Shown one piece after another: positions 1-64,000 of a DNA stretch of 64,000 nt. The position numbers and the translations under genes are program-made. Each line of letters starts with the position of its first letter. Positions within the stretch are counted from its first letter, which is position 1. Under the pieces are notes generated by a model. That model saw only the letters and a list, made by a program, of their open reading frames with translations. It had not been told where the DNA came from and ran no database searches. Origin of the DNA: Bryoerythrophyllum caledonicum (lineage: Eukaryota; Streptophyta; Bryopsida; Pottiales; Pottiaceae); assembly GCA_963971425.1 (NCBI GenBank), contig OZ020517.1:19310904-19374903 (forward strand). Reading direction: 5' to 3'.

Positions 1-36
1 CACTATCACCTGGGTAGTTTAGGGTCATCTCGGATC
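1..36 (-). repeat. edge-truncated copy of a SINE-like repeat
   Basis: The first ~36 bases closely match 14762-14797, including the shared stretch TAGTTTAGGGTCATCTCGG. The copy near 14.7 kb continues into a sequence with an RNA polymerase III B box on the minus strand. This one is cut by the window start, so only its 5' part (on the minus strand) is visible. Confidence 0.5.
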
Positions 37-930
37 GGGACTGAGACATTTTAGCACCCAAACTCACTGAAAACTACCAGTTTCAATGCAATCAACACAA
101 ACTACAAATACACACGGTTTTTACATATTTAACTGTAGGTTTTTGTACTGCGATTGTACAAATGTGTGTGGTAAAGTTTTTGTTCGGCTTGACCACACGG
201 ATTGAAAGATATTAGCCTTTGAAGTGAGACATAAATTCTTCTTGAGGTCATACTAAACACCTTCAACAAACTTTGACCACCTTCTATGGCAAATTTTTGC
301 ACTACAAATCGTGAAGTTCTAATTCTAACTTAAAAAGGATCATGTTCGGCACATGTAAACCAAATTTTAGGAGTAGAAGAGGGGTAGAATATGTCCTTAA
401 AAATCCTGCAATGCAACTATGTGCTGAGAATCAACAATACACTAACAAGTTTTGCATGTATCATTTCCTTCTCATATTTTGAAATTCAAAAATCCGTATG
501 GTAGATGCAAAGCTTTCCATTCCCTTTTCAAGAGGATTTAAAATTAAAAAAATTGACAAAAACTCAAATGTCTATTGAATTTTAAATTAGTTAAAGTTTT
601 GCTTCATGACACACTATCCCGCTACACTATTTATATATATTATTGAAAAATGTTTGTAACTTTTGAACCATGAGTCCAATTCCTACAAAAAAAATTATGT
701 CAATGGAAAGCTATTGAAAAGTTCCACATTTGATTAAAATATGCCTTAAAAAATCATGACGAGATTTGAGATTGAGGGATTCAATTGAAACTCAAAGTAT
801 TCTTCAAGGAGACTCTGATCTTTTAAGGGTTATAGTAGTATCTATTCTTGTGGATTTAACCCTTTAAGGACAAGAGGCCTACACGTGGTCACTTTTGGAA
901 TAATTTGCAAATTTGGTGGACCGGTCCATA
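37..930. other. AT-rich non-coding stretch
   Basis: No coding signal was seen on either strand. Two TTAA-type ends lie back to back here: one reads TTTTAAGGG then TTAT near 815-828, and one reads TTAA then CCCTTTAAGG at 856-869. They resemble the piggyBac-like MITE ends at 28.5 kb, but no partner end was found for either. Confidence 0.4.
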
Positions 931-937
931 ATCACGA

Positions 938-985
938 ATGCTATCTTGTGAGCGGTGAGCAGTGAGCGTCAAGCGGTGAGCAATG
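938..985 (+). repeat. left terminal inverted repeat of a large decayed mobile region
   Basis: The segment contains GCTATCTTGTGAGCGGTGAG followed by a second AAGCGGTGAGCA block. Its reverse complement recurs imperfectly at 15164-15211, where both blocks are present in the same order. No matching target-site duplication was found, so the boundary is approximate. Confidence 0.45.
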
Positions 986-1542
986 AATTTACGTCAATTT
1001 TTTGCATGATTTTTATTATGGAATAAAAAGGATTGCCTATAGCCGTGGCTATAAGCAAACTATTTTTACAAATGCAAGAAAAAATTGTAGAAGGACAAGA
1101 AAATGCGGACCTCGAGTTGCATTATATTTTTTTAAATGTATAAGTGGCGCCTATGGCGGTCGCTTACATTTAGATTATTTGGACAAATTTTAAAATAGAA
1201 TGAAGAAGGACTAGAGTTGAGGACGTAGGTTCCCAATGACCTTCTACGAAGAGCTGTAGTTGTCAGATGGAGGAGGAAAATATAATTCAATAATGGAAAA
1301 TACCGTTTGTAGATTTACGGATTAGGGATTGTAAACGTCAAAACAAGACAATTACTTTAAGCATTTATAAACTTATTTCAGTATTCATAATGCAGTAATT
1401 CTATATCTATTGTCAAAATTAAGATATTATCAATAATTTATTCCATCCATCAACAATAAATTAAGGAATGTTGTGAGGCAATTGCAACTACAAATCAAAA
1501 TCCTCATGAAAATAACCAACACAAAGAAACAAAATGGAGGAA
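986..1542. other. AT-rich non-coding stretch with small palindromes
   Basis: No gene is supported. Short palindromes are visible, such as ATAGCCGTGGCTAT near 1038. It lies just inside the left inverted repeat. Confidence 0.35.
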
Positions 1543-4500
1543 TTACCATTCCTCTCCAGACAATTCTTCATTGCTCACCTCGAGGATAAATGGTTCACCA
1601 CTACTTGATCCATTGCGGCTGTGACAACAACAACCTCTACTCCGTACTGACAAACACGCTTGCAATGCGAGCCAACACTCCAACTTGAAGTGTTGATGGA
1701 GAAGCCATCGACAGCGAGAACCGTCTGCAGACAAATATGATTAGAGATGCGACTTGATAGAATACAAAAAACAAAAATCAATTTCAAAAGAAGAGAAATT
1801 ACTTAAAATTTCACTTTGGCGCAACCTAGATCTTAGGCTCGTCATCGATATCCTCCAATGGCCGCTTGCGAGAAGGCTCCTCCACAAGCTCTGCATTTGC
1901 CTATTCTACCTCCACCGTGAGGGATATAAGAGGTCGGAGCACCTCGTCAACCAAGTCCTTGTCCGCCTCTAAGGCAAGGATATGGCACTTGAGGGCCTTG
2001 CACCTAAAAAAAAAAGTGGAAAACATCAGAGGTTACATTTAGAATTTTGAAACCATAAAAATTAATCAGAGAAAGTAAGATATCAATCCGTAGATGCGGT
2101 GAGGTCCATCACGATTTCATCCTCCTTTGTGCAAAGATTGATGAGAACCTCCATGAGGTTCTGGGACTTCTCTCTTGCACCCCGCCATGGTGTCCCCGTG
2201 GAGGCCCTCAACGTGAGTGAGTCATGGATAATGAAACTGTAGGTCAAATGATAGTCAGTTAATAACTCAATCCCATCTGCGAGAAGTTCTATTTTGTCGT
2301 TGGAGACAAATGGAAGTGGCGGATTGGTCTTCCTCACAAAGCACATTTTGACTATGAAGGCCTTATGTGTGCGGCTTGGGCATACGTCAAAGAAGAGGGG
2401 AAGTCCGTTGATGGCGAATTACTTTGCCTCCTCTCAAAAATCCACCCACGATGCCCAAGAAACCAATTCAATAGAAATGAACCTCGAATCGAGGTAAAAC
2501 ACAATGATTGCACCTCCATTGCAAAGGAACTCCATCGCCAACTCCAAACACTTCTAAATCCACCGGGATTCCTTCCTGTTGTTCGTGGTTGGCACTATGA
2601 GAAGCATGTTCCACACCGGGACCACAGTACCGCCCTCAATGCTTGTGACGGGCAAGTCCTTAAGGACGTCAAATACAAACAAGTCCGCCAACTTGTCGTC
2701 AGACAAATCCCGATTGAAGTACTATGTCCTCGATCCGACGTGGGCCTTCAATCATTGTGCCATGTCCCTCCAAACCAGCGAAACATCCTCCAAGGAAGCA
2801 ACAATATCAAACTCAACAATGATGGAGAGGGCGCAGTGGTACAGTACCTCAAGGCCGACGTTGGACTCACGATGCTCGACCACGGGAATGGAGTAGATCG
2901 TCTGTAAAGGCTTTGCAATGTAAGCTCCAGGCCGGTTGCTGGCAGATGGAGAAATGCCAAACTATGGTCAATACGAGTGACTGCTACAAAAATGCTCCCA
3001 GAACAACAACCGAAAGCAACTTCTTGGGCCCATTCTTCGCTACCATCGCTGTGAGCTCCTTGTTCCAGAGGATTGTATCCTTCTGCGCCTTCTTCGTAAT
3101 CTCCTTCTCCAACTCTCCGGCCGCCCGCTCTGTCGCCTTGACTACAATCTTTATTGCCCGCTCCGTTGCCCTTGCCTTGGCCTTCTTAGAAAGCTCGAGC
3201 TCTTCCATCGCTGAAACAGAAGAGTTGACCGCAATGCCCACTCCAGACTTCAACGCCAAGGCATCACAAGACTCCCGGTGCTCCACATCATTCTTTGGAA
3301 TTAGAGTAGTGTCATAGAGCTCCAAGTACTAGGGGCATTGAGCTAGCTAGGTGATGGCGAGTAAAGCGCCGCAAGTGTAAGTTAGTGAAGATGCAGTCCT
3401 TCTCGACAGTAGTATCAATCCACTTCTTAAACCGGATGGGCAACTCCTGAGGCTGCAACGCACCATTGTCAACTAGTTTCCTCCAAAAATACTTGAGAAC
3501 TTTCCTCTTCAAGGTCTACAACGACTTGGGTTGTTTCATAAACTCTTCAGACCTCACGTACTTGGGCTTCACCCCCATACGGTTTTTAAATGCTCTATTC
3601 TAGAAAGTTAGAGAATGAAACTCAATCTATGAACCAATGTCAAGGATTGGATTTGGAAGGCCCTTTGTCTTGATGATAACGTTGTCCTCCTTCACAATCT
3701 TTGCGAACAACTTCTCCGCCTTCTCCTCCAGCTGAAAATTGAAAATAACTGTTGTTAGAAACATATTCATGTTCGCAAAGATTAAAGTTTAATAGCATCA
3801 CTCATCCAAAAAGCATACCCCTATCCAGAAAGAAGCCACTTCAAGCCTGGAGCAAGATTGGTGTCCGAGCACGGAGCCTTCGGGAAGTTGTACTCATCTC
3901 TGCTTTCCTTACACATGTTCCACCACCGCATCCAACGACCCTTGAACCAGGTTGCGACTTTAGTGGTGGAGATCAGCTGGAGCTTCTCCGGCTTGATCTC
4001 CAGCTTGTTCTAGTATACGTTGTAATGGTGAAAAATCTGAATAAAAAAGAAACATACAAGGAGTGAAAATAAAATCATTGATGCATAAATGAGTCGCCAA
4101 CAACCTCCACAAATTTATAGGAATGGACATTCACATAAAATTGGGAGAGACACATACCTTATAGAAGGAATCCTCACCATTACTTGGATTCGCGATTGCG
4201 AATAGGCACGTGAGCAAGGTATTGCACTAAGTCTTCTTCTTTGCCACTGCTTTAGAGCATTTAGTAACCAATTCCGCCAAGCTGCCAATCCAATCAACTC
4301 CAACACCTGTAACAAGAGAGTCCCAATATGAGCGAATGCAATCCTCCTGTGCGGCAATCAGCTCCCGCTATACAAACAATCAATGATAAAGAGTTTAGCA
4401 AAGTCTTCCATGAATTGATATAGTAAGAAATACAAAAAGTAGAGTCCATGCATTGTGAACGTACCTTGTATCATAATTTGAGGAATGCATCGAAGGTCAT

Positions 4501-5573
4501 ATGTTACCATTGCTTTGTTCTTTTCCGCCTCCACTCCGCCACAATGGCCTGGAAGTCCTCCTCACCAATCAACTCCTTCAACTAATCAAAGTCCAACAAA
4601 CAGAAATGTTGGATTCTCTTTAACTCGTATGTAAGCTCTTCAATCACGTAATCAGAATCCTTCTGCCTAGAAGTCAATGTACATAAATCTCAATAATGTT
4701 TAGTTTCCTTAGTGACAATAATTCAGATAAAATCACCTAGCAGGTGCAGTCCAAGAAATTATGGAATTAAAGGATTAAAGAACTCATTTGTTCAAGTCAG
4801 TCATAGCGTTCAGGAGGATGTGCTGATTTTTCAATGTTGGCTCCAACAAAACCGCCTGCACCGAAATGTGGAACACTACGTCATTCTTGTGCATGGTGGA
4901 GATGACCTTCATCAATGCAAGGTGAGAGTGATTTCCACCCCACATATAAAAATATTGGTTTGAAAGCGCCTGCAATCTTGACCTGCCTTGAGTCATTGCC
5001 TCAAACTTTCTATCCTCCTCCCGCTAGAGCTCTGACCAACACGCACGCTCTTTGGGAAGAACCTCCATTTCCACCATAGAGAAATTCTTCAAAGCAACGT
5101 AGTAACATGTTGAACCCGGGCGGTACCCTTTCAATAAATCATCCTTCAGCTTCTCAATGTTGGGCTTCATTGGAACACGGACCTCCGTCATAGGCAACAT
5201 CTGGCACAAGGAGATGTGAAGCTTCGGCATGTGACGGAAGATAGACCTTTGTAGAACATCATAGGAAGTCCCTTGGATGGACATCTTCAATGATTGCTCC
5301 GTCGACTCCAAGCCTGGATCCACCTCCATCTCCGGAGCCTGGATCGCCGGATCCCCCAGGGCCCAGCTGTAGTTCCATGCCCAACTCCTCAGCTAGCAGA
5401 CGCATGCTCTTAGAGAGTGTGTCCATATCCCCATCACGTTCGCCAAAGTCCTGAGACGTCGTGTCAATGTCATGGGTTATTGTGCCCTTGTCCAAAGATG
5501 GCGAGCCCAAATCCTCTTGTGTTGGGGCTCGATCTAAAATGAAGTCCCTCATGTGGATCATCAGAGAAACCAA
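1543..5573 (-). pseudogene. decayed methyltransferase-like gene
   Basis: Protein-like minus-strand segments run from 5573 down to about 1543 with several frame changes. The best part is 2083-2560. It reads as one frame interrupted by stops, including a TAA near 2424 and a TGA near 2440. It contains GTPWRGAREKSQNLM and, about 20 residues later, DEIVMDLTAST. That second motif resembles the AdoMet-binding glycine-loop region of DNA methylases of the D-x-x-x-G-x-G type. Upstream pieces at 5259-5573, 5024-5329 and 4784-4996 also look coding; a TAG near 5025 splits the last two in one frame. Further coding-like blocks are at 3312-3512 and 2984-3325. I infer a multi-exon gene of a mobile region, now dead. 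The methyltransferase assignment rests on one motif neighbourhood only. Confidence 0.5.
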
Positions 5574-5639
5574 GACATATTAACGACCATCATATGATCG
5601 CTACCATAAACTTGACCTAGAGCATGACCAGAGCTACCA

Positions 5640-6860
5640 TGCATTCTACTAGCAATCTAGGGCCGTGCACAACAAGAAGCCCATACAAACAGAAGTAGGA
5701 GCTAAAAAAACTGTGAGCAAGCCACGTACACAAGCATCGGCATGCACCGTACTGCGTTCCGGAGAACCACATTTCTAGATCACAACGATTTTAGCAAGCA
5801 CGGTTGCTCCATTCACAGGTTATGCAAGAGCATTCAATGAATGAGAATAAACACATAGACACGGCGAGAATGATCACACTCGACACAAGTCAAAAGGCAA
5901 AAAAACAAGTCACCCGTCAAAGTTTGCCTTGGATCCTAGGGCCTCTCACAGTGGTCTCAAATGTTGTTAAAATTTCAACTTCCAGAGTGCCACTTGGGCA
6001 ACATCAGCTCATGCAAACAAATATCATGTTGTAGACATGCATGGGATTTGAAGAACGTAAAAGTTCATGTATCCCATCCAGGTGTGCCTCAGAACCGAGG
6101 GCCTCTCACAAGGGACTCAAGTGTTTCTTAAATTCCAATTATTTGAGTGCAACATGGGCAACTTGAGCTCATGAAAAGAAACATCACAACATGAACAAAT
6201 ATGGATTTTGAAGAATGAAAAAGTACATGCGACTCCTCCAAGTGTGCCTCGAATCCAAGGGCCTCTAATAGGGGTCTCAAGTGTTTTATGATTTTCAATT
6301 TGTCAAGTGCAACTTGGGCAACTTCAGCTCATGCAAACAAACATCATAACTAAAACATGCATGTTTTGGAAAATGGAAAAGTACAAGTGACCCCTCCAGG
6401 TGTACCTCGGATCCGAGAGCCTCTCACAGGGATTTCATGTATTTTAAATATCTCAACATGCATCGGGCAACTCGGCTCTTGCACACAAACATCACAAAGA
6501 GAATTTGCTCATTGGGATGGAGCATTTTAGGGCCGCGCACTAGAAAGGAGCCCATAAGTTCAAAAGCTAAACTTTACAATACTATGTAAAGCCACGAGTT
6601 CAAGCAAGAGCATGCACGAGGTTACTTAGTCAACAGTAAGACGACTTTGAGCATTCACGGCTGATGAAATCACAAGTGAAGCCCGAGAAAAAGCTAAATA
6701 TAAACGCACAAGTGCATGGATTATCAAGAACAAAAAGTACCAGTGACCCCTCTAGGTGTGCCTTGGATCCGAGGGCCTCTCACAGGGGTCACGAGTACTT
6801 TTAAACTTTCAACTTGTACAAGGAAACAAAGCCAAATTCAACCCATGCACTCGAACTTCA
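5640..6860. repeat. imperfect tandem array, ~160-bp unit, inside an ~865-bp duplication
   Basis: The motif GGATCCGAGGGCCTCTCACA, with variants, recurs at 5931, 6091, 6251, 6409 and 6765. The first four are spaced 158-160 bases. Each is followed by a conserved block ending in GGGCAAC and CTCATGCAAACAAACATCA. A second repeated block (CTAGGGCCGTGCAC and relatives) at 5655-5760 recurs at 6525-6640, indicating a higher-order duplication of about 865 bases. There is no open frame through it. Confidence 0.7.
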
Positions 6861-7282
6861 CAACATCATTGTGCACACCAAGGTCATGCATTCGAGGGCC
6901 ATGATGCAATCACGGCAGCAGTTTACACAAGTCAAGCCCGACCATGTGCGATGCAATCAATGGTCACAGAGGGGTCAATGATGATTATCAAATCACGACA
7001 TACAATGTCGGCAAGCATATGGTTACTCACCTTGAATTGTACTCGCTCCTGCACTTGATCTGCTTCAGTTCTTGCACATCCTGCCGGGAGTTGGTAAACA
7101 ACGTCCCGACCTTCACAAACCTTAACATGGGTAGGCGACAAGTTAAGTTCAATGTAACACAACTTGAAAATTTATACTAAAACCCTAAATCTAATGTTTG
7201 CAGGATCAATCGTTGTTGTGAAGATTCCAAAGGCATCAAATAATTGGTGGGGGTATGGATATATAGTGCAATCACAATACCC

Positions 7283-7468
7283 AACAGAGCACGTCTAAAC
7301 ACTCACACATTGAGCATGTCTAAACACCTACACAGAGCATGTCTAAACACTCACACATTGAGCATGTCTAAACACCCACACAGAGCACGTCTAAACACTC
7401 ACACATTGAGCACGTCTAAACACCCACAGAGAGCACATCTTAACACTCACACAATACCCAACACAACA
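7283..7468. repeat. short tandem array, ~26-bp half-unit
   Basis: AGCATGTCTAAACAC followed by CTCACACATTG or CCCACACAG alternates, giving a ~52-base composite period repeated about 3.5 times. The copies differ mostly by C/T changes. It ends in CACAATACCCAACA, the same words that precede the array. Confidence 0.75.
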
Positions 7469-7499
7469 TGCGGTCGTTCTCGAGAACCCAACAGTTGAA

Positions 7500-8020
7500 C
7501 ATAGATAATGCAAAGTATAGTATCGCTGGTAATATATAGATGAACTCCAAAATCTCTACCAAAATTTTTGAAGCAAATTTAGGACGGAATTTGAACTCCA
7601 TCGACAAGATTCACCTCATCTAGAACAACCTCCTTCAATCGAATTGGTTGTCTTTCCACATCGTTGTTCAGAGGCCCCTCGTCATCTTGCGACTGATCAG
7701 TATCTTTGCTGATATCACCTCCTCAAGCCTGCAAGAAACAACATATCACTTAAAGTTTCTGGAGCTGAAATGATTCTAAAACCCTAAGATTCTACGAACT
7801 CAAGTAGAAGATGATCATCTCGCAACTAGGATATTCAAATGAAAGCGATTATAACCGTGAATCCTCATGAAGCTCTAATGGCGATTTTGCGCCAACCCAA
7901 CTAATTATTCCGCACTAGCAGTTGAGAATGCTCGTTCATGATCCCCATTGTAACCTCCAATTTGAAGATCATGATTATAAAGAGGACCACCTTCAACAGT
8001 CCCAGTGCAGGAACAAAGCC
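7500..8020. other. non-coding stretch
   Basis: No gene, tandem repeat or terminal repeat could be recognised here on either strand. Confidence 0.3.
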
Positions 8021-11000
8021 ATTGTGGGAGTCTAAAACTCCCACTTAGTCGCCCCTACCAAAAAAATTAGTTAAAATAGGGTTTTTAGTATTAGTTAATT
8101 AGAAAAGTAGTTAATATTGTGTGAAATTAGATTAGATAGCCAATAGAGAAAATAGAGAAATGCTTAAGTAGTTAATTAGGTTTATAGTGGTGATAAAACC
8201 GGGTCTTATAATCACTAATTTAAGTCCCGGGAAACAATATCAAAAGAGTCCCGGGAGAGATCCCGGGACGTAAGTCTAAAATCACCACTTAAATCTAAGT
8301 TAACTATTTAAGTTTAGGAGGTAGTTAGAAGTAGTTGAGTTCTTCTAGATGCTAATTCTTGTTTGAATTAGTAGTAGTGGTAGAGAAAAGAAAAGAAAAG
8401 ACAAAAAAGAAAAAGATAAAAGAAAAAGAAAAAGAAAAGAAAAAGATTCGAAAAAAATAAAAAATAACAAAATAAAAACATATTAAAAAATATAAAAAAA
8501 TACATACCCGGGTATCAACCCGGGTATGAACTAGCCCGGGTACCAACCCGGGTATGGGTTGATACCCGGGTACCCGGGTATCACCCGGGCAGCAGCCCGG
8601 GTATCTCCAGCCATCTTAGCCGACCCCCTCTCCCCGAAATTTTCTTCTTTTCTCCAAAAACTTTTCTTCCTTCCTTCCAGAACACTTTTCTCTCCCCCTC
8701 CTTCTCTAAAATCGCCCCCCCCTCAAATTTTCTCCTCTATCTCCCTCTCTAATTCTCTCTCTCTCTCATAGGTTCACCATCTCTCCCTATTTAGTCTTTA
8801 TTTGGAGTTGGGGTTTGAAGAAGTAGTTGAAGAAGTGCAAAGAAGGAGATGCAACTAGGGTTTCAAGAAGAGGAGGTAGCACAAGAGGTTTGAAGAAGAG
8901 GTGCGCGGGCTAGGCTTTGGTCGAAGAGGTGCGCGAGCTAGGGTTTGGTGGAAGAGGTGCGCGAGCTAGGGTTTGGTGGAAGAGGTGCGCAAGTTAGGGT
9001 TTGGTGGAGATTTCTAGGGTTTGCGGAAGTGGAGGAGATTTGTGGCCGAAGCGAGAAGATAAAAGAGACAAAGGAAGGAGGTTGCGGGTGCAACAACAAA
9101 GGTGACTCTTGCCCATGTTGGGTTTCTTTTGTTTGTGAGAATTTCTTGTTTGTGAGTCTTTTCCTCTCTTGTCTAGTGGGGTGACTCCCCGGTAATATCC
9201 TCCTCGGTCTAGAGAAAAAGTCCCCCGGGGAACTTCATCTAGACCTCATTGTATTGTTTACATGTGTAGTCGTTGTCGATTGTCCTAGCCTTGTGGCAAG
9301 TTGTTAATTTGAGTTGTCTCCTTCCTCCTATCATTTTAGGTCTTGCCCACAATTCCTATATTTTTCCCGGTCAACCGGGAAGAACCTCTTTGTAAGTCCT
9401 TGTCTCCAAAGTCCTCTCCTCGTTGTCATTATATGTGACCTTGTGTTGTTAGTACGTTGCTAGATGTGTGAGACACCCATATCCACATACTTTAGTAAAG
9501 TGTTCCGGAGTTGTCTACCGGTTGACCGGTAGACTTGTGTTTCCGGGCCGGACCGGAGATTGTGACAAGTTAATAGGGAGATTGGTAGAAGTACATGCAT
9601 TTTGAGGATTTTGTCTACCCGGGACAACATGGCTCTCCGGTGAGTCGGGTGGATTCCCCATCCTCCAAGGAGTGGGGCTTGAAGGTCTATGAGAGAAAAA
9701 GAAGCCTCCCGGTAACTTCTACCGGGAAGGAACCGATAGACCTCCCTTTTTCAACCCCGGAGTCCTTGGTGGAGTCCTCTGCGGTTATACTAATCGAGCT
9801 TAAAGAGACTCCGCATGTATCTATAGATACACCCAACCTTCCGGTGGATACCGCCACTCCACCGGTAGACCTCGCGGTGGATAGTCCCAATCCACCGGTA
9901 GACCTCCCGGTTGAGACATCCGACCTCCCAGGGGATTCTCTTGACCATATTGGTACTTCCAGACGTAGAGACAATCCCTATATGTCTCAATCGGAAGAGT
10001 CTTCCGGTTGAGTCTTCGTTATATGTTATGTGTTGGTTTACCTCACCGGTTCGTGAGATGTTGTTTTAAGTTGCTAGAATTACACACTACGGTGAGAGTA
10101 GTGATGTCGATGGGGCCCCATTGCGCACCCGATCGCTACCACTTGAGTAGTTTCTCCGGCTACTTATTTTTGTTAGGAAAAGGTTCACCGGTCCCGGGAC
10201 CGCCGGACCGGGAGTCTTCCAGTTTACCGGTCTACCGGTAATCCGCCGATGACTAGGCTATCATTGATTTTAGGATCTAGATGTCGTTTTGTCATATAGT
10301 AGAGCTATTTTTGGAGGGTAGCTATTGACTTTAGAGCACTCCCTAGATGCCGTTTTGTCCTTTTGAGGTCTAGTTTTGGAGCGTAACTATTGACTTTAGT
10401 GCACTCTTTAGATGCCATTTCCACCTTTTGGGGATCTAGTTTTGGAGGGTAGCTAGTGGCCTTTGTGTACTTAAGGGCCTTGGGCTCTTGTGTTAAGTAC
10501 TCTTCTCTTTGTTGATCTCTTCGTGTCTTGCCTTCATTGCTTGTGTCTAGAGTCTTTATTGAGCTTGTGTGAGTGGACCGGGAGAGGGTTGAGTCCTCCT
10601 AGTGTGTCTTTGCTAGGTGTGCAAGGTTGTGACTTGTTGTGTGTTAAGTGATTAAGTGTGAGTAGAGACATCCCGAGGGGCTAGGATATCCGGGTTAGAT
10701 AGGTTGAGTGAGGTCCGGGACTTGTGCTCTAGACTTTTCACTGGTGGGACCGGGAAGAGTTGCTTTACTGGATAGGATCCGGGAAGCCCACGGCTATTTA
10801 TGATAGCCTCCTTTAAGTGGGAAGTGTTTGGATTGGTGGGGAGTAGGGGGTGACATCCCCCTTCTCTCGGTACACCAGGAGACATCCCGGCTAAGCCTGA
10901 GTCCGGAGAATTCCGGGATTATTACCCTTATAGTGGATGAGTTCCGACGATCCCCGTGGAAGGTTGTTTTGCTCATATGATTTGCTTAGTACTAACTTGT

Positions 11001-11372
11001 TGTGAGTCTTGTATCTTCTTGCTTTGATTCATTGGGTGTGGTTGTAGTTGGAACCCGGGCTTGCGTGACCGGTTTACCGGGACAAGTTCCCGGTAGATTG
11101 TGAAGACCGGTAAACCGGCTGCGACCTTTTAACTCTTTCAAGGTGTAGGGTTAGATTGTGGATATTGTGGCCTCTGGACTGCGAGAACGGAGGGCAGTGA
11201 CTTTCCGGGCACTGTAAAAACTTACCGGAAATCTACTCTGACGCTCAACAGAGTTTAACTGAAACACATGTGGTTACTTGTTACCAGTTACTAAGGTACC
11301 GGGGAAGCCATCCTCCGGGATGTGCCGAGGTATTATACGTGATTTGTTGTTAAGATTTAAAGAGTTTGATGC
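8021..11372. other. GC-rich block dense in CCGG/CCCGGG palindromes, likely retroelement-derived
   Basis: The block starts with a small palindrome (GGGAGTCTAAAACTCCC near 8026). It then has a C/T-rich tract at 8620-8770 and a long stretch of CCGGT, ACCGG and CCCGGG words to about 11330. At 8506-8607 CCCGGGTATCAACCCGGGTA-type units are packed back to back. Open frames on both strands around 9595-10011 follow from the repeated ACCGGTAGACC-like words and have low-complexity translations, so I do not call them genes. The style differs sharply from the AT-rich flanks. I infer an inserted LTR or leader region of a retroelement, but I could not pair two LTRs. Confidence 0.4.
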
Positions 11373-11657
11373 ATGACAAAAATCCCTGGAAACGATCTGG
11401 TAAGGTGGGCTTGCTTAAGGTTAATTTCGGTTAATTTTGAGAATAACGAACCACTAGACTACGACAGCCACGACGAGTTCAATGACAACTGGAATCAGCT
11501 TTCTAAGGATGAACAAAGACGAATAAGATCTCATCACGCATCATCGATTCACGAGTTCAACCATCAGCGCGTACTCGATATTTTTAAGTTCATTGAAGTT
11601 GAAAAGAAAAGGCAATCAGAACGTCGTGCACTGAATATTTTGGATTTCAGTGTATGA
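11373..11657 (+). CDS. small hypothetical protein, 94 aa
   Basis: An ATG-started frame of 94 residues follows directly after the GC-rich block. It has a charged, soluble composition rich in Asp, Glu, Arg and His, including the stretch NDNWNQLSKDEQRRIRSHH. No family is recognised and no signal peptide or membrane segment is seen. It lies inside the decayed mobile region and may be an exon of a transposon gene rather than an independent gene. Its composition is more protein-like than the shadow frames around it, which is the only support. Confidence 0.3.
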   Translation: MTKIPGNDLVRWACLRLISVNFENNEPLDYDSHDEFNDNWNQLSKDEQRRIRSHHASSIHEFNHQRVLDIFKFIEVEKKRQSERRALNILDFSV

Positions 11658-11701
11658 GTAATGTGTCCCATGACTAAATTTCAAAGTTAGCTTAAAAAGT
11701 G

Positions 11702-12605
11702 TAAAATGAGAGAAAATTATTGCACCTTAGTCGGTGGAGCCTCTGCCGGTTCCAAATGCACCGGCCCTCGTTTCCCCGCGCTTCCACGTTCAAGTCTTGC
11801 TCGTAAATTAGGTGTCTTAGACGAGGATACGTTTCTAATCCTCGATGGATTTCCTTGGTTCTCGAGTGCCATATTGTTGTCCTTGCTTTGACATTCGAAG
11901 TCGTTTACAATGACGTCAGCAACATTACCCCCTTGTATTGAGCTTTCCGACGCATTTGGTGTGGAGAAATCACTCATCATAAATACTTGTATCGACTACT
12001 CTTTCTCTACCTCCTCACAAAAATGCCCAAAAATGTTGGTTACCTACAGATGATGAAAGTAACTATTGATAAATGAGAAATAACTGATGAGTCGGAGTGG
12101 CCCATCATCTTTACGAATACGACACATACCTTGCTCGTGCGTTGCTTTGTTTGCACTGTGTCTGCAATACTTGACAAATCTCGGAGTCGCACACCCCGCT
12201 CTAGCATCCAATCTTCACGACTCTGCTCAACTAAGAGGGCCTTCTATTCTTGTCACTGCTTCAGTGCTTTTTCCTGCTTTGGATTAGGCAATGCATACTT
12301 CGTCTCTTCGATCCACCCTTGCTAGTCCTCCTCAGCAGTCAATCCTATTGATTTCTCACCACTCTGCATTCACCTCGGCGACTTGCAAAGGTGACATAGT
12401 AAGAATTGGTAGAACCTCAAAGCCGCATAGTTTGAGTCATTATCATATTCCTAGCACCTGCAATCGGAATGGCCCATGCAATCTAGCTATTATAACTAGT
12501 GTTGTCAGCCTTTATTTGAACTTGAAACGTGCAACTAAACCTAGGATACACCATCTCTATTGTTTGCTCCGCCGTCATAGGCCTCAAATTCCTAGATTTT
12601 TATTG
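11702..12605 (-). pseudogene. decayed unknown gene, probably two exons
   Basis: The minus strand from about 12605 to 12130 reads as a protein with scattered stops. It includes a Glu/Lys-rich stretch (KALLVEQSREDWMLERGVRL) that looks like a coiled-coil tail. A plausible intron then leads to a second exon ending at a donor-like AAG/GTGCAA near 11719. That exon carries the clean frame 11717-11980, which opens with MMSDFSTPNASESS, but an upstream TAG in the same frame near 12000 breaks it. No domain is recognised. Its position between the methyltransferase-like relic and the SWIM relic suggests that all three belonged to one element. Confidence 0.4.
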
Positions 12606-12914
12606 TGAATTATCGGAGTAACAACGAAACGCATTAAATATAACTGAAGGGCTTTTCTTTGGACTTAGGAGGCACCACTGGTAGTGTATCCAATTTGTAT
12701 ATTCCTTACATTTCTTTTGTTTAAATTTTTTGTTATATTCTGGAGCCATTACAAAAGGTGCAAGTGGGTCTCGCAGTCTATGAATACATTAGTTTGCCGT
12801 AATTGGACAACTCAGACTTCCTCACTTATTAGCTAAGGCAACAAATTGAACTCTTCTTTGTACACCGGCTTACGATATCAGAAGTCGTTTTGACTCCTTT
12901 GCTGTGGAGAGTTC

Positions 12915-14461
12915 TTGCCCATGGCATTGCTCACATCTCACCATGGGGGTGTTCCGCTTGTCATGTCCGTTGGTGAGGATGGCATTGTTAATGTTACCGA
13001 GGCATTGCTCAGTATTCGTTTTGGGTTTAGGACTAGAATTGTTCATGTTGAACAGAAGGTATTTGATATTTCAGGAGCTCTAAAACATTCTATCTACTTA
13101 GTGAAAGACCGAGATGAAATAGGGTTTGTGTAAAATCTGTATTGTGGTTCTTTTAAAGTATATGGTGTTACGGATGCTCAAATGTCTGCTCATGCGTCGT
13201 TTGCCGTGATGACTTCTAATTCCAAATCTAGTGATACGGTGTTAATGCCCGGTTTGGGCACATGGTCTAGCCCAACCGTTCAGCTTTTTAATGACACTAA
13301 AGATGAGGATGTTTCTGATGTGAACTTGGGAGAACCATTGTACAACCTTAAGTTACAGGACCCGTTTCATCCCGATGAGTCAATTCAGATCCCTAGTACA
13401 TTACTAATGTCTCCATCACTTTCCTCCGGAAAGCGCCCTGTCCATTCTAAGTAAGAGTGTCCGTAGTATCATTCCGTATGTCCGTAAGACTTGTTCTAGG
13501 AAGGGGTCCCGCTTTGAGTTGGCTAGTGTTGATTTCGATAGTTTAGATATTATATGTGTCAAGTATCTGCCTCCAAAGTACACTGGGGACATGATGTTGA
13601 ACTGCCTCGACTTCGAGAAGGCATCCCAATTCAGTTTGGAGGCGGGCTGGATGGGATGAGTAAACAATACGATGGTCACACATGGTGCAAAACCATGACT
13701 ACAAATATCATGAACAACTTCTGTCTCACATACCGCAAGTCAACATGTACTCGACATCTTCAATGCCCCAACCTCAATTGTGACTATAGATGCAGGACCG
13801 AGGGTCGCACGAATCAAACCAAGTAGAGTGGTCTTGCCATATGGCCGTGTCCGATCTATGGCGTTCTATCACGGAAATCAACCCTATTATGTAAGGTTTG
13901 TCAATCTCCGCCAGTTTGTCTCTCCCTTTGTAATGCCCGTATTTATTATCTAACGTCTACCAATCTTGAACGCACCCAACTTGCCATTCATCTTGGATAT
14001 CACCATCATCTCATCTCGAAAGGGGTTAACCAAACCGCAATGGACGTGATGCATGAGTGCGTTGCCAAGAAAGTCCAATCACATCGAAAGCTACTATTTG
14101 CTTGAGCACCGGAACAAGTGGTAAAGCGCCGCGCATATGAATAATTGTTATGTCTCCAAAATCTATGCCATACTGTATCCATAATGGGGATGTGTTATCA
14201 CTCTTGACACCGGGAAGGAGCCAACCCTATTGCATCACCTTCATGGACCTTCCGGAATGTTCATGCCCTGATTTTTTGAAGATGCAATCGGAGGCGTTGG
14301 GGAAGAAGGGGTAATGGAAATATTGTAAGCATATGTATTACATCTTACGTTACTTATGTAAGATGGACTACAAAGAGGACTTATTCATGCATGCACCAAG
14401 CTACAACTACAACGAAGTTAGGCGCATATTGGAGCTTGCTAATAGTGCGGAGCAAGCATGA
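12915..14461 (+). pseudogene. decayed transposon-type protein with C-terminal SWIM zinc finger
   Basis: The frame from 12915 runs to 13454 and is broken only by a TAA at 13131-13133. Coding then continues in other frames with several stops. A conserved-looking stretch is near 13551-13640 (CVKYLPPKYTGDMMLNCLDF). At 14255-14461 one frame shows C-x-C, a spacer, then C-x-H (CSCPDF followed later by YCKHMYYI), which is the SWIM zinc-finger pattern. A single TAA near 14312 lies inside it. SWIM fingers are common in plant Mutator-like transposases and related proteins. The gene is dead in this copy. Confidence 0.5.
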
Positions 14462-14689
14462 CAAATGCAAGGAAGTCTTATTCTTCATCACTATTTTTAT
14501 TTCTAGACAGCTCGTATTTGATCAAGTTGGATCGGTATTGCATCTTGTGGGTATGGCTACTAGTCACTGTATCAGTGTTTTTCTCATTGCTATTTTTTAT
14601 TCGTTTTTTTTTCCAATACTAGTTTATGTATTTTTTTCTGTTATGCCGCTCACGAGGTGGTATGTTGGCAACTAGCGGCAATTCCGCCA

Positions 14690-14800
14690 AGTGGAGACAA
14701 CATATCACAGCCAGGATTTGAACCCGCAACCATTCCATTTGGAGAAACTAGGTATCTCCCACCATCACCCGATAGTTTAGGGTCATCTCGGACCGTTGAT
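14690..14800 (-). repeat. tRNA-derived SINE-like element with pol III B box
   Basis: On the minus strand GGTTCAAATCC (14724-14714) is a perfect match to the RNA polymerase III B box. About 50 bases upstream, GGTGATGGTGGGAG could serve as a weak A box. The 5' end of the unit recurs at the window start. No 3' tail or target duplication was resolved, so only the promoter-like head is called. Confidence 0.5.
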
Positions 14801-15163
14801 ATATCACTAGAAACATCTTGTCATATTGCTTTGACGAATAAATTATCTTACTCCACATTCGCTACTTCCGCAATTCGTTTTCATTCGAAGTTTTGAGATT
14901 TCAATTCTGTGTTTATGAGGCCCCTATAAATGTTATCTTTCAGAGGAAATAAATTAAAAAAATCATGGTTATATTTCGGGGACAAGAGTGAAGAAAGGGA
15001 AAAAAAACTCTCAAATTATGATTAATGTATCCACGGCTAGAGGATATTTTTTTAATTTAGAAAAATTTCCAACATTTCTGTCAAAATTTATAGTTATACC
15101 ATTAATTTCCTTCAAAATCATTTTAAAAAAATTAAGAAGCTACATTTTTTTCTCGTTTTCAAG

Positions 15164-15211
15164 CTTTTCTCTGCTCACCGCTTGTCATTGATCGCTCATA
15201 AGATAGCGTCA
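15164..15211 (-). repeat. right terminal inverted repeat of the large decayed mobile region
   Basis: The reverse complement begins GCTATCTTATGAGCG and then AAGCGGTGAGCAGAG, matching the left copy at 938-985 with a short gap. The two ends enclose about 14.2 kb. Confidence 0.45.
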
Positions 15212-16190
15212 TTGGATCCTTAATGTCTGTTTAATTCGCTGCCTAAATTAGGTTCCAAGGATTTGTGTGTTTCCAACAAATGCAATGAGAAATGTGCTTT
15301 GGAGGCTAACGGACAAACTGTATTGATATATGTGACAACTAATTGTGATGAAATGTACCCACAATGTAGATGATGTTCTACATGATCGATTACACTTGTA
15401 GATTCTCCAAGGCCTGGTCACGCTTGTAGGCCTTAAAGAGTTAAGATGGTTCATATTCTTGTAAGAGTATATCAACCAAAAACTTGGAGAGAGATGAAGG
15501 TATTAAAAAAAAATGGAGAATGATAGCAATGTAAAAGATGGTTTTTGTAAGAAAATTAAAGTAATCCAAGGATTTTTTAAAAAAATTGTGACAAATTTGG
15601 AGTTTCAGTTAATACTTGTAGTGAATACTTGATGTGTCAAAGTTTTGATTGGTCTCATTCATATGATGGCCATGTACTAAAACCAATTTGGATAAAATAT
15701 GTTGGAGTTTGATAGTTGTAAGTGTTTCATTGAAATTGATGTGAAGTAAAAGCTCTTGTTTGGACACTATTATTGGTGCTTTGAGAATCTCAATGATTTT
15801 TGGTCCTCTCAAGCTGACCTTCATGTTAAAAAAATAAAGATAAGAATTATATTGAAATTTGAGAAGCAAAAATATATAATATGGGTTTGCCCTTGGGAAT
15901 TGTAGCTCTTAGCTTAATTGGGGTTGGGTTGTATGCAAGAATATCAACAGTCACACAAATTTACAAACATTTGTGATAGATGCAAAAATATTTAAAATCA
16001 AGGTCGAAAATTAGCTTGATGCTCACCAAAAATCAAACTTGAAAACATACTCCTTAGAGATAGACACTAGAAATCAAATCTAAAAAGATAAGCACCGGAC
16101 ATGTAACTTGAAAACATACACTTTAGAGATAAATGCCAACTTTGGCCATAGAATACACCCCACGTGCATTTCCACAAAAAAAAAAATCAT
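15212..16190. other. AT-rich non-coding stretch
   Basis: No gene is supported. Weak minus-strand frames near 15250-15870 have no recognisable domain and low-complexity composition. Confidence 0.35.
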
Positions 16191-16235
16191 GTACATCGCA
16201 ACTCACCATAACCTCACAAACTCTTGAAACCAAGG

Positions 16236-16955
16236 TTGGAAATGAGCTTGTATTCAAGAGAGGAAAAATAAACCTGAAAGCAAAGTCTTCAGAGATAGCA
16301 ATAGGACACAACCCTCAAGCACTTCAACAGAAGAAATTCACATATATCACAACTCACCATAACCTCACAGACTCACAACCAAGGCTGGAAAATAGTTATA
16401 GCTTGTATTCTTGAAGAGAGAAGAAATCAAACATACTCTATAGAGATAGCAATAGAACACAATCCACATGCACTTCCACAATAGAAAGTCACAAATATCA
16501 CGTATCACCACAAAGGTTGGAAAGCAATTAGCTTGTATTATTCGTGAAAGAGGTTTCTCAGGACCTGGAGAAGGTGCATTTCTCTGCAAGTACTTGGAAA
16601 TGAGCTTGTATTCAAGAGAGAGGAAATCAAACATGAAAGCAGAGTCTTTAAAGATAGCAGTAGAACACAACCCTCAAGCACTTCAATGAAAGACATTCAC
16701 AAATATCACAATTCACCATAACCTCACAGACTCACAACCAAGGCTGAATTAGCTTGTATTATTGAAGAGAGAAGGATCAAACATGAAAACATACTCTATA
16801 GAGGTAGCTATAGAACACAATCCACATGCACTTCCACAACAGAAATATCACGATTCACCATAAATATTGGAAAGGAAATAGCTTGTGTTATTCATGAGGG
16901 AGGTTTCTCAGCACCTGGAGAAGGTGCATTTCTCTGCTGCAAGTACTTGGGGTCT
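16236..16955. repeat. ~360-bp tandem duplication including the end of the neighbouring gene
   Basis: Words recur 360 bases apart: ACACAACCCTCAAGCACTTC at 16306 and 16666, and ACACAATCCACATGCACTTC at 16458 and 16818. The duplicated unit includes a copy of the last ~45 coding bases of the minus-strand gene that ends at 16892 (GAGGTTTCTCAGGACCTGG at 16549 versus 16909). Confidence 0.7.
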
Positions 16956-18418
16956 TTGTAGCTGCGCAACCTGTAGCGCTCCCTCTGAGCGCCATCCGAG
17001 GGCGTTTGCTCCAGCAGCTGCCCTTCCGGAAACAGAGGTACCCTCGGAACAGGAGGGCCTATGAAGATCCTGAACAAAATGTTGTTTATGATCGTTAGGA
17101 GAATCAACCCTCCACCGATGTAGACTGCGAAGCCTTCTCCGAACACGGGCCATTCCTCTCTCTTCCGCTCCTCTCTCCTCGGCAGCTTCTCCACATTCGC
17201 TGCAAATGGAAAAAACATGTCAAGACAAAAACTCCAGATCATGTGAGGTTTCTCACATTGCCAGAGAAGAAACCGACGTCCATGATCATACACGTATGAA
17301 GAAACGAACATCTCTCCTTCATGAATCAGGAACACTATTCTAAGACACAAAATCTTGAAGAACAACACTTTCTGATCATGTGCTTTTTCACATAAGATTG
17401 ATATACCTACTTCCAAAGAAAGAAGAAAGAGACACTTATGACCATCATACACACTGTTGGAAACAAGTATGTATACCTTAGTATGAACATCAATCAGGAG
17501 AATTTTCAGGAATCAGGAACACTAATCTAAGACAAAATCTCTCGGTGCTTGAAAAACAACAGTTCCTGATCATGTGCTCTTCCACATGAAATTGATATAC
17601 GTACTTCCAAAGAAAGGAGAAAGAGACATTTATGATCATCATACACACTGTTGGAAACAAGTATGTATGAACATCAATCTGGAGATTTTTCAGTGAAGAT
17701 GTTGGTACCAAGGAATCATGGTTTATGAGTTTACCGTTGTCTGATTGTGTTGCATCCGACATTGAATCATCCGAGGACGACAGCGTCCGCAGCTGGTTGT
17801 CTAGCTCATCAAGACCTCGTGAAGCTCTCCCATTGCCCTCTCCGCTTTCTGTCTCAGAATCAGCTCGAGGCCCTCCTTGCACGCTTCTCCGGGTCAGATC
17901 TGAGCCCCTGCAGAGTCGAACGTGTTAGAAATAGCGTCACTTCATCTCTGAGAAAGCGTTCATGTAAGATGAGAAAATGCTCGCAAATGTGTAGAAGATT
18001 TAGGGTTTACATCGTGAAATACAAGGTTACAATGATAGTATTTAAGGTTTCGAATGAAAGCGTAAAGACAAGGTATACATTAAGCGAGAAATGGAACTTG
18101 AACAAGGTTACGAAAACGAGAAAGAGTGTGTGGAAGATTCGACTGAAAGAAAGAAAAAGAGTATTACCTGACACCTCTTCGCCTCAACCCTACCAAACCA
18201 CTCCGGAGCGCAATTGCGCAAGTGCTCAATTGCTGTGGTCCTGACACACAACCAGATTTCAGTGGTTTCAGCAGATTCTGTCACAAATCAGTGGAAAATC
18301 CCATCATCAAGACAGCGTTCTTCAGAAAAAAAAAATCACGTTTCTTACCTCTCAGGGATGGCTGGTGAAGACATAGAGCTCCGGCATTCACACAGTGAGT
18401 AGCCACTAACGTTGTCAT
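16892..18418 (-). CDS. putative plastid-targeted single-pass membrane protein, 4 exons
   Basis: The spliced model has exons 18349-18418, 18168-18240, 17735-17907 and 16892-17199. All junctions are GT-AG, phases agree, and the product is 207 aa. The N terminus (MTTLVATHCVNAGALCLHQP) is rich in Ser, Thr, Ala, Leu and Arg and poor in acids, like a chloroplast transit peptide. A Ser/Asp/Glu-rich linker follows. One hydrophobic segment (VYIGGGLILLTIINNILFRI) comes next, then a basic, Pro-rich tail. I do not recognise the family. Its start codon lies 0.9 kb from that of ATG10, head to head, so the two may share regulatory DNA. Its last exon has been partly duplicated downstream. Confidence 0.7.
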
Positions 18419-19332
18419 CGCAGGAGGTGATCTCTACCACTAAAAAAGAGTTGCAACCGTCGCCACCATGACAAAGCTCAAAAACTGTTCCTCAAGCTTT
18501 GTAACACCCTACTAAAACCTTGAACGCGAGCTCTTCCTGCCCATGTGAACTTTCTGCGTCTCACTCGCCAGGAATGAAGACCAGAAGATTCTCAACCTAA
18601 CCCTTTTATTTATGTCGTCACTCTTCCAACGATCCAAGTTTTCCCTGCCTCACATCTGCGTCAATTCCACCACAACCCAGCTCATCAGATCACTCCCAAA
18701 AACCTCACTACCAACAGCTCTGACAAGAAAGTCTACACAGATAACACACCTCAATAAAAACAAATTTCATACAAGCAATCGGACCCAGATTCAAGGAAGA
18801 GAAGTACATGATGCAAATATATGACATAATACAAAGTGCTTGGAAACTGTTACCTGCAGTGGCGAAGGAGGAGCGGTGATGAACATGGATCAGATAAGAT
18901 TAGCTAATCCTCAGTTAGTGGCTAACCACGCGCCTAATCTTACTTAACCTTAACCTCATGATCAGGGTCACCATAATCACGATACTCTAAGGTTATTGGA
19001 GGTTGGAAGTCTGAAGTCTGAGAGCAAATCTGATCCAACTTTTGCGTGAGTGAGATTTCCTTGAAAGTTTTTAGTATCATTTGATGTCTGTCTTTCCTAA
19101 TCTGCGTCATTTTTGTTTTGAACTGGACGGATGTTTTTGTGGCATGTTTGGTAATTGATCGGAGGTTTCTAGAGGGTATCATACTTTTCTCTCTGTCCAT
19201 TCTTTGAGATACTAGGGTTTGAGCATTGATCAGTAATCAGGATTTTTACACTCTTGCTTGGTTGCGGGATTTTATTGATGAGCTATTGCACCTTGTGGTG
19301 AACATAGGTATCAGATTTCTTCGATTAGGTCT
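18419..19332. promoter_or_regulatory. shared upstream region of two divergent genes
   Basis: This 0.9-kb interval separates the start codons of the plastid-type membrane protein (minus) and ATG10 (plus). No gene-like frame is seen in it. It should hold both 5' leaders and promoters, but I could not assign a TATA box or named motif with confidence. Confidence 0.45.
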
Positions 19333-20777
19333 ATGGCTTCAGGTGCGTGGGATGGCACTCTTTCAGCGGCGGAGTTTCAGAGATCGGCGCTGCATCTCGT
19401 GTCGACATGGGCGCGTGGCTGCCCTGATTCGCCGCAATGGACTTGGCAGATAAGCAAAAAGACCATGCTACCTGATCATGTAAGTATGCAAATAGGGGAT
19501 TGCAGAAAGAATTAGGGTTTGGAGCTTGATTCCGTGAGCTTGTGAGCTTCTCAATTTGTGACGTTTTCTCTGATGGATGCAGGCGTGTGGGTATCTAGTG
19601 CTTCAAGACGTTCGTGTGAGCTCTGAGCCAAAGGTATTGGATCTTTCCATTGGTTCAGTTAGAAGGAGAATCTGGTCATGTTACTTCACATCTTATGTTG
19701 TCTGTGCAGGATGATATGGAAAAGCTTCACGTGTATGATGAAGGTGAAGATGTAGAGGATCAGACCACCATGGTATTATCACCTTCTAAACCGAAGTCCT
19801 TGTTTCGCAGGAGTTGCTGGTTTTGAAGCTGTGAAGGTTGCAATGGTTTAAGTACATGATGTTTGCGTGGTCTTGCAGTATGTTGGAGTTGGTGAGCAAC
19901 ATCTGTACACATACCATGTGGTTTATAATGAATCCTACCGAGTGCCGATGCTCTTTCTTCAGGGTCGTCTGCAAGGTTTGTGTTTGTGCTTGAGTTTCAG
20001 CTTTTGTTTCATCAGTTTCAGTGTTGCGGATTATGTCTTGTAGCTGTGAGCGAAAGGGTAGCTTTAAAGTAGGCGACTCTCAGTTGTGTTCGGTAGTCTA
20101 TGGTGATTATGTGTATTGATGCAGATGGAAGACCTCTTCAATGGGACAGTGTGCTTCGGGACTTACCCGTGGGGTCTCAACATGTCAGCGACCAGAGCCG
20201 GTGGACATTTTTGACACAAGAGGTACCTGGATAGGTTTTCTTTTTTAGCATGAGAGACATGAATACTTCAGTAGTGTTCACGATTTTTCTTAAAGTTATT
20301 TACCCCTTGTAATTGTGGACTCTGCGCTTCTAGGATGTTACTGGAGTCATGTCAAGTCTTAGCAGTCGGGAATTTTTGCAGTATGGCTTAAATTAGATGT
20401 AAATATAACTCTTTATAGAATCTAGCTTTCTGCCGCTGTGGCAGGACCATCCTCTTTTACATCGGCCATGGTTTGCACTGCACCCTTGCGGAACAAGCGA
20501 AATTATGCGTCTAGTCTTCTCAGGCTTCTTGCTTCAAGAGAAACAAGACGGCGTCTTCATATCTGAACGACTCGAGGAGCTGAGTGACGTATCAGAGAAG
20601 CAGGGCACTTGTGAGTCCTCGCTTGGAAGGGACGAAACTACAACTTGTGCTGGAAGCGTCAGTTTGGAAGAGGGAATTGCATCCTGGATCGAGAAGTACG
20701 TCTTGACATGGATGTCCTTTGCTTGCCCTGCAGTGGGCCTGACGATTCCATCACGTCTTTATGTTGGAAAGAAGTGA
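19333..20777 (+). CDS. ATG10: autophagy E2-like conjugating enzyme ATG10
   Basis: The six exons are 19333-19479, 19583-19633, 19710-19772, 19879-19975, 20125-20222 and 20445-20777. All have GT-AG junctions and consistent phases, giving 262 aa. The product has the ATG10 layout: an N-terminal helix and WTW segment, then CGYLVLQDV, the core YHVVYNESYRVPMLF, and HPCGTSEIM with the presumed catalytic cysteine. ATG10 takes activated ATG12 from ATG7 and joins it to ATG5, a step of autophagosome formation in the cytosol. The last exon carries a Ser/Glu-rich insert before a final hydrophobic segment (WIEKYVLTWMSFACPAVGLT), which lies where other ATG10 proteins have their closing helix. The chosen ATG is the first in frame and is preceded by stops. 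Confidence 0.88.
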
Positions 20778-21649
20778 ACAGTGGACTTTTCATGAGGTTG
20801 AATCTGACAAACAGGTTGAATCCGCTTACAAGACGATCATGAGCGTGATCATGAGCGTGGGAGCACCTATATCACCTCATTTACTGGCCATTGGAAGAGT
20901 TCAGTGTTCGTTTTTGGACGGCAAGAAGACCTGAGGGAGTTTAATGATCAATGTTATGAAGATGGAGAATGTGGACGCTCATGGAGGTAAGCTTACCTGC
21001 GATATTTAGGTCTCATTGTCATGGCTTTCAAACGTTTTTAGAAAATGGGCATGTTGTTACTGTAAGTTGAAAGTTGACGCTTATAAATTTTACACTGAAT
21101 AGCTGACTAGTCATGTCTATTTGGGAAGTTTATAACGAGTGGATGTTTTCTTTTGATGTGCGGGAGAGCTTCTGGGTTAGTGACAGATATGTAAAATTAA
21201 ATTCAGCATGAATTTAGTTTCTTCCTTGCCATCCTTAGTAAAAATTAATCTTCTGAAAGGACAGGCTTCGCTGTCTTGTCGTCATCAAGGAGATGCATCA
21301 CGTCCAAATTGCCTGCATTTCCTTCATTTGTTTGCAGGCGAACTTATTGCATTTCAGCCGTTTTGCAGATTCTTGAGCAACCTGCCGCAACAATTCGGAA
21401 GGAGATCCAGTTGCAGTGAAAAAATATCATTGGAGTTTTTTTATTTCACGAAACCCAGTCGAGGTAGAAGACCAACTTACTTTCACGTTCTGCTCAACAC
21501 TCTGGATCTGTTTTTTCATGTGTCATCTCTCAGGAGGTCTACACAAGTATACTGATTTCCTTTCCAGGTCAACAATAAATTAGAGACCTTCATTTTATAC
21601 TACTTTTATTGACATACAACACATGACGATGTTACTTTCTTTGATAAAG
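20778..21649 (+). other. ATG10 downstream region, possibly transcribed
   Basis: A donor-like GGAG/GTAAGC near 20988 and an acceptor-like TTGTTTGCAG ending near 21339 could form an intron in the 3' untranslated region of ATG10. No further domain is seen. This is a guess from splice-like words only. Confidence 0.25.
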
Positions 21650-21817
21650 ATGGCGCTTGACAAACCGAGCTACAGCAACCCTGAATCCGAAATGGAGCAC
21701 CTCCTCACCAACCCTAAAGCCGAGAAAGACCTCCTCACCAACCCAGACGAGAAGGTGCAACCGCCTCACGCATCGCCTGCCAACATTCCCAAGCCACAGC
21801 CCAAGCCTGTAGTGTAG
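21650..21817 (+). CDS. small hypothetical protein, 55 aa
   Basis: An ATG-started frame of 55 residues contains an internal near-repeat (HLLTNPKAEKD then DLLTNPDEK) and a Pro/Lys-rich end. No signal peptide or known family is seen. It sits between ATG10 and the AGP gene on the same strand. It could be a real micro-protein or chance; the internal repeat and even composition are the only arguments for it. Confidence 0.25.
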   Translation: MALDKPSYSNPESEMEHLLTNPKAEKDLLTNPDEKVQPPHASPANIPKPQPKPVV

Positions 21818-22433
21818 ATATGATAATGGATGTAGGTGCATGCTGCTGTATACATTTGGAATATGCAAGAAGAAATTGCCATTACTGTAGTTGGGTGTCC
21901 TGTAATAGAATGTCGACCTCACAAATATCATGGTCTCAACAGTAACCTGCTACGCCCCATTTCACACCTGTGTATGCTGCGTACCTGTTACAGTGATACA
22001 CTCCAATTCATTAGAATTTCCCTAAAATAGTTCCAAGATGGTTCTTAACTGAATAAGAAAAACTCACACACACCATGAACCTGTCAAAGAGAATCCAGAA
22101 ATAGAGCTCACTGACTTCAACCAGATCCAACGTTTATATTCCGCTTTCTCAGCTACAAATCTCAATCATATTATTACTCTCGACAGAAGCCAATCTGAGG
22201 AACGCACACAGACTCGTGCTATTATTATATTGTTTGATTGTTTGAACTTGGCACAAATCAACCCAACAGAACCAAGTGCAAGGAGATAAAAACTCAGGCA
22301 GTGCCTTTTTCGAGATTCATGATGTTTTGTCTCTGCAAATATGGCATCCAGTGAAGCAACTGTTACATGGAGCACTGTTCGTGGACTGAGGGAGTGTATA
22401 GATATGACAGGAACTCTGCTGCCCTCCTCATCT
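21818..22433. other. intergenic stretch
   Basis: No supported gene. A 90-codon minus-strand frame at 22166-22438 has no recognised domain and overlaps the repeats upstream of the AGP gene. Confidence 0.3.
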
Positions 22434-22560
22434 AACACTTGCTTCAGTGATCTTTCTCAGCTGTAGATCGATTTTGCTCCGACGCTTGCTTTAGTGACCT
22501 TTGTTAGCTGTCCTTTGATTTTGCTCCAACACTTGCTTCACTGATCTTGATCGCTCTTAC
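22434..22560 (+). repeat. three imperfect ~53-bp repeats upstream of the AGP gene
   Basis: ACACTTGCTTCAGTGATCTT and its variants, each followed by a GATTTTGCTCC block, recur three times just upstream of the start codon at 22661. They lie in the likely promoter or 5' leader of the AGP gene. Confidence 0.55.
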
Positions 22561-22660
22561 GCACACTGATATTTCTCTGCGTTATTTTGCATACTTTTGC
22601 TGCTCTTTGGGCGCTCTTCAATAGGATTGTTTGTGGATTCCGTTTCTTGGACCAAGATCT

Positions 22661-23700
22661 ATGGCTAACCAAAACATTTTCGTGGGAGTTGCATGTTTCT
22701 GTCTGGTCGCTTTGTTGTTTGCTAGTCAAGCTAGTGCGCAAGTGATGGCTCCCGGGTACGCTCCTGAATTGGCTCCACTGGAAGCTCCCGTGGACTCTCC
22801 CATGTATGCTCCAGAGATGGCTCCAGAGACGGCTCCGATGTATGCTCCCGAGGTGGCTCCAGAGACGGCTCCGACGTATGCTCCCGAGGTAGCTCCAACG
22901 TATGCTCCCGAGGTGGCTCCGACGTATGCTCCCGAGGTGGCTCCGACGTATGCTCCCGAGGTAGCTCCGACGTATGCTCCCGAGGTGGCTCCGACGTATG
23001 CCCCTGAGATGGCACCAGAGATGGCTCCCAGGTACGCTCCTGAAATGGCTCCACTGGGAGCTCCCGTGGACTCTCCCATGTATACTCCAGAGATGGCTCC
23101 AGAGACGGCTCCGATGTATGCTCCCGAGGTGGCTCCGACGTATGCCCCTGAGATGGCACCAGAGATGGCTCCTGCGTATGCTCCAGAAATGGCACCAGGT
23201 ATGATTTCTCTCACAAGATAGTACAATGACAATTGCTAATTCTTACATGGAGTTTCTGTTCATGAAGCTTTTGGAATAGGACCTACAGTATGAAGAAAAT
23301 CTGAGTAGAATAGCGGTAACTTACGCCAGGGCTGACCGCTTTTTGGTTTACTGAAACCACCTTGCTACAGTAGTAGCGGCTCCACCGATTTGAGGTTCCC
23401 GGGTGAAACCGAAGAGAATTGTTGAGACCCGGAACATTCCACTGCGATGTTGTGTAATGCTTGCGAAGTAAAACAGCTCGGGAGAAGCTGACTTTGTGGT
23501 AGCTGATTAGGTTGGAAGTTGTTGTTTTGGCAGCTTACTCTCCTGAGGTGAGTCCCGTGGGAGCCCCGTTGGCTGCTGGGCCGAGCACCGCGATGGCGCC
23601 GGGGCCCAACCAGGCTGCTGTATCCGCCGCCGCACCCACGCCTGTCTCAAGCGTTGCTGCTCTAGTTTTCACAGCTCTACTGGCACTCCACTTCCTGTAA
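22661..23700 (+). CDS. classical arabinogalactan protein, GPI-anchored
   Basis: Exon 1 is 22661-23198 and exon 2 is 23534-23700 (GT-AG, phase 1), giving 234 aa. Residues 1-26 form a signal peptide ending in SQASA. The mature part is almost only Ala, Pro, Glu, Met, Tyr, Thr and Val, in repeats such as YAPEVAPT, which are the Ala-Pro glycomodules on which hydroxyproline-linked arabinogalactan is built. The last exon ends in a Ser/Ala region and a hydrophobic tail (VAALVFTALLALHFL), the pattern of a GPI-anchor signal. The protein should sit on the outer face of the plasma membrane or in the wall. The repeat block is nearly perfect at DNA level, so its copy number probably varies between individuals. 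Confidence 0.88.
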
Positions 23701-24111
23701 AGGAATTATCAGCACTGTACTGAATTTTTCCAGGTGAACGCGCACTTAAGGTGGTGGAAACAAGAGTAGAATAGCACCCGTGTCCCAGGCATGAATATTG
23801 CCCATTGAATTGACGTGAATTTCCCAATAATATTAAGGCAAAGCGACCGTGAGTTTTGACCTTTTTCTCAATATAAATCGCACCACATCCATAACATTGA
23901 CAATGAAAGGACCATGATAAACTTTTCATATGCTGAAATAAGTAACATGGCATTGATCCGTGAGTGGATAAGAGTGACAATCATTGCAACCTCCACAGCA
24001 TAAAAATCAGCGATTGCATGCTGCTGTATACAAATTTGGAATATGCGAAAATGAGTAGGAATTGATGAATTCGCAATGAATTGGTTGTCCTATAATACAA
24101 CCTAGTCGAAC
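23701..24111. other. intergenic stretch between convergent genes
   Basis: It holds the 3' ends of the AGP gene (plus) and of the DUF3082-like gene (minus). No other feature was recognised. Confidence 0.4.
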
Positions 24112-24857
24112 TCACGGTGCGCTTGAGGGTGGTTTGGGAGCTCTGATCAGCTTCACCGACAGAAGCACAAGACCTACACAGCTCACTCCGAACATGCACA
24201 CAACCAATCCCCCAAACCCCCCCACCTGCAAAAGCCAGCAAGTTGGGGTCAGAAGAAAGAACCGAAATGAGAAATTTCAAACCAGTACTAATCTAGTGTA
24301 AATCAAAGTCATGGAAATATTGGCACTAGGGTGACCTGCAACTAGTGCTAGAAATTAGCATTTGGCACTGACCATGGTGAGCATGAGCTGGTTGACTTCG
24401 CCGGTGAGGTTGAGCGGCAGGTCATGAGCGGGCGGGTGCATCTCCAGGTGCTCATACGCTTGCCGTGTTGCCTTGAACGCGAGCACCGAGCATCCCCCTC
24501 CGATCATCGCCCCCGAAACCGCCTAAACACACACACCACAAACAACATCAAACTCTACGCCCCTTCCACACCAAAACGAAGCAAGGAGGCCATTCTCTGG
24601 ACCTGCAACGGAGTGGCTTTGCGAAACGGCCGACGTCCTCGCCGCTTCGACGCTCCAGGAGCGTCCGAGGCCTTCTTCACAGGCTCGACGAGGCTGGGGA
24701 ACTCGGAGCGGATGAACTTGGGCTTGGTGACCTCCCGCGGCCCATCTCGGAAGTCAAAATCCTCCAACGCGCACACAACGCTAGACTTCACCTTCCTGAG
24801 CGGAGCAAATGGCCGAGAAGCTGACAGACTCCACGGCAGCTGCTTCAGACCCGCCAT
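24112..24857 (-). CDS. DUF3082-like plastid membrane protein
   Basis: Exons 24603-24857, 24373-24522 and 24112-24225 are joined by GT-AG introns at phase 0, giving 172 aa. The first exon has a Ser/Arg-rich, acid-poor N terminus (MAGLKQLPWSLSASRPFAPL) like a chloroplast transit peptide. Then come TPLQAVSGAMIGGGCSVLAF and a second hydrophobic segment (GGLVVCMFGVSCVGLVLLSV), two membrane spans separated by a short polar loop. The spacing and the TPL-x-x-x-x-GA start resemble the cyanobacterial and plastid DUF3082 family, whose role is unknown to me. The family call is from memory of its layout and is uncertain; the exon model is firmer. Confidence 0.6.
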
Positions 24858-25268
24858 GATCGCTACAACACTAGCACCCGCTCCTGAAGGCGGAGGCTAC
24901 CCCTCCGGCTCCCGGCCTTTCATAACCTTCAACAACCCACGCACGTCACGTAAGAGCAAGCAACTTGAAAGGAATTCGGAAGAGTTGCGTGCGTTGTGTG
25001 CTTACCTTGTTGATGCTTCCGCAAGAGCTGTTTGTTTGTTCCATGGTGCATCTGTTGTGACGATCGAAAAGGTGGAGGCGACGACGCTGGACCATCTCAG
25101 GTTCAAGTTGCCGGAAAGGTGCTAGATATTTTCTCATGGTCTTTTTCTCCATGGTTTTGATGTGGCCGCTTTTGATGTGATTGTGGTTGGAGTCTTACGG
25201 TGTATCTTCAAAATCTTCCATTTCATTGGAGGAAAAGAAGCTCCTGGTTCACAAGCGTTTCATGTGTA
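24858..25268. other. upstream region of the DUF3082-like gene
   Basis: No gene-like frame is supported. It should contain the minus-strand promoter. Confidence 0.3.
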
Positions 25269-25623
25269 AGGTGAGCCCCCCTTAAACCGACAAGTTAAGG
25301 AATGTGCATATATGGAGAGAGGAGAGAATTATACTGCTATTTTTCAGTGATAGCTAGTAGAGTTACAATTCCAACCCAAGTGATTTCATATTTTTTCAAT
25401 GAAAACTGAATTAGTTATGAATTTTCAAACTATGCAGCCATGTTTAGTGGGTGGGCAGCAGTAGGTACCGACCATAACCAACAACCAAACGTAAGGGTCT
25501 TGACTAATAGCAAACCTCCATTTGGAGGTGAGTTGGTGGTAATGGGATGGAAGAGGGATGGATATACCCCAATTTTATAGGCAATGGCTATGGGTTTTTG
25601 TTGGTTGTGGGGGGGGCTTACCA
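25269..25623 (+). mobile_element. 355-bp MITE flanked by TA (copy 1)
   Basis: The ends read AGGTGAGCCCCCC and, inverted, GGCTTACCA, with TA directly outside both. The same 355-base element recurs at 27535-28341 (interrupted) and 45474-45828 (inverted), each flanked by TA. TA duplication is the hallmark of Tc1/mariner-type (Stowaway-like) MITEs. There is no coding capacity. Confidence 0.8.
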
Positions 25624-25709
25624 TACTCAACCGATGAGCGTGTGGCGTGTGTTTCAGGTATTGGTATGCATAGTTTTTATGTGTAAAAACAGGTGTTAGG
25701 ACTACAAAG

Positions 25710-25900
25710 AGCCCTGTCCTATTTCATTTGAAATTTCGAGGATTTTCTAAGCCTGAGAGTGAGGTAGGTCACAAAGGACAAAAAAGCAAATGCTTTTCTG
25801 ATTTTTTGTGAGCAAAGAGCGACATTTAGTGAGTGAAGAGCAAATGAATGAAAAACGATAGGGTTCCTTGACTCGTGCGGAATAAAAAACGACGTTGTTA
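25710..25900. mobile_element. decayed relative of the CACTA-type MITE in BGAL17
   Basis: The segment shares the core of the element at 41318-41487, including AGCGACATTTAGTGAGTGAAGAG, GGACAAAAA and GAATGAAAAACGA. Its ends are too worn to define a target duplication. Confidence 0.55.
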
Positions 25901-26282
25901 GTAGTAGTCTAGTGTAGGTTCGAGAGGGCAAGGGCAGTCCCTCGTGACCATGTCCTCGTGTGAGACCATGTCTCGCGCACTGTTATATCCCGGAGATATC
26001 CTATCTAGAAGATACCATGTCCCAAAGATATCTTTTTTCCTAAAGATACCCTATTAACCTAGATGTTGGCCACTAGACCGGTGTCTAATTGTTTACTTTT
26101 ATATAAAGAGATTAGGTGAACCCTCATTGTCTTTGATAGGGCGAGGACAATTCCCAATGAAGTAAATGTATGTAAATGCAAAATTCAAGTGTAGATCACA
26201 GTTGTCCCTGACAAGGCAAGGGTGGTCCCCAATGACATAAAATTTGCTTAATTTCATTCAACAACTGTAATAAGTGGCTAAG

Positions 26283-26380
26283 ATTGGCTTAAATTTCATG
26301 ATTAAAGCAGCCACACACAACATTTGCAGATTGGCTTAAATTTCATGATTTAAGCAGCCACACACAACATTTGCAGCTTG
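26283..26380. repeat. tandem duplication, ~52-bp unit
   Basis: GATTGGCTTAAATTTCATGA through CAACATTTGCAG occurs twice head to tail with one indel. Confidence 0.75.
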
Positions 26381-27534
26381 TTTCCGTACATGACATGTGT
26401 GGTCGCTATTGCACGCTTAAAACTAATGCATAGCTGTCTCAAAAGTCCAATCTTACAACATCAATGGTAATGAAAAGCCGACTGAGTCACCGAGATTGTC
26501 ACCAAGATCCTCGTCGAGTGAACCACAAATCCACCACAAGCATCTCCCAACTCATTAAAAAACATACCCTAAAATTGAACCCAAAGAAAAATGCAATCAC
26601 ACGAATTCAACCACATTCATCTCCTCAAAAGCATACCCTATACCTTGACCCAGAAGGAGAAAAGCAGCAAAATGCAATCGCAGGAATTCAACATTTCCGT
26701 ACCTTCTGACACCTCTTCTTTGGCTTCTAATTCAGTTTCCATTGCCTCACATTCAACCCACCTGAGACAGCAGAAGGCAAAGATCGGTTCATGAGCACTT
26801 CAATCTCCTGGAGATCAACTATATCTCATTGCCGTGTTCGCCATGTAGTAAGAGATGTGGGACAATACTCTACACGCCTGTTTTCAAGGCATTGATTTGC
26901 AGTGCTAGGTAGTATATGCAATGTTGTTTTGTGCCGACATACTTGGGCAGATGCTACATCCTTGCACATCAACAATTATTGTACGTATGTTGATGGAATA
27001 TTTTGGTTAGCACATCAGGGACTTGTTGCTCCATGTTTTGAACAATGAAGTGATGAATTGGCATGATTCACATTCTCCAGAGTTTTGTGGTGAGTGAGAG
27101 TTCATTGTAACAAGACATAGCAGTACATGTACAATATTGAAGTGTGCAGAATATTGAGTCTCTACTAACGTGCTATGCACAAGGTAATCCAATTGTAGAA
27201 GATACCAGAGCTACTTCTAAACTACTGTACTTATTTACAGTGACTCACAAAACCGTGCCAGCATATTAGAAAAACTATCACATTCAACCTACAATATGGG
27301 TAGAATGAATTAATGAAATGGAATGTAGTAATTATAGTAAAGTAGTATATGTATAATGTAGTGCATATTTATAAAGCTTTCAACATAGTTTAAGCACTCA
27401 ACCAGAGGATTCTATTTGATGCTTCCCTACAATAGGTACAGTTTTAAAAGTGCATGAAAGTGAACCACTCAATAATCTGTCCATTTTCCTTGGCATGCTT
27501 TCTACTCCAAGTCTCTTACAATCATTAGCACTTA
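26381..27534. other. AT-rich non-coding stretch
   Basis: No gene, tandem array or paired terminal repeat was recognised on either strand. Confidence 0.3.
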
Positions 27535-28341
27535 AGGTAAGCCCCCCTAAAACCAACAACTTAAGGAATGTGCATATATGGAGAGTAGATAATTATACTA
27601 TTACAAGTACATCCCCGTTGTCAACAACTAGCCGGGGCAATCCCAAGTTAAATAAACGTATGTACATGCAAAAATCAAACTTACCCATTATATACGCATT
27701 ATGTACTATATATACCTATTATTCACTTTAAATACCCATTATTTATTTCATATACGTGTTATTGTCTTTAGAAAACTATCATTTATTTTATGTACCCGAG
27801 GTAGCATATTGTGTAGTTTCAATATGTTGGAAATTATGGTTTTATTTTTCAATTTTTGATACATAATACAATTTTAAAACTCAACAAGGCAAATTTGAAT
27901 AAAAGGGAACTATAAAGGATTCCTCCAAAGGGCACATATGGAGGATTCTTTCAAAGTTCACATTCAATTCAAAGGGCACATTTGATTCAAATGGCAAGTC
28001 CAAAGGTCACGTGACTAGGAGCGGCGGACAGATAGAGTGACGCCTTTTATATAGGTAGTTTTTTCAATGATAGCCAATAGAATTACAACTCCAACCCAAG
28101 TGATTTCATATTTTCTTGATGAAAAGTGAATTAGTTATGAATTTTGAAACTGCGCAGCCATGTTTAGTGGGTGGCCAGCAGTAGGTACCCCCATAACCAA
28201 CGACCAAAAGTAAGGGTCTTGACTAATAGCAAACCTCTATTTGGAGCTGAGTTGGTGGTAGTGGGATGGAAGAGGGTTGGATATACCCCAATTTTATAGG
28301 CGTTGGTTATGGGTTTTTGTTGATTATGGGGAGGCTTACCT
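27535..28341 (+). mobile_element. TA-flanked MITE (copy 2), split by a nested insertion
   Basis: The ends AGGTAAGCCCCCC and GGCTTACCT, both bordered by TA, match copies 1 and 3. The element is 807 bases instead of 355 because ~455 foreign bases sit between the halves (about 27604-28058). Confidence 0.8.
27604..28058 (-). mobile_element. non-autonomous Helitron nested in the MITE
   Basis: On the minus strand the insert begins ACTACCTATATAAAAGGCG. It ends with a hairpin-forming CCCCG ... GTTGTTGACAAC ... GGGG followed by ATGTACTTG. It lies exactly between host A and T, without target duplication. These are Helitron features: a 5' TC (here AC), a 3' hairpin about 10 bases before a CTRR-like end (here CTTG), and A/T insertion. 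The same 5' start recurs at 32479 beside a helicase relic. Confidence 0.55.
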
Positions 28342-28503
28342 TATAGATTTCAATTCTCTCACAGAGGATCATAATTATGTTATACCCTTGGGTTGTGTGT
28401 CATATTGGTTCAATCTCCTTTTCAAAATTGCCCATAGATTTTCAATGGGTTTTATGTTTGGTGATTGAGTTGACATGCCAAAATAAGTAATGACAAGGTT
28501 GCC

Positions 28504-28583
28504 TTAACCCTTTAACGCCGCAGGATTCATGGAGACAGTGTGGCAAAGGCCCCTTTTGGGCCTCTCCGACATTAAAGGGTTAA
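28504..28583. mobile_element. 72-bp piggyBac-like MITE with TTAA on both sides
   Basis: TTAA is followed by CCCTTTAACGCCG and, at the other end, CGACATTAAAGGG is followed by TTAA. The terminal repeats match at 13 of 14 positions. TTAA duplication plus ends starting CCC is the piggyBac signature. Confidence 0.65.
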
Positions 28584-28706
28584 AACTCACTCATTCATCT
28601 TCCTAGTGATGAATGTAGGTGCATTATCTTGTTGGAATAGGACTTGTGATGCATCCATTGATCGAATTTAAAATAATGAGCCACAAAATTGTTTCTCCAA
28701 AATTGA

Positions 28707-29637
28707 TTAACCCCTAAGGTACCAAACGTCCCCCCGGGGTCATTTTGGATTTTGGGCATGTACCTACAATTCGAAAAAAATCCTTTTTTATTGAATTTTT
28801 TTTCAAGATAGGATCTGATAAGAGCTTCTAGGAGATTTTTTTATTTGTTTTTGGATTTGTGGTTTAAAAGTTAGTACCACTTAAAGCCAAAAGTAGGGAC
28901 TCCGGGCTCCTCCAAAAATTTTGACAAAAAGTTTCTATTGACATTGAGATTTTTCACACATATAAAGAATATTTCCTTTTTTGGAAATTTCAAAAAAAAA
29001 TCTTGTCATTAGTGTAAAAAGGCATTTTATTCCAAGTCAAACATTTTCACACATTGTCGGGCAACGGGGGAAAACAACCTCATCTTTTCTACATAAAACC
29101 TAGAGATCTTCATATTTTTCACTTTTTATTTTTTCAACAACAATATGTGGTGAAAACCTTCTTATTGACCGTTTGGATTATCATTCGAATACATACATAG
29201 TTCACAAAAAAATAAAACGTGAAATGGCAATTTTTGAACCTCCACTCCTTGCACACTTGTTTTTAGTATGCTACATCCCTTTTTTACCTCTAAAAATTGG
29301 TGTGTTGGGAAATAACATCATGCTTAAGACAATGGTAAAAGATTTAGACCTTGTACAATGCAAAAATTTGATACAAAGTGAAGTCAAAGTCTGCTGATGT
29401 ACTCAACGCAGGGAAGAAAATGAACCATTGTTTTGACTTTAAACACTAATATCTATCAATCCGTGCGGTGGATTTGCAACCAAATTTGAATGGCATGTTC
29501 ACAATGAAGTCTATTTAAAGATCTTACGGTTGAAAATCCAAAATTCACTTTAAAATGTGATTTTCATGTTTCTTTTTGGCAGTGACAGTTTTGGACTAGT
29601 TTTAGAGCGAAAGTGGTCGTGGTCCTTTAGGGGTTAA
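28707..29637. mobile_element. ~923-bp piggyBac-like MITE with TTAA on both sides
   Basis: TTAA/CCCCTAAGGTACC at the left and GGTCCTTTAGGGG/TTAA at the right are inverted partners. The interior shares long stretches with 48620-49170 (for example GAGATCTTCATATTTTTCAC and CCGTTTGGATTATCATTC), so this is a family. No transposase frame is present. Confidence 0.65.
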
Positions 29638-30395
29638 CGGAGTTTTCCTGAAAGTACTCAGGGTTTGAACCCTGACTGTCACCTCAAAACGTTGATTTTG
29701 GTTGTACACATGAAAGTCCACATGTTTTTGAGAAACATGGTGGTTTGGTTAACTTTGGGTTTATTCCATAAATTATGGTCCTTTGTCAGCCAACCAATAT
29801 GCTACAGGGTTAATCATCTAGGCACAGTCACCATCCAAACAAAGATGCAAGGTGGCATTGGTGACTCCAAATTACTAATTTGGTTACATTAGCTTGCACC
29901 ATGCGCGTGACCCATAAAATATGGAGGGTGAGAACTTTCACCCTGCAAATATTGCCGTATTTACATCTCACCCTGTTTTGATGAATAGAGAAAGATACAA
30001 GGTCCTCAAAAGATGCTGCACCGGGTCTTTTTGCCTGACACAAGGTAGCCACCCTTTAAAACTCAGACTTTCAGGAAAACTCTAACATCCTTGCTGATTG
30101 AGCCGTCCCTCAATTCTATGCATCAAACCTGGACCATGTAAAAATTAGCCCGAATTATCTCTGAAATCAACCCTAATTTGCTCCAATAATACAAGAGGAA
30201 GACATTGTTTATTTATTTAATCAATTAAATAGTAACAATAAACAAGTTTGAAACAATAGGTTTTTCAGAATAAAATTGTTGTGGTTGAACCAATCAAAAA
30301 GCACCAAGTCTTCATAAACTGATATGGAGTTCCATGGTGTACTCAACCAGGTGTTAATTCAGATGTGCAGCTTACAACAAGGATTTGCCTAAATA
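29638..30395. other. non-coding stretch
   Basis: No gene or repeat recognised. Short frames on both strands lack domains. Confidence 0.3.
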
Positions 30396-30645
30396 CCCCA
30401 GTCGAGTGTTGCACCAAGCCTCAGGCTTCGAAGGGTGGGGGAGGATAGGGATAAAACCGGCCCCTATTTTTATGTTGGAGGGGGGCCCTATTTGATCTAA
30501 AGGGGGGTTACGAAAGGCAATGTCGAGCCACGGGCCCTAATTTCGGCAAAAAAAAATCCAAAAAAAGCCTCTTGGATCCTAAAACGGGCAGGGCCAAAAA
30601 ATGGACCCACCCGAGGCTGAGGTTTGGTGCAATGCTCGACCAGGG
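30396..30645. mobile_element. ~250-bp MITE with ~35-bp terminal inverted repeats
   Basis: The left end contains GTCGAGTGTTGCACCAAGCC. The right end, reversed, contains GTCGAGCATTGCACCAAACC, and homology continues into CTCAGGCT / CTCAGCCT. No clear target duplication, so the superfamily is open. Confidence 0.6.
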
Positions 30646-32478
30646 TCAATAAGGAGATCTTTATAGCACAGCTTTATTTTTGTTTTACGGTTTTAGCTAG
30701 AGTGGCGACACAAATTTTTTGGAGACCGCACATGCGGCGACACAAAGTTCCCCTGAAACCATACAAAACAAATTTTCTCCATAAATATCTTTTTTGGAGA
30801 ATCCATCTCCATAAACATAGATTTATACATCCTTTTTGGTGACAGGATGGAGTCCCTGCAATTCACTAGTAGCAATATGGCAATATGCAAATGGCCATCA
30901 ATACAATTTTGGCAATATTAAATCATAATTTTCCCACTTTTTGGGAATACTCTTTTTTGGGAGAAAATATTCGCCATTTGGCTCCAAATCTCAAAAAAAG
31001 GAAAAAAAAACAAAAAAACAAAAAACCCTGGCTTACATTATTTGTAACGGCTATAAGTTACACTATATGATGTAACTCACGGCCCAGGTTTCAAAATCAT
31101 GGATAGTTGGTCAACATGTGCAAATTGCATCAGGATTGTATGCATCACGAGTTGCTCGACAGTTACACCACTGATGTCAAGTGGATTGATGGGCACTGGG
31201 ATGTTGTCCTTGTGGGGCCAAATCTACAACCTTCACCAAGTGGAGGACCATCTTTCTCAATTTTAGGGATATAGCATGTTATGTTTTTTCTTCTTCTTCT
31301 AGGGTCTTTACGTTTTTCTTTCTTGCTTTTTATTTTTTGAAAGTGTTATTTGGTTCTTCGATTTTTTATTTTGCTTGAGGGACACAGAGGGCACTTCATA
31401 ATATGTTTTTCTAGTCCTCAAAACAACTAACTGTCAAAGCTAGGTGGGTTTCTTTTGTCAAAATTAAACAGAATAGAATTATAGCAGACTTCTTGGTCCT
31501 TTTTGGGTTGCCCTTGGCAATAGAGTTGAGTAGTGCAAAGCTATGAGGTGGATAGCATGGAAGGAAAGTTCTCTGTGTATTGGCGATCCTCGAGTTCCCG
31601 ATAGTGAGCCGGTTTCTTGTGCTCTTTTTGATAGAGGGGTAGCTGGAGTTTTGGCCAAGGATATTATTGAAGCTATTGTGAGAGACTTGGAAAGGGAGGC
31701 TGCTTTGGCGGTCGTCCCTAAGGTTCTCTTGGATCTTCTAGATACTCTGCAATCAAATGACGATCTTTGAGAAATGGCAAGTTTTTGGGTGGGAAGCGCG
31801 CCTTATGATAATGTTATCCAATTTGTAGTTAACAACAACATGAAGGGTGGCGATTTCTCTTGGTGGAGCTTCTCCGTCCTCTTCTAGGGAGACGCTTGAC
31901 TCTTTTGAAATTCATGAGCTGCTTCGTTGTTTTTGGTGGGGAGCGCTTTGGTTCAAGAGTCGTCTTCGGAGCTGGGAGTGTCTTCGAGTGCTCACAATCG
32001 TATGTTCTCTTTCCAAGTCAAGCCTTCCTCGTTTGATCATGTCTCTCCTTTGAGACAGCTATCATTCGCTTTAGAGCCCGATTGACTTTGATGCTTAGTG
32101 TTTGTGAGGCCCTCGCTTCATGTGAGTGGCTTGGCTTCCTTTTGTTTTCGTAGGCGTAGCTTCTGACCCCATTTCAATTCCCTTCCTTTTGCTTTTGCTT
32201 TGTGCTAAGTGTTAGCCTTGTGGTGCGTTTTGCTTCCTAAGCTCAATGCCCGTCTCTCTGAGGCTCTTTGGTCTAGTTGTACTCCATTTCCATTTACTCA
32301 ACCAAATTGAGATATTTAAGTAGGAACGGAAAGTTATTAGCACCTTTCAATATTTTTTTATTAAAATGCATAGAAATGACATGTAATGAAGGATTTCATT
32401 TCTATTCAAACATTTCCCCCTACTAGAAGAGGGCATGATAATTTAATCTACCATTTGGATTTAGTTCTAACTATTGTA
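30646..32478. other. mostly non-coding; one 75-codon frame at 31543-31770
   Basis: The frame at 31543 (plus strand, ATG start) has even, soluble composition (for example VLAKDIIEAIVRDLEREAAL) but no recognised domain. It may be an exon fragment captured by a mobile element. The rest shows no supported feature. Confidence 0.25.
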
Positions 32479-33316
32479 TCTACCTATATAAGAGGCCACA
32501 GTCTGTCTATCCGCCGCTCCCTAACCCTAAATCCTAAACCCTAAACCCTTAGTCTAAACCTAATCCTAAACCTAAATCTGAACGGAATCCTAACCCTAAA
32601 CCTAGCCCTAACCCTAAATCCTAAACCCTAGATCCTAACCCTAAATCCATAAAATTTTGACTTTTTGAGTGGGAACATTCTTCAAATTTCCATGATGCCA
32701 CGCTCTAGATTGTTCCGGTAGGTTTTCAAAATGGTATTGCACTTCATCATGCGACACTTTCCGGATGAGATAGCAGCAGATGAAGTTCAGGACCCGAAAC
32801 TTCATCCATGATTATCTCCTCCAATATCCAACCGATGAAAAATCTAAAAATACCCCCAACTCAGCCCGCGCATAATAATCACTTTGAAAATGCAATTTCA
32901 ATAAAAAAAAACCCTAAATTCCCTTATCGTCGGCTCGAGCATAACTCTGTCCCTTAAACCCCAACCCTAAACTCTAAACCCTAAGCCCTAAACCTAAGAT
33001 CCGCCGGAACATGCGCGTTGTTGTTGATGAACGCTGAAATTTGGGGAACCGTACATTTCCAGAGTGGCTCCTGGCGCTCAGGGAGGACAAACTGGAGAAG
33101 GTGAAGGACGATATGATCAGGTGTCCACAAGCGATGATTGTCGGCAATCACACCTTGAACGGCTTGATCAATGCCGTCTATGGAGGAATTGCTGACGTCG
33201 AAGCAAATGTGTGCGAGTACTTCAGCGGTCGTGCCATCCTTGCCGCACGGAATGACGACGTTTCACGGATCAACGCACGATGTTCTAAGGGATGCAAATT
33301 GCAATCTAAAATATAA
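32479..33316 (+). pseudogene. Helitron relic: 5' end, telomere-like repeats, helicase fragment
   Basis: At 32479 TCTACCTATATAAGAGGCC matches the 5' end of the nested Helitron at 28.0 kb. Degenerate CCCTAAACC repeats follow at 32521-32650 and again near 32950-32998. From about 33005 a frame reads NMRVVVDER, a TGA, then FPEWLLALREDKLEKVKDDM, and later CEYFSGRAILAARNDDVSRI. This order matches the C-terminal part of Helitron Rep-helicase proteins, where an NMR segment precedes an F-x-x-WLL block and an RAIL-x-x-x-N-x-x-V block. The piece is truncated at both ends and dead. Confidence 0.55.
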
Positions 33317-33959
33317 TACGTCAAAGAAATTTTATTCCAAGGAGCACTAATAAAAAACCTTCCCCGGTCGGAACGATGGGCACCGAGGCTTGTATGTAAA
33401 TAAATAGTAATTTTGCTATGCTAAGGAAATGGTTGCGTCCTATACCCCTCTACATTGCACAATTTTTTTTCTAATTCTAGATCCCTTCATTACTTGTGAC
33501 TCTTGGCATGCAATGACCTAACATAAGGTAGAACATCGTTCTCTAAAGTTTATGCAAATTGTGCTGGAGAATTATGCCATTATTCTGAATCAAAGTATGT
33601 TGACCATGCTTAATGAAGGTAGAAAAATCTTTACTACACTCTTCGAATGCACATATCTTACAATTCGTTTGGTCATAGTGTCTTCTTGTAATACTAATAC
33701 TCAAGATCCTAGAGCTGAAAATAGCAAAATGCCGGTCAAATTAGTCTCACAATAACTCATCTAGATGAGGCAATTTTGGACTAGTTTGATGAAACGTAGT
33801 CACAGTCTTTTAGGGCTAAATAGAAGAAAATCTAAATGATCACAATGTGACATAGCTAATGGCTTAACTTTCTAATTTTCACAATGTGACATAATTATGC
33901 AATATTTATGTGCATTATACATGACCTAACTCCAAGGATTTTTTTACTAGCTGTAATTA
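33317..33959. other. non-coding stretch
   Basis: No supported gene or repeat. Confidence 0.3.
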
Positions 33960-33984
33960 GTTGAAAAGCTATAAGAAAACCTTG

Positions 33985-34120
33985 GCTACTATGTATACAC
34001 TGTAAAAATATGAAAAAAAATAATGAAATTTAGCCAAAATGTTGACCAACATTATAAGTATGTAGCCACCTTTTGAGATGATATCCACGAATATCACATA
34101 GATATCTCACAAATATTGTA
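33985..34120 (+). repeat. left arm of a large inverted repeat
   Basis: TAATGAAATTTAGCCAAAATG and GCCACCTTTTGAGATGATATCC recur in reverse orientation at 36590-36720. The arms enclose about 2.5 kb, including the 32-bp array and another MITE. Confidence 0.55.
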
Positions 34121-34442
34121 GGGTATCAAATAGGTACATCACAGATATTGCAGAGTATCACATATGTACATCATAGATATTGCAGGGTATCATATATGTT
34201 CATCACAAATATTGCAGGTTATCACATATGTACATCACAAATATTACAGGGTATCACATAGGTATTTCCATGTATGAAATAGGTACATCACAGATATTAC
34301 AGAGTATCACATATGTACATCATTGATATTGCAAGGTATCACATATGCACATCATAGATATTGCAAGGTATCACATATGTACATCACAGATATTGCAAGG
34401 TATCACTGATGTACTTCATAGATATTGCAGGGTAGCACATAG
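34105..34442. repeat. tandem array, 32-bp unit, about 10 copies
   Basis: The unit is roughly GTACATCACAGATATTGCAG plus GGTATCACATAT. Copies follow without spacers, and one is shortened to ~21 bases near 34265. Divergence between copies is a few bases each. No coding frame. Confidence 0.8.
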
Positions 34443-34477
34443 GGATTAATACATATGATATGCTTGATTAGGTTACT

Positions 34478-35022
34478 AAGGGCCTCTTCACACTTAACTC
34501 CGGAGTCGAGAGTCCGTAAGTTTCCACCAATGAGATTGCTTGAATGGCCAAAGTCCGGCCTCTTGACCTTCACACCAAAGGCCAAAGTCCAAAGGCCGTT
34601 GTCTTCCAATGTACCCACATGGCAGTACTTTTGGAGAGTTTTGGCGCCAAGGCAACGGACTCTCGAGCAAAACTCGGGTTGCCGTTTTTAGTCGACCCAA
34701 ACTTCCCTCGAGAGTCCATCGATTTTTTCAATCAAATAATCAAAATTTGACAAGATGTGGACCGTTAAATGAAAGAGGCCGAATTTTTTGGCTGATTTTT
34801 TCGGGTTGATTTTTATTGGCTGATTTTTTTGGGCTGATTTAATGATATGGGGTTTTGACTTTGGACTTGGGCTTTGGGGCTTCACACCACAACCGCCCAA
34901 AGGCTTCAATATATATATTTTAATGTTTTTTTATAATCCAAAAGTTTGAACTCTCGCCAAAGCTTGGGCACAAATTTTGACAGACGGACTCTCGACTCGG
35001 CCTGGTGTGAAGCAGCCCTAAA
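34478..35022. mobile_element. ~545-bp MITE with TIR starting AGGGC
   Basis: The left end AGGGCCTCTTCACACTTAAC pairs with the reversed right end AGGGCTGCTTCACACCAGGC, and both run on to CGAGTCGAGAGTCCGT-type words. The start resembles hAT-type MITEs, but no 8-base duplication was found. Confidence 0.5.
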
Positions 35023-36589
35023 GTGCAAGTTGTAGCATTTTCAGAAATTGATTTTGGTTGCAGGGGCTGTGCAGAACCCAACCCATTCCGGTCTGCCACT
35101 GGGGCCCACCACGTTGCTAAGTTAGTCACAGCAATGGCATCTCCGGATGCCTTTCCGCTGCCGAGAATACAACGTCCGTTTCCATGCAGCAAGAATAACT
35201 GCCTGTAAACTTTTATCTACAGCGAACAGAATCTACATTCTGAGACTACAATACATTATCATTCCGGCATGCAGCAAACTTGTCCACCACCTGTCAAACT
35301 ACAGCGGAACAAATCCTCTTTCCATGTTAATGGTCGGGAGTGGAAAAAACTGTAACACATATCGAAAATAACATCTATAGAGTTTTCAACTAATTTTCAG
35401 CGATTTTTCATTGAATATTTCCATCCACTGGATATTTTTTCATCCAAAACAATCACCCTACACTGCGTTTTAACCAGCTAGTTTTGTTGCCCTGTATTTT
35501 GTACTATTTCCCTTGCTCCTATCTACTGTCCTCCGGTTTCACCAACTTTAACGCTTATAGAAGTGAAATAAACATAGGAGGGAGCGAAGCGTGTCATAAC
35601 ACTTAACATGTAACATTTAGTAGTGTAAATTTTTAGGGAGCAAAACATACATGGGATTATAACATGTAAAGAGGGAACATTTAAAGAGGGCCGGCTGTAT
35701 TGTGTGCACAATCATTTTGCCCACATATTCCTAACAAAAAAGTAGAAACCCATCCCACGGATTCATTCCTAGTGATAAATAAACCTAACCCTAAATGCCT
35801 GAGTTATTAAAAGTATGAATAGTGAGGAAAATATAGACAAGTATGAAAAAAGATGTGAAAGCATGGAAGAGATACTTTCAAGACTTACATAAGTTTTCTC
35901 AAGTTGTGCTAAGATTTTTGTACAAAATGCACTAGTTTTCACTTGATAAAAAGTATGTAAAAGTATGGAGAAGTATGGAAAAGAAATATTAGACACTTAC
36001 CTACTTTTTCACAAAGGATAATCCAAATGGAACAACCAGCGATCCCACAGGCAGTTTCTCACAATTTGCAGTACTGTACAGTAATGCTATGGTTGGATGA
36101 CCTATAACCACCAACTTAAGCTTGCTGACCTATTTATAACGTTTGTATACGTGGTAAGAATTTTTTGGGGAATTCAAAATAGGATTTCATGAATATTGCA
36201 ATTGTTGTGACCATTTATTTCTTCATATTAAAATTGCTACAAATTTTTTAAGTGGATAGTAAGCCGTGACCCATTCCTTGACATACAAAACTCTCTACTT
36301 CTACAGTAAGTTGTGCTAATGACCACTTGTCAAAGCACCCATCACTATTAGCACAAGAGACTACAAACCGAGAGCTTTGAACCAATTATAAATTGACACC
36401 CAATTATAAACTGACTTTCCTAAAATTTTGGAAATGGGGTCGGCGGCTGGCGGTTTTGGCTCACATAAGACTGTTGATTCTGGGGTTGGTGGTGGTGATA
36501 GGTTATCCAATCATACAACTTGCACTTTGAAAGAGTTTGGTAAGCTAATCAACTAGAGCAAGTATAACGTAGATTGTATGATACGTGGA
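35023..36589. other. AT-rich non-coding stretch
   Basis: No supported gene or repeat pair, apart from short low-complexity frames. Confidence 0.3.
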
Positions 36590-36720
36590 GATACCTTGCA
36601 ATATCCTGAAGATATTTATGTGATATCCACGGATATCATCTCAGAAGGTGGCTAAATACTTCTCGTGCGTGCTAGCATTTTGGCTAAATTTCATCATTTC
36701 TTTGGCAATGTACTACAGTG
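36590..36720 (-). repeat. right arm of a large inverted repeat
   Basis: Reverse complement of the arm at 33985-34120, including GATGATATCC and GAAATTTAGCCAAAATG. Confidence 0.55.
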
Positions 36721-37194
36721 CTGAAAATGATGTTTGATGTGTCCACAATATTAGGTTTGGAAGTGCTATAGTTTTTTAAAAATTTGGTGAAGATTTTTAC
36801 TGAGAGCACAATTGTTTATACTACCCTTCGCAGTGGTCAGTCTTGTACATAATTAATTTAAAATGGAGAGAGTCCAATTTTTTAGTTTAGGTGATTACCC
36901 ATGTAATGTCAAGGTGCTACCCATATAATACTTCTAGGTAATACCCATTGTGTCCAAATCGCTCTATCAAAGAAAAATAACTCTTTCAAGAGAGGGGTGC
37001 TAAAATTGACCATTGGGTACACTATCCGAAGAGGTGGATCATTGCAGACACATATACTATCGTAGGTACATTTGGTCTTTTAGTAGTTATCTATACTAGA
37101 GTACTTAAGGAGGGGGGTCATTGTATACATAGTTGGTAAAAACATTCAATAAAAACTTACAACATTTATAAACAAATTACTGGGTTACCCCCTA
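36721..37194. other. non-coding stretch
   Basis: No supported feature. Confidence 0.3.
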
Positions 37195-37409
37195 AAGGAC
37201 CAAATGAACCTACGGAGTACAAGTCATTCCACTTTGACTGCAACTATCTTTCAATCTGTACAGTCAAATTTCACAAAACTTTTGCCACATCATCTCATAT
37301 AAGTTTTAGAAGAAGATCCTACGGTTACATTCCCAAAAAGTTCTTCTCGGCAGTTTTTAATTAATGGAGTAGAAATTCCTCTAAAATGCCTCGGTCCTCT
37401 AGGGATTAA
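37195..37409. mobile_element. ~207-bp piggyBac-like MITE
   Basis: The left border TTAC/CCCCTAAAGGACC and the right border GGTCCTCTAGGGA/TTAA are inverted partners. They match the ends of the 28707-29637 element. The left TTAA is mutated to TTAC. Confidence 0.55.
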
Positions 37410-37429
37410 CACTTATGACCATCTTTAGT

Positions 37430-38170
37430 GTAGCTTTTCAGCTAATTTTAGCCAGTATAGGAATCTCTCGGAACAACCACAATAGTGGGGGAAATCTGAG
37501 GCGGGGTTATACAGTGGTATTAAGCTCATGCACATGTGTGCGAATGAGCCTGGGCCCCCAACGAGTGGTGGTGGGCCCCACTAAACAAAAGGTAAATCTG
37601 GATAAAATTTTTAAAGTATAAATTGGTTACGAGTGTAAATGCAATAGGAAGTCTTTGGGAACGGGGGGAACACATTTGAGAACACGACGGGGAACTCCGA
37701 GGAACAACATGGGAACTCATCGGAAACACAATGGAAATGTTGTGGTAATAACACGGTTAAAAAGGTAAATCACAAGAGGGAAACCAAATGCTTTGGTTAG
37801 GAACCATCACCATGAAACTAGTGTGGGCACGAGGAGCCCAAACCCGGACTTTTAGCGCACACGGTACAGACAACTAGTAAAAATATTCACCATGAGAAAA
37901 ACTTATAGCGTTAATAGCGTGAACTACACTGATTTTGATGTTTAGTGTCATAAGCAGTAAATGACCTGTAAATGCTGTAAAATTTTACTTTAGATATAAT
38001 TTTTTACTAAGAGCACAACAATCTATACGACTCAAAGAGGGGATCATAGTGGACATGGTCGGTAAAAATATTTTCACTAAACATCATATTTAGCGCAGTA
38101 GCAAGCCAGGTTTTTCTTGTAGCTATTTAGCTAAATTTAGCCAACCGGTGAAGGAATCGCTGGGAACAAG
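37430..38170. repeat. pair of diverged direct repeats plus a copy of the 44.4-kb MITE
   Basis: GTAGCTTTTCAGCTAATTTT near 37430 and its relative near 38120 begin two ~80-base diverged copies. At 37918-38085 lies a copy of the MITE at 44406, recognisable by ACACTGATTTTGATGTTTAG and GGGGATCATAGTGGACATGG. Confidence 0.5.
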
Positions 38171-39165
38171 CGCAATAATAATGGTAGTATCTGAGCCGGG
38201 ATTAGTAGGCAACAGAAGCAGCAACAATCCGCTTTAGAAAGTAAGAACCAGAAAACAAAAACAAAAAAAAAAAAAAAAAACCAACCATCCGCTCGGAGGA
38301 CAAAACCTCCGACGAAGCGCACATGAGAGTGACAACTGGTCGACGCGGACGAGGTGCCATGCAGCATGGAACGATTCCTGTGCAATGTGCGCCGTCGACC
38401 GGCCCGAGGCGAGGCGAGGCGCGGCGCGGCGAGGACGGGTCATTCTCCACCTCTGGAGCGTCCCGGCATGGGGCGCTGGCAGCGACCGTGTGCTGTGGTC
38501 CTCCTATGCCACTTGGAGAACCACAAGTCTCTCAAACCCGCCGTCATCTACTTGCAGCGTAGACTCTCGGGTGCAGGATCTAGATTGTGACGGTTCCGGG
38601 GGCCGGCTTGCTTCGATCACTCCGCTGCTGTGTTGTTTGAATCCTCTCACACAATCATATGCTAGCACCTCAGAGGTGTGGAGAACGTGGTATCTCAGTT
38701 CAGACGCCGTAGCAGTTCCGGAACGTTTTATACCATTGACAGATATATTCCTTTGCTTTGTAATTTGGTCTCTGGACAAGTGGTTGGCGAGCTGGAGTGT
38801 TCTCTGGAGCTTTTGGAAATTTGGATGTGAGTGACTTTGTTTTTTTGCGTGGTTTTTTGTTCTTTTGTCTAGGTGTTTAGGTGGGGTCGAGCCTGAACGT
38901 TTTTTTGTTTTGTTTTGTGGTGGATGTGAGGACCTTTTTGGTGGCTTAATGGGTACACTTTGCTGCATTTGCAGGAGGGAAGGAGAATCAGGCATGGATG
39001 GTTTTCCTGGGCTTAGAGCGATCTGTAGGCTCGCATTGGGAGCGAGGAGAACGCTACTGAGGGTCTTGTTTGGAAGTGCTGAGTTTTCTGAGTGACGTTG
39101 GAGCTTCTTGACATCTCGTGAGAGGCCGGATCTCTCAACTAGTTCGATCAAAACTTTCGGTAGCG
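38171..39165 (+). promoter_or_regulatory. upstream region of BGAL17
   Basis: GC-rich around 38390-38450 (runs of GGCGAGGCGAGG), otherwise mixed. No gene-like plus-strand frame is supported. It should contain the promoter and 5' leader of BGAL17. Confidence 0.4.
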
Positions 39166-42100
39166 ATGGCTTTCAAGCTGGTATTGGTGGCGGTGCTTCT
39201 GCCCTGCTTTTTAACGTCAGTTACAGTACGTTTTCTCGCCCTTCTACACTTGTGGAGATGTATTCATTACTTCGGGTAGTTTTATGCTTGCCAAAATGAG
39301 AGCTTGAGTCTTAAAACACACTACATACTCCTCTTTAGAAAGGGCCTCCTGAGCTGCCGAAGATGCAAGAAAATGCCAATAGAACGTTGGATTGTTTCAA
39401 GTTCTGGAGAGTGACTCAGGACGTAAATATTGTGGCACTCATCCTTGAATGCATTTTGGAAGCTTTACTTTCTTCTCTACACCCAAGAATCGTTTTTGTA
39501 CCTCTGCATGAATAATTCACTTGTACACTTGGCCATCTGGAGTGCAGTACCAGCATGCACCAACTAATGGTGACGATCATGTTGCTTGTGCAGGCAGCCA
39601 CAAGTACTTCAAACCACAGCTTTGACATTGAAAATGACATGTTTGTGAAAGACGGAGTTCCGTTCCGAATCCTCGGAGGCGCCGTGCACTACTTCCGGGT
39701 CCATCCACAGGCAAGCCTTGTGTGACCATATCCCATGACTAGACCTCCTCATAAATTGTTTGTTCCTTAATGCTCACGGACATGGTTTTGGGCTGACAGC
39801 TCTGGAGAGACAGGCTTCTGCGGGTGAAAGCATTGGGCTTGAACACCATCCAAACGTACGTGCCATGGAACCTTCATGAACCGCGACCCGGTCGCCTCAA
39901 CTTCAACGGATCTGCAGACCTGTTGTCGTTTCTGAAGTTAGCCCATGAACTCGACTTGTTGGTGATGCTGCGCATTGGACCTTACATCTCTGGAGGTACA
40001 TGTCAAGGCCGTTTCCTTTGATGGTGTTTAAAAAATTTCCTGTCGTTTCTGATGTAGCTTTGGCTCTGATTCGCAGATTGGGACCTTGGTGGGCTTCCTG
40101 CCTGGCTGCTTGAATTAAAGCCTTCGGTGAAACTGCGGTCATCCGATGCACAATATCTTGCTCAGGTGTGTAAGCATCAAAAGTGCGCTTCAACTCTTAT
40201 CTTTTTAACCTTTTGAAGGCTTAACATGGGCACTCTGCTGCGTGCTCGTAGGTTGACAATTGGTGGAAGAGACTGCTACCAAAGGTGGCGCCTGAATTGT
40301 ACACAGCAGGTGGTTCAGTTATTATGATCCAGGTGAACATTCTCGCATCATCTTTTGTCATCACTTTAGTTTGAGAGTGATGAACTATCTTGTAAGCTAA
40401 CTATAATTATTGCATCATGTTTCCCAGATTGAAAACGAGTATGGATCATACGGGAGCGACAAATTGTACCTACAGTTTCTCCAAAATCAAGCCAGGTTGC
40501 ACCTTGGAGACGATGTAATTCTGTGAGAATACTCCACCTATTCTCTTATAGTTTGATTGCTCAATATTCTGTGGTGAGCACTTACTTGGACACGAGAGAG
40601 TATGTGGGCCTCAACGTTCAATTTTCTGTACAGATATACGACAGATGGTGCCGTTAAGGAGAATCTACGTGATGGCTCTTTAACAGAAGAAGGTGTTTTT
40701 GCAGGTTAGTGATATGCAATGTCAATAGGTGCATATTATCTTCTCGTAAATCATTACAGCTAAGTTCAATGTTCGGAATTCCTAGAACTAGCGCTATATT
40801 TCGAACTTTTAAGAGTTGACATCGTTTTACTTGAATATAAACAGAAGGGTATTCTAACTATTCTGTTGTTTTCCTCTGTCTCCAGCAATAAATTTCCCAA
40901 CAGGTTCGGATCCGGCTTCTGCGTTTGCTCTACAAAAGCGTTTCAACGCGCCAGGATTTTCACCACTTCTTTCCACGTAAGTCTTACTTGCTGAGAATGT
41001 GATTTTTCAGTTTTGTTGATTACATTAAGTAATGGTGCCTTAAATCCTCACAGGGAGTTCTACACCGGCTCAGTGAGCCATTGGGGAGAAAGACTATCTC
41101 AAACAGATGCAAAGAAAACTGCGAAGGCTCTAGATGACATTTTACGCCTCAACGCTTCTGTTGTACTCTATGTGAGTTCATCGCTCATAAGCTACTTAAA
41201 ATTTTCGTTCTAATGCCTCGGTTTCAGCTCATTTTTATTTATGTTTCTGGCATCAACTTCGGTGTCTAGGCCAATAGTTCTTATTCCCTTCACTTTCAGT
41301 CTGGAACAATCTATTTCCACTACAACGAACCTTGTCGTTTTTCATTTACTACTTCAAGGATTTTCTGAGCGGGGAGTACAAAGGACAAAAATGTAAATGC
41401 TTTTCCGATTTTCAGTGAGCGAAGAGTGACATTTAGTGAGTGAAGAGCGACACTCTTGAATGAAAAACGACCGGGTTTCTTGTAGTGTTCCTCGTAGAAA
41501 AGAAAAGAAAAGACATGCATTTGTGACTTTATCTTGGTTTGGTTGCAGATGGTTCACGGAGGAACAAGTTTTGGTTTCTTCAGTGGGGCAAATGTGGGGA
41601 CAGGGCCTTCTGATTTCCAACCAGCCATCACTTCATATGATTATGTAAGTACTTCTAGCATTGCAACGGCAGCCCTGTTGCAAGTCTTACTGTTATTGGC
41701 AAAACATCGTTGAACAGTGTGCTGGTCTTTGTGACCATAGATGAAAATTGGGATGAAAATACTGCACAAGATTGTGTTTACACTAATACCAAGAAAAGAA
41801 ATAAAATAAAATTTGTGCTAATTATTTGTGACGTTTTTGCTAATTGACTTTCAACAACTCTCAGGATGCTCCAATTGGAGAGGCTGGAGATGTTAGTGGT
41901 GCCAAGTTCCACGGTAGGCAACTTTTCTCCATGTCTACTTAAATTAGAATGCATTTCCTTCTTCATTTGATCAGTACAATAAAAAATGATAAACAGTGCC
42001 ATGAATTCTAATCGTCTTCCTTAGTGTCATCAGCATTAAATGTTAACAATTTTTCAATTAGTCCGACGAGATACCTTATGTGACATATATAGTCACTAAC

Positions 42101-44066
42101 GGAGATGATTAGTATCACCAACCGAAACACTAAATGCTACAATAACGCGGATGATCATTTTGTTGTTTGTGATCACTTCTTTTTATTCTTTTCTCCTACA
42201 GAAGAAATGATATACTCACTCGGTGATGTCCAACGAACAATGCAGAGATGAGAAAAGTGTTGCGCAAGTTTGTGGTGGGTGAACTGGCAGAGCCGCCTCC
42301 TCTTCCCCAGAGAACAGCATTCGGAGAAGTGACATTGAAAGGAATGGGCTCCCTCTTTGACGTCCTCCAGATTGTGAGCACTCCTCCTGCTGGAGTCAAG
42401 TTGGAGTGGCCTGTCCCAATGGAGCCTCTCAGACAAGTAAGCACCAAATATCACTGTCCTCCTCTTCAAAGTACCCAGTTTGTGAGAAGTGGCAACATCT
42501 AAATCTACGATCTCGCAGGGCTCCGGGTTCATCTTGTACCGATCACATCTTCCTGCCAGTGTTCGACCGGGAAGTAAACTCACTGTATTGCAGGTAAATT
42601 ACATTTTCAGTATCTGACGCTCACCCTTGTTTTTCGAAGATTATTTTGAGGAGACAGATTTGCTCCTTTGGCAGTTTTATGCTTTCCAACGCAAGAGTTT
42701 GAGGCTCTAGAGTTCAGGGAAACTCCAATAACTCCATGTATTGAATCTGGGTGCAGGTGTACGATAGAGCACAAGTGTTTGTTGGGAGCACCACCAGCAA
42801 TAGAATCTTTCTGGGCACGCTGGAACGCTGGTCCAGAAATTCTTTAACTTTGTCTGCTGCAGCTGCTGTGCCTGGTTTACAGCTTGATATTCTGGTACTT
42901 GGAAATGAAACTCTTCTCCAACATATGTGCACTTTTGTAACCTACTATTTTAGCTGACATCGTTTATGCTTTGACAGGTTGAGAATATGGGGCGTGTCAA
43001 CTCCGGGCTATTTCTGGGTGAAAACAAGGTACTGCATAATTTTCTTCTGACCCTAGTTTTACAACATTCTCTTCGTGTAAAGGCGTGTTTATAAACTTAT
43101 TTTGGAGATTTTATTTGGTGAACAGGGTGTTACAGAGGCTGTGTTGCTGGACGATGATCCTATTCTTGGTTGGAATGAACACACAATCGGACTTGAAAAC
43201 GTTGCCGGGCTCAAGCCCTCTTCCTTCCAGAAATGCGTCACTGATAATCATGAATTGGAGATAATCACAACCAAGATCAAGCGAACTCCCCAACTCATAC
43301 GTCCATTTGGTAAGAACTACCACCTCACATCAGAAGTTTATTTATATTTTTTTATAATAAAAATAAAGCTGAGGTTTTTCTGTCAGTGATTTAAAAATAA
43401 GACTCTAACGTGTGGTGTGGTTAAATTGACAGTGGATCTGGTGAATGGCCCTGTGTTTTATGAGGGAATTCTCAACGTTACACAGCCTTTTGATACTTTT
43501 ATGTCCTTCAGAGGCTGGAACAAAGGAGTGGCCTTTGTCAATGGATTCAACCTTGGACGCTTTTGGCCTGTGAGTGCTTTAATTCTAAGAATGAATGGTT
43601 ATACCTTTTTTTAAATGGAAAAGAAATATGATGGTTAGAAGGGGTTGCTCAAAATGATGAGAAGTCCAATTTTTCTGAACAGCTTCTTCACACTCTCATC
43701 TTTCTGACTTTGTCTCTGAATTTCTTTTTTAGAAAAATAATAATAATGAAATTTGATTTGACCTCAGAATTTCTTTGCAGAGTATGGGTCCCCAATGTAC
43801 ATTATATATTCCGGGTCCGCTACTACAATCTGGGGAAAATAGACTGGTATGCATCTAATCATAGCTGAACAATTTTTTTTTTGGTATTGTAAGGTTTTTT
43901 TTTCTATTTTTTTCCTATTGGTTTGAAATTCAAAAAGTAAAGTAAAAAATTTAAATTTTTTGGTTGTTCATGGTGGCAGATTATTTTGGAGCTGGAGAGC
44001 TCCAGCCTAGTGCAAACTATAGAGTTTACGGACCGAGGTGGATTTACATGTGGGCTTATGGCCTGA
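39166..44066 (+). CDS. BGAL17: beta-galactosidase, GH35, BGAL17-type
   Basis: Nineteen exons: 39166-39225, 39594-39710, 39800-39995, 40077-40165, 40252-40332, 40428-40522, 40634-40704, 40886-40976, 41054-41171, 41549-41644, 41865-41913, 42246-42436, 42519-42593, 42757-42894, 42978-43028, 43126-43309, 43433-43569, 43781-43846, 43980-44066. Phases agree throughout and total 663 aa. A signal peptide ([15 protein letters not shown]) leads into the GH35 barrel. Markers are [37 protein letters not shown] with the acid/base Glu (40437-40439), and [13 protein letters not shown] with the nucleophile Glu (41055-41057). The C-terminal beta domains include [19 protein letters not shown]. It should cleave terminal beta-galactose from wall or glycoprotein glycans outside the cytosol. 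The layout matches the animal-like plant lineage of Arabidopsis BGAL17. Intron 2 begins GC instead of GT, and intron 9 holds a MITE. Confidence 0.9.
41318..41487. mobile_element. 170-bp CACTA-type MITE in BGAL17 intron 9
   Basis: The ends CACTACAACGAACC and, inverted, CACTACAAGAAACC are the CACTA (En/Spm) terminal signature. The 3 bases on both sides are TTC (41315-41317 and 41488-41490), a perfect 3-base target duplication as expected for CACTA elements. Confidence 0.8.
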
Positions 44067-44405
44067 AATTTTGTAACTAGAGAGGTAACTTGGTTAAATT
44101 GTGAAGATGCGGTAATTGATCAGGTAAATTAGATTAAACCAGTTGTAGTTTTCTTGGGAGGTATATTACGAATGCCAAGCATCATGACTATGGTGGGCAG
44201 AAAATCAACCACAAGGTAGTTCCTTAAATTTATACTAAAAATTTACAACTATACTAAAATTTATGAAAATTAGTGTAGTGGTACAAATACTGTAGCTACG
44301 CTGTGACCATATTTGTGAACGAGTTGACGATTAGTGTTTACATCTGCCACATCCTCAACAGTTTGCCAACTTTGTTAATGTTGTTGCAACTCCAACCTCT
44401 ATCAC
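44067..44405. other. downstream region of BGAL17
   Basis: AT-rich, presumably the 3' untranslated region and polyadenylation signals. No further gene. Confidence 0.35.
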
Positions 44406-44632
44406 TACACTGATTTTGATGTTTAGTATCATGGGCAGTAAATGACTTGTAAATGTTGTAAGTTTTTACTTTATATATCAATTTTTACTTAGTGCACAAC
44501 AATCTATGCTACTCAAGAGGGGGATCATAGTGGACATGGTCGGGAAAAATATTCATCAAGAATGAAAACTTATAGCATTTACAAGTCATCTACTGCCCAT
44601 GACACTAAACATCAAAATCAGTGTAGTTCTCT
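44406..44632. mobile_element. ~227-bp MITE with ~45-bp terminal inverted repeats
   Basis: CTACACTGATTTTGATGTTT at the left end is repeated inverted at the right end, continuing through GGGCAGTA and GACTTGTAAATG. A relative lies at 37918-38085. Confidence 0.65.
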
Positions 44633-45164
44633 AAAACTTTGCATCATTATCCATTCTCTTCCGCCTTGCCTTCCGTTCCTCCCACCTTTTTGCCTACCCG
44701 GTTGTGCAACTTTGCTTACTATCCCTTATATATTTTTTGCGCATGCAATTTCTTTTTCGTGGGGAATCAATGTCTTGCGCGACTTCGCTTAATATCCCTT
44801 ATATTTTTTGCGCATGCAATTTCTTTTATGCGGGGATTCTGCAAGATGATTTCATTTACATTTGGGGGATTTTTTTTTTGTGAGAAGTTATTTTTCCAAA
44901 TTTTTTTTAGGCTCTGTTTAATTTGTGGGAGAAGGGCTTATACTTCGGCCAAGCAACAATTAAATCTTATAGGACTTGTACATGCTTATCGCCGTACAAG
45001 TCGTTGGAATTTAATTCCCATCAAAACATTCTGTCGTCAGATTTTGCCATGAGACCTCGCCACATCATCAGACTTCAGTACCAGACTTTTCAATCAATAT
45101 ATTTTCATCGCATTTTTCACATTTAAATGAAAAAGTCTTGAGGTGGGCTTTTGCAAATCTCGGG
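44633..45164. other. non-coding stretch with a local duplication
   Basis: TATCCCTTATATTTTTTGCG and the adjoining CATGCAATTTC words occur twice (about 44720 and 44790). No gene. Confidence 0.35.
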
Positions 45165-45373
45165 CACTACACTAAACACTGAATATAGTGTAGAGGGATT
45201 ATTGATGTAGATCACTCGCACTAATTTCCATAAAAGCATGTGCATGCCAAGTTCTGATTGGGTATTTGTTCTCAAGCAAGTGTGTGTCAGTCAACAATTG
45301 CATGTAAATTTTCAATTAGTGTAGGAAATTTCAAATAGTCTGGTCTACACTATATTCACGGAACGGTGTAGTG
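45165..45373. mobile_element. ~209-bp MITE with CACTACAC ends
   Basis: The left end CACTACACTAAACACTGAAT and the inverted right end CACTACACCGTTCCGTGAAT continue into ATAGTGTAGA. No clear target duplication. Confidence 0.55.
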
Positions 45374-45473
45374 TTGACACCAGTGTTTGCAACAATGTCC
45401 GGGTGTTATGACCCAAAGTGGTGGCAACATTTTACGATATCTCAGTTATGGCATTACTCAGATCATGGATTTA

Positions 45474-45828
45474 AGGTAAGCCTCCCCATAACCAACAAAA
45501 ACCCATAGTCAACACCTATAAAACTGGGGTATATCCAACCCTCTTCCATCCCAATACCGCAAACTCACCTCCAAATGGTGGTTTGCTATTAGTCAAGACC
45601 CTCACTTTTGGTTGTTGGTTATGGGGGGGTACCTACTGTTGGCCACCCACTAAACATGGCTGCACAGTTTGAAAATTCATAATTAATCCAGTTTTCATTG
45701 GAAAAATATGAAATCACTTGGGTTGGAAATGTAATTCTATTGGCTATCACTGAAAAATAATAGTATAATTATATCCTACCTCCATATATGCACATTCCTT
45801 AACTTGTCGGTTTTAGGGGGCCCTACCT
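45474..45828 (-). mobile_element. 355-bp MITE flanked by TA (copy 3, inverted)
   Basis: Intact inverted copy of the family at 25269 and 27535, with TA at 45472-45473 and 45829-45830. It shows the uninterrupted form of the site where copy 2 carries the Helitron. Confidence 0.8.
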
Positions 45829-45964
45829 TACTGCAAGATCTGGCGTGATCAGTCCAGGCTAGTCCTGCTTGGTTTCAAGGATTGAAGGTCGTCTGTGCTA
45901 CCACAAATTTACCAGGAGACCTGATTAAGTGTCAGCTTATTGCAGGGGGGCAACTGTGCTGAGA

Positions 45965-45990
45965 ATATATATATATATATATATATATTT
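45965..45990. repeat. TA microsatellite
   Basis: A run of about 11 TA dinucleotides between GAGAA and TTTGGG. Confidence 0.85.
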
Positions 45991-46308
45991 GGGTAATAGG
46001 CTGTGGTTGTTGCAGAATTGAGATTGACATGTGGCTGGTCTCGAAGTAGCTACAAGAATTGGTCACACCCTCTGTGCTGTCGTTGTTTACAATTTTATAG
46101 AAAAAGTCAAAGTGCCGGGGTTCGGCCATAGAAGATGGTTTTGCTTCAAGGAGGCTCTTACAACGCACAGGGAACAAGCTGATTGTAGGGAGAATCTGGA
46201 CAAATAGTCGAAAAGAGTCTGTACAATATCCTAAGGATTCTTCAAAAAATCTGTACAAAAAGATGCTATTCTACATGTAAATATGTTCTACCATGTGTTA
46301 TGAAAATA

Positions 46309-47817
46309 CAATGACTCTCAAAATTGAGTCAGTAAGGATAATTGCCACATACAAAATGCTATATAATAGAGATTTGATTTTTTTGGCAAACCGTAAATTG
46401 GAGAAGATGTTCAATCAAGTTGGCTACAATCCTGCCAAGTGTCAACTTGATTGCTGTAGCAACAAGAAAGGAATGCCATTTTGAATGAAAGTAGGTATGT
46501 TGACTCAATTTTGGAACAATTTTCAGCAAGCACCGCTTTTTGGAAGATTGAATTCAAGGAGTTGCCTAGAATTCGTGCTTTCTCTTTTAGACAATTTTTT
46601 ACTTTCTTTGGAGACTTCTCTTACTATTTTAACACTTCTCTTAGGTTGTGAGATCATTATCAAAAGAAAAAAGGTTGATTGCTATTACCCTATTGTAAAA
46701 TGGGTGTAGCACACGTGAGGTACCCTATTGTAGACTGGGAGTATCACCCACGCTCAAAGGCAAGCTTGCGTGAGAGCTATTACACGAGGTGGACTAAATA
46801 CTACAGTAGATGTGAGAAATGCTTTGAATGAGCAACTAAACGTGGTAATTAGCACCAACACAATGAGGGGAACACATCATGAAGTAAGTCTTAGGTTTCT
46901 AGAAAAGCAAAAGAAGCCACTACTCACGGCCAAGACTATACGTTCCACGTTAAAATTTGCTCAACAATATAAAGATTTGACTCTGCATCATTGGAATAGG
47001 GTGATTTTTAGTGATGAGACCAAGATCAATCGATTTCAATCTGATGGTCATGTTTGGTGTTGGGTTTGGGATGAAGAATCTCATTAATAAGCTCGTCATG
47101 TCAGTCAAACAATTGAACATAGAGGTGGTGCAGTTTTTGTGTGGGGTTGTATGATTTCTTGTGGCATGAGATACATGTACAAGATAGAGGGGAAGATGAA
47201 AAAAGATTTATATCTTAGGATTCTTCAAGGTGAGCTCATGGATAAATTAAATATTATCATTTCAATCCCTTTCATGTTATATTCCAACATGATAATGATC
47301 CTAAGCATACTGCTAAATCAACCAAACATTGGTTATCAATGCAAGATTTTGATGTGGTTACTTGGCCCCTCCAATCACCTGATTTAAATCCGATTGAGCA
47401 TGTATGGACAATTGTGAAACTGAGGTTAAATGAGCATCCAACACCAGCCAAAGGAATGCTTGAGTTATAGGAGCGTGTACAAGATTCTTTTAATTCTATC
47501 ACTCCTATGCAATGTCAATGATTTTATCATAGCATGCCCAATGGCATCCAAGTTGTTTTAGCTTCCAAGGGAAGGTGGACAAATTATTGATATGTAGGTC
47601 GATATTGCTTACAAAATCGAGTCAATGAATGTAGCTTTTTTTGAATCCATGTTGTTTCTTGTATGCCTTTACAATTGGCATGAAACTTTGAATATGATGT
47701 ACTAGACTCTGATTATTAACATAAACAAATGACAATTTTAGTTCATGTCTTTCTTTTTCTGACATTGTGTGTAATGTTTGATGTAAGCAATTATTGACTC
47801 AATTTTGAGGGTCAGTG
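46309..47817 (+). pseudogene. Tc1/mariner transposon with dead DD34E transposase
   Basis: Terminal repeats CAATGACTCTCAAAATTGAG (left) and CACTGACCCTCAAAATTGAG (right, inverted) are bordered by TA at 46307-46308 and 47818-47819. Between them the plus strand encodes a Tc1-type transposase. It has VIFSDETKINRFQSDGHVW with the first Asp (47013-47015), HDNDPKHTA with the second Asp (47291-47293), and [11 protein letters not shown] with the Glu (47396-47398). There are 34 residues between the last two, so the type is DD34E. A stop after EESH (47085-47087), a frame change near 47270 and further stops near 47468 and 47518 inactivate it. An N-terminal helix-turn-helix region is only vaguely readable upstream. 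Confidence 0.82.
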
Positions 47818-47819
47818 TA

Positions 47820-48330
47820 TGTTCTACCATGTGATATGTCATTGCATGCTAAAAAACACGAGTGTTGGAGGGATTTATAATAAGGAAAAAGGCCATGCAA
47901 TGACTAGGGATATGGAATGGAGGCATTTCCCTTCACAAAGCTATATTGTTTTTTAATTAAGTAGATGTTTTTTTGATAAAAATCCAAACAATAGATGAAA
48001 GCTTCATGCCTTATTGTCCTAGAAGAAAAAATAAATTTTAAGAAACGAACCTCCCTCATTTCTATACAACTAAACGTAAAATCAATTGAAGGGTGCCAAA
48101 AACTTCTTTTACTATTGCCGGCCTTAAAAATTCCACTCTTCACCTCTACAATAGTACTATTTAGCTCTACGGTACCCTTCCTAGCTGCCCAAATGTGCAA
48201 CTTTTGATGTTTAAAGTGCCAAAACTTTTTCTTCATAAATCCAAAAAATAAACCCCCATGAAGCTTATCAAACTTTGATCCTCTATACAATTTCCAAATT
48301 TAGATTTTTAAGAACCTACCCAAATCTCAC
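47820..48330. other. non-coding stretch
   Basis: A 128-codon minus-strand frame at 47904-48290 lacks any recognised domain and has AT-driven composition. Nothing else is seen. Confidence 0.3.
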
Positions 48331-49175
48331 TTGTCCCCCAACTGGACACTTGGTCTTTTAGGGGTTGAAAGACTATGATTAGTTGAGTAATGGACATTTT
48401 CCCTTTTAGGAATGAAATAAATTGATTTAGTAAGCCAATCAACCTCTAAATGGAAAAAGGCCGGAGGTGGGCTTTTCCAAATCTTTGAGCACGTTTCCAT
48501 GGTTGCAATTAATATTTGCAATTCTTGAAATTTTGTATGGAGATGCAAAAAGTTGTGCCATCTTGAAGAAACAAATTGTCCAGTGTGGGCATGTTGGGCA
48601 ACTCCAAAATTGAGATTTTCATTTCTAGCAAGTAATATTTATTTCCCTTCATATTTTCAAAAAACACTCTCGTCTATAATCAAAATATGCATTTTATCCC
48701 AAGTCAAAGATTTTAACACATTGTCACACATTGTCGGGCGAAGAGCCAAAAAAAATTCTTCTTTGCCACACAAAACTTTGAGATCTTCATATTTTTCACC
48801 TTATATTTTTTCTATTACAAGACGTGGTGTAGGAATTCTTATTCACCGTTTGGATTATCATTCTAAAACATAGTGATCTACACCACGTTAAGATCACTAT
48901 GTTTTAGCATGCTACACCCCTTATCTACCTCTAAGGTGTACAAGGAGTTAAGATCATGATCGACACGATGAAATGCAATTTAGACCTTACGTAGTGCAAA
49001 ACTTTCACACCAAGCGAAGTCAAAGTCTGCTGATCCACTCAATGCATGAATAAAAATGAACCATTTTTCCTACTTCAAACATTGTAATCTTTCAATCCGT
49101 GTGGTCAAAGTTGATGAAATTTGGTGAGTATGTTATTTATGAAGTGTTGAATGAGATCCTATGGGCTATACCAGA
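48331..49175. repeat. diverged relative of the 28.7-kb piggyBac-like element
   Basis: Shares GAGATCTTCATATTTTTCAC, CCGTTTGGATTATCATTC and AGTCAAAGTCTGCTGAT with 29080-29400. A CTTTTAGGGGTTGA end lies near 48354. The second end is not clear. Confidence 0.5.
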
Positions 49176-49423
49176 TTTGTTCATTTCCTACCTTACTCAT
49201 TGCACTAGAACAAACAGTTTTGAAGTGTTTTTGGTGTGAAATCCTCAAGAAAAATTGAGGGGATAATTACTTCTAATTTCCACGCCGCGAGCTACAACTT
49301 ATTCAACTCTCCACAAGTATATTGCTTAGCATCGCGAGCTCACGGGCGGCGCGAGTCCCTTCATTGGTCCACTCTCCAACTCAACGCTCGCACCTTCCCC
49401 GACCCTGCTCGTCACGGTCACGC

Positions 49424-49520
49424 TCCTTGAAATTCGCCGACACCAGTCATCTCCTCATCGATCACCCGTTACCGCTCCTTAAATTCGCCGACACCAGTCA
49501 TCTCCTCATCGATCACCCGA
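49424..49520 (+). repeat. ~50-bp tandem duplication upstream of the ankyrin gene
   Basis: AAATTCGCCGACACCAGTCA through CATCGATCACCCG occurs twice with a short variable spacer. Confidence 0.75.
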
Positions 49521-49903
49521 CTGCAATAGCAAAGATAGAAAGAGAGAACGAACCTTGGTCGCACGCGATCGAGAAGAGGAACTATAAGTCGACATCTCAG
49601 CTTGAATCATTGTCCAGGACGACGACATGAGAACAAGGCTCGGAAGCGAGAAATCCGATTTTACAGTGGATATCAAGCTCGGGAGATGACTTTGTGAAGA
49701 AATTTCACGTCGGGGGGAGGTAGCGTGTGAGATCAGAGCATCAGTATTGGCTGAAACATTCGATCGATTCGCGAAGTTCATGTTGCAGTGCGTTTCAGGA
49801 AATCTTCTCACGTGTTTTTCTTCAGAATTCTAGTCGTGTTCATTGATGTGCGGGGCCCTGGGGATTGGGATGTGATGATGTAGTGGGTGTGGTGTACGTC
49901 AAG

Positions 49904-52045
49904 ATGCAGTGGCTTGCTCGCCTTGCAGCCGTTGCGCATGGCGTCGCGGAGGTGGAGGTGCGTCGTCTCTTGCAGCTTGTAGCGGCCAGCTCGGGTGGCG
50001 CCGATGAGCGCGCCTGGAGCGTTCACGGGGGCGAGGCTTTGCACCGGATGGTGGAGTTCAATGAGGACTGCGGCGCTCTGCAGGCGCTGCTGGAGTGTGC
50101 GAATCTGGACGTGAATTGCCGCAGCAAGGACGGGCTGACGGCGCTGCACGTCGCGGCGCTCAACGGCCGGGAAGCGATGGTGCGCGCCTTGATGAGCCGA
50201 GAGGATTTGGACCTGAACGCGACGGCGGACTTTAAGCTGACGCCGCTCCACGTTGCGGCGAGGCTAGGACACGTTCGCGTGGTGAAGGAGCTCGTCCGCG
50301 ACGAGTGCAGGTTGATTCTGCACGCCAAGACGGTGCATGGCTTCACGGCGTTGCATCTCGTCGCGGAAGGAGGCGCTCGGTCAGAGGTGGTGGCGATCCT
50401 GCGCGCGGCGCATGAGCAGAGAATGTTTAAGGTGGGGTTTGAGAATTTTCGAGATGTTGCTGGACGGACGGCGCTACACTACGCGGCAAGGAATGGCGAC
50501 ACGGAGACGGTGCGGGAGCTTCTGGCCTTTTCGTCCGTGGATGTGGACGCGGTGGACGGCTACGGCCTCACGCCGTTGCACCTCGCGGTGCAGAAAGGCC
50601 ACGTGAATGCGTCCTGCTTGCTCATGGGAGCTGACGGCGTCGATCTGAATTGCGGAAGCGGTGTCAGGACCATTGGATTCCAAGAAGCTATTCCCGATGG
50701 CGATCAGGGCATGCGTCTTCTTTACCCGGTTTTGAGCGACGAAGAACCGGGGCCAGTCGATGTGACGCCCATCCACATTGCGGCAATCGGGAGCCATCAC
50801 AAGATTCTGAGCTCCTTGCTGAGCAGCATGCGCGTGAATCGCCGCGCCGTGGATTGTCAGGGTTTCACAGCGCTGCACCATGCTGTGGCGTTCGGAGACA
50901 TCAGTGTTGTGAAGCTGCTGGTAGACGAGGCGGAGATCGATCTCAACTGCTGCGACTTCTTGGGCCGGACGCCCTTGGTGCTCGCCGCGACGCACTCGCG
51001 GCTGGAGGTTCTGCAAGCTCTGGTTGGAGACGCGACTGCTCTTGCAGTTACGCCGGATGATTCGTTGGACCTGGCGATGCAGCTATTGGCCGTGGCCACG
51101 CGGCCGGAGGTTGCGGATTACATCATAGACTGCTTGGAAGCGTCTGCGCAGCCTGAATGCTCGTTGGTGCACTGGGCAGCGAAGAATGGGAACAAGGCGC
51201 TAATGAAGCTCGTTCTGGCGTGGAAGCCGGAGGCTGTGAACGCGACGGACGGGAGGAAGAAGCGGACGCCGCTGCATTTGGCCGCCATCCACGGCCACAC
51301 GGAGCTCGTGCAGATCCTGTGCAGGGGGAAGCACTGGCCCTTGCGAGCCGCGGAGGTTGACAAGAAGGGCGCTCTTGCGCTGGACTACGCATTTGAGCAG
51401 GGGAAGCGGGCGCGCGAGATCCAAACGGGGCTGCTCCAGAGGCCTGACGTGAAGGAGTACATGGAGAGGATCTACAGGCTGGACATGAACACCATGAACG
51501 CGCTCTTCGTCGGGGCGACGCTCTTCGCGAGCGTAACCTACGTCGGATGGATGCAGCCACCGTTAGGATTCGCCGAGGATTACCGATACCCACTGGAATC
51601 GCCTCCGGCTCCGGAAGGTACGTACGCCGTGTACGTGAAGGCCAGCAACAACTACGTGCGGCTTTTCTTCATCTTCAACACCCTGTCGTTCACCTTGTCC
51701 CTGGTCACCATCTTCCGGGGGATCGAGACGCTCGCCATACACCGCAGGGAGCTCGAAGCCGGGTACATGTCGCGGATCTTGCGAGCCGATATCCGTCACT
51801 GCTTCATCTACTTCTGCCTGTCTACCAGCTTCATCCTCGCCGCCTTCGAACAGGCCTCCCGCGCCGTCCTGCCCCCCAACGAGATGTGGTATACCCCCCT
51901 CATCATGTACACGCTATGGGGCTCCTGGGGCTTCCTGTGCATCTTCAATGCGCGCAAGTACATGAAGCGCAAGGTCAAGGAGTGGAGGCGCAAGTGGAAA
52001 CGCATTCCCAAGCGCATCGTATCTCAATTCAAGAGGCTCTTGTAG
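49904..52045 (+). CDS. ankyrin-repeat membrane protein with PGG domain
   Basis: A single uninterrupted exon encodes 713 aa from the ATG at 49904. The frame extends 13 codons further 5' but without another ATG. About ten ankyrin repeats fill residues ~85-510, with typical TALHVAALNGR, TPLHLAVQKGH and TPLHLAAIHGH cores. A PGG-type region follows (MNALFVGATLFASVTYVGWM). Then come hydrophobic spans around LFFIFNTLSFTLSLVTIFRG, CFIYFCLSTSFILAAF and MYTLWGSWGFLCIF, and a strongly basic tail. Plant proteins of this layout (ACD6/ITN1 type) sit in membranes and act in defence or stress signalling; the role here is inferred from that family. The gene is much more GC-rich than its surroundings and has no introns, unlike the other genes in the window. 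Confidence 0.9.
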   Translation: MQWLARLAAVAHGVAEVEVRRLLQLVAASSGGADERAWSVHGGEALHRMVEFNEDCGALQALLECANLDVNCRSKDGLTALHVAALNGREAMVRALMSREDLDLNATADFKLTPLHVAARLGHVRVVKELVRDECRLILHAKTVHGFTALHLVAEGGARSEVVAILRAAHEQRMFKVGFENFRDVAGRTALHYAARNGDTETVRELLAFSSVDVDAVDGYGLTPLHLAVQKGHVNASCLLMGADGVDLNCGSGVRTIGFQEAIPDGDQGMRLLYPVLSDEEPGPVDVTPIHIAAIGSHHKILSSLLSSMRVNRRAVDCQGFTALHHAVAFGDISVVKLLVDEAEIDLNCCDFLGRTPLVLAATHSRLEVLQALVGDATALAVTPDDSLDLAMQLLAVATRPEVADYIIDCLEASAQPECSLVHWAAKNGNKALMKLVLAWKPEAVNATDGRKKRTPLHLAAIHGHTELVQILCRGKHWPLRAAEVDKKGALALDYAFEQGKRAREIQTGLLQRPDVKEYMERIYRLDMNTMNALFVGATLFASVTYVGWMQPPLGFAEDYRYPLESPPAPEGTYAVYVKASNNYVRLFFIFNTLSFTLSLVTIFRGIETLAIHRRELEAGYMSRILRADIRHCFIYFCLSTSFILAAFEQASRAVLPPNEMWYTPLIMYTLWGSWGFLCIFNARKYMKRKVKEWRRKWKRIPKRIVSQFKRLL

Positions 52046-52499
52046 CTAGAAGCCCATGCATACTCGGCTGGACAGCTCGGCTGGACATGTACAGTTTTCA
52101 TGCCTGGATGGGCCCTGTACATGCCGGAATCCTCCGAGGTAGTGCCAGTATGTCTCCCTTCTCGGGTACCTCTGTTGTACAATACCCAAAAGAGAAGAAG
52201 AACTCCGGTGTCCAAAGGAGGCCGGCGTGGATAGAGTGTTTGTTTGTACAGAGTGTTTGTTTGTTTTAATGGAGGACATTGAGATTTTAAATGTGGATTC
52301 CAATGTTTTCATGGAGGGAATATGTGTGGTGGCTCTAGCTCCGGCTGTGATCACAATTCACGGGTTCACTTTCCATCTTGATGAGTTGATTTCATCTAGG
52401 AGAGGTTGGTATTTGTTTGACTTGTGTGTAATTGTTTCTGGGGAGAACCTATCGTTGCAATATGTAAATTCTATAAATAGTATTGTGATGGTAGGGTCT
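52046..52499. other. downstream region of the ankyrin gene
   Basis: Presumed 3' untranslated region and spacer. Short frames on both strands have no domain. Confidence 0.35.
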
Positions 52500-52580
52500 G
52501 GGGTTATTGGTGGAGGGTGATTGTGTGTCGCACCGCGGATGCATAGTAGGTCAGGTTTAAATCTCGCCTTGCAATGACAT
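52500..52580 (+). repeat. possible SINE head
   Basis: GGTGGAGGGTG near 52509 and GGTTTAAATCTC near 52548 are spaced like an A box and a B box. The sequence after the second box resembles that after the B box at 14.7 kb. It borders the LTR array directly. Confidence 0.25.
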
Positions 52581-52813
52581 TGTCGTGCACAACCACATCG
52601 TGCCAAGATAACATCGTGCTAATCAGGTGAGAACGCACAGTCAGAGACAACTCGAGAGTAACGGTGACATAACCACCACCGTTACCTCTATAAAACAATA
52701 ATACAATGCACACTTACACACTTTCAGCAATCCAGACTTGGGGAAAAAGAAACAAATGACCCATGACCTCGTACACCAAGAAGTAGTAAGCGGTCTCCAA
52801 GTACCCCTTTACT
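52581..52813 (-). repeat. partial LTR copy directly abutting the 3' LTR
   Basis: 233 bases match 53178-53410 with only two differences, both C/T or G/A. It starts (minus strand) exactly where the complete LTR ends, giving an LTR-LTR joint with no spacer, and it is truncated at about 52581. Confidence 0.8.
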
Positions 52814-53410
52814 AATATACAAGTAGAAAATACTCATAAACTACACATAGTCAAGCCAATGCCATTCTTAAAGAATGAACGCATAATAACAATGAAGTTC
52901 AAGAAGTGCACGCACTCTCTCACTCCATCACGTGGGAGACTCAACTTGAGAAAGATGAGTCTCCCCACACTACACGTGGAGGTCATTTGGACTCCAAGTC
53001 CCAAATGAGGTGTCAAAAGACACCACCAAGGCCCTAAAAGTCAAAGCACACTAACACTAACTCTAATTAACAACTAAAGCTAGCATCCAGGGTTTCCTTG
53101 GGCCATTTAACCTCCTAGTTGGTTTACAACGCGTAAACCAACCTCCACAAACCCTCCAACGCGTCGAACCTGACAGCTGTCGTGCACAACCACATCGTGC
53201 CAAGATAACATCGTGCTAATCAGGTGAGAACGCACAGTCAGAGACAACTCGAGAGTAACGGTGACATAACCACCACCGTTACCTCTATAAAACAATAATA
53301 CAATGCACACTTACACACTTTCAGCAATCCAAACTTGGGGAAAAAGAAACAAATGATCCATGACCTCGTACACCAAGAAGTAGTAAGCGGTCTCCAAGTA
53401 CCCCTTTACT
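52814..53410 (-). mobile_element. 3' LTR of the methyltransferase retrotransposon, 597 bp
   Basis: The boundaries come from repeat comparison. The right border is where the copy at 52581-52813 and this LTR diverge, right after a polypurine tract (minus strand). The left border is where it and the 5' LTR at 63845 diverge. The 156 visible bases of the 5' LTR are identical to 52814-52969. The ends are not the usual TG...CA, so they may be off by a few bases. It contains a hairpin at 52934-52965. Confidence 0.65.
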
Positions 53411-53446
53411 CGCCCCCTTCGCCCGTGCTGAAGCCCCTTTCACCCC
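53411..53446 (-). promoter_or_regulatory. polypurine tract beside the 3' LTR
   Basis: On the minus strand GGGGTGAAAGGGGC and GGGCGAAGGGGGCG run up to the LTR border, as expected for the plus-strand primer of an LTR retrotransposon. Confidence 0.6.
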
Positions 53447-53641
53447 GGCGAACCACACAGTTTACATGTAAACTAAATGATAACCGCGAATGAAAACCTC
53501 TCAAAACCATAGAATCACTGTAATCCACATGAAAAGGCGCTAAAAGACTTAACAAACAAAGGGTAGGCCGGGTGCAAGTAGAGCCCCATCGTTAATCGCC
53601 TCTAACATATTTTTAATGCTAGACCTTGTCCACTGAGACCC

Positions 53642-54711
53642 TCAACATCCTAAACACTCAGGACAAGACCATTGATCCACTGGTACTTCCAACAGAGGTG
53701 GAGTTAAGCATTCTAAATGCCACCCCGTAGAACATAAGTCACAAATAACCATAGTGGCTGCCCTTTTGGCACTACCACACAACCGACAACGTAATCCAGC
53801 AGAGATGTGAGAGAGACCAGGGTGTATTGTCCCATCAATGTGTGGCAAGTGACAAGGTGCACAATTACGTGTGTGATCCTTCCACTTCTTGCCATCACGA
53901 CCCTCCAACACTAACACTCCTGAGTCCTTCACCTCACGAACTCTCAAGATTACCCGTCCTGCTGTCACATCCAAGGTGGTGGGCGCTGCTTGCTGCAAAT
54001 ACACATAGTCTCCAGGTGTGAAACGCCGCACCTGCGGTCGATAACCACCTCCCCGAATTGTAGCATAGCGCAACGTATCTCGATGTTGAGCAATGAAGAG
54101 GTTCTCCAATGCCATAGGCATCACCCTTTTGAACAACTCTGCACGTTGCTCACACACTTGAGCCCACGTGTCTGGATTGTCCATGTTAGCCAACACGGTG
54201 TTAGCATCTGCTTGAATGGCCTTCGGTAAAACCGGGTGCCTTCCAAACAATAGATAGTAAGGTGAAAAAGACGCCAATGATGCCTGTTTGCTGAACCGAT
54301 AGCCCATTGCTATCCATGGTAGCTGTAAATCCCAATCCTGGTGATGTCCTTTCTTCAAGCTGTACTTCCGGAGCCCCCTCTTGACGATTTGCACCATGCG
54401 CTCCGCCAATCCATCTGCTTCGGGGTGATCCCTCGAAGTAGTGCGATGATCTATCATCGCTTGCTCACACAACGTCTGAAACTCACCCAAGAATTCTCTT
54501 CCTTGGTCTGTAAGTACCTCTGCTGGAGCTCCAAAGCGACTCAGAACACGGTCAAGAAATGAATATGCAGCTCACTCACTAAACTTATCAGGTAATGCCA
54601 CTAACTCTATCCATTTCGAGAAATGCTCGATGATTACCAACACATACTTGTTGTGTCGAGGTGTCACTGGCAATGGACCTGCAAAATCCAAGCTCCATCT
54701 ATATCCTAAGC
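53642..54711 (-). pseudogene. integrase core and C-terminal PHD finger of the retrotransposon
   Basis: This follows the zinc-binding part of integrase after a frame change at about 54712. The core shows WSLDFAGPLPVT, VLTDQGREFLGEF and HPEADGLAERMVQ, which carry the D, D and E of the catalytic triad. A TGA at 54574-54572 interrupts it. The frame 54490-53642 is then open to the end. A linker with a GRDGKKWKDHTRNCAPCHLP block precedes a PHD finger at 53642-53791. Its spacing is C-x2-C, then C-x2-C, H-x2-C and C-x2-C, with the sequence MVICDLCSTGWHLECLTPPL in the middle. PHD fingers read histone tails; here one replaces the chromodomain found in many gypsy integrases. Confidence 0.85.
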
Positions 54712-56766
54712 CTAAATTGGCAAAGGTTGTAACTGAGGCATTGGAGCGTTGAAAGACGCTCGTACCCGGTCACACACCATACACCGAGCCACTAGAGCTT
54801 GCACTTGGGATTGCATTCCACGCCACCAGTAGTGAATCTGAAGTAGATTATAAGTCCTCCGCACTCGAAAGTGTCCAAGGTCCTCATGTGTGTCTTTAAT
54901 CAGTTTCACTCTTTCTATTGGAGTTGGTACTACCTTCTTAGTACCATCTGGCCACACTCTCACAAGATGAGTCCTCTCCCACACAAATCTCTTAGCTCGT
55001 TGTAGAACCCTATCTCTCTCCTTATGAGACCATGAAGCCACCGTTTCTCCATCTTGCAAAAACTGCATCACATTCGTGTCTTCATGAATATCTCTGGCGC
55101 CCCCAGACTCCTCACCTCCATCCTCATCTACTGTGGCCACAGTAACTTCCCCGGTGGTGTCTCCATTTAATGCCAATATTCCCAGAAAACCCGAACAATG
55201 CCAACCTGGCAACGGATCGGTTTCACCTTCAGTATGCCACCTGGCACCTGTATCATCCTCTTGGTTTGGAATTGGATTGCGGCTAAGGCCATCTGCATCC
55301 ATATTAACCAAACCTGCCCTATGAACCACCTTGAAATCATACTCCATCAACATCAAGGCCCATCGTGCCAATTTTCCTGTTAATTTATCAGACTCCATCA
55401 ACCATTTCAACGGCTGGTGATCCGTAACTAACAGAAATTCGTTACCATAAAGATAACATCAAAAATGAGCAATTGCCCATATCGCAGCCAAGCATTCTCC
55501 CTCATACGAGCTATACTGAGCCTCAGCATTGTTGTTGGACCGGCTGGCATACGCAATCACAAATTCCTTACCATCATCATCCATTTGCGTCAAGACTGCA
55601 CCAATCCCCAACGAGCTCCAATCTGTGTGTAGCTGGTATGTCCTCCCTGCTATAGGCCTCCGAAGTATTGGTGCTGATGCCAAACGATCTTTCAATTGTT
55701 GAAAGGCCGCCTCTTGCTCATTTCCCCAGATCCAAGGTTGATCATTCCTTGTCAACATGGTTAATGGCTTGGCAATGGCACTGAAAGTTTTGACAAACTT
55801 TCTATAATAGTTACACAACCCCAGAAATGCTCTCAACCTACTAACATCTCGTGGTCTAGGAATAGACATCACTACTTCGACTTTGCTAGCTACCACACCT
55901 AATCCACTTGGATAAATCATGTGGCCTAAATACTCAATGCGATCAAAGTAGAATTTGCACTTACTAGGGTGCAATTTTAATCCATGAAGCCTCAATCTAG
56001 CAAAAACCTCCATCAAGTGTAGTCTATGTTGTTTTCGATTCCTGCTAAAGACAATGATGTCATCAATATAGCATCTCACGAAATCCAACCCCGAGAATAC
56101 TCTGTCCATGACCCTTTGAAATTCTGCTGGAGCATTCTTCAATCCAAACGGTAGAAACTTCCATTGAAATAACCGGTCCTTCCCATCCCTATCAATGCCC
56201 CAGAATGCGGTTTTCTCCTTGTCTTCCTCTCTCAATCCAATCTGGTGGTATCCAGAGCGTAAATCCAACGTACTAAACACCTTGGCATGGCCAATGGCCT
56301 CAAAGTTCTCCTCAGGAGTTGGCATTGCATAACGGTCTGACTTAGTGATTTTATTAATTCTCCTATAGTCACCACACATCCTTTTTTCAGTCCAATTGCC
56401 GTAAACGTCCTTCTTGGATGGCATAACCGTTGCTGATGCATACTCACAATCTGGAGGAGCCAACTCCACCAACCCTGCAGCCATCAATTCTTCAGTGCGA
56501 GCACGAATCATCTTCCGCTCCATGTCGCTGTACTTGTATGGCTTTCTATAAATTGGTGCTTCGTCGGTTAAGTTAATACGCACTTCTTGCCCCTTCAACA
56601 CTCCCAAATCATGTAAACTGAAAGCAAAACAATCTAAATACTCCTTCAGGAACTCATGTTCCTCCACCTCCACTGCTCCATCTGCCAGGCCAACTCTTGG
56701 TTTCCAAGTGTCCTTGGTCACCACCTCCTTCGGTTCCTTTGAAGCAGGGTTTTCCACCCTTGGTTG
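54712..56766 (-). pseudogene. reverse transcriptase, RNase H and integrase zinc-binding region
   Basis: The frame entered after the TAG at 56769-56767 runs 432 codons from 56757. Gypsy-type reverse transcriptase motifs are clear: FSTLDLRSGYHQIGL, FLPFGLKNAPAEFQRVM and YIDDIIVFS, which holds the catalytic Asp pair. RNase H begins with YQLHTDWSSLGIGAVL and YSSYEGECLA. A TGA at 55461-55459 interrupts it, and the same frame continues with VTDHQPLKWLMES and MDADGLSRNP. The H-H-C-C zinc-binding part of integrase follows (HEDLGHFRVRR, then CMVCDRVRASF). The frame is lost at 54712. Confidence 0.9.
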
Positions 56767-56769
56767 CTA

Positions 56770-58791
56770 TTGAATCCCCAGTGAAGGAGACTCCCCTCCT
56801 TCCTCCTCAATAACACTCCCAAGTCCTTCCAATTGACCCAATTTATCAATTTCTTCCATGTGAAGAGCTGTGTGTTCTTCCAAGAAGATCTTCTCCACAA
56901 CATCCTCCAAATCCATCCTCTGATGAGCCAATCTGTTACCTTCACTCCAGTTCTCCCCTCCATAGTGAAGATCTGTTGCCTTGGTGGTCGCAAAAATATT
57001 TGCGTTATCCCACATGTTCCATGGATGAGGTGCAAGGGCCCTCTCGCCCCCAACCACCTTGCTTGTCACCCTGACAGAGGCAAGTGGTTCTCCTGCCGCC
57101 CGCAACTCATAATAACCCATGTAACTAGTCAAACTAGAAGCTAACCGCTTCTGTTCTGCAACCACTAATGAAACAATCCAAGTCAAGCAATTTAAATCCA
57201 TGGCCTGACCAAGTAAAAATCGTCTCTGTGGTTCTGAAATCCCGGGCACATCGGTGGTGCCAGTGGGAAATCCCATGGCTCTCTCTCGCTCATTTGCATT
57301 TGGCTCCACCATCTCCTGGGACACTGAATCCCATACAAGTCCAGGTCCATTATCCTTGAAAGCATAAGACCTTGCAAAACTAACCAACGTGGGCAAGGCC
57401 CTACGTGGTTCCCCTTTGCGGTTAACCACCGCTAATGGGACCAGGTCATCGTGATACACGCGCCATGGTGTCCTGTGAGGATCCAAAATGTCACTCACAT
57501 ACACATCTGGGTGTTTAATACGACCCACCGCGGACTGTAGCAACTCTGCTGGGGCCAAGTTTGTCCACCACAAGCGTGGTCTATGTGCCCTGGACCCTAC
57601 TGCAGCCGCATCAATTAATACTGGCAATCCCAGAGTCTGATGGATCCTATGCATACTCTCGAGTGTCCTGGACCTCGAACTGCTCACCACGGGCACGTTC
57701 TCCACAATATAACCAGGCGGTTGCCTCTGAGAAGTCTGAAGCACTCGAATCACTCGAATCATGTCAAAGAACCTGGAAGAACGTGAATCCTTTAACCCAT
57801 TCTGATTGCCTGCCATAGACATGCCTTGGCAAGGCCATCCTGCAATTACAAGGTCCACATGACCCACTCGATGAATGTCATCGTCTGACAACAAGGAAAT
57901 ATCACCCACAAGTGTAGAGAAGGAGGTTTTGATGGCACTAGTGGCCAACAATTCTGGGAATTGGATCCTCAGCCTCCGTGTGTGACGTTTGGCCACATGC
58001 CTTGCTGTTTCATCCACATCCACGTAAATGTAGCGCTTAACCTTGATCCCAGCTTGTAAAACAGCTGCCAAGCCTGTGCCAATTCCTCCGAAGAGTTCCA
58101 ATAATACGATACCATCCATTGGTGCCTTCCAATGGATAGTAGCAATGTCTAACGGAGGTCCCATGTCTTGGTCAACTCCAGTCTCATGTTGCATCTGTGG
58201 TAGCATAGATTGTTGCCATGCCTCTTCCACTGCTAACTCCGCGGCCTCCCTCAACTGGGTGGTGTTACTCCACGCCGCCTCAATCCCAGGTTTGTATCCT
58301 TCTTCCTCTCCACCACTTGTGTTGCCCATATAGACATCCACCTTCGTTGAAATGTGGTCACCCATAGACGGATCCTCAAAACCTGTCTGAAACCATGAAG
58401 GTTTCATGTTCATACATCCAGAGAAGGCAAACAGATCAGCGAAGTTACCAGTAAGAACTCGAACAAATCGAGCTGGCAGCTGAGCCTTCCGCCCATCTCC
58501 TGCTTGCCATCCTGGTCTATAACTTGCTGACTCCTCCCAGAAATCCAAGGTGAATCCCATAGGATATAGCACCGCCGAGCCCACCAAGACATCATACGAC
58601 TTGGCCTCCGTAACGATTGCCTTCACCTTCATAGAACTGGCATCTGCCACATCACTTTGGTTGAGTTGTAACACCAACTCAGCCCTTGTGATCCCTGTGG
58701 CTTGCTCAGTACCCCCCATGGATGTACTAATGGTCCAGGGACACTTCTCCAAAGTATCCCCAGTTAATCCCAACCCTTCCATAGCTGACGC
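56770..58791 (-). pseudogene. end of protease plus cytosine-C5 DNA methyltransferase of the retrotransposon
   Basis: Open from 58782 to 56770 (671 codons), in frame with the gag-protease part before it and the reverse transcriptase after it, but bounded by in-frame stops. Residues ~1-105 look like the second half of a gypsy protease (SYDVLVGSAVLYPMGFTLDF). Residues ~222-550 (57133-58119) are a C5 methyltransferase. It has motif I LLELFGGIGTGLA, motif IV AGWPCQGMS with the catalytic Cys at 57829-57831, motif VI IVENVPV, motif VIII GSRAHRPRLWW, then RERAMGFPTGTT and a motif X-like end. Motifs are in canonical order, as in DNMT3 and unlike permuted plant DRM enzymes. The wording around motifs I, VIII and IX is DNMT3-like. 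It would methylate cytosine in DNA. Confidence 0.9.
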
Positions 58792-60879
58792 TCACAACAT
58801 CAAAGGTTGAGCTCCCGAATCCAGAAGCACACGTCGAGGTACAAATATCTTCCCCTTAGGCCCAACGAGTTGGAAAATACCTTGGGAATTATCAACCACT
58901 ACCACACCAGGGGTAATGGATGATCTCTCAATCGCAGGTCTAGCGGCCATTGTCTTCACACGCATGGCTGCTGAAAGCAGCCCCTCCACGTTGTCACTCT
59001 GGCTCTTCTCTGCCTGGATTATCTCTGTCTTCAACACATTAACGCCCGGGGAGTTGTCTAACTCACACATTGAGGCCACACTTTTGAAGACCTCTGCCAC
59101 ACTGAAGCCATCCTGTGACAACATCTTAGCAGAAAATAACGAGGCTTCCCACACGGAAGTAGTTGCCTCCATAAGTGCTCCAGAACCTCCTCTGAGTCCT
59201 CCAGCTCGTGGTAAGGCTTGTGTGGAGGTTGCCACTGGTCGTGGTGGAGGTACCATAGATGACGTTGGTACCATCTCTTCTAACGTGAAGGATTGAGGCA
59301 ACCTGGCTTGTCGATTATCCTTTCCATGGTGAGGATCCAGAGTTGGACTAGCTCCACGTGGAACATCCTTAGAACTTGGAGTATGACTCCGTGTGAGGGC
59401 ATAGGCCTCCTGTGTGCCATCCCTGATGGCAAGTGCCATACCACTTAACATAAAGTCTCCAAATTCATCATCTACGGAGCTAAACCCGCCCCCAGCATGA
59501 AAACTGGGAGTAACCTGAGGCTTGCTACCTACCACATTGGTATTGGCACTCATAGCTTCCATCTTGGCCTCCAACTCGGCAAATTTGGCCTTCCAACTCT
59601 TCTTCTCCCCTCCAGTGGTCTTGGACTCCTTGTCCTTGCCTCCTTTAGCTCCCTTACTCCCCGTGGGCTTCAACTCTGGATGGAGCTTCCAGCAGCTGGC
59701 CTCTGCATGCCCCTTGGCACCACAACCCGAGCAAAAACCTCCAGTCTGAGGTGTGGAGGTCTTGCCTTCCTTGCAATCCTTCCTCTGATGTCCTGGCTTC
59801 CCACATTTGAAGCACAAGGCACCAGACTCCGCAGTATACGAAGGAATGGCCACCTTGGCCACGTTAACCTTCTCTGGGACCTTCTCCTCACGTTTGAAAA
59901 AGCCCATGGCTGCCTTCTCCTCCAGTAAATTTATCTCAATCCGCTCCGAAGTTTCAAAAACAAACCGCAGTGTCGTGGGTACTCCCAATCGCAACGCCTC
60001 ATTGCGAACCAAGGTCTTCAACTCTTTATCTAGGATACTGTACCAATGTTGTACTGCCTGTTGTTCTGTAACTCCGTGGGTGGCTGAAATTAATCTCCTT
60101 AATCTCGCATGAGCCTCTCTCAGAGACTCGTCACCTCCACGTGTGAAGGAACGAAGGGCCTTCATCTTATCCGCCCTCTGTCCTTGGTAATCTCTATGGA
60201 GTTGCACGAAGAATCCCACGGTGGGATTGAATGGAGGTGGATGATTTACCAGTACCTCCGGCTGCTCCACATCCTCCGTTGAGCTCGTGCCTTCTTCCAT
60301 CTTCCGCTTGGACAAGAGTGAGGGGGTCACCCTCGGTGCTCCACCGAACACATCCACGTAGTTCGGTGCGTAGAAGTCCCTCCAGGCCATGATTTCGGTG
60401 AAATGAGCCGCCTCGAACTCTCCCTAGTCTGCCAGTGGTTCTCCCTCGAGACACCCAAATAAGGCTCTCCACACCATATACGGATTGAAGTTGGGGTTAC
60501 GTGACTTCTGGAGTTCACACCACATTGTGAACTCCCTCTTGAAGTCATCGACTTCGATGGTGCCCGTGGCACCTGAAAATCTTCGTACCCCTCTTTCCCC
60601 ACCCCCATATGGTGAAGCCATTTCTTCCCAATCAAAATATGATTGGTAAGGCTTTATGTGTAAAACTGGAACCTGAACACTCACTTGCGGGCTTTCTAAA
60701 AATTCCTCCTCTTCCACCAGTGGCAAAGCACTCTCCTCTACCTCTTCCGATTGACCACGAATTTCAGACAACACTCTCTCACTAGCATCTACTGAGAAGG
60801 GGGTGTTTCTACGTGTAAACCCGGGACCCTTCCAGTTCTCCAGATTGCTAGTTTCGTGATCTACTCGAACAAATGCCAA
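58792..60879 (-). pseudogene. gag with two zinc knuckles and start of protease
   Basis: Read from about 60879; a TAG at 60426-60424 interrupts the frame, which continues to the TGA at 58794-58792. The capsid-like region is at 60390-59900. Two CCHC zinc knuckles are visible, CFKCGKPGHQRKDC and CSGCGAKGHAEASC, which bind the genomic RNA. The end reads RRVLLDSGAQPLML, whose DSG is the protease active-site motif. Between knuckles and protease lies a long Ser/Thr/Gly-rich spacer. The stop just after the DSG block splits the protease between this frame and the next. Confidence 0.88.
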
Positions 60880-61502
60880 GCCTCATGGATTCCTCTTATC
60901 TCTGGAGCATAAATCGTAGGTGTGACTTCCCAGTCCAATAACTCTAAGGTAAGAGTATCCCACACACTCGAGGCACGCTCTTGCCACGTATTAACCTCCC
61001 ACAGCCAGGTAGTGTGGAATAAAAATCCTTCGCTCTCGAACTCTGTGAAAATGAGTGAGAAGGTGGGTAACTGGATGCCTGAAGAGAAATCCTCGACCTC
61101 TACACTAGATCTGGATCCAGAATTTCGAAGAACCACGGCCTTACCTCTAGTTACCAAGTCTTCGACCCCCACTTGACCACGAGCGCGGCACAGAGGTGCT
61201 GGAATTCCCTCCTTCACCCGAAGTGAGCGGATCTTCTGCACTCCACCTAGTGAAGTCCAATACTTCACTGATTCCGCACTTAACACCTTCGTGCTTGGCT
61301 TACGCAAACTCTGTGGCCCCGTGCGAGATTTGGCTATGGGTGAAAGCTCAAAATCCTCGTGACTACCACTTGCTGTGGCTAGTGAACCTTTCACTCGTAG
61401 GTTTTGTAAACAATCGATCAAGGTGTCCAACACCTCCCCATCAATTTCCACTTTAGACTCACTAGCCTTTTCGGGTTTCTTGGACTTACCTCTTCCCTCC
61501 AT
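60861..61502 (-). CDS. N-terminal retrotransposon ORF of unknown function, 213 aa
   Basis: An ATG-started frame (MEGRGKSKKPEKASES) lies upstream of gag and overlaps it by about 19 bases in the -1 frame. Its composition is soluble, Ser/Glu/Lys-rich at the start, then more globular (ESEGFLFHTTWLWEVNTWQE). No family is recognised. It may be the true start of gag, joined by a frameshift or broken by an indel, or a separate protein. No classic slippery heptamer in the right phase was found in the overlap. Confidence 0.5.
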   Translation of the reverse strand: MEGRGKSKKPEKASESKVEIDGEVLDTLIDCLQNLRVKGSLATASGSHEDFELSPIAKSRTGPQSLRKPSTKVLSAESVKYWTSLGGVQKIRSLRVKEGIPAPLCRARGQVGVEDLVTRGKAVVLRNSGSRSSVEVEDFSSGIQLPTFSLIFTEFESEGFLFHTTWLWEVNTWQERASSVWDTLTLELLDWEVTPTIYAPEIRGIHEAWHLFE

Positions 61503-63831
61503 GGTCCATAACTGAAATTCCCAATATCCTTAAAATACTCAAACCATGTTAATGAAATCCCTGCACTTTACCCCCTACCAGGCCCTATGAGCATGAGTCA
61601 CCTCTCAACCCCCTCATAATCAACCTTGATCCTCAGGTGCTCTCACATGCAAGCCCTTCCTGACCTCGTACGAATACGACAACCACATATAATCCCAGTG
61701 TGGGTATCGTGCACAAGTCAAAGCTTATACCGTAAACCTGTGTCTCTGCAACTAGGCAAGTGTTTCCTACTACCAGTTATCAGGTCCAAACTCGGTCACC
61801 AACCCCTACAGCCGGTCATCAACCCGACTGCCGGTTATCAACCCAACTGCGAGTCATCAACCCCACAGCCGATCAACAACCAAGGGGCCGGATATCGGAG
61901 TTAGATAAGGGTATCACAGTACCGATTGGTTATTGCAGTCACAATGGGGTATCAGGGACCAGTCCGGGTATCAACTATAACGCCAGATCTCAAACCTCAC
62001 ACCGAGTCTCAACTCTCATACCGGGTATGTGGCAAGTGAAGGTTTCAGCTGCATAGACCTGTATAAAGTGTAATCCGGGTATCACCTATCAAACCCGGAT
62101 ATCACTAATCACTCCTGGTTCCGACACTCAATCCGTGTAACATCACTCAACCTGGGTGTCCGCATATGGACCGGATATCAACATATGGATCAGGTCTACA
62201 ACAAACCAGGGTATCTCTTACTGTCCAGGATATCAACCAAGCCCCGGGTATACATCTATTGTCCGTGTATGAACCCCCAAACCCGGATATCAACCCACAG
62301 ACCTGGGTGCAACCCAGACCCGGGTATACTCCATGCCCTGGGTATACACTAATCACCCGGGTACCAATAGAGTGCCGGATATCAGTAGAAGAAATGGGTA
62401 TAAGCTGAAAACCGGGTATCAGACCCTAAACCAGGTATTAACTCTCGAAACGGGTATCAACTGCAGTACCGGGTATCAGACCCACTGCCCCGATATTGAC
62501 CCGACGCCCAAGTCACCAACCTCTGCCCCAGATATCAACCTGTCCTGGGTATGAGCATCAGAACCGGGTACGGCATAAGAACAGGGTATAATCATAGGCA
62601 CCCGGGTATCCTGGAGTTAACCGGATATCAGCAAGAACCAAGTATCAACCAGCACCGGGTATCAGGTGGAAAATCGGGTACCAGGCTCACAGCGGGTACC
62701 AGCCTCACACCAGTGGGTATTAGCCTCGCACCAGGGTATCAGCTAAGGACCGGATCTAGGTAGCAGGGTATAGATAAGTGCCGGATAGAAGTATCAATGA
62801 CCGGGTAGGAGTACAGTCGAACGAACCCTGTCTGCGCCGCCCTGTCAATGGTTGTCTGTGCGCACAGACACGATGCGGTGGTGCAGAAATCCCGAACGTC
62901 TGCACTCGAAGGAACGCGTCTCACCTCCCGTGTCTGTCTGCAGGCCGAACTTCCCAGAACCGCGGACAATCTCTCACCGCGTATGATACTAACCACGAAC
63001 ACAAGCGCGCTCACCCACACTACGGCTAACCGCAACATTCAAAACTCACTCAGCCGTTCCAACTTCCTCGCATTCCCACAAAAGCTCGTCGCCCGAAGTT
63101 CCCCTGCAATTCCAAGCCTGACGATGACCGTGAGCCCGCAGCGACGGCGAGGACAACTGGTTCTTGTGCACACAGAACTGAAGACGCAGGTACTACTGTT
63201 GCCCTTACTCGAATAAATGCAAACAGAACCTCCTCTCTTTGCAGCGAACATGTTAGAGTTTGGCTCCGCCATCGTCAACTTCCCCTGCTTCGCCAGCCAT
63301 GGTGTCCCTCAAGCTGCAGGCGATCGGACGCACTGGGTCCCGAGGGCACGTGACGCAGGTGCGCGTCAAGTGCACCCAATGCGAGGCCCCTTGCTCAGCG
63401 CCCCCCCAGAACACTGCGATGCCGCTAGACGCACCACCGCACGTCTCGAAAGAAATCGGACAAGGTCACACCTCGCCCCCCTGCAGTCAATCCTCGCACT
63501 AGAACAAGCTCCTGTGACAACCGCCACCCAAAAACCACCAGTGCACAGACGCGTCGTCTCTCTCCTGTGAAAGCGGATCTGAGATCCTCACAGAAAATGT
63601 GGATGAAGACTAAAGGCAACGGACTATCATCCACTTGGATTGGCTTAGAGTTGACATCCGCCACTCATTCTCACCCTTATCCAATGGATTTCATCCACTT
63701 AGCTAAGCACACTTGAGGTTTTGCAACAAAATTTCAGCACTATAACATTGCTCAAAAACACCCTAAACACAACATTTTGAGGGTTTTAAGTGTCACTAAA
63801 TCACTATGAATACACTTATATCTTAGTGATG
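61503..63831 (-). other. long leader of the retrotransposon
   Basis: About 2.3 kb separate the primer-binding site from the first ORF. The part at 61780-62790 is packed with ~20 GGGTAT words, often CCGGGTATCA, spaced roughly every 20-60 bases. The part at 62800-63570 is GC-rich, with small palindromes such as CTGTGCGCACAG. Frames on both strands here are low-complexity by-products of the repeats. No pairing LTR was found inside, which supports placing the LTRs at 52814-53410 and from 63845 onward. Confidence 0.55.
61880..62790. repeat. degenerate array of GGGTATC words
   Basis: About twenty GGGTAT occurrences on the plus strand, many as ACCGGGTATCA. The same word class is packed at 8506-8607 (CCCGGGTATCAACCCGGGTA). 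Spacing is irregular, so it is not a clean tandem repeat. Confidence 0.7.
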
Positions 63832-63844
63832 ATCTTTCTCAAGT
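63832..63844 (-). promoter_or_regulatory. self-complementary primer-binding site
   Basis: Directly inside the 5' LTR border the minus strand reads ACTTGAGAAAGAT. It has no match to a tRNA 3' end (no TGG start). Its exact complement, ATCTTTCTCAAGT, lies in the LTR hairpin loop at 63974-63987. This is the arrangement of self-priming retrotransposons of the Tf1 type. Confidence 0.6.
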
Positions 63845-64000
63845 AATATACAAGTAGAAAATACTCATAAACTACACATAGTCAAGCCAATGCCATTCTT
63901 AAAGAATGAACGCATAATAACAATGAAGTTCAAGAAGTGCACGCACTCTCTCACTCCATCACGTGGGAGACTCAACTTGAGAAAGATGAGTCTCCCCACA
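63845..64000 (-). mobile_element. 5' LTR, cut by the window edge
   Basis: 156 bases identical to 52814-52969 of the 3' LTR. The rest lies beyond the window. It includes the hairpin with stem GGGAGACTC (63965-63973) and GAGTCTCCC (63988-63996). Confidence 0.75.

What the first reader, a model, noticed from the sequence alone, without database searches (positions are those of the whole stretch)
56770..58791. Gypsy retrotransposon carrying its own DNMT3-like cytosine methyltransferase
A complete set of C5-methyltransferase motifs (I, IV with PCQ, VI with ENV, VIII, IX/X) lies in frame between the protease and the reverse transcriptase. The motif order is canonical and the wording DNMT3-like, not the permuted DRM order of plants. 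Cytosine methyltransferases captured by retrotransposons have been reported from dinoflagellates and charophyte algae, so the class is known but rare. This copy may extend it to another lineage or show an independent capture. A mobile element that can methylate DNA could mask itself from damage or recombination, or remodel host methylation.
Basis: partly seen in the sequence, partly recalled or inferred. Interest (0 to 1): 0.92.

Follow-up and report, generated by a model that had tools for sequence, protein, structure and literature searches.

The report
Plant jumping gene with DNA methyltransferase
A recently inserted Gypsy-type jumping gene in a plant genome, one of over a hundred copies, carries its own DNA-methylating enzyme as a conserved part; relatives occur in Marchantia, peat moss and green algae, so what the enzyme does for the element can now be tested in a laboratory plant.

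Summary
On the minus strand, window 57133-58119 encodes an intact DNMT3-like C5-methyltransferase (MT) inside a Ty3/Gypsy element (52581-64206, 206 bases past the window end). At least 122 copies lie in the same 437-Mb genome. MT is constrained as strongly as RT (dN/dS 0.09 each in one pair).

MT and RT trees agree on that split.

The kind is known from Klebsormidium (KnitGypsy-Dnmt3, 2018), repeat layout included. My paper searches found no report of land-plant copies. Whether this is the same capture as in Klebsormidium could not be tested. Methylation of the element's own DNA is the likeliest role, but is inferred.

The parts
52577..52580 (.). 4-bp target duplication (ATGT on the element strand); its partner lies just past the window end, after 64206
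52581..52812 (-). repeat B2, ending in GACA: 3' terminus of the element
52813..53175 (-). repeat A2 (363 bp), identical to A1
52945..52956 (-). 12-nt stretch (with part in the loop of a perfect hairpin in A) complementary to the presumed primer-binding site
53176..53410 (-). repeat B1; the joint with A2 reads GACA-GC-TGTC
53411..53425 (-). purine-rich tract before B1 (presumed PPT)
   Evidence: sequence shown
53642..54571 (-). integrase core (part), C-terminal region and PHD finger
   Evidence: PF00665 E 4.6e-05, PF00628 E 6.1e-10
54712..55458 (-). RNase H end and integrase zinc-binding domain
55459..56766 (-). reverse transcriptase and RNase H start
   Evidence: PF00078 E 5.7e-34
56767..56769 (-). 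UAG stop in the context CAA-UAG-CAA-CCA between MT and RT frames
57133..58119 (-). DNMT3-like C5-cytosine methyltransferase domain
56770..58791 (-). ORF with the protease C-terminal part, MT and a 121-residue tail
58792..60423 (-). gag with CCHC zinc knuckle, and protease start with DSGA motif
60424..61529 (-). two overlapping upstream frames (60424-60882 and 60861-61529), no Pfam match
63832..63843 (-). presumed self-complementary primer-binding site directly after A1
63844..64000 (-). repeat A1, starting with TGTC at 64206 (206 bases beyond the window)

Best explanation
This is a young, partly broken copy of a high-copy Ty3/Gypsy retrotransposon of a plant, probably a bryophyte. The element makes a Gag-protease-MT polyprotein and, by occasional read-through of a leaky-type UAG, a longer product with RT, RNase H, DDE integrase and PHD finger, so MT would be made in excess over RT and integrase and be packaged with Gag. 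Reverse transcription is probably self-primed from a hairpin in repeat A. The DNA is inserted at TGTC/GACA ends with 4-bp duplications. The DNMT3-like MT most likely methylates the element's own DNA around reverse transcription and insertion, so that the new copy passes as host DNA or arrives quiet. Shown from sequence: architecture, copy number, purifying selection on MT, repeat structure, target duplications, conserved UAG context, covariation of hairpin and binding site. Inferred: read-through, packaging, self-priming, catalytic activity and self-methylation.
For: DNMT3-like domain in canonical order; 122 or more copies; MT pN/pS 0.210 in 30 of the 122 copies, protease side 0.323, ORF2 start 0.233; dN/dS 0.09 for MT and 0.09 for RT between L033 and L074; UAG-CARYYA in frame in 23 of 30 copies and present in L033, L034, L037 and L074; 4-bp duplications in 10 of 10 family-1 insertions with both ends found; 12-nt complementarity in 9 of 9 testable copies with two covarying positions in family 2 and L074; congruent MT and RT trees. 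Published: MTs of two SymbioDIRS-Dnmt3 copies methylate CG de novo in yeast.
Against: No activity or expression data for this element. The KnitGypsy MT showed no activity in yeast, which its authors call inconclusive. The element is as CpG-poor (0.60) as the rest of the window (0.64), so its sequence gives no sign of a special methylation history. Other Gypsy elements transpose without MT (general knowledge). 18 of 213 retrieved proteins have AGWECQ in place of AGWPCQ at the catalytic motif. No fold model could be made.
Confidence: 0.5

Rival explanations
1. MT is an active enzyme but serves restraint: it silences new copies or slows transposition, so the element persists without killing its host; passing as host DNA is not the point.
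For: Same sequence facts; many copies of the window's genome are broken or silent-looking, and de Mendoza et al. name this option.
Against: Very young insertions with identical repeats and open frames show that the family stays active. Restraint selects at host level and should relax more easily than the dN/dS of 0.09 shows.
Confidence: 0.2
2. MT acts on RNA or as a nucleic-acid-binding part of the particle, not as a DNA methyltransferase.
For: It sits in the Gag-protease frame, and no DNA activity is shown for the Klebsormidium relative.
Against: Catalytic PCQ (or ECQ) and ENV motifs are kept in most retrieved proteins; the nearest solved relatives are DNA enzymes, DNMT2 being far weaker (20.7 bits against 59.6).
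Confidence: 0.12
3. Two or more independent captures: the MT-RT group (bryophytes, streptophyte algae) and the RT-MT-integrase group (Haematococcus and environmental relatives) took MT separately.
For: MT sits at two different places, before RT in 19 and after RT in 16 of the 35 retrieved proteins with both domains. P0211 has a very long RT branch.
Against: Both groups share PHD finger and Gypsy pol, and MT and RT trees show the same split, 100/99 and 99/100. Moving the domain once within one lineage is as simple. No host DNMT3 was in the trees except a human DNMT3A piece on a long branch, so this stays open.
Confidence: 0.25
4. Bacterial or viral contamination or recent transfer from them.
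For: Some hits carry bacterial labels: P0048 (Obscuribacterales MAG) and L074 (cyanobacterial MAG).
Against: L074 carries a plant-type Gypsy ORF1 and ORF2 (63.9% identical to the own ORF2). The other 6 of 7 bacterial-genome loci are partial and 29-41% identical; 16 viral-contig loci are partial and 23-45% identical.
Confidence: 0.01

Closest known systems
KnitGypsy-Dnmt3 of Klebsormidium nitens (de Mendoza et al. 2018, PMC5890265)
   Same: Gypsy element with an intron-free DNMT3-type domain, A-coding-B-A-B repeats, purifying selection on MT (Ka/Ks < 0.2).
   Different: Described with the DNMT in the Pol polyprotein ORF; here MT ends the gag-protease frame before a UAG. The paper's main text has no occurrence of PHD, readthrough, self-priming or target site, so those points cannot be compared. 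Host differs. Sequence kinship not tested.
SymbioDIRS-Dnmt3 of Symbiodinium
   Same: DNMT3-type domain in a retrotransposon with A-coding-B-A-B repeats.
   Different: Tyrosine recombinase and DIRS-type RT there; DDE integrase, Gypsy RT and 4-bp duplications here.
Plant chromovirus clade Tcn1 and Tf1/Sushi elements
   Same: Self-priming is predicted for these (PMC6317226 passages).
   Different: They carry a chromodomain and ordinary LTRs; here a PHD finger, split repeats and MT.
DNMT3A/3B catalytic domain
   Same: Best structural relatives by sequence, canonical motif order.
   Different: No ADD or PWWP match in the element; element MTs match the DNMT3A piece at only 32-40% identity.

Membership tests
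Ty3/Gypsy LTR retrotransposon | gag knuckle, protease, RT, RNase H, then DDE integrase, in that order | tested here: met
Ty3/Gypsy LTR retrotransposon | short target duplication | tested here: met
   4 bp in 10 of 10 family-1 copies with both ends found (1 of 11 not found), 1 family-2 copy, 1 solo unit
Ty3/Gypsy LTR retrotransposon | a complete LTR at each end | tested here: not met
   5' end has A only, 3' end has B-A-B. The coding part is Gypsy; the ends are not ordinary LTRs
DNMT3-type methyltransferase | C5-MTase motifs in unpermuted order, nearer DNMT3 than DRM or bacterial enzymes | tested here: met
DNMT3-type methyltransferase | clade membership with host DNMT3 | tested here: inconclusive
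   one DNMT3A piece only, long branches
DNMT3-type methyltransferase | de novo DNA methylation activity | not testable with these tools
   needs the bench
KnitGypsy-Dnmt3 | Gypsy domains plus DNMT3 domain plus A-coding-B-A-B repeats | tested here: met
   definition
KnitGypsy-Dnmt3 | common descent with the Klebsormidium element | not tested
   no Klebsormidium sequence obtained
DIRS/PAT elements | split direct repeats | tested here: met
DIRS/PAT elements | tyrosine recombinase, no target duplication | tested here: not met
   DDE integrase, 4-bp duplications; absence of duplications in DIRS is recalled
Chromovirus | integrase chromodomain | tested here: not met
   PHD finger in its place, no chromodomain match; RT placement among Gypsy clades not tested

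The most novel reading that the evidence does not exclude
An old Gypsy lineage of green plants carries a DNMT3-like enzyme and an integrase PHD finger, a split analogue of the ADD-plus-catalytic pair of animal DNMT3, and enters the genome from a circular, methylated DNA: self-primed reverse transcription gives BA-coding-BA DNA, the ends join, and the DDE integrase opens the circle at the internal palindrome GACA-GC-TGTC, leaving A-coding-B-A-B with 4-bp duplications.
Probability: 0.22. Interest if true: 0.85.

Novelty: new member of a known kind. Interest (0 to 1): 0.66.

Why it matters
What a DNA methyltransferase does for a retrotransposon has been open since 2018. These data show the combination is not a curiosity of one alga: protein models with this MT are held for Marchantia, Calypogeia, Sphagnum, Closterium and Haematococcus, and in the window's genome MT is as constrained as RT. 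Marchantia polymorpha, a genetic model plant, has such models (Mp_4g09160, Mp_8g17980, Mp_6g11220), so gene removal and methylome assays become possible. The split repeats with a DDE integrase also pose a concrete question of mechanism, since ordinary LTR logic does not give this inserted product.

Tried and rejected
Bacterial origin: rejected. Viral origin: 16 viral-contig loci match partially at 23-45% identity; the two best, L058 and L059, have no match to the RT-integrase frame; the other 14 were not inspected.

Ordinary LTR pair: rejected. In capped genome-wide lists of 41 A and 40 B places (40 scored each), no two A copies on one strand lie within 3 kb; of 10 A pairs 9-14 kb apart, a listed B adjoins the downstream A in 9 and the upstream A in 0.

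Simple 2-LTR circle opened at either B|A joint: predicts about half A-B-A-coding-B insertions; none among 10 copies with both ends found. Some asymmetry is needed, so the circle stays a guess.

tRNA primer: no TGG start follows A1 by eye; no tRNA library was compared. Family-2 priming site: one search used a wrong A1 end and found nothing; one search corrected this and one search confirmed the 12-mer, then stopped with an error before its other computations, which one search repeated. One search mixed strands and its selection figures are void; one search replaced them.

L074/L085 runs from A straight into the leader: a real circle or an assembly collapse of repeats; not used as evidence for circles.

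Host DNMT3: a DNMT3A query of the genome gave 150 scored matches, mostly element copies. Two not of the element were noticed: L092, DRM by structure search, and L035, DRM-like by eye. Absence of a host DNMT3 is not shown. Structure prediction: busy at all ten tries; no fold comparison. Organism: not identified; 'probably a bryophyte' rests on the nearest named relatives of the element only.

No paper search was made for leaky stops in Gypsy elements.

Full report
Check of the observation. ORF 56770-58791 exists on the minus strand and holds a C5 cytosine methyltransferase (PF00145, E 2.2e-14). The best solved relatives are DNMT3A catalytic domains (59.6 bits), ahead of DRM2 (39.5) and HhaI (37); the matching stretches lie in the order found in DNMT3A, so the domain is not permuted as in DRM.

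Copies. The window lies on contig C4 of a 437-Mb assembly of 894 contigs. The MT finds 122 matches at 87-100% identity; only the best candidates are scored, so this is a lower bound. Several sit in open frames of 1359-1371 aa. The window copy is broken outside MT: an in-frame stop in the protease region, two stops in the RT-to-integrase frame and a frame break in the integrase. Its two A repeats are identical over 363 bp. A second family in the same genome has MT domains 54% (L033) and 49% (L034) identical to the first; L033 has gag, protease, MT, RT, integrase and PHD finger. A contig labelled as a cyanobacterial MAG (L074) is an element of this second type, evidently mis-binned plant DNA.

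Selection. In the 30 best of the 122 copies, pooled pN/pS is 0.210 for MT (435 of 435 pairs), 0.323 for the protease side (351), 0.426 for the tail after MT (325) and 0.233 for the ORF2 start (277); pairs under 85% identity were dropped. Between L033 and L074, dN/dS is 0.09 for MT, 0.14 for gag/protease and 0.09 for the RT start; between L033 and L034, MT gives 0.12. Pairs between the two families are saturated at silent sites. MT is thus kept like an essential domain.

Leaky stop. In intact copies the gag-protease-MT frame ends 121 codons after MT with UAG, and RT-RNase H-integrase-PHD follows in the same frame. Of 30 copies, UAG stands in frame at the expected place in 23; in 3 (L015, L017, L028) it is shifted by an indel; L016 has CAG; in 3 (L007, L014, L021) the site falls outside the printed stretch. 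The context is UAG-CAA-CCA (UAG-CAA-UCA in L029); L033, L037 and L074 have UAG-CAA-UCA and L034 UAG-CAG-UCA. All fit UAG-CARYYA, which I recall as the tobamovirus read-through signal. Read-through itself is inferred. If it holds, MT is made with Gag, in excess over RT and integrase.

Repeats and insertion. Self-comparison gave A at both ends and B on both sides of the 3' A only. Of 11 family-1 copies examined (the window and ten chosen for open frames), 10 show A-coding-B-A-B and one, L054/L055, A-coding-B; in the three copies of a diverged subfamily the A and B matches are partial. A family-2 copy has the same layout and the same joint, GACA-GC-TGTC. Insertions with both ends found have TGTC...GACA ends and a perfect 4-bp duplication: 10 of 10 in family 1 (the 5' end of L050 was not located), one family-2 copy (AGCA) and one solo A-B unit of 603 bp (TCGA). 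Within copies, A1 and A2 differ by 0-4 substitutions (9 copies) and B1 and B2 by 0-3 (10 copies), and B1 and B2 share copy-specific variants, so both pairs are renewed at each transposition. De Mendoza et al. give the same layout for KnitGypsy-Dnmt3 in a figure legend.

Priming. Directly after A1 stands CTTGAGAAAGAT, the exact complement of 12 nt in a perfect hairpin in A, in 9 of 9 copies testable (2 of 11 were skipped by the script), 2 of them in the subfamily whose A is about 79% identical over the aligned part. Chance of such a match at that exact place is about 2e-5. In the family-2 copy the site, one base after the repeat end, is CTTGACAAAGAC and its hairpin partner GTCTTTGTCAAG; in L074 they are CTTGACAAAGAT and ATCTTTGTCAAG. 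Two positions change together with their partners. Self-priming is known for Tf1/Sushi and predicted for plant Tcn1 elements (PMC6317226 passages). A purine tract precedes B1. By ordinary strand-transfer logic the DNA made would be BA-coding-BA; the inserted form is a rotation of it, which suggests circular DNA opened at the B|A palindrome. That is inference, and its simplest version does not explain why A-B-A-coding-B was not seen.

Relatives. The three protein searches gave 277 hits for the MT domain (120 listed), 80 for the longer frame scored over its MT part and 35 for the environmental protein P0155. Named sources include Marchantia polymorpha, Calypogeia fissa, Sphagnum troendelagicum, S. 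fallax, Closterium sp. and Haematococcus lacustris; many others are environmental. A match to RT in the same protein is present in Marchantia (5 of 14 models checked), S. fallax (1 of 1), Closterium (1 of 6) and Haematococcus (1 of 1), and in none of the 3 Calypogeia and 2 S. troendelagicum models checked. Of 213 proteins retrieved, MT precedes RT in 19, RT precedes MT in 16, MT without RT is found in 177, and 1 has no match. In 29 rows with both domains (27 proteins, the own element and L074) the two orders form one split in the MT tree (100/99) and in the RT tree (99/100); P0211 is a long branch and may be a separate capture. In a 51-row MT tree a group of 22 rows with all the named bryophyte rows (97/96) and a 14-row group with the RT-MT order (100/99) stand apart from two DIRS-type MTs; the place of DNMT3A and DRM is unsure.

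Literature. De Mendoza 2018 (abstract, sections 6, 9, 10 and 11, and passages) is the only paper found that uses the names KnitGypsy or SymbioDIRS. The main text of the plant LTR-retrotransposon survey PMC6317226 has no occurrence of PHD or methyltransferase. Sarre 2025 (PMC12344493) mentions, in the passages seen, the streptophyte and dinoflagellate cases. Searches for land-plant cases, split repeats in Gypsy, PHD with integrase and self-priming listed no paper that, by title and abstract start or the passages read, reports such an element; most listed papers were not opened, and subscription papers and preprints are not covered.

Function. The likeliest role is methylation of the element's own DNA between reverse transcription and settling of the new copy: MT is under selection, sits with Gag, and MTs of two SymbioDIRS copies act on DNA in yeast. 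The rest of the window (1-49800) is CpG-poor (0.64) against 1.10 in the neighbouring ankyrin gene, which fits ordinary CG methylation in this genome; the element at 0.60 gives no special sign. The KnitGypsy MT was inactive in yeast, called inconclusive by its authors. One idea to test: the integrase PHD finger and the DNMT3-like MT resemble the ADD-plus-catalytic pair of animal DNMT3 (recalled), split over two polyproteins.

Noticed in passing
L032 (G000:C14:16016358-16017317): A bacterial-looking 370-aa Dcm-type methyltransferase frame (218 bits to PF00145) on a chromosome-scale contig; transfer or assembly contamination.
   Followed up: partly
P0192 (environmental protein, 1337 aa): Carries a cytosine methyltransferase, an RT and a Dam adenine-methyltransferase domain in one protein; looks like a DIRS-type element with two DNA methyltransferases.
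   Followed up: partly
L074/L085 (CADCWO010000201.1) and P0048: L074, in a record labelled cyanobacterial MAG, is a plant-type Gypsy-MT element; P0048, labelled Obscuribacterales MAG, is probably the same kind of contamination.
   Followed up: partly
L054/L055 (G000:C1, about 30819280-30830370): A copy of the form A-coding-B with a clean 4-bp duplication: a one-repeat insertion or a later loss by recombination of B1 with B2.
   Followed up: partly
P0211 and P0210: P0211 has MT far upstream of a very divergent RT, perhaps an independent capture; P0210 is listed with a G-patch domain.
   Followed up: no
213 retrieved proteins: The catalytic motif reads AGWPCQ in 105 and AGWECQ in 18; the proline before the catalytic cysteine is replaced in a sizeable group.
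   Followed up: no
window 49847-52045 (+): 732-aa open frame with ankyrin repeats and a PGG domain, GC about 61%, beside the element; probably a host gene.
   Followed up: no
G000:C3:22470438-22471092: Two A repeats head to head, 10 bases apart.
   Followed up: no
window 60861-61529 (-): Upstream 222-aa frame in the element, of similar length in other copies, no Pfam match.
   Followed up: no
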